From assembly GCA_027415345.1 (NCBI GenBank), contig DAIBTC010000004.1, forward strand, positions 1-46,090: a DNA stretch of 46,090 nucleotides, written 5' to 3'. Positions 1 to 46,090 of the stretch are shown here, one piece after another. Positions within the stretch are counted from its first letter, which is position 1; the number at the start of each line of letters is the position of its first letter. The translations under genes were made by a program, and so were the position numbers. Source of the DNA: Nitrospirota bacterium. GTDB lineage: Bacteria > Nitrospirota > Leptospirillia > Leptospirillales > Leptospirillaceae. The notes beneath the pieces were generated by a model. That model saw only the letters and a program-made list of their open reading frames with translations, ran no database searches and was not told where the DNA came from.

Positions 1-309
1 GTGGTGGCGATCGCGCAGGCAGGGGAACCTGTCGAAATCCTGGCGGGGAAACCGGGACAGGACCTTGCGCTATGGGGCGGATTGGCCTCCCACCGGTATT
101 TCAGGGATAGCCTCTGGTGGGCCCAGCAGCAAAACACGGGACTGACGGTGGTGGTGGCCAGAAAATCCGGGGAAGACGCAAGGGAGAGGACCTTTGAGGA
201 AATACGGCTTGAAAACCCGGGATCCTCCGCAAAAAGGTTGGGGGAATTCCGGGAGAAGGGCCGGTATCCCTTGTCCTGGAGCGAGGTTTATCGCCTCTCG
301 GCCTCATGA
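1..309 (+). CDS. C-terminal part of an unrecognised protein
   Basis: An open frame enters from the left edge and ends at TGA at 307-309, giving 102 visible residues. A GTG sits at position 1, but the frame may continue upstream, so the start is unknown. The visible part is mixed alpha/beta in character, rich in Trp and Arg, with no signal peptide, membrane segment or metal motif. I do not recognise the family. It is followed by the oppositely oriented tRNA-Val gene, so it probably ends its transcription unit. The antisense ORF at 101-385 is treated as a shadow. Confidence 0.5.
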   Translation: MVAIAQAGEPVEILAGKPGQDLALWGGLASHRYFRDSLWWAQQQNTGLTVVVARKSGEDARERTFEEIRLENPGSSAKRLGEFREKGRYPLSWSEVYRLSAS

Positions 310-385
310 AATCCAAAGAAGGATGTCTTTTGTGATATGATGGCGGGATCGTCGCCTTCAGGAACAAAAAGATAAGAAGAACCAA

Positions 386-460
386 TGGTGGGCGATACAG
401 GTTTCGAACCTGTGACCCCTGCCGTGTGAAGGCAGTGCTCTACCGCTGAGCTAATCGCCC
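386..460 (-). tRNA. tRNA-Val (anticodon CAC)
   Basis: The reverse complement folds as a full cloverleaf of 75 nt including an encoded 3' CCA. The acceptor stem is GGGCGAT/ATCGCCC, the D stem GCTC/GAGC, and the anticodon stem CTGCC/GGCAG with loop TTCACAC, giving anticodon CAC. The T arm contains GGTTCGAAACC. It reads GUG valine codons. A good promoter lies directly upstream on the same strand (476-504), so it appears to be a single-gene unit. Confidence 0.96.
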
Positions 461-475
461 CCTCGGGAAGTCCTG

Positions 476-504
476 ATTCTAGAGAAAACCCGGGAGATTA
501 TCAA
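476..504 (-). promoter_or_regulatory. sigma70-type promoter of tRNA-Val
   Basis: On the minus strand TTGATA (499-504) and TAGAAT (476-481) are separated by exactly 17 bp. Transcription would start near 469, a few bases before the tRNA 5' end at 460. This spacing and position fit a housekeeping tRNA promoter. Confidence 0.75.
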
Positions 505-540
505 GAGACTGGTATTTTTTCTGTCGACCAAGGAGCCGAT

Positions 541-3393
541 GTGGACTTCAAGAACACCCTGAACCTGCCAAAGACAGACTTTCCGATGAAGGCGGACCTT
601 CCGGCCAAGGAACAGGGTTATCTCGCCGTCTGGGACAGGGAGGACCTCTATGCAAAAATGAAGTCCTCCTCAAAGGGAAGAGCCCTCTTCATCCTCCACG
701 ACGGCCCCCCTTACGCCAACGGCCACCTTCATATGGGCCACGCCATGAACAAGATCCTCAAAGACATCATCAACCGGGTCTCCCTCAAGAAGGGCCTCGG
801 CCTCTCCTATGTGCCGGGGTGGGATTGCCACGGACTCCCCATCGAGCACAAGGTCCTGAAAGACCTGGGAAAGAAGAGATCCGAGCTGTCCGCCCTGGAG
901 ATCAGGAAAAAATGCCGGGAGTCCGCCTCCTTCTATTCGGAAGTTCAAAAGAAGGAATTTCTCAGAATGGGGGTCCTGGGGGATTTTCGGCACCCCTACC
1001 TCACGATGGATTTTTCCTATGAGGCGGAGATCTTGAGAAGCCTCGGACGGATGAACGACCAGGGGCGTATCTACAAGGGGGAAAAACCCGTCCTCTGGTG
1101 CGGAACCTGCGAAACGGCCCTGGCAGATGCCGAAGTCGAGTACGCCCCCCATCGGTCCCAATCGGTCACTGTTCTCTTCGCGAAAACCGATTCTCAAAAG
1201 AAGACCTACTACCCCATCTGGACGACCACCCCCTGGACACTCCCCGCCAACCAGGCCGTGGCCGTCAATCCGGAGATCCGGTATAGCCTGCTCGAACTGA
1301 CCCACGATACTTTGAACCTTACCAAGGGAGACATTCTCATCGTGGCGGAGGCCATCCTCGACCGATTGCGCCAGGAAGGAAAATCCCCCTGGAAGGAGAT
1401 CCTGGAGGCTTCGCGGATCGCAGGGACCCGGACGGGTGCCGAGCTCCTTTTTGAGAAACCACGCCTTTTGCATCCCTTCATCCCCGGAAAGACCGTTCCG
1501 CTGGTCGCCGGTTCCTTTGTCCAGACGGATCAGGGAACCGGACTCGTCCATATCGCTCCCGGCCATGGGGAGGAGGACTTCGAGGTCGGCCGGGCGAACG
1601 CCCTTTCCAGCGAGTCTCCCGTTACCGGAAAGGGACGCTTCGGGCCCGCCATCGCCGCGGTGGACTCTTCATGGACCGGTCTCAGGGTCCTGGAGGCGGG
1701 TCCCGTCGTAATCGCCCTTCTTGAAAAGACCCGGACCCTTCTCCACCAGGAGATGCTCGAACACTCCTATCCCCATTGCTGGCGGTGCAAGAACCCTGTC
1801 TTTTACCGGGCCACCTCCCAGTGGTTCCTTTCACTGGAGACGGAAGGTCTCCGGGAAAAGACCCTCTCCGCCATCGGGGATGTCCACTGGATCCCCGAGA
1901 AGGGAGAAAACCGGATCCGGGGGATGATCGAAACCCGCCCGGACTGGTGCCTCTCACGCCAGAGATCCTGGGGAGTTCCCATTCCCGCCTATTCCTGCAA
2001 CCACTGCGGAACGAGTACTCTCGAAGGAAATTTTGTCCGGCGGATCGCCGACCGTGCCGAACGGGAGGGGGTGGATTTCTGGTTCGAACCGGAGGCCGGA
2101 AAGACCCTCCTTCAGGGCCTTCGCTGCCCCGCATGCGGGGGAGAAGACCTCTCCCTCGAAGAAGACATCCTTGATGTCTGGTTTGATTCGGGAGTGAGCC
2201 ACGAGGCCGTCCTCAGGAAGAGACCGGACCTCGCCTGGCCCGCCGATCTCTATCTCGAAGGCTCAGACCAGCACAGGGGATGGTTTCACTCCTCTCTCCT
2301 CACCTCGATGGCCCTGGAAGGTCGTCCTCCCTACAAGGCGGTCCTGACCCACGGATTCGTTGTCGACGGCCAGGGAAAGAAGATGGCCAAAACCCTGGGA
2401 AATGTCATCGCCCCCTCCGAGATCATCGACAAGTACGGAGCGGATGTCCTGAGGCTCTGGGTCGCCGCCTCCGACTATCAGGAAGACACGCGGCTTTCCC
2501 TTGAAATCATGAACAACCTGGTGGATGGGTATAGAAAGATCCGGAACACCTTCCGTTACATGCTGAGCAATCTCTACGACTATCCCTGGGAAATCGGTCC
2601 CTCCCCCTCCGCCGACATCCTGGACCGCTGGATCCTTTCTGTATGGGAACAGACAAAGACCTCGATTCTCGACGCCTATGACCAGAGGAAATTTGCCCAG
2701 GTCGTCCAGACCATCAACCATTTCTGCTCCATCTCCCTCTCGGCCCACTACTTCGACATGATCAAGGACAGGTTATACGCCGAAAGTGCGGGGGGAGAGA
2801 CAAGACGCCACACCCAGGCGACCATGGCCCGGATCCTGGAAGATTTGTCAGCCATCCTCCATCCCGTTCTCCCCTTCACCACGACAGAAATCGCCCACCA
2901 TGCCTCCAGGAATTCCCCCGACAGACTCCTGGACGATTCGATGGCCATCCTCATGAAACCCTTTCCGGGCCCCGAGACCGCAAGGATCGACCCCGTTCTG
3001 GAGTCCCGCATCGACACCCTTCTCGAGGTGAGAGCCATCCTGGGAAAGATGACCGATGAGCTGAAAAAGGAGAAGCGCATCGGGAGCACGATGGAGATCC
3101 ATCTCCGCATTTCGGCCCCCCGGGACCGCTTCAACCCCGGGAACTGGCCGGATGAATTTTTTGAAACCTTTTTCATCGTCTCGAAATTTTCCTGGTCTTC
3201 CCCCGGGGCCCCGGAGGAGGGCCCGGTCCTGGCCACTGCGGAGGGACCTGATCCGGAATCGAGGCTCTTCCTCCTAGCGGCCCCGGGGAACAAGTGCGAA
3301 CGCTGCTGGCTCAGAAAAACGACGACAGGCAAGAACCCCGAGGGTCTTCCCGTCTGCGAACGGTGCTTCCGGACCCTCCGGACCCCGGCCTAG
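541..3393 (+). CDS. ileS: Isoleucyl-tRNA synthetase
   Basis: Charges tRNA-Ile with isoleucine in the cytoplasm. The 950-residue protein has the class I signature HLHMGHA near residue 65. It also has the CP1 editing-domain sequence WTTTPWTLPAN near residue 228, the KMSKS equivalent KKMAKTLGN near residue 618, and a C-terminal zinc site of the form CERCW...CERCF, typical of bacterial IleRS. Length is normal for the family. The start is GTG at 541, preceded by AAGGAG with a 5-base gap; the ATG two bases earlier is out of frame. lspA follows 81 bp downstream with its own putative -10 element, the common ileS-lspA order. The antisense ORFs over this gene are shadows. Confidence 0.98.
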   Translation: MDFKNTLNLPKTDFPMKADLPAKEQGYLAVWDREDLYAKMKSSSKGRALFILHDGPPYANGHLHMGHAMNKILKDIINRVSLKKGLGLSYVPGWDCHGLPIEHKVLKDLGKKRSELSALEIRKKCRESASFYSEVQKKEFLRMGVLGDFRHPYLTMDFSYEAEILRSLGRMNDQGRIYKGEKPVLWCGTCETALADAEVEYAPHRSQSVTVLFAKTDSQKKTYYPIWTTTPWTLPANQAVAVNPEIRYSLLELTHDTLNLTKGDILIVAEAILDRLRQEGKSPWKEILEASRIAGTRTGAELLFEKPRLLHPFIPGKTVPLVAGSFVQTDQGTGLVHIAPGHGEEDFEVGRANALSSESPVTGKGRFGPAIAAVDSSWTGLRVLEAGPVVIALLEKTRTLLHQEMLEHSYPHCWRCKNPVFYRATSQWFLSLETEGLREKTLSAIGDVHWIPEKGENRIRGMIETRPDWCLSRQRSWGVPIPAYSCNHCGTSTLEGNFVRRIADRAEREGVDFWFEPEAGKTLLQGLRCPACGGEDLSLEEDILDVWFDSGVSHEAVLRKRPDLAWPADLYLEGSDQHRGWFHSSLLTSMALEGRPPYKAVLTHGFVVDGQGKKMAKTLGNVIAPSEIIDKYGADVLRLWVAASDYQEDTRLSLEIMNNLVDGYRKIRNTFRYMLSNLYDYPWEIGPSPSADILDRWILSVWEQTKTSILDAYDQRKFAQVVQTINHFCSISLSAHYFDMIKDRLYAESAGGETRRHTQATMARILEDLSAILHPVLPFTTTEIAHHASRNSPDRLLDDSMAILMKPFPGPETARIDPVLESRIDTLLEVRAILGKMTDELKKEKRIGSTMEIHLRISAPRDRFNPGNWPDEFFETFFIVSKFSWSSPGAPEEGPVLATAEGPDPESRLFLLAAPGNKCERCWLRKTTTGKNPEGLPVCERCFRTLRTPA

Positions 3394-3420
3394 GAGGCTG
3401 GCTCCAGGACTCCAATTTTA

Positions 3421-3429
3421 TGATATAAT
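3421..3429 (+). promoter_or_regulatory. Extended -10 promoter element before lspA
   Basis: TGATATAAT contains a perfect TATAAT preceded by the TGn extension. No good -35 is visible 17 bp upstream, as is usual for extended -10 promoters. Its position 46 bp before the lspA start suggests lspA and the following genes can be transcribed independently of ileS. Confidence 0.55.
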
Positions 3430-3474
3430 TTCAGAACAGGATGGTCCGGGCCCTGGAACTCATGCCTGGATTCC

Positions 3475-3996
3475 TTGAAAAGGGGATGGCCAATCAAAAA
3501 ATCATGGCTGCTTTACGGGATTGTCGGAGCAGGACTCTTTGCCCTCGACCAGGCGACCAAATATCTTGTCCTTACGAAACTTCCGTTAGGAACCGAAACC
3601 GAGATCCTTCCGCATTTTTTCAGGATCGTATCCGTCCGGAACACAGGCATCGTGTTCGGTCTCTTTTCCCAAGGAGACACCCAATCACACCAGGGAGGAT
3701 TCATCCTCTTCACCCTTTTGGCCATCGTCGCGCTCCTTTACTACAGCCGAAGAAAGAAGGCCGCGGATTCTTCCGAATTCTATCCGCTGGCCCTCATCCT
3801 CGGAGGAGCGACGGGAAACCTTGTGGACAGGATTCTTCATGGACGTGTCATCGACTTTCTCGACTTCTATATCCGGGACCATCATTGGCCCGCCTTCAAC
3901 ATTGCCGACTCCGGGATCGTGGTGGGGGTCGGCCTTCTGCTTCTTCTCCAGTGGGAGGAGGAGCGAAAGCAGAAAAGGGCATCATTTGAACACTGA
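3475..3996 (+). CDS. lspA: Lipoprotein signal peptidase II
   Basis: Cleaves signal peptides from diacylated prolipoproteins in the inner membrane. The 173-residue product has four hydrophobic segments and both catalytic-aspartate motifs: GNLVDRI near residue 120 and FNIADSGI near residue 143. The NTGIVFG stretch before them is also typical. The only usable in-frame start is TTG at 3475; nearby ATG codons at 3441, 3462 and 3486 are in other frames. The longer overlapping ORF at 3441-3989 is a shadow in another frame. The last residues are very basic and cytoplasmic. The gene is followed 46 bp later by a TPR protein gene. Confidence 0.95.
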   Translation: MKRGWPIKKSWLLYGIVGAGLFALDQATKYLVLTKLPLGTETEILPHFFRIVSVRNTGIVFGLFSQGDTQSHQGGFILFTLLAIVALLYYSRRKKAADSSEFYPLALILGGATGNLVDRILHGRVIDFLDFYIRDHHWPAFNIADSGIVVGVGLLLLLQWEEERKQKRASFEH

Positions 3997-4042
3997 TTTC
4001 GCCAATTCATCCATGAAACCCAGAGCTTAGGAGGAGATCGGC

Positions 4043-4948
4043 ATGGAACAAAACCAAAAAAGCCGCATCACCCGGATTCAACTGGCTCTCGAAAACAGTG
4101 AATGGCTCAAGGCCTTCCATCTTTCGGAGGCCGCCATCGGGGACGAACCGGATGTCCTCCCTTTCCGCTACCTCATGATCGATGCCCTGATCCAGGGGGG
4201 ACGATTCGACGAGGCCCTCAAAAGGGTCACGGAATGGCGTAAGACCTTTCCCCAGGACAGGAAACTCGGAATTTACACGCTCCACCTTCTCATCTATTTC
4301 AAGAAATTCGAGGAGGCCGAGGTTCTGGGAAACTCCCTGATCGAGGGGTGCCAGAACATCATCGAAAAACGGGACATACTGCTTCACCTGGCCTTTGCCG
4401 CCCACGGAAAGGCGGACCCGAAGCGGGCGGTCCTCCTCTTAAACGACCTGATCCAGGAGGATCCCCTCAACACCGATGCCTATGAAACGATCGGAAAGAT
4501 CTATTTCGAGCATGCCAGGTTCGAGGAGGCCGAGCGCTATTTCCTCCAGTTGACCGACATCGACCCCCTCCATCCCCGGGTCCACCAGTTGCTAGGCCTC
4601 CTCTACTCGGAACAGGGAAAATGGGACGAAGCCATCATGGAGCTCGAGGAGGCGATCGAAATCGAACCGAGTGACGAGACGATGCGGGAACTGGGTTGGA
4701 CTCTCAACATGGTCGGAGACAGGGACGGGGCCATCAGCGTCCTTGAGGAGGCCCTGGACATGAATCCTCTCAACCTCCAGGCCCGGATCGACCTAGGAAC
4801 GATCTACATGGATCAGGAAGACTATGATCGCGCCATCAGCGAATGGAAAATCGCCCAGAAACAGGATCCGGGCAATTCCACGATCAAATCCTTCCTGGAA
4901 AAAGCCCGGGAGAAGGTTGAAAAGGATAGATCCGTCAGTCGGCATTGA
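4043..4948 (+). CDS. Tetratricopeptide-repeat protein
   Basis: A 301-residue soluble protein made almost entirely of helical TPR-like units. Recognisable repeats include AYETIGKIYFEHARFEEAERYF, HQLLGLLYSEQGKWDEAI and ARIDLGTIYMDQEDYDRAI, each ending near an acidic-proline turn such as DIDPLHP. No signal peptide or membrane segment is visible, so it is probably a cytoplasmic scaffold; its partner is unknown. The ATG at 4043 follows GGAGGAG with good spacing. It lies between lspA and the pseudouridine synthase gene in what looks like one operon. Confidence 0.85.
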   Translation: MEQNQKSRITRIQLALENSEWLKAFHLSEAAIGDEPDVLPFRYLMIDALIQGGRFDEALKRVTEWRKTFPQDRKLGIYTLHLLIYFKKFEEAEVLGNSLIEGCQNIIEKRDILLHLAFAAHGKADPKRAVLLLNDLIQEDPLNTDAYETIGKIYFEHARFEEAERYFLQLTDIDPLHPRVHQLLGLLYSEQGKWDEAIMELEEAIEIEPSDETMRELGWTLNMVGDRDGAISVLEEALDMNPLNLQARIDLGTIYMDQEDYDRAISEWKIAQKQDPGNSTIKSFLEKAREKVEKDRSVSRH

Positions 4949-5024
4949 CCTCATCCGACAACGAACCGGCAAAAGGGGGGATATCCCCGGAGAAGGGCTC
5001 CCCGACCTCCCGGAGTCCTGCCGG

Positions 5025-5981
5025 ATGTTCCAGGTCGACCCGGGAGAATCGAAAAAGCGGCTCGATCACTATCTGGCCCAGAAATGCCTTCCCTTCTCGC
5101 GATCGAGAATCCAGAAAATCATTGACGAAGGCCTGATTACTGTCAATGGAGGAGAGGAAACCGCCTCCTACAAGGTCCGCGGAGGTGACCTCATCACCGT
5201 CCGGATCCCTCCCCCTGCCCCCTCCGAAGAGACTCCCGAGGAGATGCCGCTCGATATCCTCTTCGAGGATGACTTTCTGATTGTCCTGAACAAGCCTCCC
5301 CAGCTGGTCGTCCACCCTGCCCCCGGACATCGGTCAGGAACCCTTTTGAATGGCCTTCTGGGCCACCTGGAAAAGACCAGGGATCCGGAGGAGACGCTGG
5401 AGGATCCTCCGAGGGCAGGTCTTGTCCACCGCCTCGACCAGGACACGTCGGGCCTGATGGTCGTGGGAAAGACTTCCGAGGTCCTCGACCACCTGATGGG
5501 CCAGTTCAAGGACAGAAATGTTTCGAAAAGCTATATCGCCCTTGTCATCGGGATTCCGCCCTCCAAAAGGGGAACGATCGACGCCCCCATCGGACGGTCT
5601 TCCGGAGACAGGAAGAAATTTGCAGTCACGGCCTCGGGAAAACCCTCCCTCACCCGGTACAGGGTGATGACCACCTATGTCGAAGGGTATGCGCTATTGG
5701 ATATCACCTTGCTGACAGGACGGACCCACCAGATCCGGGTGCATTTTCACCACCTGGGATACCCGCTGGCGGGAGATCCGGTCTATAGAAAAAGGGGGAG
5801 ACGGGAGGAGGGACGATTCCCCAGGATCATGCTACATGCCGCAAGGCTGGGATTCACCCACCCTGTGACCGGCCAGGAGATGAACTTCTCGGCACCGATT
5901 CCCGAAGACATGCAGGGGGCCCTCAACAGCCTCACCGAGCGCCCCCTTGCGGAGATCAAGACCCCTACAGGGTCGCCATGA
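5025..5981 (+). CDS. RluD-family 23S rRNA pseudouridine synthase
   Basis: Isomerises uridines to pseudouridine in RNA, most likely large-subunit rRNA. An N-terminal S4 RNA-binding domain (residues about 10-70, RLDHYLAQ...ITVNG) is followed by the catalytic domain with the RluA/C/D signature GLVHRLDQDTSGLMVV, which holds the catalytic Asp, and the GRTHQIRVH motif. The ORF track opens at 4824 inside the TPR gene, but that segment reads as out-of-frame TPR DNA. The ATG at 5025 with GGAG upstream gives a normal 318-residue protein. It ends 17 bp inside the convergent DUF1015 gene. RluD versus RluC/RluB specificity cannot be decided from sequence alone. Confidence 0.92.
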   Translation: MFQVDPGESKKRLDHYLAQKCLPFSRSRIQKIIDEGLITVNGGEETASYKVRGGDLITVRIPPPAPSEETPEEMPLDILFEDDFLIVLNKPPQLVVHPAPGHRSGTLLNGLLGHLEKTRDPEETLEDPPRAGLVHRLDQDTSGLMVVGKTSEVLDHLMGQFKDRNVSKSYIALVIGIPPSKRGTIDAPIGRSSGDRKKFAVTASGKPSLTRYRVMTTYVEGYALLDITLLTGRTHQIRVHFHHLGYPLAGDPVYRKRGRREEGRFPRIMLHAARLGFTHPVTGQEMNFSAPIPEDMQGALNSLTERPLAEIKTPTGSP

Positions 5982-7248
5982 CCATCCCGGTCAGCGGTTT
6001 CGGATAAAAATAGGTCGACTTCTGCGGCATCAGCTCCCCCCGGAGCGAGACCTCCTCGATCACCTTTGCCGGAACAGGCCGGATAAAGAAGCCGATGGCA
6101 TACTCGCGGCTCCCGAAGACCTTCTCGAGAACGGAGGGGGCCGATTTGTCGTATCTAAGAAGATCCTCGGTCCGGATCCGTTCGGGCGTGATTCCTAAAA
6201 GAGGCGAAAGAATCCCTTCCTGGAGCCAGTAGGTATCAAGTCCCTTCACTCCTTCTCCCCTCTCCACATTCAGCCGGCAGAGAAGAAGCTCCCTCGTATC
6301 CCGGACCGCCACTCCGATCACCGTCTCCTGCGGGGAGGATTGCCGGAGGAGAGAGAGAAATCGGTCCGATTCCGCCGCAGGAATGCGCGTGAGAGTTCCG
6401 CGGGAGGCAAGGGCCGACACGAAGGAGGAGACCGCATCCGGAGCAAGGGTCCGGACCAGACGGTGGGTGGGAAGAACGGACAGGTTTTCGTCTTCGAGGG
6501 CGGCCAGGAAGACGGTCACGAACTCGTAGGGGGCATTCGGATCAGGATTGGAGACGAGAGACCGGCGGTAGTTCCGGTAGGCGAGATAGGTCTCGTAGCG
6601 ATGATGGCCATCGGCGATGAAAAGGGCCTTCTTCGCGAAGGAGGCCACCACCGCCTCAATGGCTCCCTTGTCCGTCACCGCCCCCAGCGTGTGAAGGACT
6701 CCGTCCGCATCCTTCGCCCGGAAACGCTCCCGGGAGTGCTTTTCAAGAAGCCCCATGATCTCCCGGCGGCTGTCAGGATAGAGAAGGTAGATCTGGCTGA
6801 AGGAGCAGGCCGTCGCCTTGAAAAGGGCCATCCGGTCCTCCTTCGGCCCCTGCAGGGTGCGCTCGTGGGGGTAGACAATCTTCTTTTCCCATTCCTCGAG
6901 GCGGATCCTTCCGACAAAGCCGTGGATGGTGCGCTCGGTCCCGGTCAGCGGGTCCCGGAAGGTCATGGAATACGGATAAAGGGCCGGCTGGTCATCGACC
7001 TTCAGGACCCCGGATTGCCTCATCCGGTCCAGCTCCTTTTTGGCCCGGACATATCGGTTGTCTTCCGGGGTCTCCGGATCGGGGGCTATCGGAAGCTCGA
7101 GACGGATGACATTGTCGGGATGACGTTCGTAAAAGGCCTTCTGGGCCTCCTTCGAAATGATGTCGTAGGGCGGAGTGGTCAACTGGTCCATCGAATCCTT
7201 TAGAGAATCCGCGTATACCAGTCCTTTGAAGGGAATCAGATCAGCCAA
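5965..7248 (-). CDS. DUF1015 family protein
   Basis: A 427-residue cytoplasmic protein of the widely conserved DUF1015 family. Family hallmarks are the N-terminal PPYDIIS and HPDNVIRLELP, the central KALFIADGHHRYETYLAYR near residue 215, and the C-terminal PVPAKVIEEVSLRGELMPQKSTYFYPK. The molecular function is not established to my knowledge, although the ADGHHRYE segment looks like an active or ligand site. The start is TTG at 7248 with GGAGG five bases upstream. It is the last gene of a leftward unit after the polyprenyl synthetase gene (39-bp gap) and overlaps the end of the RluD-like gene tail to tail. Confidence 0.85.
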   Translation of the reverse strand: MADLIPFKGLVYADSLKDSMDQLTTPPYDIISKEAQKAFYERHPDNVIRLELPIAPDPETPEDNRYVRAKKELDRMRQSGVLKVDDQPALYPYSMTFRDPLTGTERTIHGFVGRIRLEEWEKKIVYPHERTLQGPKEDRMALFKATACSFSQIYLLYPDSRREIMGLLEKHSRERFRAKDADGVLHTLGAVTDKGAIEAVVASFAKKALFIADGHHRYETYLAYRNYRRSLVSNPDPNAPYEFVTVFLAALEDENLSVLPTHRLVRTLAPDAVSSFVSALASRGTLTRIPAAESDRFLSLLRQSSPQETVIGVAVRDTRELLLCRLNVERGEGVKGLDTYWLQEGILSPLLGITPERIRTEDLLRYDKSAPSVLEKVFGSREYAIGFFIRPVPAKVIEEVSLRGELMPQKSTYFYPKPLTGMVMATL

Positions 7249-7287
7249 GGGAGCCTCCGTGGTGGGGAAAGGGAATGAACCGGGTCT

Positions 7288-8286
7288 TCACATGTCCCGG
7301 GAGATGACGAAATCGGACAGGGCGAAAAGGTGCTGGCGGGCCGGAGAGTCCGGGAAGGCGGAAAGGTTCTCCTGGGCCAGCCTCGTAAACTCCCTGGCCC
7401 GGGAAAGCGAATATTCGATCGATCCTGTCTCCCTCATGAGGTCAAGAACCTCCTCGAGGTCCGCGTTTCGGGACTCCCCGGAGCCGATCATCGACTGGAG
7501 CCTTAGGCGGGAAGAGGACGGGACATGGGCCAGGCAGTGTATCAGGGGAAGGGTCATCTTCCCTTCGGCAAGGTCCCGGCCCAGCGTCTTGCCAAGACGA
7601 TCGACGCTCGCCATGTAGTCCAGGGCATCATCGGCCACCTGGAAGGCCATGCCGACAAAGTACCCGAACTGTTCCAGGTGGGTCTTTCCCTTTTCGGAGA
7701 TGCCGCCAAGAATGCCCCCCAGCCGGCAGGTGCTGGCGGTCAGGGTTGCCGTCTTGCAGGCGGCGACGTTGAAATAGTCCTCCTCGGAGGCCTTGAGATT
7801 CCTGTCCAGGAAGAGTTCGAGGATTTCCCCCTCGGACATCTTCTTGCAGGCCAGGGTCAGGGAGTCGTTGATCTCGTCGTTGTGAAGTCCCATGGCAAGC
7901 CAGAGGGAATTGGCGTAAAGGAAATCGCCGACAAGGATCGCCGGCTGATTCCCCCATCGCTGGTGGGCCGCCGGCTTTCCGCGACGGAGTTCGGCGCTGT
8001 CGACGACATCGTCATGGAGAAGGGTCGCCGTATGGATCATCTCCACAACCGCCGCCAGAAGGATGGAGGCATCGCCCTCGGAATGGCAAAGGCGCGAGGA
8101 GATGATCATCAGCAGGGGACGAAGCCTCTTCCCCCCCCCGCTCACGATGTAGGATGTCATCTCGCTGGCAAGCGGAAGCACATCCTTCAGGATGAGGCGA
8201 AGACGATCCTCTACCGCCTCCATCTGGCTCTGGTAAGCGGTCCATATCGAGTTGACACCGGTTGTCACAAGTGGATTCATGCTCAT
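7288..8286 (-). CDS. Polyprenyl diphosphate synthase (IspB/HepT type)
   Basis: Condenses isopentenyl diphosphate units onto an allylic primer to make the long prenyl chain of the respiratory quinone. The trans-prenyltransferase motifs are present: the first aspartate-rich motif LLHDDVVDSAELRRGKPA and the second DDALDY, plus GGGKRLRPLL near the N terminus. The ORF track starts at a TTG at 8316. I prefer ATG 8286 or 8280, which give about 330 residues, the usual family size; the ribosome site is weak in all cases. Chain length cannot be read from sequence. It follows the VOC gene by 44 bp on the same strand. Confidence 0.92.
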   Translation of the reverse strand: MSMNPLVTTGVNSIWTAYQSQMEAVEDRLRLILKDVLPLASEMTSYIVSGGGKRLRPLLMIISSRLCHSEGDASILLAAVVEMIHTATLLHDDVVDSAELRRGKPAAHQRWGNQPAILVGDFLYANSLWLAMGLHNDEINDSLTLACKKMSEGEILELFLDRNLKASEEDYFNVAACKTATLTASTCRLGGILGGISEKGKTHLEQFGYFVGMAFQVADDALDYMASVDRLGKTLGRDLAEGKMTLPLIHCLAHVPSSSRLRLQSMIGSGESRNADLEEVLDLMRETGSIEYSLSRAREFTRLAQENLSAFPDSPARQHLFALSDFVISRDM

Positions 8287-8330
8287 AAGATAAGCTTCAC
8301 CCGCGATGATTGTCAAGGAAGACGGGCCCT

Positions 8331-8714
8331 TCAGGGCTCCATTCCGGAATGGTAGACGGTCACTTCGATCCAGTGGCCATCCGGATCCTGAAAATAGAGA
8401 GAACGGGAGACTCCATGGTCGTCAAGGCTGTACGGCATTCCCGATTCCCTCAATTCATCCAGGGCCCGGAGGAAGCCCTCGTCATCGGTCCGGAAGCAGA
8501 AGTGGCGCACGGTGGGAGGAGAGGTCTCCGGAAGACCGCCTCCGTTCGCCAGAAGGGCAACGCAGGTCCCTCCGGCACAAAGAAAGGCGGGATTGGTCCC
8601 CCATTCTTTCTCGAAGCGCCGCTCGAGGCCGAACATCTTTCTATACCAGAGGATCGACCGTTGGACATCCGAAACCGGAATGGCCACATGGTCAAGACCC
8701 GATATCCTGATCAT
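8331..8714 (-). CDS. VOC-superfamily (glyoxalase/dioxygenase-fold) protein
   Basis: A small 127-residue cytoplasmic protein with the paired beta-alpha-beta-beta-beta layout of the vicinal oxygen chelate fold. GLDHVAIPVSDVQRSILWYRKMFG opens the first half, with metal-type His, and SLYFQDPDGHWIEVTVY closes the second half, with the usual Glu ligand. A further His lies in VRHFCFRTDD. These positions fit a metal-dependent lyase or dioxygenase-like enzyme, but the substrate is unknown. ATG 8714 is taken as start; the track adds one TTG codon. It lies 8 bp after the barrel-protein gene and probably belongs to its operon. Confidence 0.85.
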   Translation of the reverse strand: MIRISGLDHVAIPVSDVQRSILWYRKMFGLERRFEKEWGTNPAFLCAGGTCVALLANGGGLPETSPPTVRHFCFRTDDEGFLRALDELRESGMPYSLDDHGVSRSLYFQDPDGHWIEVTVYHSGMEP

Positions 8715-8722
8715 CAATCCGC

Positions 8723-9481
8723 TCAGAAGAGGGTGATATAGCCGATTTTCACAGGGACGAGCGTCATGGAAGAAGAGGATATGCCCGCCCCTGAGAAGGG
8801 ACCCGACTGGTTTTCATAGTCGATTTCAAAAAAGATCCCCTGATGCTTGACGGTTCCGAAGGGGATCATGATCCCGGGTCCCACCCGGAAGGCAAATCCC
8901 GTGGTTCCCACCCCCTCCCCGTTGCTGGCCGTTGAGGAATTGAAGGCCGGACCAAAGGCAAACTCGAGGTAAGGCACGATATTGATCGGAGTGTTTGCCA
9001 CCGTCATCGGGAATCCGCCTCCGTTGGCAAAAAAGTACTGGGCCCCGACCATCACGGGAACATTGGTATCGTTTCCGAAGGCATGGACCGAGATGCCGAG
9101 GGTCAGGGCGAGGTTCTTGTAGATGGTGTACCCTCCCTCGATCCCGACGAGAAACCCCGTCCCGAGTCCCTCGTTTCCGATCGCGCCCGTGACCGTCGGC
9201 CCGCTGGCCGGGACGAATCCGATGTCGGCCTGGAAGAGGATCTGACCCGGGGCCCCGAGCGGGTTGACGGATTCCGACGTAGAGACGTCCGACTGGCCCG
9301 AAAAGTCGGGGAGTCCGTCCTGATTGTCGATATCGACGCCCCAGGATTGACCCGGGCCGGAGAGGACCAGAAAAACGGGAAGCAGGAACAGACCAAGAAG
9401 TCCCAGAAGGATCCGGGAGGACCCGGAGGCGATCCGCTCCGCGCCTTCCGGCGCGGTTGACTGGCATATGGTTTCCCGCAA
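8723..9481 (-). CDS. Putative outer-membrane beta-barrel protein
   Basis: After a hydrophobic segment (RILLGLLGLFLLPVFLVLSG) that looks like a signal peptide, the mature part is Gly/Phe-rich with alternating hydrophobic residues, as in small porin-like barrels. It ends ...IGYITLF with a terminal Phe, the usual outer-membrane insertion signature. Function is not recognised. The ORF track starts at 9562, but TTG at 9481 is preceded by GGGGAGG five bases upstream and puts the signal peptide near the N terminus (252 residues). Earlier ATG codons would leave a long polar leader. It heads the leftward unit with the VOC, polyprenyl synthetase and DUF1015 genes. Confidence 0.6.
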   Translation of the reverse strand: MRETICQSTAPEGAERIASGSSRILLGLLGLFLLPVFLVLSGPGQSWGVDIDNQDGLPDFSGQSDVSTSESVNPLGAPGQILFQADIGFVPASGPTVTGAIGNEGLGTGFLVGIEGGYTIYKNLALTLGISVHAFGNDTNVPVMVGAQYFFANGGGFPMTVANTPINIVPYLEFAFGPAFNSSTASNGEGVGTTGFAFRVGPGIMIPFGTVKHQGIFFEIDYENQSGPFSGAGISSSSMTLVPVKIGYITLF

Positions 9482-9537
9482 AGAGTCCCTCCCCACCGAC
9501 TCGTGGTGATCACCCGAGGTCCTCCCGGACCCTGCCA

Positions 9538-9546
9538 TGGTATAAT
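9538..9546 (+). promoter_or_regulatory. Extended -10 promoter element before the nitrilase gene
   Basis: TGGTATAAT is a perfect TATAAT with the TGn extension and no clear -35. It would start transcription near 9553, giving a leader of about 50 nt to ATG 9603. It lies in the divergent space between the barrel-protein and nitrilase genes. Confidence 0.5.
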
Positions 9547-9602
9547 CGCCACATGCTAGCATGAGTCAATCCAAACGACAATCATCCGGAAGCCTTGGCA
9601 AA

Positions 9603-10430
9603 ATGCAGAAAACTCCGAGAAACATCAAGATTACGGTTGTCCAGAACAGTCCGGAATTCGGACGCCCCGAAAAGAACAGGGCCGAGGTTGCGCGGATGCT
9701 TCTTGGCCAGGCCGATCCTTCAGCCGACCTGATCGTTCTCCCCGAACTTTTTGCAACAGGCTACCAGTTCGACTCCAGGGCCGAACTCCGGGATCTGGCC
9801 GAACCGGAAGACGGCCCGACCTTTGGATTCCTGTCCGAAATCTCAGGGGCGACCGGCGCGGTTGTGGTCGCAGGCCTTCCGATCAGGCGCGGGGCAGATT
9901 TCTCGAACGGGGCCCTCGCCATCTTCAAAAACTCCCTTCTCGCCTCCTACGACAAGATTCACCTCTTCGACGAGGAACGCGATTTTTTTGTCGAGGGAAC
10001 CCGTCCCCTCCCGGTCTTCGAAACCCCCTTCGGCCCCATGGGTCTCATGATCTGTTTCGACTGGCTCTTCCCGGAGGCCTTGCGTTCCCTTGCCCTCTCC
10101 GGGGCCCTCGTGGTGGCCCACCCCTCCAACTGGGTCCTTCCTTTCGGTCCCCAGGGAATGATCCTCCGGTCCGTGGAAAACAGGGTCTTTACCGTCACAG
10201 CCAACAGGGTCGGGCGGGAAGAACGGGGAGGGAGGCCTCCCCTGACCTTCATCGGCCAGAGCCAGGTCATCGGCCCACGGGGCGATGTCATTGCCCGGGG
10301 GCCGGCCGATGAGCCCGTCCTCCTTCAGGCAAGGATCGACCCTGAAGAGGCCCGCTCCAAGAAAGTGGCCTCACGAAGTGACTTTTTCGAACAGCGACGG
10401 CCTGGACTCTATTCGTCCCTCACGTCCTAG
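9603..10430 (+). CDS. Carbon-nitrogen hydrolase (nitrilase superfamily)
   Basis: A 275-residue amidase-fold enzyme with the complete Glu-Lys-Cys triad. Glu is in LPELFATGY near residue 50, Lys in YDKIHLF near residue 118, and Cys in MICFDWLFPEA near residue 150. It hydrolyses a C-N bond of an amide or related compound; the CFDW type of cysteine loop resembles omega-amidase or aliphatic-amidase branches, but the substrate is unassigned. ATG 9603 follows GGAAG at 10 bp and fits family length; the track's ATG 9561 has no ribosome site. It ends with a 4-bp overlap with the convergent trmI. Confidence 0.88.
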   Translation: MQKTPRNIKITVVQNSPEFGRPEKNRAEVARMLLGQADPSADLIVLPELFATGYQFDSRAELRDLAEPEDGPTFGFLSEISGATGAVVVAGLPIRRGADFSNGALAIFKNSLLASYDKIHLFDEERDFFVEGTRPLPVFETPFGPMGLMICFDWLFPEALRSLALSGALVVAHPSNWVLPFGPQGMILRSVENRVFTVTANRVGREERGGRPPLTFIGQSQVIGPRGDVIARGPADEPVLLQARIDPEEARSKKVASRSDFFEQRRPGLYSSLTS

Positions 10431-11254
10431 AAAGGGGCTTCCCAGGGAATGTAGGGACGAGGATCCGGAGAAAATCGGGAGGTGGTGATGAAGCCGGTAT
10501 GGCCGATGATCCTGTGGGCCGGACGGACGCTCTGGGGACCGAATTCCCAGTCGCGGACGATGGACTCGACGGTCCGGATGAGGTGAAAATTCCCCGTCTC
10601 CTGGAGTGCCAGGGAAAGGGTATGCACCTGGAGGGGGGTCGGGACATAGGTCAGAAGAATCCCTCCCGGGCGCAGGATCCTCCGCACATTCCCGATCGCC
10701 TTCCAGGGTTCGGGAAGATCCAGGATCACACGGTCAAAAAGGCCGTCATCCCCGGCGAAGAGGTCCGGATCATACATGTCTCCGATCCGGAGGGAATGAT
10801 CGGAAACCCCTCCGGGATCGAGAACCCCTAGATTCCGGAGGGCCTCCACCGCATGCTCCTCCCTCCGCTCCACGGATACGACGCTTCCCCCTGGCCGGAC
10901 CATTCTCAAAAGAGAGACTGTCAGGGCCCCGCTTCCGATCCCCGATTCAAGAACCCTGAGGCCGGGGCGGATGTCGGCCCACAGAAGAATCATCCCCTGG
11001 TCCTTGGGATAGATGATCTGCGTTCGTCTCTTCAGGTTCGACAGGGATTCGGCATGGGTCGGGCGCAACGGGAGGACCCACCCTCCCCGCTCGAGAACCA
11101 GGGGGATGCCCTCCCGAGCCTGTTCAATCAGGAGGGAATGCGGGACAGGAAAACCCTCGACATGGGTCCGGGAACCCTCGCGAAGCTGGGGGATGGACAC
11201 CGTCCGGCCGTTGGGCAGGTAGAGAATGAGAGGTTCACCGGGCAGAAAGGCCAT
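10427..11254 (-). CDS. trmI: tRNA (adenine-58-N1)-methyltransferase TrmI
   Basis: Methylates A58 in the T loop of tRNA using S-adenosylmethionine. The 275-residue protein has a small N-terminal beta domain and then a Rossmann methyltransferase domain. Diagnostic sequences are RRTQIIYPKDQGMIL, the SAM-binding ESGIGSGALT near residue 103, and the catalytic-loop DLPEPW near residue 185. This combination is specific to the bacterial/archaeal TrmI group. It reads leftwards as a single gene facing the nitrilase. No convincing promoter is visible upstream. Confidence 0.93.
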   Translation of the reverse strand: MAFLPGEPLILYLPNGRTVSIPQLREGSRTHVEGFPVPHSLLIEQAREGIPLVLERGGWVLPLRPTHAESLSNLKRRTQIIYPKDQGMILLWADIRPGLRVLESGIGSGALTVSLLRMVRPGGSVVSVERREEHAVEALRNLGVLDPGGVSDHSLRIGDMYDPDLFAGDDGLFDRVILDLPEPWKAIGNVRRILRPGGILLTYVPTPLQVHTLSLALQETGNFHLIRTVESIVRDWEFGPQSVRPAHRIIGHTGFITTSRFSPDPRPYIPWEAPF

Positions 11255-11349
11255 GGGCGGATCTTACTAGAGTCAGGGGAAAAGGGCAACGCAACCCTGC
11301 CAACAAACGAAAGGGGCCGGAAGCTCCCGGCTCTATTTGCCCGTTTCTC

Positions 11350-11378
11350 TTGACAAGTTAAGGATGCAATGATTTAAT
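11350..11378 (+). promoter_or_regulatory. sigma70-type promoter of the cytochrome c gene
   Basis: A perfect TTGACA (11350-11355) and TTTAAT (11373-11378) are 17 bp apart. Transcription would begin near 11385, leaving a leader of about 185 nt before the cytochrome ATG. The DNA between trmI and this promoter (11255-11349) holds only a short GC-rich hairpin and no gene. Confidence 0.75.
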
Positions 11379-11465
11379 GGGCTTGCTTCTCAAACAGATC
11401 ATTGCAGGACAGGAAGACTCTGGCAATGCCGGGCTCAGGAGGCCTCTAGCGCCCCATGTTAAGAA

Positions 11466-11497
11466 TTTCCGGTTTTAATCCGGAAAGCCGGATTTTT
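11466..11497 (+). promoter_or_regulatory. Two mutually exclusive hairpins in the cytochrome leader (possible attenuator)
   Basis: TTTCCGG (11466-11472) pairs perfectly with CCGGAAA (11480-11486). Alternatively AATCCGG (11477-11483) pairs perfectly with CCGGATT (11488-11494), followed by a short T run. The two 7-bp stems share the CCGG at 11480-11483, so only one can form. The second looks like a short intrinsic terminator and the first like its antiterminator. This is inference from base pairing only. Confidence 0.4.
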
Positions 11498-11569
11498 GCG
11501 TTCTTCCATCCGCGCGATGTGAGTCGATGTTATTTTCTTTCAATTCATTTCTTACGGAGGGTCGGTCTT

Positions 11570-12124
11570 ATGAAAACATGGAAAATGGCAGTCTTGGGCG
11601 TGGCCGCCATCGGATTTTCCGCGATGTCTGCCAATGCCGGCGAGCTCGACATTCTCAAACCCCGGGTCCCTGCCGACCAGATTGCGGCGGCCAAGGCCAT
11701 GAAGCCTCCCTTTGCCGTGACCCAGGACATGATCGCCAAGGGCAAGGACGTCTTCAACGGTGCCGGAACGTGCTACACCTGCCATGGCGCAGCCGGAGAC
11801 GGAAACGGCCCCGGTGCTGCCGGAATGGATCCCGCCCCCCGCAATTTCACCAACTCCAAGTTCGAGCAGGTCCGCACCGCCGGAGAAATGTTCTGGGTGG
11901 TGTCCAACGGTTCTCCCCTCCAGCCCGCCATGGTCGGATTCGTGACTGCCGGCCAGATCACCGAGAAGCAGGCCTGGGAAGCCGTGATCTATGAAAGAAG
12001 CCTCGGATGCGGCGGCGACATGTCCTGCGTCGAAGGTTCGGCCGACTGGGTCTCCAAGCAGCCCGTCCACGAGGAAGCGGCCGGAAACCTGAAGCCCGAG
12101 TTCCTGAACACGGCGGCGAAGTAA
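11570..12124 (+). CDS. Exported monoheme c-type cytochrome
   Basis: An electron carrier secreted to the periplasm. Residues 1-23 form a clear Sec signal peptide ending ANA, leaving about 161 mature residues. There is one heme-binding motif, CYTCH (Cys68, Cys71, His72). A Met in LQPAMVGF is a plausible second axial ligand. Two extra cysteines in CGGDMSC may form a disulphide. The start ATG 11570 has GGAGG nine bases upstream; the track's longer ORF from 11456 runs through the leader in the same frame and is not preferred. The gene is monocistronic, with its own promoter and terminator. In an iron oxidiser it could carry electrons from the outer membrane to oxidase or bc complex, but that is inference. 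Confidence 0.9.
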   Translation: MKTWKMAVLGVAAIGFSAMSANAGELDILKPRVPADQIAAAKAMKPPFAVTQDMIAKGKDVFNGAGTCYTCHGAAGDGNGPGAAGMDPAPRNFTNSKFEQVRTAGEMFWVVSNGSPLQPAMVGFVTAGQITEKQAWEAVIYERSLGCGGDMSCVEGSADWVSKQPVHEEAAGNLKPEFLNTAAK

Positions 12125-12142
12125 CGCCCCCTGAAATGACGG

Positions 12143-12173
12143 CCGGGAAAGGATCCCCCTTTCCCGGTTTTTT
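12143..12173 (+). terminator. Intrinsic terminator after the cytochrome c gene
   Basis: CCGGGAAA pairs perfectly with TTTCCCGG around a 9-base loop and is followed by six T residues. It sits 18 bp after the cytochrome stop codon. Confidence 0.88.
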
Positions 12174-12186
12174 CATCGACCCATGC

Positions 12187-12215
12187 TTGACAAAAAATGA
12201 AATCTGAGGTCTAAT
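12187..12215 (+). promoter_or_regulatory. sigma70-type promoter upstream of rho
   Basis: A perfect TTGACA (12187-12192) and TCTAAT (12210-12215) are 17 bp apart. The predicted start near 12222 is about 440 nt before the rho ATG. It directly follows the cytochrome terminator, so it probably begins the long rho-to-his transcription unit. Confidence 0.7.
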
Positions 12216-12221
12216 CGGCAG

Positions 12222-12664
12222 AAAGATTCCGGAAAACGGTGATTTGTCCGTTTCCCTAATACGAATGCCTTCTCCAATTCGCCTGGTTCCCGGTTCCTGA
12301 ATAACGGGTTGCTGGAACGGTCCATTCCCGGTCGCCCACTCCAAGAGACAACCCCATCGGCTAACCCAACTGGATCCATCCCCCTGGACAAGAATTTGGA
12401 CAAGACCTGAAAGACATCTGCAGAATCGATACCGCCGTGGCCTATACTCTGCTTGCCCATCAGGATCCCCACACCGGAGAAAAAGGGATCCAGACAAGAC
12501 AAGCCTTCGCCTCTTGGGCGAAAAACGGCGGGTCATTCCTGCAGGCGTAGGCTTCCCCCGGCGGTGAGGCGCCTTTAGAAATCATGAAAACCCTGGTCTT
12601 CCACTGGACTGGAAGCCACCAGGTCCGGAACAAGAGCGAACGAAAACGGAGGAGTTTCAAAACG
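12222..12664 (+). promoter_or_regulatory. Long untranslated leader of rho
   Basis: About 440 nt between the predicted start site and rho contain no credible gene; the ORFs crossing it are shadows. It includes a small hairpin near 12506-12522 (TTCGCC/GGCGAA) not followed by T residues. In other bacteria rho mRNA leaders mediate Rho-dependent autoregulation, so the same is plausible here. I see no recognised riboswitch. Confidence 0.35.
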
Positions 12665-13936
12665 ATGGATGACAAGGAAAATTGTCTGAACCTGGCTGAC
12701 CTGAAGGAAAAAAGCATTGCCGAGCTCACTGATGTCGCCAAGGGCTACCATATCGAGGGGGCGGTCAACCTGCGCAAGCAGGACCTGATCTTCGCCATCC
12801 TCCAGGCCCAATCCGAAAAAAACGGGGTGATCTATGGAGAAGGGGTGCTGGAAATTCTTCAGGACGGCTTTGGATTCCTCCGTTCCCCCCTTTACAACTA
12901 CCTTCCCGGACCCGACGACATTTACGTCTCCCCCTCCCAGATCCGGCGATTCAACCTGAGGACCGGAGATACCATCTGGGGCCAGATCCGCCCTCCCAAG
13001 GAAGGGGAACGCTACTTTGCCATGCTGAAGGTGGAGAAGGTCAACTTCGAAGATTCCGAGGTGGGTCGTGAAAAGATTCTCTTCGACAATCTGACTCCCC
13101 TCTATCCCATGGAAAGGATCCGTCTCGAAAACAGCCCGGAAGACCTTTCGATGCGGGTCATCGATCTTCTGACTCCGATCGGAAAGGGCCAGAGGGGCCT
13201 GATCGTCGCACCGCCCCGGACAGGAAAGACCGTTCTTCTCCAGGGGATCGCCAAGGCCATCGCCAAGAATCACCCGGAAATCTCTCTCATCGTCCTCCTG
13301 ATCGACGAGCGGCCGGAGGAGGTCACCGACATGATCCGCCAGGTCAAGGGCGAGGTGGTCAGCTCCACCTTCGACGAACCCCCGCAACGGCACATCCAGG
13401 TGGCCGAAATGGTTCTCGAAAAGGCCAAGCGCCTGGCCGAGTCCCAGAAGGACGTGGTCATCCTGCTCGACAGCATCACCCGTCTTGCCCGGGCCTTCAA
13501 TATCGTCACCCCGCCGTCGGGGAAGGTCCTCTCCGGAGGACTCGACTCAAACGCGCTCCAGAGGCCCAAGCGCTTCTTCGGATCGGCCAGGAATATCGAG
13601 GAGGGCGGGAGCCTCACCATCATCGCCACGGCCCTCATCGATACCGGCAGCCGCATGGACGACGTCATTTTCGAGGAGTTCAAGGGAACCGGCAACATGG
13701 AGCTCCACCTCGACAGGAACCTCGCCGATCGCCGAATGTTTCCGGCGATCAATGCCACCACATCCGGGACACGCAAGGAAGAGCTCTTGCTGGACAAGGA
13801 TGACATCAATAAAATATGGATACTCCGCAAGGCGATGAACTCCAACAATGCCCAGGAGGACATGGAGTACCTTCTGAGCAACATGAAGGGAAGCCGGAGC
13901 AACAAGGACTTCCTTGAAAAAATGATGAAAGGGTGA
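12665..13936 (+). CDS. rho: Transcription termination factor Rho
   Basis: Hexameric RNA-dependent ATPase that ends transcription. The protein has the Rho N-terminal helical domain ([17 protein letters not shown]), a cold-shock-like RNA-binding domain with the motif DGFGFLRSP, and the ATPase core. The core shows Walker A APPRTGKT near residue 180, Walker [14 protein letters not shown] and the Q/R-loop region [25 protein letters not shown] 12665 follows GGAGGAG and gives 423 residues, close to the usual 420; the track's ATG 12584 adds 27 residues not seen in the family. rpmE follows after 34 bp. Confidence 0.97.
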
Positions 13937-13970
13937 GGGATCGATCCTTCCCCGCATTCGGGAGAACGAA

Positions 13971-14186
13971 ATGAAAAAAGGCATTCATCCGGACTACATG
14001 CCGGCCAGGGTTGTCTGCGCCTGCGGCAACACCTTCGAAACCAGGACCACCGTCGGCGACCTGCACCTTGACATCTGCAACGCCTGCCATCCCTTCTTTA
14101 CCGGCACCCAGAAGATCATCGATACCGAAGGGCGCGTGGAGCGCTTCATGAAGAAATACCGGAAAGAGGACAGGAAAAAGGCCTGA
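13971..14186 (+). CDS. rpmE: 50S ribosomal protein L31 (zinc type)
   Basis: A 71-residue large-subunit protein. Four cysteines (Cys16, Cys18, Cys36, Cys39) in CAC and CNAC form the zinc site, so this is the zinc-containing paralogue rather than the Cys-free type made under zinc limitation. KKGIHPDY at the N terminus and a very basic C terminus are typical. A GGGAG ribosome site lies just upstream. It is flanked by rho and prfA in the common rho-rpmE-prfA-prmC order. Confidence 0.97.
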
Positions 14187-14191
14187 CGCCG

Positions 14192-15289
14192 ATGGCGACC
14201 ATGGACGTCACTCCGGAAATCCTCGAAAAGATTCTTCCCCGGCTCCAGTCGTTACGGGACCGTTACGACGAGCTTTCCGGAAAAATGGCCAGCCCCGAAA
14301 TCTCAAAACACCCGGACCAGTACCGGAAGCTGGCTCAGGACCAGGCTGAACTGGGTCATGTGGTCGAGATTTTCGACCAGTGGAAAAAGCTCAGGAAGGA
14401 ACAGGAAGACCTGGGAGAGATCAGGGGCGATCCGGCCATGGCCGATCTCGTCTCGGGAGAAGACCGCCGGCTGAGGGAGGAACTTTCTTCCCTCGAAGGA
14501 CGGCTTGTCGATGCCATCCTGCCCAAGGACCGGCTCGATGACCGGAACCTCTTCATCGAGATCAGGGCGGGAGCGGGAGGGGAGGAGGCGGCACTTTTCG
14601 CCGCAGAGCTGGGAAGAATGTACCTCCGCTTCATCGAGCGGATGGGATACCGGGCCGAGGTCATGGAGTCGACCGAGACAGACATCGGGGGGGCCCGGGA
14701 GTTCATCATCTATGTCCAGGGCAAAAACGCATACAGCCGCCTCAAGTATGAAAGCGGGGTCCACAGGGTCCAGAGGGTTCCGGTGACGGAGGCCGGAGGG
14801 CGGATCCACACCTCCACCGTCACGGTCGCCATCCTGCCGGAGGCCCTCGAGGTCGAGGTCGCGATCGATCCGAAGGATCTCCGGATCGATACCTTTTGTT
14901 CCTCGGGCGCGGGAGGACAGAGCGTCAACACCACCTATTCGGCAGTCCGCATCACCCATATCCCGACCGGGATCGTGGTCAGCTGCCAGGACGAGCGTTC
15001 CCAGCTCAAGAACAGGGCCAAGGCCATGGCGGTTCTCAGGTCCAGAATCCTTGAACAGGAGGTGGCCCGTCAGAACCAGGAGATCGCCTCCCACAGAAAG
15101 AGCCTCGTCGGATCCGGAGACCGGTCCGAGCGCATCCGGACCTACAACTTTCCCCAGAACCGGGTGACCGACCACCGGATCGGCCTCACGCTCTACCAGC
15201 TCGACCGGGTCATGGAAGGGGAGCTCGAACCTCTGGTGGATGCCCTTCGGGCCCACGACCGGGCCGAGGAAATCAAGAACTTCGCCTGA
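14192..15289 (+). CDS. prfA: Peptide chain release factor 1
   Basis: Recognises UAA and UAG at the ribosome and triggers peptide release. The 365-residue protein carries the catalytic GGQ in SSGAGGQSVNTT near residue 243. The codon-recognition tripeptide region RVPVTEAGGRIHTS is of the RF1 P-x-T type, not the RF2 SPF type. Length is standard. Starts are ATG 14192 or ATG 14201; the ribosome site lies in the end of rpmE. The stop codon overlaps the ATG of prmC, which modifies the GGQ glutamine of this protein. Confidence 0.97.
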   Translation: MATMDVTPEILEKILPRLQSLRDRYDELSGKMASPEISKHPDQYRKLAQDQAELGHVVEIFDQWKKLRKEQEDLGEIRGDPAMADLVSGEDRRLREELSSLEGRLVDAILPKDRLDDRNLFIEIRAGAGGEEAALFAAELGRMYLRFIERMGYRAEVMESTETDIGGAREFIIYVQGKNAYSRLKYESGVHRVQRVPVTEAGGRIHTSTVTVAILPEALEVEVAIDPKDLRIDTFCSSGAGGQSVNTTYSAVRITHIPTGIVVSCQDERSQLKNRAKAMAVLRSRILEQEVARQNQEIASHRKSLVGSGDRSERIRTYNFPQNRVTDHRIGLTLYQLDRVMEGELEPLVDALRAHDRAEEIKNFA

Positions 15290-16176
15290 TGGCCCCCCGA
15301 AGGGAGAATCCGGAGAGCGTCTCGGACTGGCTTCTCTGGGGACAGGATCGACTGGAAGGACTCGACAATCCGGCCCTTGAATCCCGGGCCCTGATGGGAG
15401 CCCTTCTGGGTTCTCCGACCGCCCCCTGGACACGGGGGGCGGAGCCCCTGCCTGTGGAGCACCGGACAGTCTTCCAAAGGTGGGTTGGCCGGAGGGCAAA
15501 AAGAGAACCCTTCCACCTCATTGTGGGATCGGTCCCATTTTTTGGCCGAAACTTCCGGGTCGGGCCGGGAGTCCTGATCCCCCGGCCCGAGACCGAGCAC
15601 CTCGTTCTCTGTGCCCTCGACCACCTGGCCGGACGCCGGGCGGAGGATCCGGCCCGAATTCTCGATCTCGGGGCAGGTACCGGGATCATTGCCCTGACCC
15701 TTCTTCTCGAATGCCCCACCACCTTGGGTGTGGCCGTCGAACGGGAGCCAGCGGCCCTTGGCCTCCTCCTTGAAAACCGGAGAAGCTTCGGGCTCGAAGA
15801 TAGACTGTCAGTGATTCACGGAAGCTGGGGAGAGATGTTTGCGGACAGGCCCGCTTTCGACCTGGTCCTCTCCAATCCTCCCTACATTCCCACAGGCGTC
15901 CTCCCGAGGCTCGAGCCGGAAGTCCGGGACCACGAACCCGTTGCGGCCCTCGACGGAGGAGCTGACGGGCTCGCCTGCTACCGGAAGATCCTCTCCACAG
16001 CCCCCGGCCTTCTCAGGGAGGGGGGCCTTCTGGCCTTCGAAATCGGAGAGGGGCAAGCCGGCTCCTTCCGGGAGGGAGGAGCGGCCTGGCCCTCTCCGGA
16101 GACACCATTTTCGAGTCCTCCCGCCGTCATAAGGGACGTGTCGGGCCGGGACAGGGTCATCATCTGGAAAAAATGA
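15289..16176 (+). CDS. prmC: Release-factor glutamine N5-methyltransferase
   Basis: Methylates the GGQ glutamine of release factors using S-adenosylmethionine. The 295-residue protein has an N-terminal helical domain, the SAM-binding motif ILDLGAGTGIIAL near residue 125 and the catalytic NPPYIPTG that contacts the target glutamine amide, followed by EPVAALDGGADGL. It starts at an ATG overlapping the prfA stop (TGATG), implying translational coupling to its substrate. murA follows 10 bp later. Confidence 0.96.
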   Translation: MAPRRENPESVSDWLLWGQDRLEGLDNPALESRALMGALLGSPTAPWTRGAEPLPVEHRTVFQRWVGRRAKREPFHLIVGSVPFFGRNFRVGPGVLIPRPETEHLVLCALDHLAGRRAEDPARILDLGAGTGIIALTLLLECPTTLGVAVEREPAALGLLLENRRSFGLEDRLSVIHGSWGEMFADRPAFDLVLSNPPYIPTGVLPRLEPEVRDHEPVAALDGGADGLACYRKILSTAPGLLREGGLLAFEIGEGQAGSFREGGAAWPSPETPFSSPPAVIRDVSGRDRVIIWKK

Positions 16177-16186
16177 GGGAACCTGC

Positions 16187-17476
16187 TTGGATGCTTTCAG
16201 AATAGTCGGTGGCCATCCCCTCCGGGGAACGGTCAGGATCTCGGGCTCCAAGAATGCGGCTCTTCCAATTCTTTTCTCCTCCCTCCTCGGAGGGGAGTTC
16301 ACCCTTCGAAATGTTCCCTGTCTCCGGGACATACGGACGACCCTTTCCCTCCTCCGGCAGCTCGGGATCCACATGGAACAGCTTGAACCCCCGGTCCCCT
16401 CCCTCCCGGAGTGGACCGGAACCTTTGCGATTTCGGACAGGGAGACCCCGGACTACGAGGCTCCCTATGATCTCGTCCGGACGATGCGGGCCTCCGTCCT
16501 CTGCCTTGGGCCTCTCCTGGCCAGAAAACGGCGGGCCCGGGTCTCTCTGCCCGGAGGGTGCCTGATCGGAGCCCGGCCCATCGACATGCACCTCAAGGCC
16601 TTCGAAAAAATGGGCGCCCGGATCACCATCCACCACGGATATATCGATGCGGAGACCGACGGCCTTGTCGGAGCGGAGATTGCCCTCCCCTACCCGACGG
16701 TCACGGGGACGGAGAATATCCTGATGGCGGCGGTCCTGGCCAGCGGAACAACCACGATCTCGAATGCGGCCGAAGAACCGGAGGTGGCGGACCTGGCGCA
16801 CTTCCTGATGGCAAGGGGGGCGCGGATTTCGGGCGCCGGATCCTCGACGATCCGGATCGAGGGCGTCGAGGCTCTTCGCGAGACGGCATACACGATCATG
16901 TTCGACCGGATCGAGGCGGGAACCTTCCTTGTGGGGGCGGCCCTCCTGGGAGACTCCGTCCGGATCGAGGGAGTCGACCCCGCCCCCCTGACCTCCATCC
17001 TCGATGTTCTGGTGGCGATGGGGGCCGAGCCCCGGATCGGGGAAGAGGCGATCACCCTGGGAGCAATCCGGAAACCCGTCGGGACAACGGTCCGCACCCT
17101 CCCCTATCCCGGATTTCCCACCGACATGCAGGCCCAGATTCTCCCGCTGATGGCCACCGCCAGCGGCTCCTCCTCGATGATAGAAACGGTCTTCGAAAAC
17201 CGCTTCACCCATGTCATGGAGATGAACCGGATGGGGGCCGAGATCGAAATCCATGGCTCCCAGGCCCTGGTCCGGGGAGGGAGCCGCCTGGAAGGGGCGA
17301 TCGTGATGGCCTCCGACCTTCGGGCCTCAGCCGGACTTGTCCTGGCCGGACTGGTGGCGGAAGGAGAGACGGAGATCAAGAGGGTGTACCATATCGACAG
17401 GGGCTACGAATCCATCGAAAGGAAGCTTGAATTGCTCGGGGCCCGGATCAAGCGCGTCCAGGAGGATCAGCCATAA
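16187..17476 (+). CDS. murA: UDP-N-acetylglucosamine 1-carboxyvinyltransferase
   Basis: First committed step of peptidoglycan synthesis: adds enolpyruvate to UDP-GlcNAc in the cytoplasm. The 429-residue EPSP-synthase-fold protein contains the catalytic, fosfomycin-reactive cysteine in SLPGGCLIGARPID (Cys125), so it is expected to be of the fosfomycin-sensitive type. Other family markers are SGSKNAALP at the N terminus and the DMQAQ segment. The start is TTG 16187 behind GAGGGA. The TAA stop overlaps the apparent AUA start of hisG. Placement of murA directly before hisG is common in Gram-negative lineages. Confidence 0.97.
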   Translation: MDAFRIVGGHPLRGTVRISGSKNAALPILFSSLLGGEFTLRNVPCLRDIRTTLSLLRQLGIHMEQLEPPVPSLPEWTGTFAISDRETPDYEAPYDLVRTMRASVLCLGPLLARKRRARVSLPGGCLIGARPIDMHLKAFEKMGARITIHHGYIDAETDGLVGAEIALPYPTVTGTENILMAAVLASGTTTISNAAEEPEVADLAHFLMARGARISGAGSSTIRIEGVEALRETAYTIMFDRIEAGTFLVGAALLGDSVRIEGVDPAPLTSILDVLVAMGAEPRIGEEAITLGAIRKPVGTTVRTLPYPGFPTDMQAQILPLMATASGSSSMIETVFENRFTHVMEMNRMGAEIEIHGSQALVRGGSRLEGAIVMASDLRASAGLVLAGLVAEGETEIKRVYHIDRGYESIERKLELLGARIKRVQEDQP

Positions 17477-18132
17477 AATCTCCCGCCCTCGTTCTCGCCC
17501 TTCCCAAGGGCAAGATGTTTGATGATCTCCTGGCGCTTTTTGAAAAAGGAGGATGGGGATTTGCCGAATATCGCCGGAATCCCCGCGCCCTGACCTGCCG
17601 CTCCGACGACGGCTCCCTTCGCCTCCTCCTTGTCCGCTCGAGCGATGTGATCGCCTATGTGGAACATGGAGGGGCCGACATGGGAATCGTGGGCCGGGAC
17701 CAGATCGAAGAGCAGAATCGGGAGATGATCGAACCCCTTGATCTCAATGTGGGATTCTGCCGGCTGGTCGTGGCCCGTCCGGAGGGATCCTCGCGGGAGG
17801 GGACGGAAAATCGGGCCCTTCGGATCGCCACCAAATACCCGAGGCTTGCCGAGATGCATTTTCTGGCGCGGGGAATCCCCGTCTCGATCCTGAAGCTCTA
17901 TGGGTCCCTTGAGCTTGCGCCCCAGACGGGGCTGGCGGACCAGATCGTGGACCTTGTGGCAACGGGACGGACCCTCCGGGAAAACCGCCTCGAGATCGTC
18001 GAGGAGATTCTTCCGTCGACCGCCCGCCTCATCGTCAACCGGGCCTCCTGGTCCCTCAGGAACAGGACAGTCATGGAGATCGTCGAACGGCTCAGGCCCC
18101 ACATCCCCCCCAAGCCGGTCATCTCGGGGTGA
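17473..18132 (+). CDS. hisG: ATP phosphoribosyltransferase, short form; apparent AUA start
   Basis: First step of histidine synthesis: ATP plus PRPP gives phosphoribosyl-ATP. The 219-residue protein is the short form, lacking the C-terminal regulatory domain, and would need a HisZ partner, not seen in this window. The PRPP loop DLVATGRTLRENRL and the N-terminal LALPKGKM strand are present. That strand lies upstream of the track's ATG 17515. Reading back, no ATG, GTG or TTG occurs before an in-frame TGA at 17428. The best start is ATA at 17473, seven bases after AGGAGG, and it overlaps the murA stop as ATAA. Starting at ATG 17515 would delete the conserved first strand. The hisD ribosome site follows. 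Confidence 0.85.
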   Translation: MKSPALVLALPKGKMFDDLLALFEKGGWGFAEYRRNPRALTCRSDDGSLRLLLVRSSDVIAYVEHGGADMGIVGRDQIEEQNREMIEPLDLNVGFCRLVVARPEGSSREGTENRALRIATKYPRLAEMHFLARGIPVSILKLYGSLELAPQTGLADQIVDLVATGRTLRENRLEIVEEILPSTARLIVNRASWSLRNRTVMEIVERLRPHIPPKPVISG

Positions 18133-18161
18133 CCGCCGCCAGGGACCCGGAGGCTCCTTTC

Positions 18162-19478
18162 ATGAAGAGACTGATCTCGCGGGTAGAATCGCACGACGAG
18201 GGCAAGAAGGCCCTCGCCCGTATCCTTTCCCGGGGCCGGGACAAGGAGGCCCAACGGGTCCGGGAAAGGGTCTCCGAAATCATCTCCTCCGTCCGCTCCG
18301 GAGGGGACGAGTCCCTTCTCGAATGGGCCCGGACCCTCGACGGCTTTACCGGAGGCCGGGCGGATCTCGAGGTGGGCCTGTCCGTTGCCGAAAATGCCTG
18401 GAATTCGCTGGCTCCCTCCCTGAAAGACGCCCTCTCCTTTGCCAGAAACCGGATTTCAGACTACCACCACCGGCTCCGGGACGATCTCCGGGACCTGGCC
18501 CCCTCCCCCGAAAGGGCCGGATGCCGCTGGACCCCCATCGACCGGGTGGCCGTCTACGTTCCGGGGGGAACCGCCCTCTATCCCTCCACCGTCCTGATGA
18601 CGGCCACCGTCGCCCGGGTGGCCGGAGTCCGGGAAATCTCCGTCATCACGCCGGGGGGGCCCGGAGCCATCGACCCCGTCGTCCTCGCGGCCTGCCATGC
18701 GGCCGGCGTGGACAGGATCTTCCCGGTCGGAGGGGTCCACGCCATCGCCGCCCTGGCCTTCGGAACGGAGAGCCTTCCGGCCGTCGACCAGATCGTGGGC
18801 CCGGGGAACCGCTATGTGGCCGAGGCCAAACGCCAGCTCTACGGAACCATTGCCATCGACATGATCGCCGGCCCCACCGAGGTTCTCATCGTTGCCGACA
18901 GTTCGGCGGATCCCGCGTTCATCGCCGCCGACCTTCTGGCCCAGGCCGAACACGACACCCAGGCCTCGGCCGTCCTCCTGACCGATTCGGAGGAGCTTTC
19001 CGGAAGGGTTTTGGAGGAGCTCGGACGACAGCTTGAGACCCTCCCCCGACGGGAGATCGCGAGCACCTCCCTCGAAGAGTTCGGCGCTATCCTCACCCTG
19101 GCCTCTCTTGACCTGGCCCCGGGCCTTGTCGACCTCATCGCCCCGGAACATCTCGAACTGGCCGTCACAAATCCGGGAGAGCTCGCAGGAAGGATCAGGA
19201 ACGCCGGAGCGATCTTCCTGGGACACTCCGTCCCCGAGGCGGCAGGAGACTATTGCTTCGGGCCAAGCCATGTCCTTCCGACCAACGGGACAGCCCGCTT
19301 CGCCTCCCCCGTCTCGGTCGAGACCTTCATGAAGCGGACGAGCCTCATCGGGGGGGAGAGGGTCGGCGACCTCGAGCGGATTCTCGAGGTCTCGGAAATC
19401 CTGGCCCGGGCCGAGGGGCTCGAGGGCCATGCCCGGTCGGCAGCGTTCCGGCGGAAAGGATCCCCCCATGACCGATGA
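18162..19478 (+). CDS. hisD: Histidinol dehydrogenase
   Basis: Last two steps of histidine synthesis: oxidises histidinol to histidine with NAD and a zinc ion. Family sequences include VYVPGGTALYPSTVLM, VDQIVGPGNRYVAEAK, AEHDTQASAVLLTDS and the zinc/active-site region APEHLELAV. ATG 18162 with GGAGG nine bases upstream gives 438 residues, normal for HisD. The track's GTG 18129, which overlaps the hisG stop, would add 11 residues and remains possible. The 3' end overlaps hisC. Confidence 0.96.
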   Translation: MKRLISRVESHDEGKKALARILSRGRDKEAQRVRERVSEIISSVRSGGDESLLEWARTLDGFTGGRADLEVGLSVAENAWNSLAPSLKDALSFARNRISDYHHRLRDDLRDLAPSPERAGCRWTPIDRVAVYVPGGTALYPSTVLMTATVARVAGVREISVITPGGPGAIDPVVLAACHAAGVDRIFPVGGVHAIAALAFGTESLPAVDQIVGPGNRYVAEAKRQLYGTIAIDMIAGPTEVLIVADSSADPAFIAADLLAQAEHDTQASAVLLTDSEELSGRVLEELGRQLETLPRREIASTSLEEFGAILTLASLDLAPGLVDLIAPEHLELAVTNPGELAGRIRNAGAIFLGHSVPEAAGDYCFGPSHVLPTNGTARFASPVSVETFMKRTSLIGGERVGDLERILEVSEILARAEGLEGHARSAAFRRKGSPHDR

Positions 19479-20553
19479 CCTCTGTCGGGACTGGATCCGT
19501 CCCGAAATCCGGGCCGAGTCGGGGATAAAGAAGGAGCCCGTTCCCGAAGGGACCCTCCGTCTTGATGCCATGGAAAACCCCTTCGACCTTCCCCCCGAGA
19601 TTCACCGGAGGCTGGGAGAGGATCTGGCGCGCCTTCCCCTGAACCGGTATCCCGACGGAGGAGCCTCCGAACTTCGGGATCTTCTCGGAAAAAGACTTTT
19701 CGGACTCCCTTCCGACAATATTTTTCTGGGAAACGGCTCCGACGAGATTCTCCAGAATCTCTTTCTCCTGACGCCGGGACCCATTCTCCTGGCCGAACCC
19801 ACCTTCTCGATGTACCGCCTCCTTGCCCGCATCACGGGTCGTCCTGTCGGGACCGTACCCCTCGAGAAGGATTTCTCCCTCGACCCGGAGAGGCTCCTCG
19901 AGGCTGTCAAAAGGCTCAGGCCTTCCCTGATTGTCCTCTCCCACCCCAACAACCCCACCGGACGCGATCTCGACTCCCGGGTCGTGGAAGGCCTCTGCCG
20001 GGAATTCCCCGGGGGAATTCTGGTCGATGAAGCCTACTTTCCCTTTTCCGGAAATACCCTCCTTTCCCTCCGGGAGACCTGCCCCTCCCTCATGATCCTC
20101 CGCTCCCTCTCCAAGATGGGACTCGCGGCCCTCCGGCTCGGGATCCTCGCGGCCGACCCCAGGATCGTCTCCGAGCTCGACAAGATTCGCCTCCCCTACA
20201 ATCTCGACATCCTGACGCAGCGGGCGGCCACCCTCATCTGCCGCGAGTCCTTTCCTGTCCTTGAGGCCCAGGTCCGGGTGATCGTTGGCCTAAGAGAGGA
20301 GCTCAGGGAGCGTCTCCAGAATATCTCCGGGGTGACGCCCCTTCCCTCGAGCGCGAACTTCCTTCTGGTCCGGATCGCAGGAACGGATCCTTCTTTTGTC
20401 GCCCAGAAACTCGCCCTCCAGGGCATTTGCGTCCGGGACGTCAGCCGGCAGCATCCCTTGCTGGCCGGATGCCTGCGCGTCACGATCGGAAAACGTGAGG
20501 AGAACGACCGGTTTGCATCGACCCTCGCCCTCATTTTGAAAGGACAGCCATGA
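19468..20553 (+). CDS. hisC: Histidinol-phosphate aminotransferase
   Basis: Pyridoxal-phosphate enzyme that transaminates imidazole-acetol phosphate. The 361-residue protein has the fold-type I aminotransferase signature with the PLP lysine in RSLSKMGLAALRLG. It also has the cofactor-site sequences NGSDEIL, SHPNNPTG and VDEAYF. The first 13 residues of the track ORF read hisD DNA in another frame; ATG 19468 overlaps the last 11 bases of hisD. The stop overlaps the hisB start as ATGA. Confidence 0.95.
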   Translation: MTDDLCRDWIRPEIRAESGIKKEPVPEGTLRLDAMENPFDLPPEIHRRLGEDLARLPLNRYPDGGASELRDLLGKRLFGLPSDNIFLGNGSDEILQNLFLLTPGPILLAEPTFSMYRLLARITGRPVGTVPLEKDFSLDPERLLEAVKRLRPSLIVLSHPNNPTGRDLDSRVVEGLCREFPGGILVDEAYFPFSGNTLLSLRETCPSLMILRSLSKMGLAALRLGILAADPRIVSELDKIRLPYNLDILTQRAATLICRESFPVLEAQVRVIVGLREELRERLQNISGVTPLPSSANFLLVRIAGTDPSFVAQKLALQGICVRDVSRQHPLLAGCLRVTIGKREENDRFASTLALILKGQP

Positions 20554-21176
20554 CCGAACCCCATCTGACGGAATCCCGGGAGGGGCCTCTCCGGAGGGCC
20601 TCCCTCTCCCGCCACACCCGGGAAACAACAATCGAAGGAAACCTCCTGATCGAGGGGACGGGACAGGCCAGAATCAGCACAGGAATGCCCTTCTTCGACC
20701 ATCTTCTCGATCAGGTCTGCCGCCACGGTCTCCTCGACCTCTCCCTCCAGGCCGAAGGGGATCTGGAGGTCGACTGGCACCATACCGTCGAGGACACCGG
20801 ACTGCTCCTGGGAAGTCTTCTTGACACCGCTCTCGGGGACCGAGCGGGAATCAACCGGTTCGGCTTCTTCTACGCCCCTCTCGACGAGGCGCTGGCCCGG
20901 GTCGTCATCGATCTCTCCGGCCGCCCCTTCCTCGCCTACGACCTCCCCTCCGAACGGGGAGAACGCGTCCGGGACTTCGACATCGATCTCCTCGAGGACT
21001 TCTTCCAGGCACTGACCCAGAAGGGTCGCTTCACGATGCACCTCCACCTCCTCTCCGGACGGAACACCCACCACAAGGCCGAGGCGGTCTTCAAGGCCTT
21101 CGCCCGGGCCCTGCGCATTGCCTGCGCCAGGGACCCCCGACAGACGGGCGTTCCCTCGACCAAGGGAAGCCTCTGA
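20550..21176 (+). CDS. hisB: Imidazoleglycerol-phosphate dehydratase
   Basis: Dehydrates imidazoleglycerol phosphate. The 208-residue monofunctional protein has the duplicated metal-binding motifs of the family, HHTVEDTG and NTHHKAEAVFKAFARAL, plus FFDHLLDQ and the conserved C-terminal GVPSTKG. There is no fused histidinol phosphatase domain, so that step must be done by an enzyme elsewhere. About 25 residues precede the conserved R-x-T-x-E-T start and look like a variable extension. Overlaps of 4 bp with hisC and 1 bp with hisH indicate tight coupling. Confidence 0.97.
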   Translation: MTEPHLTESREGPLRRASLSRHTRETTIEGNLLIEGTGQARISTGMPFFDHLLDQVCRHGLLDLSLQAEGDLEVDWHHTVEDTGLLLGSLLDTALGDRAGINRFGFFYAPLDEALARVVIDLSGRPFLAYDLPSERGERVRDFDIDLLEDFFQALTQKGRFTMHLHLLSGRNTHHKAEAVFKAFARALRIACARDPRQTGVPSTKGSL

Positions 21177-21802
21177 TGGCAAAGGCTCCAAGGACGGTGG
21201 TGATCGACTACGGAATGGGAAACATCCATTCCGTCTCCAAGGCCCTGGAGGCCTCGGGCCATCGGGTGCAGATCGCTTCTCACCCGGAGGCCTCCTTCCT
21301 GGCCTTCGACCCGACCCATCTCGTCCTTCCGGGGGTCGGGGCCTTCGGGGAAGGGATCGCCCGCCTCGAAAAGGCAGGCTGGATCCCCGCGCTCAGGGGC
21401 TGGATCTCCGGAGACCGGCCCTTCCTGGGCATATGCCTGGGCATGCAGCTCCTCTTCGGAGAGAGCCACGAGTTCGGAACCCATCGGGGACTGGAGATCT
21501 TTCCGGGAAGTGTGGTCCCCTTCGACCCGAACCGGGGAAAGGTGCCCCAGATCGGGTGGAACGAAGTCAAAAGGAGGGCCCCTCATCCGATATGGCAGGG
21601 ACTTCCTCCGGAACCCGACCTGTATTTCGTTCACTCCTTCCACGTCCGGACCCCCGAACGGTCGATCGTCCTGGGCGAGACCGACTACCATGAGACCTAT
21701 CCCTCCATGGTCGGCCTCTCCCGGGTCGTGGCCATGCAGTTTCATCCGGAAAAAAGCCAGCGGACCGGTCTCACCCTCCTCAAAAACTTTGGAGCCCTCT
21801 GA
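21176..21802 (+). CDS. hisH: Imidazole glycerol phosphate synthase, glutaminase subunit
   Basis: Releases ammonia from glutamine and channels it to HisF. The 208-residue class I amidotransferase shows the nucleophile in FLGICLGMQLLF (Cys87), the oxyanion strand LPGVGAFGEG, and the His-Glu pair in MQFHPEKSQ. The ATG overlaps the hisB stop and the stop overlaps the hisA ATG, so hisB-H-A are fully coupled. Confidence 0.97.
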   Translation: MAKAPRTVVIDYGMGNIHSVSKALEASGHRVQIASHPEASFLAFDPTHLVLPGVGAFGEGIARLEKAGWIPALRGWISGDRPFLGICLGMQLLFGESHEFGTHRGLEIFPGSVVPFDPNRGKVPQIGWNEVKRRAPHPIWQGLPPEPDLYFVHSFHVRTPERSIVLGETDYHETYPSMVGLSRVVAMQFHPEKSQRTGLTLLKNFGAL

Positions 21803-22542
21803 TGGAGATCTATCCTGCAATCGACCTTAAGGAAGGATTGGTCGTCCGCCTTTCACAGGGCGACTTCGACCGCTCCACCGTCTACGGGACCGATCCGACG
21901 GCTGTGGCGGTCTCATTTGCCCGCCAGGGTGCCCGATGGCTCCATGTGGTGGACCTCGACGGAGCCAAAAGCGGGAAGGTCTCGAACCTGTCCGCCATCG
22001 AACAAATCGTCGGCCACTTTCCCGGAAAGGTCCAGGTGGGCGGGGGCATCCGGACACTCGAGGCGGCCGCCCGCTATCTCGAACGGGGAGTGGAACGGCT
22101 TGTGCTGGGAACGGGGGCTCTGACCGACCCGGACTTCCTTGCCGCCATGCTAAAACACCACCCGGGTCGCTTCTATGTGGGTCTCGATGTCAGAGATGGG
22201 CGGATCGCCGTCTCGGGCTGGATCGAGGAGGCGGCCGGAGACCCCCGGGAGACCATGGCCGCCCTGGCCAAAAGGGGCGTGGCCGGCTTCGTCTACACCG
22301 ACATCCTGAAGGACGGCATGCTTGCGGGGCCCAATCTCGAGGTCTACCGGGACCTTGCCGGGAGCCTTCCTGTTCCTGTGATCGCAAGCGGTGGGATCGG
22401 AGGCCTGTCCGACATCATCGCCCTTTCCGAGGCCGGGGTCGCCGGCGCCATCGTGGGCCGGGCCCTTTACACCGGGGCGGTGGATCTCGCCCGGGCCCTG
22501 TCAGTGTCGAAGTCCGGATCCCCGGGAGAGACGGCATGCTGA
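21802..22542 (+). CDS. hisA: ProFAR isomerase
   Basis: Amadori isomerisation of the aminoimidazole carboxamide ribotide intermediate (ProFAR to PRFAR). The 246-residue TIM barrel begins with IYPAIDLKEGLVVRLSQGD, carrying the catalytic aspartate, and has the phosphate-binding segments QVGGGIRTLE and IASGGIGGLSD. The second catalytic aspartate lies in YTDILKDGM. It overlaps the related barrel gene hisF by 7 bp. Confidence 0.97.
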   Translation: MEIYPAIDLKEGLVVRLSQGDFDRSTVYGTDPTAVAVSFARQGARWLHVVDLDGAKSGKVSNLSAIEQIVGHFPGKVQVGGGIRTLEAAARYLERGVERLVLGTGALTDPDFLAAMLKHHPGRFYVGLDVRDGRIAVSGWIEEAAGDPRETMAALAKRGVAGFVYTDILKDGMLAGPNLEVYRDLAGSLPVPVIASGGIGGLSDIIALSEAGVAGAIVGRALYTGAVDLARALSVSKSGSPGETAC

Positions 22543-23318
22543 AAAAAAGGATCATTCCCTGCCTCGACATGAAGGGGGGGCGCGTGGTCAAGGGGGTCTG
22601 CTTCGAGGCGCTCCGGGATGCGGGAGACCCGGTCGAGACCGCCGCCCTCTATGACCGCCTGGGGGCCGACGAACTTTGCTTTCTCGACATCGGGGCCTCG
22701 GTGGAAAATCGGGGAACCCTTTTTGAAATCGTGGAAAAAACCGCCAGCCGGGTCTTCCTTCCCCTCACCGTCGGAGGCGGAATCCGGTCGGTGGAGGAGA
22801 TCCGGCGGGCGCTCAACTGCGGAGCCGACAAGGTCTCTCTAAACTCGGCCGCCCTGGCCAACCCGTCCCTTCTGACCGAGGGAGCCCTCCGCTTCGGCTC
22901 CCAGTGCATCGTCCTGGCGGTCGACGTCAAGCGGGAAGGCTCCTCCTGGCGCGTCTATTCCCACGGGGGGACCCGCCCCACAGACCGGGACGCCATCGAA
23001 TGGATCAGGGAAGGGGTGCAGGCCGGGGCCGGAGAGATCCTGCTCACCTCCATGGACCGGGACGGAACAGGGGAGGGGTACGATCTGGCCCTCATAGAAA
23101 CGGTAAGCCGGGCAGTGGAGGTCCCCCTGATCGCCTCCGGAGGGGCCGGCACCATGGAGGACTTCCGGAAGGCCTTCGAGGCCGGCGCCGACGCCGCCCT
23201 GGCGGCAAGCCTCTTCCATTTCGGGACCATCGATCTCCGGGACCTGCGCCGGAGACTCTTCGAAGCGGGGGCCCAGGTCCGGCCCCCCTTTCAGGACGAA
23301 ACGGGAGAGACCCCATGA
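22536..23318 (+). CDS. hisF: Imidazole glycerol phosphate synthase, cyclase subunit
   Basis: Uses ammonia from HisH to form imidazoleglycerol phosphate and AICAR. The 260-residue barrel starts KKRIIPCLDMKGGRVVKG, with the catalytic Asp. It has the phosphate sites TVGGGIRSVEE and IASGGAGTMEDF, and the second catalytic Asp in TSMDRDGTGEGYD. The track ORF opens at 21936 within hisA in another frame; ATG 22536 behind GGGAGAG is the correct start. The stop overlaps the hisIE ATG. Confidence 0.97.
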   Translation: MLKKRIIPCLDMKGGRVVKGVCFEALRDAGDPVETAALYDRLGADELCFLDIGASVENRGTLFEIVEKTASRVFLPLTVGGGIRSVEEIRRALNCGADKVSLNSAALANPSLLTEGALRFGSQCIVLAVDVKREGSSWRVYSHGGTRPTDRDAIEWIREGVQAGAGEILLTSMDRDGTGEGYDLALIETVSRAVEVPLIASGGAGTMEDFRKAFEAGADAALAASLFHFGTIDLRDLRRRLFEAGAQVRPPFQDETGETP

Positions 23319-24010
23319 CCGGGCAAGACCGCTTAACCGACCCCTTTGGCGACGACCAGACGCTTCTCCCGGCCATCATCCAGAATGCGGATACGGGAAA
23401 GGTCCTCATGCTGGGCTACATGAACCGCGAAGCCCTCGAGACCACACTCCGGACAGGCCGCGTCACTTTTTTCAGCCGCTCCAAAGGACGCCTGTGGACG
23501 AAGGGGGAGAGCTCGGGCCACTTTCTTTTGGTCCGGGAAATACTCTGGGACTGTGACCGTGACACTCTTCTGGTCATGGCCGATCCGGAGGGGCCGACCT
23601 GCCACACCGGAACCGAAAGCTGCTTCGACGGGCGCACCCTCTTTAAGGCCCTGGCCCCCCGCCCTGCCTTCGAAACCCTGGACCGCCTCCTTCAGGTGAT
23701 CCGGGACCGAAGAACCCAGGATCCCGGCACCTCCTATGTCGCGCGCCTTCTGTCCGGCCCCCCAAGCTCCCTTCTCAAGAAGCTTGTCGAGGAGTCGGGA
23801 GAGATCATGGCGGCGGTCTACGAAGGCAATCCGGAGGCGATCCGGTCCGAGATGGCCGATCTGATCTTTCACCTCCTGGTCACCATGGAACGGACCGGGA
23901 TCCCCTGGAAGACCGTCATGGAGGAACTCGACCGGCGGACCGGAAAGGGGGGCCTGACCGAAAAGCGGGAACGCCTGGAGAAAAATCCCAACCCGAAGGA
24001 GATCCCATGA
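23315..24010 (+). CDS. hisIE: Bifunctional phosphoribosyl-AMP cyclohydrolase / phosphoribosyl-ATP pyrophosphatase
   Basis: Performs the second and third steps of histidine synthesis. Residues about 20-115 are the HisI domain with the metal motif FFSRSKGRLWTKGESSGH and the DCDRD and CHTG segments. Residues about 125-215 are the HisE domain with KKLVEESGEIMAA and EMADLIFHLLV. The fusion order I-E is common in bacteria. ATG 23315 overlaps the hisF stop; the earlier part of the track ORF lies in hisF DNA. The tail is polar and variable. The HIT gene overlaps its end. Confidence 0.95.
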   Translation: MTGQDRLTDPFGDDQTLLPAIIQNADTGKVLMLGYMNREALETTLRTGRVTFFSRSKGRLWTKGESSGHFLLVREILWDCDRDTLLVMADPEGPTCHTGTESCFDGRTLFKALAPRPAFETLDRLLQVIRDRRTQDPGTSYVARLLSGPPSSLLKKLVEESGEIMAAVYEGNPEAIRSEMADLIFHLLVTMERTGIPWKTVMEELDRRTGKGGLTEKRERLEKNPNPKEIP

Positions 24011-24378
24011 CCCCGAATTCCCCTCCGCCCGCCGACTGCCTCTTCTGCCGCATCCTCCGGGGAGAGATCCCGTCCACCCCCCTCTGGCAGACGGAGAAGA
24101 CCCTGATCATCGCCGATATCATGCCCCAGGCCCCCTTCCATGCCCTCGTCATTCCCCGCCGCCACGCCGCCGATATCGGGGAGTTCATGAAGGACGACGG
24201 GGCCTCTTCGGAGCTTTCCGACCTCTTTACAAGCGCGCTGGGGCTCATCGGGGAACGCCGGATCGACCGGAAGGGCTACCGCCTGGTCATCAACACCGGA
24301 AGGGAGGGCGGCCAGACGGTGGGACATCTTCACCTCCACCTCCTGGCGGGACGCCCCTTGGGCTGGCCCCCGGGATGA
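24007..24378 (+). CDS. HIT-family nucleotide hydrolase or transferase
   Basis: A 123-residue protein of the histidine-triad superfamily, Hint branch, with the active-site HLHLHLLAG near the C terminus and the N-terminal CLFCRILRGEIPS and PRRHAADI segments. Hint proteins act on nucleoside phosphoramidates or adenylates in the cytoplasm. The ATG overlaps the hisIE stop, so it is translated with the his genes. A role in clearing adenylated by-products is possible, but not shown by the sequence. Confidence 0.92.
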   Translation: MTPNSPPPADCLFCRILRGEIPSTPLWQTEKTLIIADIMPQAPFHALVIPRRHAADIGEFMKDDGASSELSDLFTSALGLIGERRIDRKGYRLVINTGREGGQTVGHLHLHLLAGRPLGWPPG

Positions 24379-24384
24379 GTCACT

Positions 24385-24413
24385 TTGACAAATGGCCTGT
24401 TTCAGGATACAAT
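24385..24413 (+). promoter_or_regulatory. Strong sigma70-type promoter of the rpsU-rpoD operon
   Basis: A perfect TTGACA (24385-24390) is followed 17 bp later by TACAAT (24408-24413). Transcription would begin near 24420, about 35 nt before the rpsU ATG. It starts seven bases after the HIT gene stop. No terminator separates it from the his block, so readthrough may add to it. Confidence 0.85.
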
Positions 24414-24454
24414 GAACAGTCTTGGTTTATCTTATAAACGGAGGAGCTTATTTT

Positions 24455-24652
24455 ATGACAGGTGTACGGGTCAAGGAAAACGAATCCTTTGAGAGCGCCC
24501 TCAAGCGCTTCAAGAAGCAGTGCGAGAAGGCGGGGATCCTCTCCGACGTCAAGAAACGGGAACACTACGAAAAGCCCTCCGTCCGGCGCAAGAAGAAGGC
24601 CCTGGCCGCCCGGAAAAAGGCCCTCAAGAGAGCTCGTCTGGCCATCCGCTAA
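24455..24652 (+). CDS. rpsU: 30S ribosomal protein S21
   Basis: A 65-residue, highly basic small-subunit protein with the family core [23 protein letters not shown] and a Lys/Arg-rich C terminus. ATG 24455 is preceded by GGAGGAG; the track ORF adds 11 residues of leader DNA. It opens the macromolecular synthesis operon rpsU-yqeY-dnaG-rpoD, which joins translation, replication priming and transcription initiation. Confidence 0.96.
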
Positions 24653-24691
24653 CAGAGTCCGGCAACACACTCTTCAGAAAGGGCGGATGAT

Positions 24692-25144
24692 TTGGGACTT
24701 CGGGAACAGATACTCGACCACCAGAAAGACAGCCTCCGCGCGAGGGAAACCACGCGTCTCTCCGTTCTCAGGCTCCTGATGGCCCAGATCAAGAACCGCG
24801 AAATCGAGAAGGGCAAGGGGGCCGTCCTGACCGATGAGGAGATCATCGAAACCATCGCCTCCATGATCCGCAAGATGGACGAGTCCATCGAAGGCTTCGA
24901 AAAGGGAGGACGGTCCGATCTGGCGGACAAGGAGCGGGCCGAAAAGGGCATTCTCAAGGCCTATCTCCCCGAACCCCTCTCCGAGGCCGACCTCGACCGC
25001 CTGGTTACGGAGGCCCTCCGGGAGACGGGGGTCTCGGGACCCAAGGGGATGGGGGCGGTGATGCAATGGCTCGCTCCCCGGACGAAGGGACGGGTCGACA
25101 ACCGTGTCGTCAGCCAGAAGGTCAAGGCAGCCCTGGGTTCTTAG
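24692..25144 (+). CDS. YqeY/GatB-domain protein
   Basis: A 150-residue protein like the tRNA-binding tail domain of the GatB amidotransferase subunit, found alone in the YqeY family. It has the characteristic RLSVLRLLMAQIKNREIEKG and the C-terminal PKGMGAVMQWLAPRTKGRVD...VSQKVKAAL. A role linked to aminoacyl-tRNA is assumed from homology only. The start is TTG 24692 behind AGGGCGG; the ATG at 24687 is out of frame. It lies between rpsU and dnaG, its usual place in many genomes. Confidence 0.93.
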   Translation: MGLREQILDHQKDSLRARETTRLSVLRLLMAQIKNREIEKGKGAVLTDEEIIETIASMIRKMDESIEGFEKGGRSDLADKERAEKGILKAYLPEPLSEADLDRLVTEALRETGVSGPKGMGAVMQWLAPRTKGRVDNRVVSQKVKAALGS

Positions 25145-25212
25145 GCCATTTCCTTCCGGATCCTCTGAGGGGACCCAGGGAAGAGACCGGCACCAATCGA
25201 TCGGATCGCACT

Positions 25213-26970
25213 ATGGCGGATGAATGGGTTGAGTCAGTCCGGCGCGCAACCGATCTGGCAGAGGTTGCCTCGCGCTATGTCAACCTCCGAAAACGCGGAC
25301 AAAAATGGGTGGGGCTCTGCCCGTTCCATGACGAAAAGTCCCCCTCCTTTCAAATTGATCCCGACAAACAGCTCTACTACTGCTTTGGGTGCCATGCCGG
25401 AGGAGACGTCTTTCGCCTGGTCGAAAAACTTGAGCACAAGTCTTTCGGCGAGGCGGTGCGCCATCTTGCGGCCCTTGCCGGCATTCCCGTGCCTGAACGG
25501 GGAACGGCGGAGGACAGGGATCGCCGGGAACGCTTCCGCCAGGCCATGCTTTTCGCCGAAGGAATCTACCGGAAGGCCTTGGCCTCACCGGAAGGACAGG
25601 AGGCCCGGCGCTACCTTCTGGAGACCCGCGGACTGACCGAGGAGACCCTAGGACGATTCTCCCTGGGCTGGGCCAATGGCGCCTCCGTCCTTTCCACCAC
25701 CCTAAAGGCCGGCAGCAAGACTCCGGGAGGGGGGGCCACCGGGATCGCCGAAGTCCTCGAAGAGGCCGGCATGATCCGCCGGGGCCCTTCCACCGGGGCC
25801 ACCGGGGGCGAGCGGGCGGGTGACCTCTTCCGGAACCGGATCATGATCCCGATCCGGGAGAGGCCGGGACAGGCTCCCTCGGGATTCGGGGGACGACTCA
25901 TCGAACCCGGTTCCCGCTTCCCGAAATATCTGAATTCGGCCGAATCCCCCTACTTCCGGAAACGGGAAATCCTCTTCGGCCTCGACCAGGCCGCGGAGGC
26001 CCTGAAAAGGGAGGAACGCGCCCTGGTGGTCGAGGGATATTTTGACGTGATGCGTCTCTCGCAGGAAGGGATCGGCGGGGTGGTGGCCCCGCTGGGCACA
26101 GCCCTGGGGCCCGCCCATGTCTCCCTCCTCAAGCGTCATGCCCGGGAGGTCATCCTCCTCTTCGACGGAGACCGCGCGGGACGGGATGCCGCCGTCCGGA
26201 TCATCAGCCGGTTCCTCTGGGATCCCGATCTCGTCTTCCGGGCGGTCTGGCTTCCCGACGGAACCGATCCCGACCAGTGGATCGTCCGGGAAGGGGCCAC
26301 GGGGGTCAGGCGAGCCCTTGAGGGGGCCCTTCCGATGGGGGATTTTGTCCTCGACTGGCTTGCGGCCTCCATCGCAAGGATCAGGAAGGACCGGGGAGGA
26401 GAGGGGAAATCCTCTCTTGTCGCCGATTTTCTCTCCATGGTCCGGGCCTTTCCTGACCTTGAGGTCCAGGAACAGCTTCTGGAACAGGGCGCCATCCTTC
26501 TCGACACCATGAAGGACCTTCTGGCCATGCAGCTTCTCTCGGGAGAGTCGGCCCACACCCGGGAGACGGCGAAAAAGGGCGACCCCGATCCCGCGAACCT
26601 CAACAACCGGGGGCTGGCCTGGCGGAACATCCTCGTCGAACTGGCACGCCTCTGGGTCGACGGAGGGACCCCCCATCCGAAGGAGCTTTGGAAGCGTGAG
26701 GACTTTTCCTTCATCGACGACCCCTCCCTTTCGGGAATTCTCGATGATCTCTGGATCCTGGAAGACGATCCCTCGGCCTCGCTCCACGACCTTCTCAGAA
26801 GGGACGCCTTTCTCTGGAAACAGTGGTATGACCTGCCTTCGGACCCGGGGTCCCGGCAGGTGCGCCTCGACGACGTCTGTACGGCGATCCGCCGCCTCTC
26901 GCGGAAAAATGCCCGTCCCGTGACTCTCCGAAGGGAGGAAGCCGGGGCCGGCAGGCAACAAGCCTATTAG
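25213..26970 (+). CDS. dnaG: DNA primase
   Basis: Synthesises RNA primers for replication. The 585-residue protein has the N-terminal CHC2 zinc finger (Cys36, His39, Cys57, Cys60), the RNA-polymerase core domain, and a Toprim fold with VVEGYFDVM and LLFDGDRAGRDAAVR holding the metal-binding acidic residues. The C-terminal helicase-binding part is less conserved. The track ORF from 25066 runs through yqeY in another frame; ATG 25213 is the family start, although its ribosome site is weak. rpoD follows after 10 bp. Confidence 0.96.
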   Translation: MADEWVESVRRATDLAEVASRYVNLRKRGQKWVGLCPFHDEKSPSFQIDPDKQLYYCFGCHAGGDVFRLVEKLEHKSFGEAVRHLAALAGIPVPERGTAEDRDRRERFRQAMLFAEGIYRKALASPEGQEARRYLLETRGLTEETLGRFSLGWANGASVLSTTLKAGSKTPGGGATGIAEVLEEAGMIRRGPSTGATGGERAGDLFRNRIMIPIRERPGQAPSGFGGRLIEPGSRFPKYLNSAESPYFRKREILFGLDQAAEALKREERALVVEGYFDVMRLSQEGIGGVVAPLGTALGPAHVSLLKRHAREVILLFDGDRAGRDAAVRIISRFLWDPDLVFRAVWLPDGTDPDQWIVREGATGVRRALEGALPMGDFVLDWLAASIARIRKDRGGEGKSSLVADFLSMVRAFPDLEVQEQLLEQGAILLDTMKDLLAMQLLSGESAHTRETAKKGDPDPANLNNRGLAWRNILVELARLWVDGGTPHPKELWKREDFSFIDDPSLSGILDDLWILEDDPSASLHDLLRRDAFLWKQWYDLPSDPGSRQVRLDDVCTAIRRLSRKNARPVTLRREEAGAGRQQAY

Positions 26971-26980
26971 GGGAGAATGA

Positions 26981-28753
<1,773 letters not shown>

Positions 28754-28774
28754 GAGGGGAAGGCGTTCACGAAT

Positions 28775-28849
28775 GGGCCTATAGCTCAACGGCAGAGCTG
28801 CCGGCTCATAACCGGTTGGTTCCAGGTTCGAATCCTGGTGGGCCCACCA
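28775..28849 (+). tRNA. tRNA with CAT anticodon (elongator Met or Ile2)
   Basis: A 75-nt cloverleaf with encoded CCA: acceptor GGGCCTA/TGGGCCC, D stem GCTC/GAGC, anticodon stem GCCGG/CCGGT with loop CTCATAA, and T arm CCAGGTTCGAATCCTGG. The anticodon is CAT. The initiator-specific G-C run next to the loop is absent. Whether it is elongator tRNA-Met or a TilS-modified tRNA-Ile2 cannot be settled by eye. It begins 21 bp after the rpoD stop with no promoter between, so co-transcription is likely. Confidence 0.94.
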
Positions 28850-28863
28850 TACAAACTAAAGAG

Positions 28864-29622
28864 ATGGAAAGGATAGGTCACTTGGACGTGGGACCTTCGG
28901 TCCAGGACACGCTGGCCCTGGTTTATCGGTTGCAGTCGATCGACAGCGAATTGGCCCACATCACCCAGGAAATCGAGGCAAGCCGCGACGCCCTTCATAG
29001 GAGGGAAGAGAGTCTCGAGGCCCTGGCACAGCTCATGGAGTCCGAAAGGAACGAAATCCTCCGCCTGGCCCGGGACCGGCGCGACCGGGAGGAGGAGCTC
29101 CGGACCAACGAACACCTCATCTCCGAGAACAAGAAAAAGAACAAGGAACTCAAGCATTCCCGGGAAATCCAGGCCTATCTGGCCGAGATGGAGTTCCGCC
29201 GCGACGAGGTCGAACGCCTCCAGGACGAGATCCTCCGGATCATGGAGACCCAGGAAAATCTCGAAAAGGCGCTGAAGGACCGGGAGAAGGATTTTGCGGC
29301 AAAGCAGGAGGAGCTTTCCGCCTTCCGGACGGCCGCCGAGGAAGAGAGCGGCTCCCGGATGGACCGGATCCGGGGCCTCGAGGAGGAAAAAACCCTTCTT
29401 GCGGACCAGTTCCCCGATCCCCTCTTCCAGCAGTACACACGGCTGCGCCAGTCCCACAGAAACGGCCTGGTGGTCTCCCGCATCCTGAACGGGACATGCG
29501 AGGTCTGCCGGATGACCCTGCCGCCCCGGACGCTGACCGAGGTCAAGAAACGGCAGAAAATCGTCCCGTGTCTCCACTGCCAGCGATGGCTTTTCATGGA
29601 GGATGCCCAGCCAAGGAGTTGA
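28864..29622 (+). CDS. Coiled-coil protein with C4 zinc ribbon
   Basis: A 252-residue protein. Residues about 15-190 are a long charged heptad-rich coiled coil, and the C terminus is a zinc ribbon with CEVC and CLHC pairs. This matches the family annotated as C4-type zinc ribbon domain proteins (DUF164), thought to act with nucleic acids or in RNA metabolism; function is not established. ATG 28864 avoids the tRNA; TTG 28882 with AGGATAGG upstream is an alternative. The track's start lies inside the tRNA and is rejected. The gene for RNase P RNA starts about 28 bp after it. Confidence 0.82.
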   Translation: MERIGHLDVGPSVQDTLALVYRLQSIDSELAHITQEIEASRDALHRREESLEALAQLMESERNEILRLARDRRDREEELRTNEHLISENKKKNKELKHSREIQAYLAEMEFRRDEVERLQDEILRIMETQENLEKALKDREKDFAAKQEELSAFRTAAEEESGSRMDRIRGLEEEKTLLADQFPDPLFQQYTRLRQSHRNGLVVSRILNGTCEVCRMTLPPRTLTEVKKRQKIVPCLHCQRWLFMEDAQPRS

Positions 29623-29650
29623 ACCTCAGGCGTTGGCTTCCTTCGCAATT

Positions 29651-30030
29651 CGGATCCGGACCAAAGACGGGCAGGTGGCCGCCCGGACCCTTCACGGGTC
29701 CGGGAGGAAAGTCCGAGCACCAAAGGGCAGGGCGCTGGGTAACACCCAGTCCTGGCGACAGGAAGGACAGTGCCACAGAAAACAAACCGCCGGACCTTCG
29801 TCCGGTAAGGGTGAAAAGGCGAGGTAAGAGCTCACCGCGTCTCCGGTGACGGAGACGGCATGGTAAACCCCGCCCGGTGCAAGACCAAATAGGGAGGCTC
29901 GCAGTCATGCGGAAGGCCGGCCCGGCCCACGCCTCCGGGTAAGGTCGCTTGAGGCCCGGGGTAACCCTGGTCCCAGAGTAATGGCCACCCTCGACAGAAC
30001 TCGGCTTATGACCGTTCTTTGCCGGATCCG
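29651..30030 (+). ncRNA. rnpB: RNase P RNA, bacterial type A
   Basis: The catalytic RNA that matures tRNA 5' ends. Universal core segments are seen in order: GAGGAAAGTCCGAGC (P4 5' strand), ACAGAAA, a purine-rich AAGGGTGAAAAGGCG, GGTAAACCCC, and AGAGTAATGGCC with ACAGAACTCGGCTTATGACC near the 3' end. CGGATCCGG at 29651 pairs with CCGGATCCG at the other end to form P1, which sets the borders at about 380 nt. The overlapping ORFs are shadows. The ends may be off by several bases. Confidence 0.93.
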
Positions 30031-30054
30031 AAATCCGAAGGACAGACCTTTCTG

Positions 30055-31443
30055 ATGCCCGATTCTTCCCTCTCCTTGCCGTACGACGGCATCTCCCTGG
30101 TCTCCGACCCCGTCCACGGCTATCTCTCCTTCGTCGACACCCCGGCGGGGCCGACCGGAACCACCGAGCGGGATCTGATCGACCATTCCTGGGTCCAGCG
30201 GCTCCGGTCGATCTACCAGCTCCAGAGTGCCCGGTTCGTCTTCCCTTCGGCCGAACATACCCGTTTTTCCCACTCCCTGGGGGCGATGCACGTGGCCGGC
30301 CGGTTTGCCCGCCAGCTCTATCCCGCCCTTTCCGGGAACTTCTCCCTTCCCTTCTTCGAAACCCTCCTCCGTGTCGCAGCCCTCCTGCACGACACCGGCC
30401 ACGGGCCCTTTTGCCACTTTTTCGACGAGAATGTCGGGATTCCCCGCTTCGGACGCTCCCACGAGCAGATGAGCCAGATCCTGATACGGGGACCGCTCCG
30501 GCCGGTCATCGAACGGATCGACCGGGGTCTCTCCGGAGCCTTCGCCCCGGGCGAACGCCTTTCGGCCGACTGGATCGCCTATCTGGTCGGAAAGGGGAAG
30601 GGACCGAACCCGGTCCCGGAGGACCTCCCCCTCCTTTCGGCCCTCAAGCCCCTCTACTCGGGGATCTTCACCGTCGACAACCTCGACTACGTCCTTCGGG
30701 ACAGCTACATGTGCGGCGTATCCGCAGGTCCTGTGGACCTCGAACGGCTCCTCTACTACACCCATTTCCAGAAGGGACGCCTGGTCCTTCACCGGGCCGG
30801 ACTCGGGGTCTTCGAGCAGTTCATCCAGATCCGCCGGTACATGTATGCCCAGATCTACTTCCACCGCACGACCCGGGCCTTCGACCTGGCCCTCCGGGAA
30901 CTCCTGGGAGAAACCCTCCGGGAGCTCCTTCCCCGCGACCCCGCCTCCGACCTCGACCGCTTCCGGACCCTGACCGACCATTTTCTGCTGGAACACGTCC
31001 GGGACTGGCCCACCGCCCATAGTCCGCTCCTTCGCCGGCTCGGGGAAGGCTGGCGCCGGTTCCTGGCCCGGGAAAAGGCCTGGGAGCTGGTCTACGAACG
31101 GGTCCGGACCGGACCCGGAGGACGCCGGAAAAAGATTCCCGACGCGGGGGAGATCCGCAAAGAGGCCGAAAAGAGGGGGTATCTCCTGGGCGACGGGGAG
31201 ATCACCGTCGATGTGGCGAGCCGGGATGCACGCCCGGAAAATCCCGCCCAGGAGGGGGCCTCCGCCCTCGAGATCTATGACCCCCTCTCCGGCCGGGTGG
31301 GAGAGACGCTCCTTGCTGAAATGCTGGAAGGGATCCCGGTCCGCCAGGAAATCATCCGGGTCTTCGGGAAAAACCTTCCCGATCTTCCCGGGGCCTCACG
31401 GATCCTCGCCGAAATCCTCGGGGGAGAGGCCCTGGAGGGCTAG
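30055..31443 (+). CDS. HD-domain phosphohydrolase (SamHD1/dGTPase-like)
   Basis: A 462-residue cytoplasmic metal-dependent phosphohydrolase. The HD motif ALLHDTGHGPFCH near residue 120, the upstream HTRFSHSLGAMHVAG and the DNLDYVLRDSYMCGV segment match the HD family related to deoxynucleoside triphosphate triphosphohydrolases. The substrate, dNTP or another nucleotide, is not decided by sequence. ATG 30055 is chosen because the track's TTG 30019 lies within rnpB. The 3' end overlaps the convergent DUF2156-like gene by 4 bp. Confidence 0.9.
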   Translation: MPDSSLSLPYDGISLVSDPVHGYLSFVDTPAGPTGTTERDLIDHSWVQRLRSIYQLQSARFVFPSAEHTRFSHSLGAMHVAGRFARQLYPALSGNFSLPFFETLLRVAALLHDTGHGPFCHFFDENVGIPRFGRSHEQMSQILIRGPLRPVIERIDRGLSGAFAPGERLSADWIAYLVGKGKGPNPVPEDLPLLSALKPLYSGIFTVDNLDYVLRDSYMCGVSAGPVDLERLLYYTHFQKGRLVLHRAGLGVFEQFIQIRRYMYAQIYFHRTTRAFDLALRELLGETLRELLPRDPASDLDRFRTLTDHFLLEHVRDWPTAHSPLLRRLGEGWRRFLAREKAWELVYERVRTGPGGRRKKIPDAGEIRKEAEKRGYLLGDGEITVDVASRDARPENPAQEGASALEIYDPLSGRVGETLLAEMLEGIPVRQEIIRVFGKNLPDLPGASRILAEILGGEALEG

Positions 31444-32360
31444 TCCGGAAAGACCCGGAAGAGAGGAAGGACCAGGTGATGGGGGCGGAGACGCTTGGCC
31501 CGCTCCACCTCTCCCAGTCCTCCTCCTCCCATGAGATTCACCCATCGGATCCCCGACCCGGCCGCTTCGAGCACAAGGCGGGTCATGAGGCCTCCCAGGT
31601 TCGAGACCCCCGGCTTCCGGGCCTCGAGAAAACAGACCAGAGTCTCTTCCCCCTCCCAGCGACCGTACCATTGAAGCCCCAGGATCCTCCCCCTCTCTTC
31701 CAACACCCATCCCTCGATCTCCCTTCCGGCCCCCAGAAGAAGGGCCCGTTCGAAGGCCTGTCCCATGTCAAGGGCCAAAAGCTCCTGGAGGGATCCGGGC
31801 TCGGCCCCCATTTTCATCCGGACAAATTCTGCCACAAAAGGACGGAGGGCCGGAGCCTCTTCCGGGCCCACAGGGCGGACCCCAGCCGCCGGATGGTCCC
31901 GGAGAAAGCGGTTCCTCTCCCATCTCGTCTGGCGGCCCGCCTCGCCGCGGGGGTCGAGAAGGTGCGGGGCCGCCACCAGATATTCGCGTTCGGAGGGTTC
32001 GATCCGGAAAGGACCGGAGGCCAGGGCTCCCATGGGGCAGTTTTCGAGAAAGGGAGAGGGCCGGCCCGGGTTTTTGGCGGCCATCTCACGGAAAAGAGCG
32101 CCAAGGAGCCTCCCCCGGTCAGGAAGGCCCGGTTCCGGACGAAGGAGGGGGGGAGGGGGAACGGGGAGGAAGAGGACCCCGTCGGAGGTCTCTCCCATCA
32201 GGACCTCCCCGGCGGAGCGGGTCTCGCACAGGAAGAGAGAGAGGCGGTCGGAGAAGAGGTGATGGGCGGCAGGATGCCGCCAGGAAAAGGGAGCCTTCCC
32301 GCAGGCGGAGAGGTACCTTCGGAGACGGGCCGGGGAGAGACCCTTCCGCCCTCCGGTCAT
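31440..32360 (-). CDS. DUF2156-like (GNAT-fold) protein
   Basis: A 306-residue protein resembling the DUF2156 family, whose fold is that of GNAT acyltransferases and the aminoacyl-transferase domain of lysyl-phosphatidylglycerol synthases. Indicators are RNRFLRDHPAAGVRPVGPEE in the middle and VSNLGGLMTRLVLEAA followed by WVNLMGG near the C terminus. No membrane domain is attached. The substrate is unknown. The track ORF starts at 32930, but its first 190 codons read the ykgJ-like gene out of frame; ATG 32360 overlaps the ykgJ-like stop as ATGA. Confidence 0.6.
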   Translation of the reverse strand: MTGGRKGLSPARLRRYLSACGKAPFSWRHPAAHHLFSDRLSLFLCETRSAGEVLMGETSDGVLFLPVPPPPLLRPEPGLPDRGRLLGALFREMAAKNPGRPSPFLENCPMGALASGPFRIEPSEREYLVAAPHLLDPRGEAGRQTRWERNRFLRDHPAAGVRPVGPEEAPALRPFVAEFVRMKMGAEPGSLQELLALDMGQAFERALLLGAGREIEGWVLEERGRILGLQWYGRWEGEETLVCFLEARKPGVSNLGGLMTRLVLEAAGSGIRWVNLMGGGGLGEVERAKRLRPHHLVLPLFRVFPD

Positions 32361-32860
32361 GACGGCATCGGCCCTTCCGGTTCGGGCAGGGAGAGGACGG
32401 GCCGGTAGTGGGGACGGTCTTCCGAACGGGCAAGTTCGGAAAGCACCGGGACAGAGGCCCGCGGAAGCCTTTTCCATTCCTCCTCCCGAAACCGGGTGGC
32501 CCAGTCGAGAAAAAAGGAATGGGGCTCCCGGGCGGCAAAGGGACAGTCGGGGTCGAGGGCCAGGAGAAAGCCTTCGTCCCTGTAGACCAGGACAAGGGGA
32601 TAGAGACGGCAGTCGGCGGGGTGGCTCCCCCAGAAGGCGCACCGGTAGGAGTCGGAGCTCAAGGCGTCGCAGACCAGCACGGGAAGATCCATCCGTCCGG
32701 CCCCGGGAATCAGGGCCAGGGGTTTCGGGGGACGAAAGGGCGGGGGGAGGGTGTCCTCCCCCGGCCGGACGGCCCAGGGGGTGAGCACGGAGGGATCGGA
32801 AAACCGGCAGCAGAGTCCGCACTCCCGGCAGAGGTGGCCGGGAACCGGAAGGACAACCAT
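32357..32860 (-). CDS. YkgJ-family cysteine-cluster protein
   Basis: A 167-residue protein with the CxxCxxCC pattern at the N terminus (CRECGLCCRF) and further cysteines in RCAFWGSHPADCRLYP and DPDCPF. This is the signature of the YkgJ/CxxCxxCC family, which binds zinc or an iron-sulphur cluster; function is unproven. Its ATG overlaps the hflX stop and its stop overlaps the next gene's ATG, so the three genes are translationally coupled. Confidence 0.82.
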   Translation of the reverse strand: MVVLPVPGHLCRECGLCCRFSDPSVLTPWAVRPGEDTLPPPFRPPKPLALIPGAGRMDLPVLVCDALSSDSYRCAFWGSHPADCRLYPLVLVYRDEGFLLALDPDCPFAAREPHSFFLDWATRFREEEWKRLPRASVPVLSELARSEDRPHYRPVLSLPEPEGPMPS

Positions 32861-34563
32861 CAGTCGGAGCCTCCGGCCACCAGCGATTCGAGCGGTTTTT
32901 CGAAGAGGCGGGCCTCGAGGATCCTCTCAAGGGGTCTTAGACTCTCGGGATCCAGGGCCGAGACGAAGACCGCCCCCGGGTAGCGGAGTTCGAGGATGCG
33001 CCGGGTATCGGCGGAGATCTGGTCGCACTTGTTGAAGAGGAGGAGAGTCGGAATCCGGTGGAGATCCATCTCCCGGAGGATCGTCTCCACCCGTTCGACC
33101 ATGAGGTCGCACTGGGGGTGGGAGGCATCGGTCACATGGACGATCAGGTCGGCGTCCCGGAGCTCGTCGAAGGTGGCCATGAAGGCCCTCCGGAGATCGG
33201 CGGGAAGATCCCGGATGAACCCCACGGTGTCGGTCAGGATGATCTCCCGCTCCCGGGGGAACCGGAGGCGCCGGGTCGTGGGGTCGAGGGTCGCGAACAT
33301 CTTGTCTTCCACCAGAACCTGGCTTTTGGTGAGGCGGTTCAGCAGGGTGGATTTTCCGACGTTGGTATAGCCCACGAGCGAGACGACAGGGAGCGCCGCC
33401 TCCCGGCGGCGGCTCTTGCGTTCGGCGCGCTCCACCTCGAGATGGCGGAGTCTTTGGGTGAGGGAGGCGATCCGGTCCCGGACCCGTCGCCGGTCTTCCT
33501 CGAGCCGGGTCTCTCCCGGTCCCCGTCCGCCGATGCCCCCCGTCAGGCGGGAGAGGGCGGTGGAGCGTTCGAAGAGGCGGGGGAGAAGGTACTTGAGCTG
33601 GGCCAGCTCGACCTGGAGCTTTCCGTCGCGGCTGTGCGCCCGCCGGGCAAAGATGTCCAGGATGAGCTGGGTCCGGTCGATCACCTTGAGTTCGGTCATC
33701 TCCGCAATCTTCCGGACCTGGTTCGGGGAGAGCTCCTGTTCGAAGATGATCAGGGTGGCATGGACCTGGAGCGCGTGGATCAGAAGAGACTTGAGACGAT
33801 CGAGGCTCATGAGGGTCGTGGGGTGGTAGCGGGCGAGACGCTGCCGGACCACCCCCAGGACATCGACATCGGCGGAGCGGGCGAGCTCGGAGAGTTCGGC
33901 CAGGGCATCCTCCTGGTCGGAGAGGGAATCGGGCGAGACGGAGACAAGGAGGGCCCGTTCCTGTCCCGTGGTCTTTTTCATGGCCGCGGAGAGGCTTCTG
34001 GAGAGCTCCTCCTCCAGAGCCTCGATCCGGCCGCCGGCCGACAGGCTCTCCGGCGTCACCGGGCGGGAGGCCTCGATGATCCAGGGAGGCTCCCCCTGGG
34101 GGTCGGGATTGATGGTCGCGACGCTCACCCGGTCCAGAAGCCCCGAATCCCTGTGCATCTGGAGAGCCACCATGCCGTCGAAGCGGAGCAGGGCCAGGTC
34201 GTTTAAATCGTCCTGGGAGAGGCCCTCGCCCTGGAGATGGGTGTGGACCATGCGCACTCCCCGGAGCGAGCGCCCGCCGGAGCGGGAGGGAGGAAGCTCG
34301 GAGAGGAAGACCTCGCGGGCGGTCCCGACCACGACCATGGCCACCGTTCCTTCCCGGGTAATGAGAAGGGCGATCTGCCGTCCGGTTTCGTGGCTCAGAA
34401 GCGCCATCTGGCGCGCGATTTCAGGGGTGATCCAGAGGCCGGGAGCGATCTTTCGGCCATGGAGACGGGAGAGGGATTTGAGCTGGCTGGCCTTGAGGCC
34501 CGAGAGGTTGCCGGTCAGTCCGGAAATGGGCGGTCCTTTCGCTAGGGGAAACATTCCGGCCAT
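32860..34563 (-). CDS. hflX: Ribosome-associated GTPase HflX with N-terminal extension
   Basis: A GTPase that splits stalled ribosomes. Residues about 195-370 form the HflX domain, with [27 protein letters not shown] and the glycine-rich [20 protein letters not shown]. The G domain follows with [14 protein letters not shown] and NKCD. Unlike E. coli HflX (about 426 residues) it carries some 190 extra N-terminal residues, including [16 protein letters not shown] (His107, His109, Ser116, Asp119), which recalls a JAMM metal site. Similar long forms occur in other lineages. The start may be ATG 34563 or 34554. It leads a three-gene leftward operon. Confidence 0.93.
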
Positions 34564-34587
34564 CGGCCGGTCTTGAATATTGGATTC

Positions 34588-34596
34588 ATTATATCA
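34588..34596 (-). promoter_or_regulatory. Extended -10 promoter of hflX
   Basis: On the minus strand TGATATAAT gives a perfect TATAAT with the TGn extension. It would start transcription near 34581, about 18 nt before ATG 34563. No clear -35 is seen. The same nine bases occur before lspA. Confidence 0.55.
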
Positions 34597-34721
34597 TACC
34601 CGGAGAGGCGCCAAGCCTTGGCCGTCCGTTGGCAAAGCCGGCGGGATCCGGTTTCCTCTTCCTTCCGGTTCTCTTGTTGATGCCCCCTTTTTGCCCCTTC
34701 TCCGGCTCACCCCAAGCGTTT

Positions 34722-34772
34722 TCGCACATATCGGGCCAGAGCGTGCGATTTCTCAGGTCCGATTCCGCACAC
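34722..34772. promoter_or_regulatory. Cluster of CGCAC half-sites upstream of isocitrate dehydrogenase
   Basis: TCGCACAT (34722-34729), GTGCGA (34743-34748) and CCGCACAC (34765-34772) lie within 51 bp. They resemble the arms of the perfect inverted repeat upstream of dabB and sit roughly 100-150 bp before the predicted sigma54 start site. Their spacing differs from that repeat, so a shared binding protein is only a suggestion. The rest of 34597-34721 shows nothing recognisable. Confidence 0.3.
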
Positions 34773-34843
34773 ACGGAGGGAGACTGCCTGGGAAGAGATT
34801 TAAATTCCTTTTTATATTGATGATTTATTTTATATTTAAATTT

Positions 34844-34859
34844 AGGCATCCCTTTTGCT
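34844..34859 (+). promoter_or_regulatory. Putative sigma54 (-24/-12) promoter of isocitrate dehydrogenase
   Basis: AGGCATCCCTTTTGCT matches the consensus TGGCAYRN4TTGCW at 10 of 12 fixed positions and keeps the obligatory GG-N10-GC spacing. Start would be near 34870, 74 nt before the ATG. It follows a strongly AT-rich stretch (34798-34843) that stands out from the GC-rich surroundings. A sigma70 -10-like TATATT at 34831 without a good -35 is the competing reading. Confidence 0.5.
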
Positions 34860-34943
34860 TTGCTCCTCGGACGCCCTCCTTTCAATGAGGAAAGGCAGGG
34901 AACTCACGCGATCTTTATGAATGACGAATGGAGGTTTCAAACG

Positions 34944-35954
34944 ATGGGAAAACATGTCATCACGATGCTTCCCGGCGAGGGAACGGGGCCGGAAATCTGC
35001 GAGGCGGTCCGGAGAATCATCGACCACAGCGGCGTGGACATCACCTGGGAGTATGAGGACATCGGCCTCGACTGCCTCGACAAGTACGGAACGCTTCTCC
35101 CCGAAAAGACGATCAAGTCGATCGCGAAGAACAAGATCGCGATCAAGGGACCCACGACCACACCGATCGGCACGGGCCACAAGAGCGCCAACGTGACCCT
35201 CCGGAAGATGTTCGACCTGTATGCCAACGTCCGTCCGGCCAAGCTCATCCCCGTGCTCAAGCGCCCCTGGGACAAGATCGACATCCTCACCTTCCGGGAA
35301 AACACCGAGGACTCCTACGCGGCCATCGAGCACATGGTCTCCGACGAGGTGGCCCAATGCCTCAAGGTCATCACCTGGCCGGGATCGGTCCGTATCGCCG
35401 AGTTCGCCTTCAAGTGGGCCAAGGCCAACGGGCGCAAGAAGATCCAGTGCGTCCACAAGGCCAACATCATGAAGATGACCGACGGACTCTTCCTCGAGGC
35501 CTTCCGGGAAGTGGCCAAGAAGTATCCCGAGATCGAAGCCGGAGACATCATCGTGGACAACTGCTCCATGCAGCTCGTGAGAAATCCCGCACAGTTCGAC
35601 TGCCTTGTGCTGCCGAACCTTTACGGGGACATCCTCTCCGATCTCTGCGCCGGTCTCGTGGGAGGTCTGGGATTTGCGCCGGGTGCCAACATCGGCGACA
35701 ACTGCTCCATCTTCGAAGCCGTCCACGGGTCGGCCCCGAAGTATGCCGGCATGAAGAAGGTCAACCCGTCGGCCGTTCTCCTCTCGGGGGTGATGATGCT
35801 GCGCTGGATTGGCGAAGGGGCCGCTGCAGAAAAGATCGAAAAGGGCATGAACAAGGTCCTGGCCGAAGGCAAGACGCTCACATACGATGCCGGTGGGACC
35901 GCCTCGACCGACCAATACGCCGACGCCATCATCCGGGCCATGGACACTGTCTGA
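34944..35954 (+). CDS. icd: Isocitrate dehydrogenase, catalytic subunit (NADP-type signature)
   Basis: Interconverts isocitrate and 2-oxoglutarate plus CO2; in reductive-TCA organisms it runs in the carboxylating direction. The 336-residue beta-decarboxylating dehydrogenase has substrate residues in PIGTGHKSANVTLRKMFDLYANVRP, the catalytic Lys in VHKANIMKMTDG and metal-binding Asp in LYGDILSD. The cofactor loop HGSAPKYAGMKKVNP carries the Lys-Tyr pair seen in NADP-specific E. coli enzyme. ATG 34944 has GGAGG nine bases upstream; the track's 34860 start runs into the promoter region. A small partner gene follows 28 bp later and a strong terminator closes the unit. Isopropylmalate dehydrogenase is less likely. 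Confidence 0.88.
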   Translation: MGKHVITMLPGEGTGPEICEAVRRIIDHSGVDITWEYEDIGLDCLDKYGTLLPEKTIKSIAKNKIAIKGPTTTPIGTGHKSANVTLRKMFDLYANVRPAKLIPVLKRPWDKIDILTFRENTEDSYAAIEHMVSDEVAQCLKVITWPGSVRIAEFAFKWAKANGRKKIQCVHKANIMKMTDGLFLEAFREVAKKYPEIEAGDIIVDNCSMQLVRNPAQFDCLVLPNLYGDILSDLCAGLVGGLGFAPGANIGDNCSIFEAVHGSAPKYAGMKKVNPSAVLLSGVMMLRWIGEGAAAEKIEKGMNKVLAEGKTLTYDAGGTASTDQYADAIIRAMDTV

Positions 35955-35982
35955 CACCCCACCTACCGAAGGAGCCTTTTCC

Positions 35983-36330
35983 ATGCTGACAAAAGCGACG
36001 ACCGGCCGCGCGAAGCGGCCCGCAAAACCCATCACCCTTGTGGGGGTGGATGTCTATATCATCACCGAAGACGGAATCCCGATGTTCGACGACTACGGGG
36101 CCTTCAAGATCGAGTTCGTCTCGAACCGGGGCACCAAGGTCTGGCCGGGATACGTGAGCGACGATCTCATGATGGTCAACTGGTACCGTTGCCGTTTCAT
36201 GGCGACACGGACGGTGACCGACGCCGACGTGGACACCTTCATGACCGCCCTTTCGAAGAAATGGAAGTGGTCGGCGGCCCAGAAGCTGTGGAACTACGGC
36301 GACGAGGCGGGATTTTCCAAGGCCTACTGA
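35983..36330 (+). CDS. Stand-alone protein resembling the C-terminal domain of Thermus-type isocitrate dehydrogenase
   Basis: A 115-residue protein with TLVGVDVYIITEDG near residue 20, FVSNRGTKVWPG, YRCRFMATR and a C-terminal EAGFSKAY. From memory, these segments match the extra C-terminal domain fused to the long (about 496 aa) isocitrate dehydrogenase of Thermus, but here the domain is a separate gene. ATG 35983 has AAGGAG eight bases upstream. It is 28 bp after the dehydrogenase gene and shares its terminator, so it is probably an accessory or regulatory subunit. The larger track ORF (from 35887) begins inside the dehydrogenase gene and is not used. Confidence 0.7.
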   Translation: MLTKATTGRAKRPAKPITLVGVDVYIITEDGIPMFDDYGAFKIEFVSNRGTKVWPGYVSDDLMMVNWYRCRFMATRTVTDADVDTFMTALSKKWKWSAAQKLWNYGDEAGFSKAY

Positions 36331-36373
36331 GAAAGGATTCGGGGATCCTCCCTCCGGAAGGGGGGAGGACCAA

Positions 36374-36407
36374 AGAGGAGGGAAGCGATTCCCTCCTCTT
36401 TTTTTTT
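36374..36407 (+). terminator. Strong intrinsic terminator after the isocitrate dehydrogenase unit
   Basis: AGAGGAGGGAA pairs perfectly with TTCCCTCCTCT around GCGA and is followed by eight T residues. A second hairpin (CCTCCC/GGGAGG) lies just before it. A short T run on the other side may let it also stop transcripts from the leftward dab operon. Confidence 0.93.
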
Positions 36408-36469
36408 CGCATCCCCCGTCCCGGCCCGGGGAGTTTTCCGGTAGGACAAAGGGAAAAAAAGGATTCCTG

Positions 36470-37951
36470 TCAGCTTTCGCCGGAGGCGTTCCTGCGGGAG
36501 GCGGGAGCCGAAGCCTTTGAGGAAGGGGGAGAATCCCCGGCAGGTGATTTCTCTTCCCTCTCCCTCTCCCCCTTGAGGCGGCGGTCGAGAGCCCAGCGGC
36601 TGATCCCCAGCGATTCGGCGGCCCGGCTCTTGTTGCCGCCCGATCGGGCGAGAACCTCCGAAATCAGACGCCGTTCGGTCCCCTCGAGGGTGTCCTCCCC
36701 CATCCGGAACGGGAGGGAGAGGAGACGGGGATCCTCGGGGGAGGGGGCGGTGGAGGGAAGGAGGAGGGGAGTGCCGCCGTTTCTTAGTTCGGGCGGAAAG
36801 TGGACGGCCTCGAGCTGGGTTCCTCCGCAGAAGAGGACCGCCCGCTCGATCAGGTTCGAAAGCTCGCGGATGTTTCCGGGATAGACATAATCCCGAAGAA
36901 GCCGCTGGGCGGAGGGGGAGATCCTGAGGACCTTTTTCCGCAAGGTCTGGGCCGACTGGTGGAGGAAGCGTTCGGCCAGGGGAACGATATCCTCCCGCCG
37001 GTCCCGCAAGGGGGGAATCGAGAGGGTCACGACATTGAGGCGATAAAAAAGGTCCTCCCGGAAGCGGCCCTCCCGGACCGCGATCCGCAGGTCCCGGTGC
37101 GTGGCTGCCATGAAGCGGACATCGACCGGGAAGGGGGCCCCGCCTCCGACCCGGCGGATCGTCCGCTCCTCGATCACCCGGAGGAGCTTGGCCTGGAGAG
37201 GCAGGGGGAGATCCCCGATCTCGTCTAAGAGGACCGTTCCCCCCTCGGCCAGCTCGACGAGCCCGATCCGGCGTCCGGCGGCCCCCGTGAAGGAGCCCTT
37301 CTCGTAGCCGAAAAGCTCGCTTTCGAAGAGCTCGGAGGGAATGGCCGGACAGTCCACCTCGATGAAGGGCCGGTCCCCCGAGGGCCCGTTGTAGTGCAGG
37401 ACCTTGGCCACATACTCCTTGCCGCTTCCGGTTTCCCCCTGCAGAAGGACCGTCACCCGGTCGTTGGGGGCCAGTCCCGCCACCTGGTCCCGGAGATCCG
37501 ATCCCGCCGGGCTTTCCGCCACCATCCGCTCGAGGGCGTACCGGCCCGACTCCCGGCCGGTCCAGTAGCGGGCCTCGCGGGAGAGGGAGAGGAATCGCGC
37601 GGCATTCGAAAGGGAGAGAAAGAGTTCGTCCATGTCGATGTTCTTGGTGACGAAGTCGAAGGCCCCCAGGCGCATCGCCTCGACCGCATCCTTCACGGTA
37701 CCCCGGGCGGTGAGGAGGATCACGGGGATCTCGAGGTCGGCCGCCCGGACCTCTCTCAAAAGGTCGAGGCCCGACAGCCCCGGCATGACCATGTCCAGCA
37801 CCAGGATGTCGGGAGGGGAGGTCCGGAGAAGGGCCAGCCCCTCCTCGCCGCTCCTGGCCGTCTGGACCACATACCCCCGCTCGGAGAGACGCAGGGCGAA
37901 GGCCTCCCGGATGAGCGGCTCGTCTTCCACCAAAAGAATCGTCGAAATCAT
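36470..37951 (-). CDS. NtrC-family sigma54-dependent response regulator
   Basis: A 493-residue DNA-binding activator. Residues 1-120 are a receiver with acidic pocket Glu9-Asp10-Glu11, phospho-acceptor Asp53 in VLDMVMP, Thr81 and Lys103. Residues about 145-370 are the AAA+ domain with Walker A GETGSGKE (172-179), the sigma54-contact loop GSFTGA (219-224, Ser in place of the usual Ala) and LLDEIGDLP. The C terminus has a Fis-type helix-turn-helix (GGNKSRAAESLGISRWALDRRL). Its ATG overlaps the kinase stop, so the kinase is its partner. It is the last gene of the dabB-dabA operon, whose start has a sigma54 promoter. Confidence 0.95.
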   Translation of the reverse strand: MISTILLVEDEPLIREAFALRLSERGYVVQTARSGEEGLALLRTSPPDILVLDMVMPGLSGLDLLREVRAADLEIPVILLTARGTVKDAVEAMRLGAFDFVTKNIDMDELFLSLSNAARFLSLSREARYWTGRESGRYALERMVAESPAGSDLRDQVAGLAPNDRVTVLLQGETGSGKEYVAKVLHYNGPSGDRPFIEVDCPAIPSELFESELFGYEKGSFTGAAGRRIGLVELAEGGTVLLDEIGDLPLPLQAKLLRVIEERTIRRVGGGAPFPVDVRFMAATHRDLRIAVREGRFREDLFYRLNVVTLSIPPLRDRREDIVPLAERFLHQSAQTLRKKVLRISPSAQRLLRDYVYPGNIRELSNLIERAVLFCGGTQLEAVHFPPELRNGGTPLLLPSTAPSPEDPRLLSLPFRMGEDTLEGTERRLISEVLARSGGNKSRAAESLGISRWALDRRLKGEREREEKSPAGDSPPSSKASAPASRRNASGES

Positions 37952-39930
37952 GGTCCCTCCTGTCTTGACGGAATCCAGACCGTCGCCCGCACCCCGCCTC
38001 CTGCCGGACTTTCGATCAGAAGCGATCCCCGGTGGCGGTCCACGATGTCCCGGCAGATGGTGAGGCCCAGCCCCACTCCCTTGGCCTTGCCGTGAGTGAA
38101 GAAGGGCTCGTTCAGCCTTTTTAAAAGGGCCTCGGGGATCCCCGGGCCCGAATCAAGAAGGCGGACGCCCACCCCTTCCCGCCCGGACCGGTTCTCCCGG
38201 AAAAGGGTGACGGCAAGTCTTCCCCCTCCGGCGGACATGGCATCCAGGGCATTCATGGCCAGGTTCAGAAAGACCTGCTGGAGGGGCCCCCGGGCCCCCT
38301 CGACCGCCGGGATCCCTCCTTCCACCGAAAGGGTCACCTCGACCTGGTGCTTCCGGAAGGCCTCCGCCAGGAGGGACTGGGTATCCCGGACAAGCTCCTC
38401 GAGGACGATCGTCTGGAACTCGAAGCTCCGGGGCCTGAGCTGGGAGAGGTGGGACTCCAGAAGTTCGTCGATCCGCCGGGCCTCGCTTGCGATCAGGGAG
38501 GATTGGCGCCGGAGGGGTTCAGGAAGGTCCCGGGCCTTCGTCATGTGGTCGGCCAGGCTTCCGATGCCGATCAGGGGATTTCTGATTTCATGGAGAAGTC
38601 CTCCCGCCAGCTGCCCCACAAGACGGATCTGCTCCGTCTGCCTGAGCGCCTCGAGGAGGCGTTCCCGCTCGGAGAGATCGGTCAGGATCGCGAGGAAGTA
38701 GCGAATGGTGTTGTCGGGGTCCATCACGGGGCTGATGTTCTCCCAGACCAGAAACTCGCTTTTGTCCTTTCTGCGGTTGATGAAGCGGCCGGTGTAGGGC
38801 TTTCCCGAGAGCAGGGTCTGCCAGAGGAGGTCGTAGAACTCGGAGGGCTGGCGGCCCGAGGAGAGGATCCGGGGCGTGCGGCCGGTCGCCTCCTGGCGGC
38901 TCCAGCCGGACATGCGCTCCATCGCCGGATTCCATTCGAGGATTACCCCCCGGGTATCGGTCAGGATCACCCCGTCCTGGAGCTGGGCGAAGAGCCGCTT
39001 GTAGAGCGAGAGCTGAGTCTCCTCCCGTTTCCAGCGCTCGAGAAGAGTCGCGATGGTGTTGGCCACCGTCTCGAGAAAGCCGATCTCGCTTTGGTCGAAG
39101 CGCCGAACCGAGACAGTGTGGGCGCTCATGGCCCCCAGGACCTGGTCGTGGAACATCATCGGCACGCTCACTCCCGAGCGGACCTTGTGCTCGGAGAGAA
39201 GGACCGAGGGGGAGAACCGGGTCTCGGTCAGAAGATCCTCCACCACCACCGGCCGCTTCTGGCGGATCGCGAACCCCGCCTGGGAGTGGATTCCTCCCTC
39301 CTGGACATAGCTGCCCACCAGCCCCGGCCGCCACCCGACTCCCGCCAGAAGGTGCAGGAGCGGATCGGAATCCCCCGGGATCAGGATCTTGCAGAACTCC
39401 ACGTCCAGGGCCCGGGCCGTCTCCCGGGCGGCGACGGTGGCGATTTCGGAGAGACCGGCCCCCTTGACCGCCAGATGGGCGATCTTTCCCAGAACCTCCT
39501 GGTAGCGGCCGAAGGCCAGGGTCTCCCGGGCCAGGACCTCGAGATCGGTCATGTCCTGGACGTGCATGAGGACAAGGCCCTCCTCCCCGCCAGAGGGCGG
39601 AAGAAGGGTCGTCTGGCTGTCGACGATCCGGGCCTGCCCTTCCCGGGTGACGGCCGCAAGCTTTCTCCGGATCTCCGGACGGGCGGAGGTCGTCTCCCGG
39701 GCCTGGTCCAGAAGAAGTCCCTCGATGGGCCGGGGAACCCCCTCCGGGGAGACCACGGACAGATCCTTCCGGATTCGCTCGCAGGCAGGGGTGGCAAAAA
39801 GGATCCGGCCCAGGCGGTCGACCAGACAGAATCCTCCGGGACCGTCCTCTCCCGGATCCCGGGAGAGGATCCGCTCCAGCGGAATCGTAAAGGACAATGT
39901 TCCCGGAAAGCCCTGTCTGCCCTCACTCAC
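37948..39930 (-). CDS. Cytoplasmic PAS/GAF sensor histidine kinase
   Basis: A 660-residue kinase without membrane segments. A PAS-like region (residues about 30-130, FCLVDRLGRILFATPACE) is followed by GAF (about 155-300), PAS (about 310-425, DGVILTDTRGVILEWNPAME), HisKA with His447 in LLHEIRNPL, and HATPase with NALDAM, DSGPGIPE and GVGLGLTI. The signal is therefore intracellular and unknown. The track ORF from 40308 reads dabA DNA out of frame. GTG 39930 sits six bases after AGAGG and overlaps the dabA stop by 8 bp. The next gene is its NtrC-like regulator (ATGA overlap). Confidence 0.92.
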   Translation of the reverse strand: MSEGRQGFPGTLSFTIPLERILSRDPGEDGPGGFCLVDRLGRILFATPACERIRKDLSVVSPEGVPRPIEGLLLDQARETTSARPEIRRKLAAVTREGQARIVDSQTTLLPPSGGEEGLVLMHVQDMTDLEVLARETLAFGRYQEVLGKIAHLAVKGAGLSEIATVAARETARALDVEFCKILIPGDSDPLLHLLAGVGWRPGLVGSYVQEGGIHSQAGFAIRQKRPVVVEDLLTETRFSPSVLLSEHKVRSGVSVPMMFHDQVLGAMSAHTVSVRRFDQSEIGFLETVANTIATLLERWKREETQLSLYKRLFAQLQDGVILTDTRGVILEWNPAMERMSGWSRQEATGRTPRILSSGRQPSEFYDLLWQTLLSGKPYTGRFINRRKDKSEFLVWENISPVMDPDNTIRYFLAILTDLSERERLLEALRQTEQIRLVGQLAGGLLHEIRNPLIGIGSLADHMTKARDLPEPLRRQSSLIASEARRIDELLESHLSQLRPRSFEFQTIVLEELVRDTQSLLAEAFRKHQVEVTLSVEGGIPAVEGARGPLQQVFLNLAMNALDAMSAGGGRLAVTLFRENRSGREGVGVRLLDSGPGIPEALLKRLNEPFFTHGKAKGVGLGLTICRDIVDRHRGSLLIESPAGGGVRATVWIPSRQEGP

Positions 39931-42445
39931 AAAAGACCTCTTTTCCCGAAGGGGATCGAAGCGGGGAGTCCTCCCCCTCGTCCCTGACCCACGTCCCTTG
40001 CCGGCTCCGGTGCTCCATCGGCTCGCCCGGGACCAGGCGGGAGAGGTGGATCCACCCGTTTTCGACCAGGTTCCGGACCAGGGCATGGCGCCCGATGATC
40101 CGCTCGATGGGAGCCCTTGGCGCCTCGACCAGAACGAGGAGCCGAAGCGGTTCATGGACGAAGCGGCGCCCGTCATGAAGGGACTGGAGGGCCAGGCCCG
40201 TCCGGAGATCCCCTCCGTTCCCCTCGAAGACCCCGATGGCTCCTCCCACCACATTGTGAAGGACCTTGTTGCCGCTTCCGAAACGCCGGTTGTCCACCAC
40301 AGACCCATAATACTGCATGTTGATCCAGTGTCCCACGATCATGGGGGCGGTCAGGATCAGCTCAAGGGTCGCAAATTCCGGATCCTTTTGCCAGTCATAG
40401 TCGTGAAGGAAGGCACGTCCGGAAAGATCCACCCCCGCCGTCCGGATCCGGGGGGCCACGATGAAGGCGGCATTGCCGGCGAGCCCCCATTCGGGCCGGA
40501 CCTCGGACCAGTCCCGCCCCCGGCGCCTGGCCTCTTTCAAAAGGATCTCCGGGGAGGGCTCAGGGCTTCCGAAGAGGGCGGCCCGTTCGGCGCAGGCCCG
40601 CTCCCCGGCCCGCTCAAGATCCCCCGAGAGACGATCGATCTCGTTTTTGCGTCCCCCGGCCCAGGCTCCCGGATCGAGGAGGGTGACCCGGTCGGTGGTG
40701 GTGTCATGAAGGGCCGCCACGAAGAGCGTCTCCCTTGGAATCCTGATCCCCGCGCTGGAAAGTCCCTGGCGTGTCGCCGGATCATTGAGGAGGGCGGCGG
40801 CAATATGGGCGCTGGCCTCCCCGCTCTGGCCGGCGCAGGCCCCGCAGTCGAGGGCGCTGGCCTGCGGGTTGTTGGTCGTGGACGATCCGTGTCCCACCAG
40901 AAGGACGATCCGGGGAAAGCCTTCCACAAGCCCCATGGCCCGAAGAACGGACGCGGCGACCCGGGGCCGTTCCGGGAGAGGGATTCCCGTCTCTCCCGGA
41001 ACGCCGTCGAGATCGAAGACCAGAGAGCGGCGTTCCTCCTCCCGAAGACCCCGGTGGCGGGGGGGAGAATCGCTTTCCCCCATTCCCAGCACCTTCATGA
41101 GGAGCTTTCCCGCCGTAAGAAGCCCTGCCGATTCCACGAAGGCAAAGGCGGAGGAGGCCGAGGTCTTGAAGATCTTCCAGGCATGATCGGTGCCGAGCCG
41201 GATCTCACGCCGGGATTTGAGGCGCGCATGCTCTCCTTCTGCTCCCCCCGCGGGCCTCTCCTCGATCTGGAAAGCGGGAGAGAAGAGGACCGGGAGATGG
41301 GAAAGCGCCCCCGACGTTCCGATGGAGCGGACCGCCGCCGGGATGCCGAAGAAGCCCGCAAAGCCTGCGGTCTTTATATCAGGCGCCACCTGCTCCAGGG
41401 CGCGGCGGAAGACTTCCGACCGAACATCGATGCAGAAGACCGCCAGGGCCCGGGGAGGCGCCTCCCTCGCCCCTTCGGGGGCCGGGGTCTCCTGTTTGCG
41501 AAGGAGGGCGGACAGAGAGCGACGGTAGCCGATCTCGAAGGCCCGGGCGAGAAGCATGTCGACCTCCCTCTCCCGCCGGTGGATCTCCGCGCCTGCCCGT
41601 TCCTCCTCTTTCCACTTTATGAGCCGGCTCTCCCAAAGGCGCAGGAGACTCTCCCGGCGTCCGGTCTCCAGAAGGATCCTCTCCCAGGCCAGCCGGATGG
41701 CCAGAAGATCCCGCATCGAATTCTCGGTCTCCCCCAAAAGCTCCACCTGCCAGAGGCGGTAGCGGGCCCAGGAGGCCCAGCCCCCCACGGAGAGAAGGGC
41801 CGCATGAAGGCGATCCTCCTCCATCTCCGAAGGGAGGGAGAGCTCCTCCACGACCCCGCGGATCGTCTCCTCCGGATCCTCCGGGAGAGCGGAGACGAGA
41901 CCCCGGACCCCCCGGAGACCGAAGAGGCGGGGAGACTTGTCGATCAGCGCCTGGGACCGCCAGGCCTCGTAGAGGGACCGGCTCTTCCAGGGGTTCTTCC
42001 AGAGGGCCTGGCCCATGTCGAACCAGGAGGCGCAGACCGGGCTGATGCGGTCCACCACGAAGCTCTCCCAGGATCGGCCGTCGACCTCCTCCCTGAGAGC
42101 GCCCATAAGAAGAGGCGCGGGAGAGGGTCCTTTCGCCTCCCGGTCGATTTCCCGAAGAAGAGTCGGAAGGTCGAGCGGGCTTCCGCATTCCCGGAGAGCC
42201 TCCGAGAGATCCCGGGACCGGATCCGCCCCGTGCGGATCTGCTCGCGGTAATAGGCCCTGTCCATCAGGAGTCCGGTTCCGGCCACCCGCCCCAGGGTCC
42301 GGTGGGCCTCCTCCCAGGGCCGGTCCACGAGCCCGAAGTAGGGGCTCACGGCCACAAAATGCTTGAGGGGCCAGAGGGGGGCGATCCTCCGGCAGGCCCG
42401 GTCGACGGAGGCAGAGAGGGAGAGAGGGATCGGAGGGGTTGTCAT
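39923..42445 (-). CDS. dabA: DabA inorganic-carbon uptake subunit (DUF2309)
   Basis: Carbonic-anhydrase-like subunit of the DAB complex, which traps CO2 as bicarbonate in the cytoplasm in an energy-coupled way. The 840-residue protein has the zinc-site motifs of the family: FCIDVRSE near residue 338 (Cys and Asp) and VGHGSSTTNNPQASALDCGACAGQ near residues 515-538 (His and Cys). ARFRSEVF-like context and TAGFAGFFG further mark the UPF0753/DUF2309 family. Its ATG overlaps the dabB stop and its end overlaps the kinase start. The 971-residue ORF on the opposite strand is a codon-phase shadow. Confidence 0.95.
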   Translation of the reverse strand: MTTPPIPLSLSASVDRACRRIAPLWPLKHFVAVSPYFGLVDRPWEEAHRTLGRVAGTGLLMDRAYYREQIRTGRIRSRDLSEALRECGSPLDLPTLLREIDREAKGPSPAPLLMGALREEVDGRSWESFVVDRISPVCASWFDMGQALWKNPWKSRSLYEAWRSQALIDKSPRLFGLRGVRGLVSALPEDPEETIRGVVEELSLPSEMEEDRLHAALLSVGGWASWARYRLWQVELLGETENSMRDLLAIRLAWERILLETGRRESLLRLWESRLIKWKEEERAGAEIHRREREVDMLLARAFEIGYRRSLSALLRKQETPAPEGAREAPPRALAVFCIDVRSEVFRRALEQVAPDIKTAGFAGFFGIPAAVRSIGTSGALSHLPVLFSPAFQIEERPAGGAEGEHARLKSRREIRLGTDHAWKIFKTSASSAFAFVESAGLLTAGKLLMKVLGMGESDSPPRHRGLREEERRSLVFDLDGVPGETGIPLPERPRVAASVLRAMGLVEGFPRIVLLVGHGSSTTNNPQASALDCGACAGQSGEASAHIAAALLNDPATRQGLSSAGIRIPRETLFVAALHDTTTDRVTLLDPGAWAGGRKNEIDRLSGDLERAGERACAERAALFGSPEPSPEILLKEARRRGRDWSEVRPEWGLAGNAAFIVAPRIRTAGVDLSGRAFLHDYDWQKDPEFATLELILTAPMIVGHWINMQYYGSVVDNRRFGSGNKVLHNVVGGAIGVFEGNGGDLRTGLALQSLHDGRRFVHEPLRLLVLVEAPRAPIERIIGRHALVRNLVENGWIHLSRLVPGEPMEHRSRQGTWVRDEGEDSPLRSPSGKEVFCE

Positions 42446-44127
42446 GGAAGGACCTCCCGGGAATGAGGATTGGGGGAATCGGCCAGACGGAGCCGCCCGG
42501 GAGAGCTATAGCCTCCCTTTCGCGGTCTCCGCGGGGTGAGCAGCCGGTCCAGCAGGGCATCGGTGTAAAGACCGGCCCCGAGATGGACGTAGAGTCTCCG
42601 GAGGATCGGCCGGTCTCCGGAGAGAGGAAGCGTCTCCTCGATCCAGAGAAGGCCCAGGAAGAGGGCGGCCACCAGCACAAGGATCGTCATCTGGAGGGGG
42701 GTTTGCGGAAGAGGGGCGGAGGGAAGAACGGGGCCAAGACCCAGCTCGAAGAGGCGGTGGAGGGCGAAGGTCGCGAGAGAGACGGCGGCGACCAGACCGG
42801 CCGTCGGAAGAAGCAGGGGGAATCCCGAGCGCCCCCGGGCCGAAAGCCCCGAGAGAAGGAGACGGGCCAGGGCGACGGAGAGGATCATCCCCAGAAGGAG
42901 GAGGGCGGGCTCACGCCCAAGGTCGAGGCCCATGAGGCCTCCGGAGAGAAGGGTCAGGAGAATGCCTGTGGCCAGCGCCAGGAACATCCGGCCCGGGGGC
43001 CCCCCCAATTTGGGAGCGATCGAGAGCTCCGGGCCGCGGAAGGGCTCGACCACGCTTCCCGACGAGAGAAAGGCGTGGGCTTTGTAAAGGGAATGGGCGA
43101 TGATGTGCATGACGGCCACGCTGTAGAGCCCTAAGGCACACTCCAGGAGCATGAACCCCATCTGGGCGCAGGTCGACCAGGCGAGGGCCCCCTTGATGTC
43201 GCTGGCAATCATCATGGCCAGGGCGGAGACGACAATGGTGGCCATGGCATTTGCGATGAGAAGGTCCCGAAACCCCGTCGGAAGGGAGACGAGAGGGGCC
43301 ATTCTGAGATAGAGAAAGGTTCCGGAGTAAATGAGCCCGGCGTGCATGAGGGCCGAGACCGGAGTCGGGGCCTCCATCACCTGGATGAGCCAGCCCTGGA
43401 GGGGAAACTGGGCGCTCTTTGCGACCACGGCCAGGAAGAGGAGGCCGGCGGCGAGCCACAGGGAGGGTGAGAGCTCCGTCCGGCCGGAGAGGGCGGCTGC
43501 CAGTCCGGAAAAACGGTCGGTCGACAGGGTCCGGGAGACCAGGACAAAGGCCCCCAGGAGGGCCAGGTCGGCCATTCTGTGGAGAAAGAACTTCTTCCGG
43601 GCGGCCAGGCGCGCCTTCGGCCGGTCGGGGTAGAAGACGAGCAGACGATGGAGGCAGAGACCCTTTGCGACCCAGGAGAGAAAGAAAGCCCAGATGTTGT
43701 CCACGACGACCATCGTGAAGAAGAATCCCAGCGTCAGGCTCATGAACTGCATGAAGCGTCCCGCGCCCGGCTCCCCGTCCAGGTAGCGCTCCGAAAACCG
43801 GACGACGGCCAGCCCCACGAAGGCCACGAGAAGCGACATCGCAAGGCTCAGGGGATTGACCCCCACCCGAATTTCGAAGGCCCCCAGACCTGCCGGAAGG
43901 GGCAGGGAGAGCCAGGTGATCGTGCGGGAGAACCCCAGGATATAGGTTGCCAGGGCCAAAAGGGCCGAAACCATGGCAAAGGCGGCCGAGGCCGTCGTGG
44001 CCGTTTTCATGAGACGGGGATGGCGGTCCGCGCCGCCTATGGCGGAGAGGATCCCCGTCGCCAACAGGGGCCAGGGAAGGATCAGAAGGAAGGCCGAGGC
44101 GGCCAACGCGGTCGGTGAAGAGATCAT
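42442..44127 (-). CDS. dabB: DabB membrane subunit (NuoL-like proton channel)
   Basis: Membrane partner of DabA, related to the NuoL/MrpA cation-translocating subunits of complex I. The 561-residue protein has about a dozen hydrophobic helices and the conserved core KSAQFPLQGWLIQVMEAPTPVSALMHAGLIYSG near residue 250, with the key Lys and the helix-breaking segment. It presumably couples ion flow to DabA's CO2 hydration. ATG 44127 is preceded by AAAGGAG; the track's 44220 start would read through the promoter. It is the first gene of the dabB-dabA-kinase-regulator operon. Confidence 0.93.
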   Translation of the reverse strand: MISSPTALAASAFLLILPWPLLATGILSAIGGADRHPRLMKTATTASAAFAMVSALLALATYILGFSRTITWLSLPLPAGLGAFEIRVGVNPLSLAMSLLVAFVGLAVVRFSERYLDGEPGAGRFMQFMSLTLGFFFTMVVVDNIWAFFLSWVAKGLCLHRLLVFYPDRPKARLAARKKFFLHRMADLALLGAFVLVSRTLSTDRFSGLAAALSGRTELSPSLWLAAGLLFLAVVAKSAQFPLQGWLIQVMEAPTPVSALMHAGLIYSGTFLYLRMAPLVSLPTGFRDLLIANAMATIVVSALAMMIASDIKGALAWSTCAQMGFMLLECALGLYSVAVMHIIAHSLYKAHAFLSSGSVVEPFRGPELSIAPKLGGPPGRMFLALATGILLTLLSGGLMGLDLGREPALLLLGMILSVALARLLLSGLSARGRSGFPLLLPTAGLVAAVSLATFALHRLFELGLGPVLPSAPLPQTPLQMTILVLVAALFLGLLWIEETLPLSGDRPILRRLYVHLGAGLYTDALLDRLLTPRRPRKGGYSSPGRLRLADSPNPHSREVLP

Positions 44128-44203
44128 GTCGGTCTCCTTTGAATCAGGTGGCCCCCTTGCCGAAAGTCCGGAGAGACAATCCGAAGGAGGGTTCCCCCAA
44201 GGA

Positions 44204-44219
44204 AGCAATCGACATGCCA
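44204..44219 (-). promoter_or_regulatory. Consensus sigma54 (-24/-12) promoter of the dab operon
   Basis: On the minus strand TGGCATGTCGATTGCT matches TGGCAYRN4TTGCW at every fixed position, with GG-N10-GC spacing. The predicted start is near 44193, giving a 66-nt leader to dabB. An AT-rich stretch lies directly upstream (44220-44252). The operon it drives encodes an NtrC-family activator. Confidence 0.85.
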
Positions 44220-44302
44220 ATTAATAAAGATAAAATTCATGGTAATTTACGAAGACGTCGACCAGAAATGATCCTTGGGAGCCCCCATTCAGCCCTTCAG
44301 AA

Positions 44303-44320
44303 ATGTGCGCATCCGCACAT
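44303..44320. promoter_or_regulatory. Inverted repeat, likely enhancer site of the dab operon
   Basis: ATGTGCGCATCCGCACAT consists of two perfect 7-bp arms around CATC. It is centred about 118 bp upstream of the predicted sigma54 start site, the typical distance for NtrC-family enhancer sites, and lies in non-coding DNA. The dimeric Fis-type helix-turn-helix of the regulator at the end of the operon would suit such a palindrome. Binding is inferred. Confidence 0.6.
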
Positions 44321-44581
44321 CCCGGTCCAGGGGATCAAAAGGAAAAAATTCCGGGACAAGGGGAGGGCCGGCCTTCAAGAAGGCCGCTTTTGGACCCGGA
44401 ACCCTGGCTCCCCGAAAGGAGGGTCAAAGCCTCTCTCCCCGGACTGGACAGGGGGAACGGGGCGGGCAGGGGCTTCATGATGGGCAAGGTTCAGGGGCAG
44501 GGCGGGACCCACGGGAGGGGATGTCATCAACAGTTCGGGAAAACGGAGGCCGACACCGCCCTCTTGCCGGACTCTTCCCCG
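44321..44581. other. Non-coding stretch between the dab promoter region and the next leftward gene
   Basis: No credible gene; the three rightward track ORFs here are low-complexity shadows. A hairpin CGGCCTT-CAAG-AAGGCCG with CTTTT (44369-44391) looks like a rightward terminator, but no rightward gene precedes it. I see nothing else. Confidence 0.4.
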
Positions 44582-44818
44582 TCAAAGGGCCACCAGGCAG
44601 CGCACCAGCCCGGCATAGTAGCAGCAGCGGTCGTCGTTTAGATCATTGAAGAAGAGTCTCTCCTGGCCGTCTTCGAAGAGGATCAGGACGAAGCAGGCGC
44701 CTCCGGCCACGGTGGACTCCCGGGTCTCGACGACCCGACCCGTTCCCCACTCCGGATAGTCCCGGTGACGGACCCTCTCATCGCGCCGGAGATATCGGCG
44801 CACGCCGTGTTCGATCAT
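44582..44818 (-). CDS. Small DUF3553-like protein
   Basis: A 78-residue basic protein. RVRHRDYPEWGTGRVVE near the N terminus and a beta-rich FVLILFEDGQERLFF resemble the short SH3-like DUF3553 domain (HPEWGxGxV type), whose role is not established. A CC pair occurs near the end. The ATG overlaps the stop of the preceding helical-repeat gene by 4 bp, so it belongs to that leftward unit. Confidence 0.6.
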   Translation of the reverse strand: MIEHGVRRYLRRDERVRHRDYPEWGTGRVVETRESTVAGGACFVLILFEDGQERLFFNDLNDDRCCYYAGLVRCLVAL

Positions 44819-45489
44819 GGATGGACCGCCCTGGGATTCATGGTTTGGGCCCGGGCCCGGTAGAAGGAGCTTTCGGGGCAGAGATCGAGCGCCGCCGAAA
44901 GGAAGCGCCGGGCGCCGGGACGGCCGAGGCGGTGGCGGGCGATGCCGATCCAGGAGAGGACCCGGGGATCCCCCGGACGAAGGGCGTTGGCCTGCTCGAA
45001 TTCCCCGAGGGCCCGGGCGACGGATCCCCCGACGAACCAGGGCTTGAAATAGAGCTCAAGGCCCTTCGACAGGTGGGCCTCGGGATTTTTGGGGTCGAGA
45101 GAAAGGGCCCGGGCGTTTTCGGTCTGGGCCTTTGTGCCGTAGGACATGCCGGCCGGGAATCCCCTGTACTGGACCATCAGGAGGTCCCGTTCCCCGGCCA
45201 GGGCGTGGAGGGTCGAATCCCCCGGATGCTCCGACAGGAGACTCCCCGCCTCCCGCCCGGCCAGGGCCAGGGCCTTCTCCCCGACACTTCGCTGGCCCGG
45301 GATGTCCCTCACCGTCCGGGCCACCAGAAGAAGGGCCCGGAGATCCGCTTCCGACGGGTTTGCCCCCAGGACCGGCAGGAGACGGGTTGTGGAAGGGCCG
45401 GGACAGGCGGGGAGGGTCTTGGGAAGGGCGTAGGCCGGAGAGAGACCGGCGGAGGCGAGGAGGAGAACGGCCAGGAGAACTCGGGACAT
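44815..45489 (-). CDS. Exported helical-repeat (TPR-like) protein
   Basis: The first 22 residues (MSRVLLAVLLLASAGLSPAYA) are a clear signal peptide, so the 224-residue protein is periplasmic or envelope-associated. The mature part is alpha-helical with TPR-like units such as NARALSLDPKNPEAHLSKGLELYF and EFEQANALRPGDPRVLSWIGIARHRLG. No catalytic motif is seen. ATG 45489 is used; a GTG one codon earlier is the track start. It lies between the degenerate receiver gene and the DUF3553-like gene. Confidence 0.68.
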   Translation of the reverse strand: MSRVLLAVLLLASAGLSPAYALPKTLPACPGPSTTRLLPVLGANPSEADLRALLLVARTVRDIPGQRSVGEKALALAGREAGSLLSEHPGDSTLHALAGERDLLMVQYRGFPAGMSYGTKAQTENARALSLDPKNPEAHLSKGLELYFKPWFVGGSVARALGEFEQANALRPGDPRVLSWIGIARHRLGRPGARRFLSAALDLCPESSFYRARAQTMNPRAVHP

Positions 45490-45496
45490 CACCGGC

Positions 45497-45877
45497 TCAT
45501 GGCTTCTTTTCGACCAGGATCTGGGGCAGGTGGGAGGCGATCTGGGAGCGGTGGATCACATGCTCGAACCCCGCCTTCTGGGCCTGGCGCTTGGATTCGA
45601 GGTCGGTATGGAAGGTGATGGCGATGAGCTTGGGGTGGCTGCCGGTCGACCCCGCCTCCACGATCTCCGAGAGATACTCCTTGGCCTCCTTGAGGTCGGC
45701 CACCACCGCCCGGACGGAGAGGTCCTCCGAAACGGTGTTGTAGACCTTGGCCGGGGTCACCGACCGGGAGGAGAATCCCGCCCTCTGGACCGCCTGGGAG
45801 ACCATGGTTCCCAGAAAGATATCCCGGCCCACGAAAAGGACCACCCCGTTTTCGCCCTTCGTGCCGCCCTCGCTCAT
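45497..45877 (-). CDS. Receiver-like single-domain protein, possibly degenerate
   Basis: A 126-residue protein with the alternating strand-helix pattern of a response-regulator receiver: VVLFVGRDIF, RAVVADL, KLIAITFHTD and AGFEHVIHRS. The Asp in VVADL is at the phospho-acceptor position. The N-terminal acidic pair is reduced to one Asp and the invariant Lys near the end is replaced (HRS), so phosphorylation is doubtful. No output domain. It follows serS and precedes the exported helical-repeat gene by about 7 bp. Confidence 0.6.
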   Translation of the reverse strand: MSEGGTKGENGVVLFVGRDIFLGTMVSQAVQRAGFSSRSVTPAKVYNTVSEDLSVRAVVADLKEAKEYLSEIVEAGSTGSHPKLIAITFHTDLESKRQAQKAGFEHVIHRSQIASHLPQILVEKKP

Positions 45878-45918
45878 CGGCCCGCCCTTCCCCTTGGTTC
45901 ACCTTTCGCCATCTGTCG

Positions 45919-46090
<172 letters not shown>

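Follow-up and report, generated by a model that had tools for sequence, protein, structure and literature searches.

The closest described counterparts of the locus analyzed here are the sigma54 promoters of the NtrC/glnA type and the DAB inorganic-carbon pumps. In the NtrC/glnA-type systems, upstream dyads and an AT-rich spacer precede a -24/-12 element with GG-N10-GC spacing, the same layout as upstream of the isocitrate dehydrogenase gene (icd) in this locus, and the activator, with a receiver-AAA+-Fis helix-turn-helix (HTH) architecture, is encoded alongside a kinase, as is the regulator linked to the dab genes; unlike in these systems, the targets here are an inorganic-carbon pump and isocitrate dehydrogenase. 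The DAB pumps (DabA/DabB) share with this locus the dabB-dabA operon and the PF10070 domain, but here, unlike in other DAB pumps, the last genes of the operon encode a two-component system that includes a sigma54 activator; elsewhere, the regulators known for DAB systems are LysR-type proteins. In the open-licence papers covered by our search, we came across neither an account of dab or icd in Leptospirillum or Nitrospira as part of a sigma54 regulon nor a regulator with the dyad GTGCG-N4-CGCAC, and no regulator was named there that matches carbon uptake to fixation in reductive-TCA autotrophs such as these bacteria. The comparison presented below indicates that a single two-component regulator probably switches on both icd and the inorganic-carbon pump. 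Shared control of this kind would couple central carbon metabolism to the uptake of inorganic carbon, and the analysis supplies a specific candidate regulator, a predicted binding motif and two target promoters. The findings may also bear on the induction of icd in planktonic L. ferrooxidans, where the NAD-dependent icd is reported to be the most induced gene, at more than 20-fold (PMC2996932); this fits a strongly controlled promoter, and the regulator is not named there. For the isocitrate dehydrogenase of L. ferriphilum, an anabolic role has been doubted (PMC2607301). Operation of the NAD-type enzyme of this locus in the CO2-fixing direction, as the original prediction supposes, is hypothetical.

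The window, that is, the whole analyzed stretch of 46,090 nucleotides, is one contig of a 2.0-Mb draft genome in 348 contigs (the source genome, G000). The icd gene (34944..35954, + strand) encodes an NAD-type isocitrate dehydrogenase of 336 amino acids (Pfam PF00180, E 7.9e-102; the best NCBIfam match, PRK08997.1, reaches 422 bits, under its cut-off of 510); its ATG at 34944 is preceded by GGAGG at 34930-34934, and, among named records, its closest counterparts come from MAGs that carry the label Nitrospirae bacterium or Leptospirillum sp. Among the 21 genomes of the family, 17 carry icd at 91-100% identity, 17 encode orthologues of the regulator, and at least 12 contain a second relative that is more distant, with an identity of 43-47% across residues 140-334 or less. 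The gene located 3' of icd (35983..36330, + strand) encodes a 115-aa protein that resembles the C-terminal part of longer isocitrate dehydrogenases (NF006673 positions 362-479, E 5.8e-11, under the curated cut-off); it adjoins icd in both Leptospirillaceae and Nitrospira. Convergent with icd is an operon on the - strand that consists of dabB (NuoL-like, 42442..44127, PF00361), dabA (39923..42445, PF10070, E 8e-261), a sensor kinase (ORF 37948..40308, with GAF, PAS, HisKA and HATPase domains) and the proposed regulator, a response regulator and sigma54 activator with receiver, AAA+ and Fis-type HTH domains (36470..37951). Because the kinase ORF overlaps dabA, the true start of the kinase is probably near 39.9 kb, with the remainder of the ORF being the overlap. 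Divergent from icd, and sharing its intergenic region, is hflX, with the start at 34563. RpoN is encoded elsewhere in the source genome (PF04552, E 1e-62, on G000:C295), along with ten strong sigma54-activator domains, the dab-linked regulator included, and a weak one.

The GG-N10-GC spacing that the original prediction noted before icd is borne out: the sigma54-type element GGCATCCCTTTTGCT (34845..34859, + strand) contains GG at 34845-34846 and GC at 34857-34858, with TTGC at -12. Scored against the full sigma54 consensus, TGGCACG-N4-TTGCW, it matches 9 of the 12 positions and not 10 as previously counted, the higher number being reached only if C or T is accepted at the sixth position; two relatives (G008 and G016) have TGGCACTTCTCTTGCT. 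With the predicted transcription start ~12 nt 3' of the GC and the ATG at 34944, the leader would be ~74 nt long. The pattern GGCAYNNNNNTTGCW matches the 46-kb window twice, at icd and at the dab operon (GGCATGTCGATTGCT, 44204..44218, - strand), with 0.12 matches expected from shuffles and two matches found in 2 of 100 shuffles. Conservation of the element, proposed at the outset as a check capable of overturning the prediction, was observed: GG-N10-GC with TTGC is located 90-100 nt 5' of the icd ATG in 15 of the 17 family genomes with icd, the exceptions being G007 (L022) and G001 (L024), and across these 15 genomes the eight core columns of the alignment average 97.5% conservation, the 24 columns upstream 51% and the 13 columns downstream 40%.

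The AT-rich stretch before the element was also recovered. The 58 nt between the putative activator sites and the promoter (34787..34844, + strand) are 81% A+T compared with 44% farther upstream, and the A+T content of this spacer is 64-81% in all 15 genomes with the element, its sequence not being conserved. Such base composition is compatible with transcription of icd from a sigma70 promoter near the TATATT at 34831, in which case the GG-N10-GC would be incidental; moreover, icd of G007 must use another promoter because it has no element, and visual inspection suggests a sigma70-like TTGATT-18-TATTTT in its place. For the window, we consider a sigma70 start very improbable. A search for sigma70 -35 and -10 hexamers with 16-18 nt spacing produced no promoter that reached the threshold in 34500-35000 (0 found), and the region around the TATATT shows no conservation among the relatives, against the 97.5% of the -24/-12 core; the candidate start near 34831, the second of the initially proposed refuting checks, was accordingly rejected.

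The half-sites that were originally reported, CGCACAT (34723-34729), GTGCGA (34743-34748) and CGCACAC (34766-34772), are all present. The reservation that their spacing is unlike that of the dab repeat is largely removed because each half-site turns out to be one arm of a degenerate dyad with an N4 spacer; the dyads at icd are imperfect. At the dab operon, the predicted regulator dyad is ATGTGCG-GATG-CGCACAT (44303..44320, - strand). Upstream of icd, there are three putative sites on the + strand: site A, CCAAGCG-TTTT-CGCACAT (34712..34729), with one good arm and one degenerate arm, which ends 114 bp before the -24 element; site B, GCGTGCGATTTCTCAGGT (34741..34758), which ends 85 bp before it; and site C, AGGTCCGATTCCGCACAC (34755..34772), which ends 71 bp before it. 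A symmetric matrix trained on 13 dab dyads (14 loci, two of them identical) and zero icd sequences assigns a score of 10.4 to each of sites A and B, and 14.9 to site C, the best-scoring icd dyad in the window (p=0.010, 300 dinucleotide shuffles). The match to GTGCG-N4-CGCAC with one mismatch at 34757-34770 is at chance level in the window alone (0.75 expected; two or more in 21 of 100 shuffles), so that the significance of the icd dyad comes from the relatives.

In the family, 14 of the 16 dabB upstream regions contain a TGGCA...TGC element together with a GTGCG-N4-CGCAC-like dyad that ends 59-63, 80-84 or 93 bp before the element; the two regions without this combination belong to G004 and G005, where they precede a second dabB-like copy. 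A second dab locus in G009 (G009:C11, L079) has its own sigma54 element and CGCACA half-sites. When applied to the icd regions, the dab-only matrix yields p<=0.02 in 12 of 17 (300 dinucleotide shuffles), a count that, like those for Nitrospira given below, does not consist of independent cases since the relatives share ancestry. The non-significant regions are the two without the element (L022 and L024) and three of the 15 with it (L015, p=0.44; L017, p=0.54; L019, p=0.90). Measured from the -24 element, the icd dyads of the relatives lie at 114, 85 and 71 bp (alternatively about 62 bp); of the 15 element-bearing genomes, 9 have a scoring site at 113-115 bp, the distance of site A, and 9 have one at 84-86 bp, the distance of site B, the window included in both counts. 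These fixed distances to the icd element argue against the possibility that the half-sites serve the divergent hflX rather than icd, which is conceivable because the two genes share this intergenic region and the hflX start is about 150-210 bp away. As the window-wide search with GGCAYNNNNNTTGCW, which was not hflX-specific, also gave no element directed toward hflX, we view a role in hflX expression as the least credible of the alternatives.

The genomes that depart from this arrangement are informative in different ways. G001 is 99% complete and encodes both RpoN and icd; in this genome, no regulator was detected at E<=1e-100, the dabB search produced only distant NuoL-type matches, and the region upstream of icd contains no correctly spaced element (N11 in place of N10) and no significant dyad. 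The icd element, the regulator and dab are thus jointly missing in G001, in one genome only. In G007, a contig other than that of icd carries both dab and the regulator, along with a good dyad and element; icd itself (G007:C57), located away from the dab cluster, has neither the element nor a significant dyad. Three further genomes (G002, G011 and G020) contain neither a high-identity icd nor the regulator; two of these drafts are 64-70% complete.

The same arrangement recurs in Nitrospira, where icd is 76-87% identical to that in the window and is preceded by TGGAMTC-N5-TTGCA-type elements and by dyads whose most frequent positions are about -160 and -130 relative to the element. Both the element and the dyad are present before icd in 28 of 34 Nitrospira loci; the six misses are L130, L142, L157, L161, L162 and L166. 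Among these, L157 offers no more than 15 nt of sequence before icd, and in L161 the icd start is mis-set (Ns) and an element is present. Orthologues of the regulator (about 58-63% identical over about 460 aa) and of the kinase (about 50-55%) are encoded upstream of icd in many Nitrospira loci. Applied to 32 icd regions on the Nitrospira side, the Leptospirillaceae matrix reaches individual significance in only 4 and usually picks the conserved positions, so the case for Nitrospira rests on the alignment and the fixed positions, the matrix being weak there. Of the 17 loci with dabA matches, three with truncated sequence were left out, as was L160, which belongs to the window's own family and in which dabB leads the operon and no dyad precedes dabA. 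In eight of the 13 remaining Nitrospira loci, those for which a start of dabA could be assigned, this gene is preceded by pairs of dyads, mostly separated by 18-19 bp (L129, L131, L132, L140, L147, L148, L161 and L165); the other five (L133, L138, L139, L152 and L164) show no dyad before dabA, and at least four of them have a dabB-like gene close by that may lead the operon. The L132 dabA locus was scored without the element as the chosen start lies upstream, and the element was seen separately. In Nitrospira moscoviensis, one icd copy (L147) and the neighbouring dabA carry the sites, and the other icd copy (L142) is without the element; this organism, with its complete genome, is suitable for testing the co-control of icd and dab.

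A search of the 21 family genomes for a half-site combined with the -24/-12 element (CGCAC-N57..87-GGCAYNNNNNWTGCW) retrieved 25 matches, compared with a single match for the reversed control pattern. By position, 8 of these belong to icd, 11 to dab (10 promoters) and 6 to other regions, of which three were taken as nifH and three are unexplained; among the nifH matches, those in G000:C287 and G017:C113 precede nifH, and the matched sequence in G009:C1 is the same as in G000. In the source genome, the matches are limited to icd, dab and nifH, and the candidate third member of the regulon there turned out to be nifH. The nifH promoter of this genome (L104:1480-1620, G000:C287) has a near-ideal sigma54 element, TGGCATATCGATTGCT, which is nearly the dab element, and, unlike dab and icd, is preceded not by a GTGCG dyad but by TGT-N10-ACA, which we take to be a NifA-type site; it was retrieved because CGCACA overlaps this site. 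The strict combination of dyad and element (GTGCGNNNNCGCAC N50-80 TGGCAYNNNNNNTGC) proved too strict, with matches in 2 of the 21 genomes, both at dab. The left-arm pattern GTGCG...GGYAY gave 13 matches (by position, 5 icd, 2 dab and 6 neither), none of them in the source genome.

The retrieval of nifH, along with the presence of nine further strong sigma54-activator domains and a weak one in the source genome, raises the possibility that the icd promoter is used by another activator, for example, an NtrC-like nitrogen regulator, with the dab-like half-sites being coincidental or common to several activators. 2-Oxoglutarate ties isocitrate dehydrogenase to nitrogen status, which is in line with such a scenario. 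Nevertheless, it appears unlikely given that the same dyad is found at dab and icd in two families, that the icd element, the regulator and dab disappear together in G001, and that the regulator gene neighbours both icd and dab.

Joint sigma54 control of icd and dab, the central claim of the original prediction, is instead supported by the motif identity, the genome-wide specificity, the co-loss in G001 and the repetition in Nitrospira. From these observations and the gene linkage we infer, with a probability of roughly 80%, that the regulator encoded at 36473-37951 activates the RpoN polymerase at both dab and icd, via the dyads and looping of the spacer, in response to one sensed condition. 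Under this model, icd would be transcribed from the sigma54 promoter at 34845-34859 and activated by the NtrC-family regulator whose gene is the last in the convergent dabB-dabA-kinase-regulator operon. The regulator would bind GTGCG-N4-CGCAC-like dyads, a strong one at dab and three weaker, phased ones at icd that end 71-114 bp before the -24 element; the AT-rich spacer would permit looping to the RpoN polymerase, and the promoter would be opened by ATP hydrolysis. The pump and the enzyme would then rise jointly under a single condition, with low CO2 or bicarbonate as a plausible signal.

The predicted 5' end of the icd mRNA contains a hairpin with an invariant UUC-AAUGNN-GA tip (34868..34904, + strand) that folds in all 17 family icd leaders. 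Over its seven stem pairs, 96.6% of the cells are paired and four pairs are changed on both sides; the covariation score is 0.420 compared with 0.209 in shuffles, and none of 500 shuffles reached it. A model built from the 17 leaders (R1) recovers all 17 at E<=6.6e-5, with the next match in the 21 genomes at 0.019, and the Rfam search with the icd leader gave chance-level matches only (E 5.8 and 6.1). CsrA was considered as a ligand and rejected as, by eye, some rows have no GGA in the tip. The hairpin does not depend on the sigma54 promoter, as G007 and G001 both retain it, and its covariation suggests a second, RNA-level control.

The icd leaders of Nitrospira, for which the Rfam search gave no match, contain a conserved structure of another kind, in which the Shine-Dalgarno region is paired and which shows little covariation. 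A broader proposal, to which we assign about even odds, is that of an ancient carbon regulon of Nitrospira and Leptospirillum-type bacteria in which a GAF/PAS kinase and an NtrC-family regulator would sense the inorganic-carbon supply, sigma54 would switch on the DAB pump and isocitrate dehydrogenase, and a lineage-specific leader RNA (the AAUGNN-loop hairpin in Leptospirillaceae; the Shine-Dalgarno-pairing CCCUU...AAGGG in Nitrospira) would tune the enzyme output. The Nitrospira-side leaders (L141:9940-10003 and others, alignment A4) display the conserved sequence GGG..CGGATGGTCCG..CCCTTGCTGCTTAAGGGAGG, where the CCCTT has two possible pairing partners, the Shine-Dalgarno AAGGG and the upstream GGG, in the manner of a translational switch. 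The Nitrospira-type structure is also found in L130, a locus without the sigma54 element.
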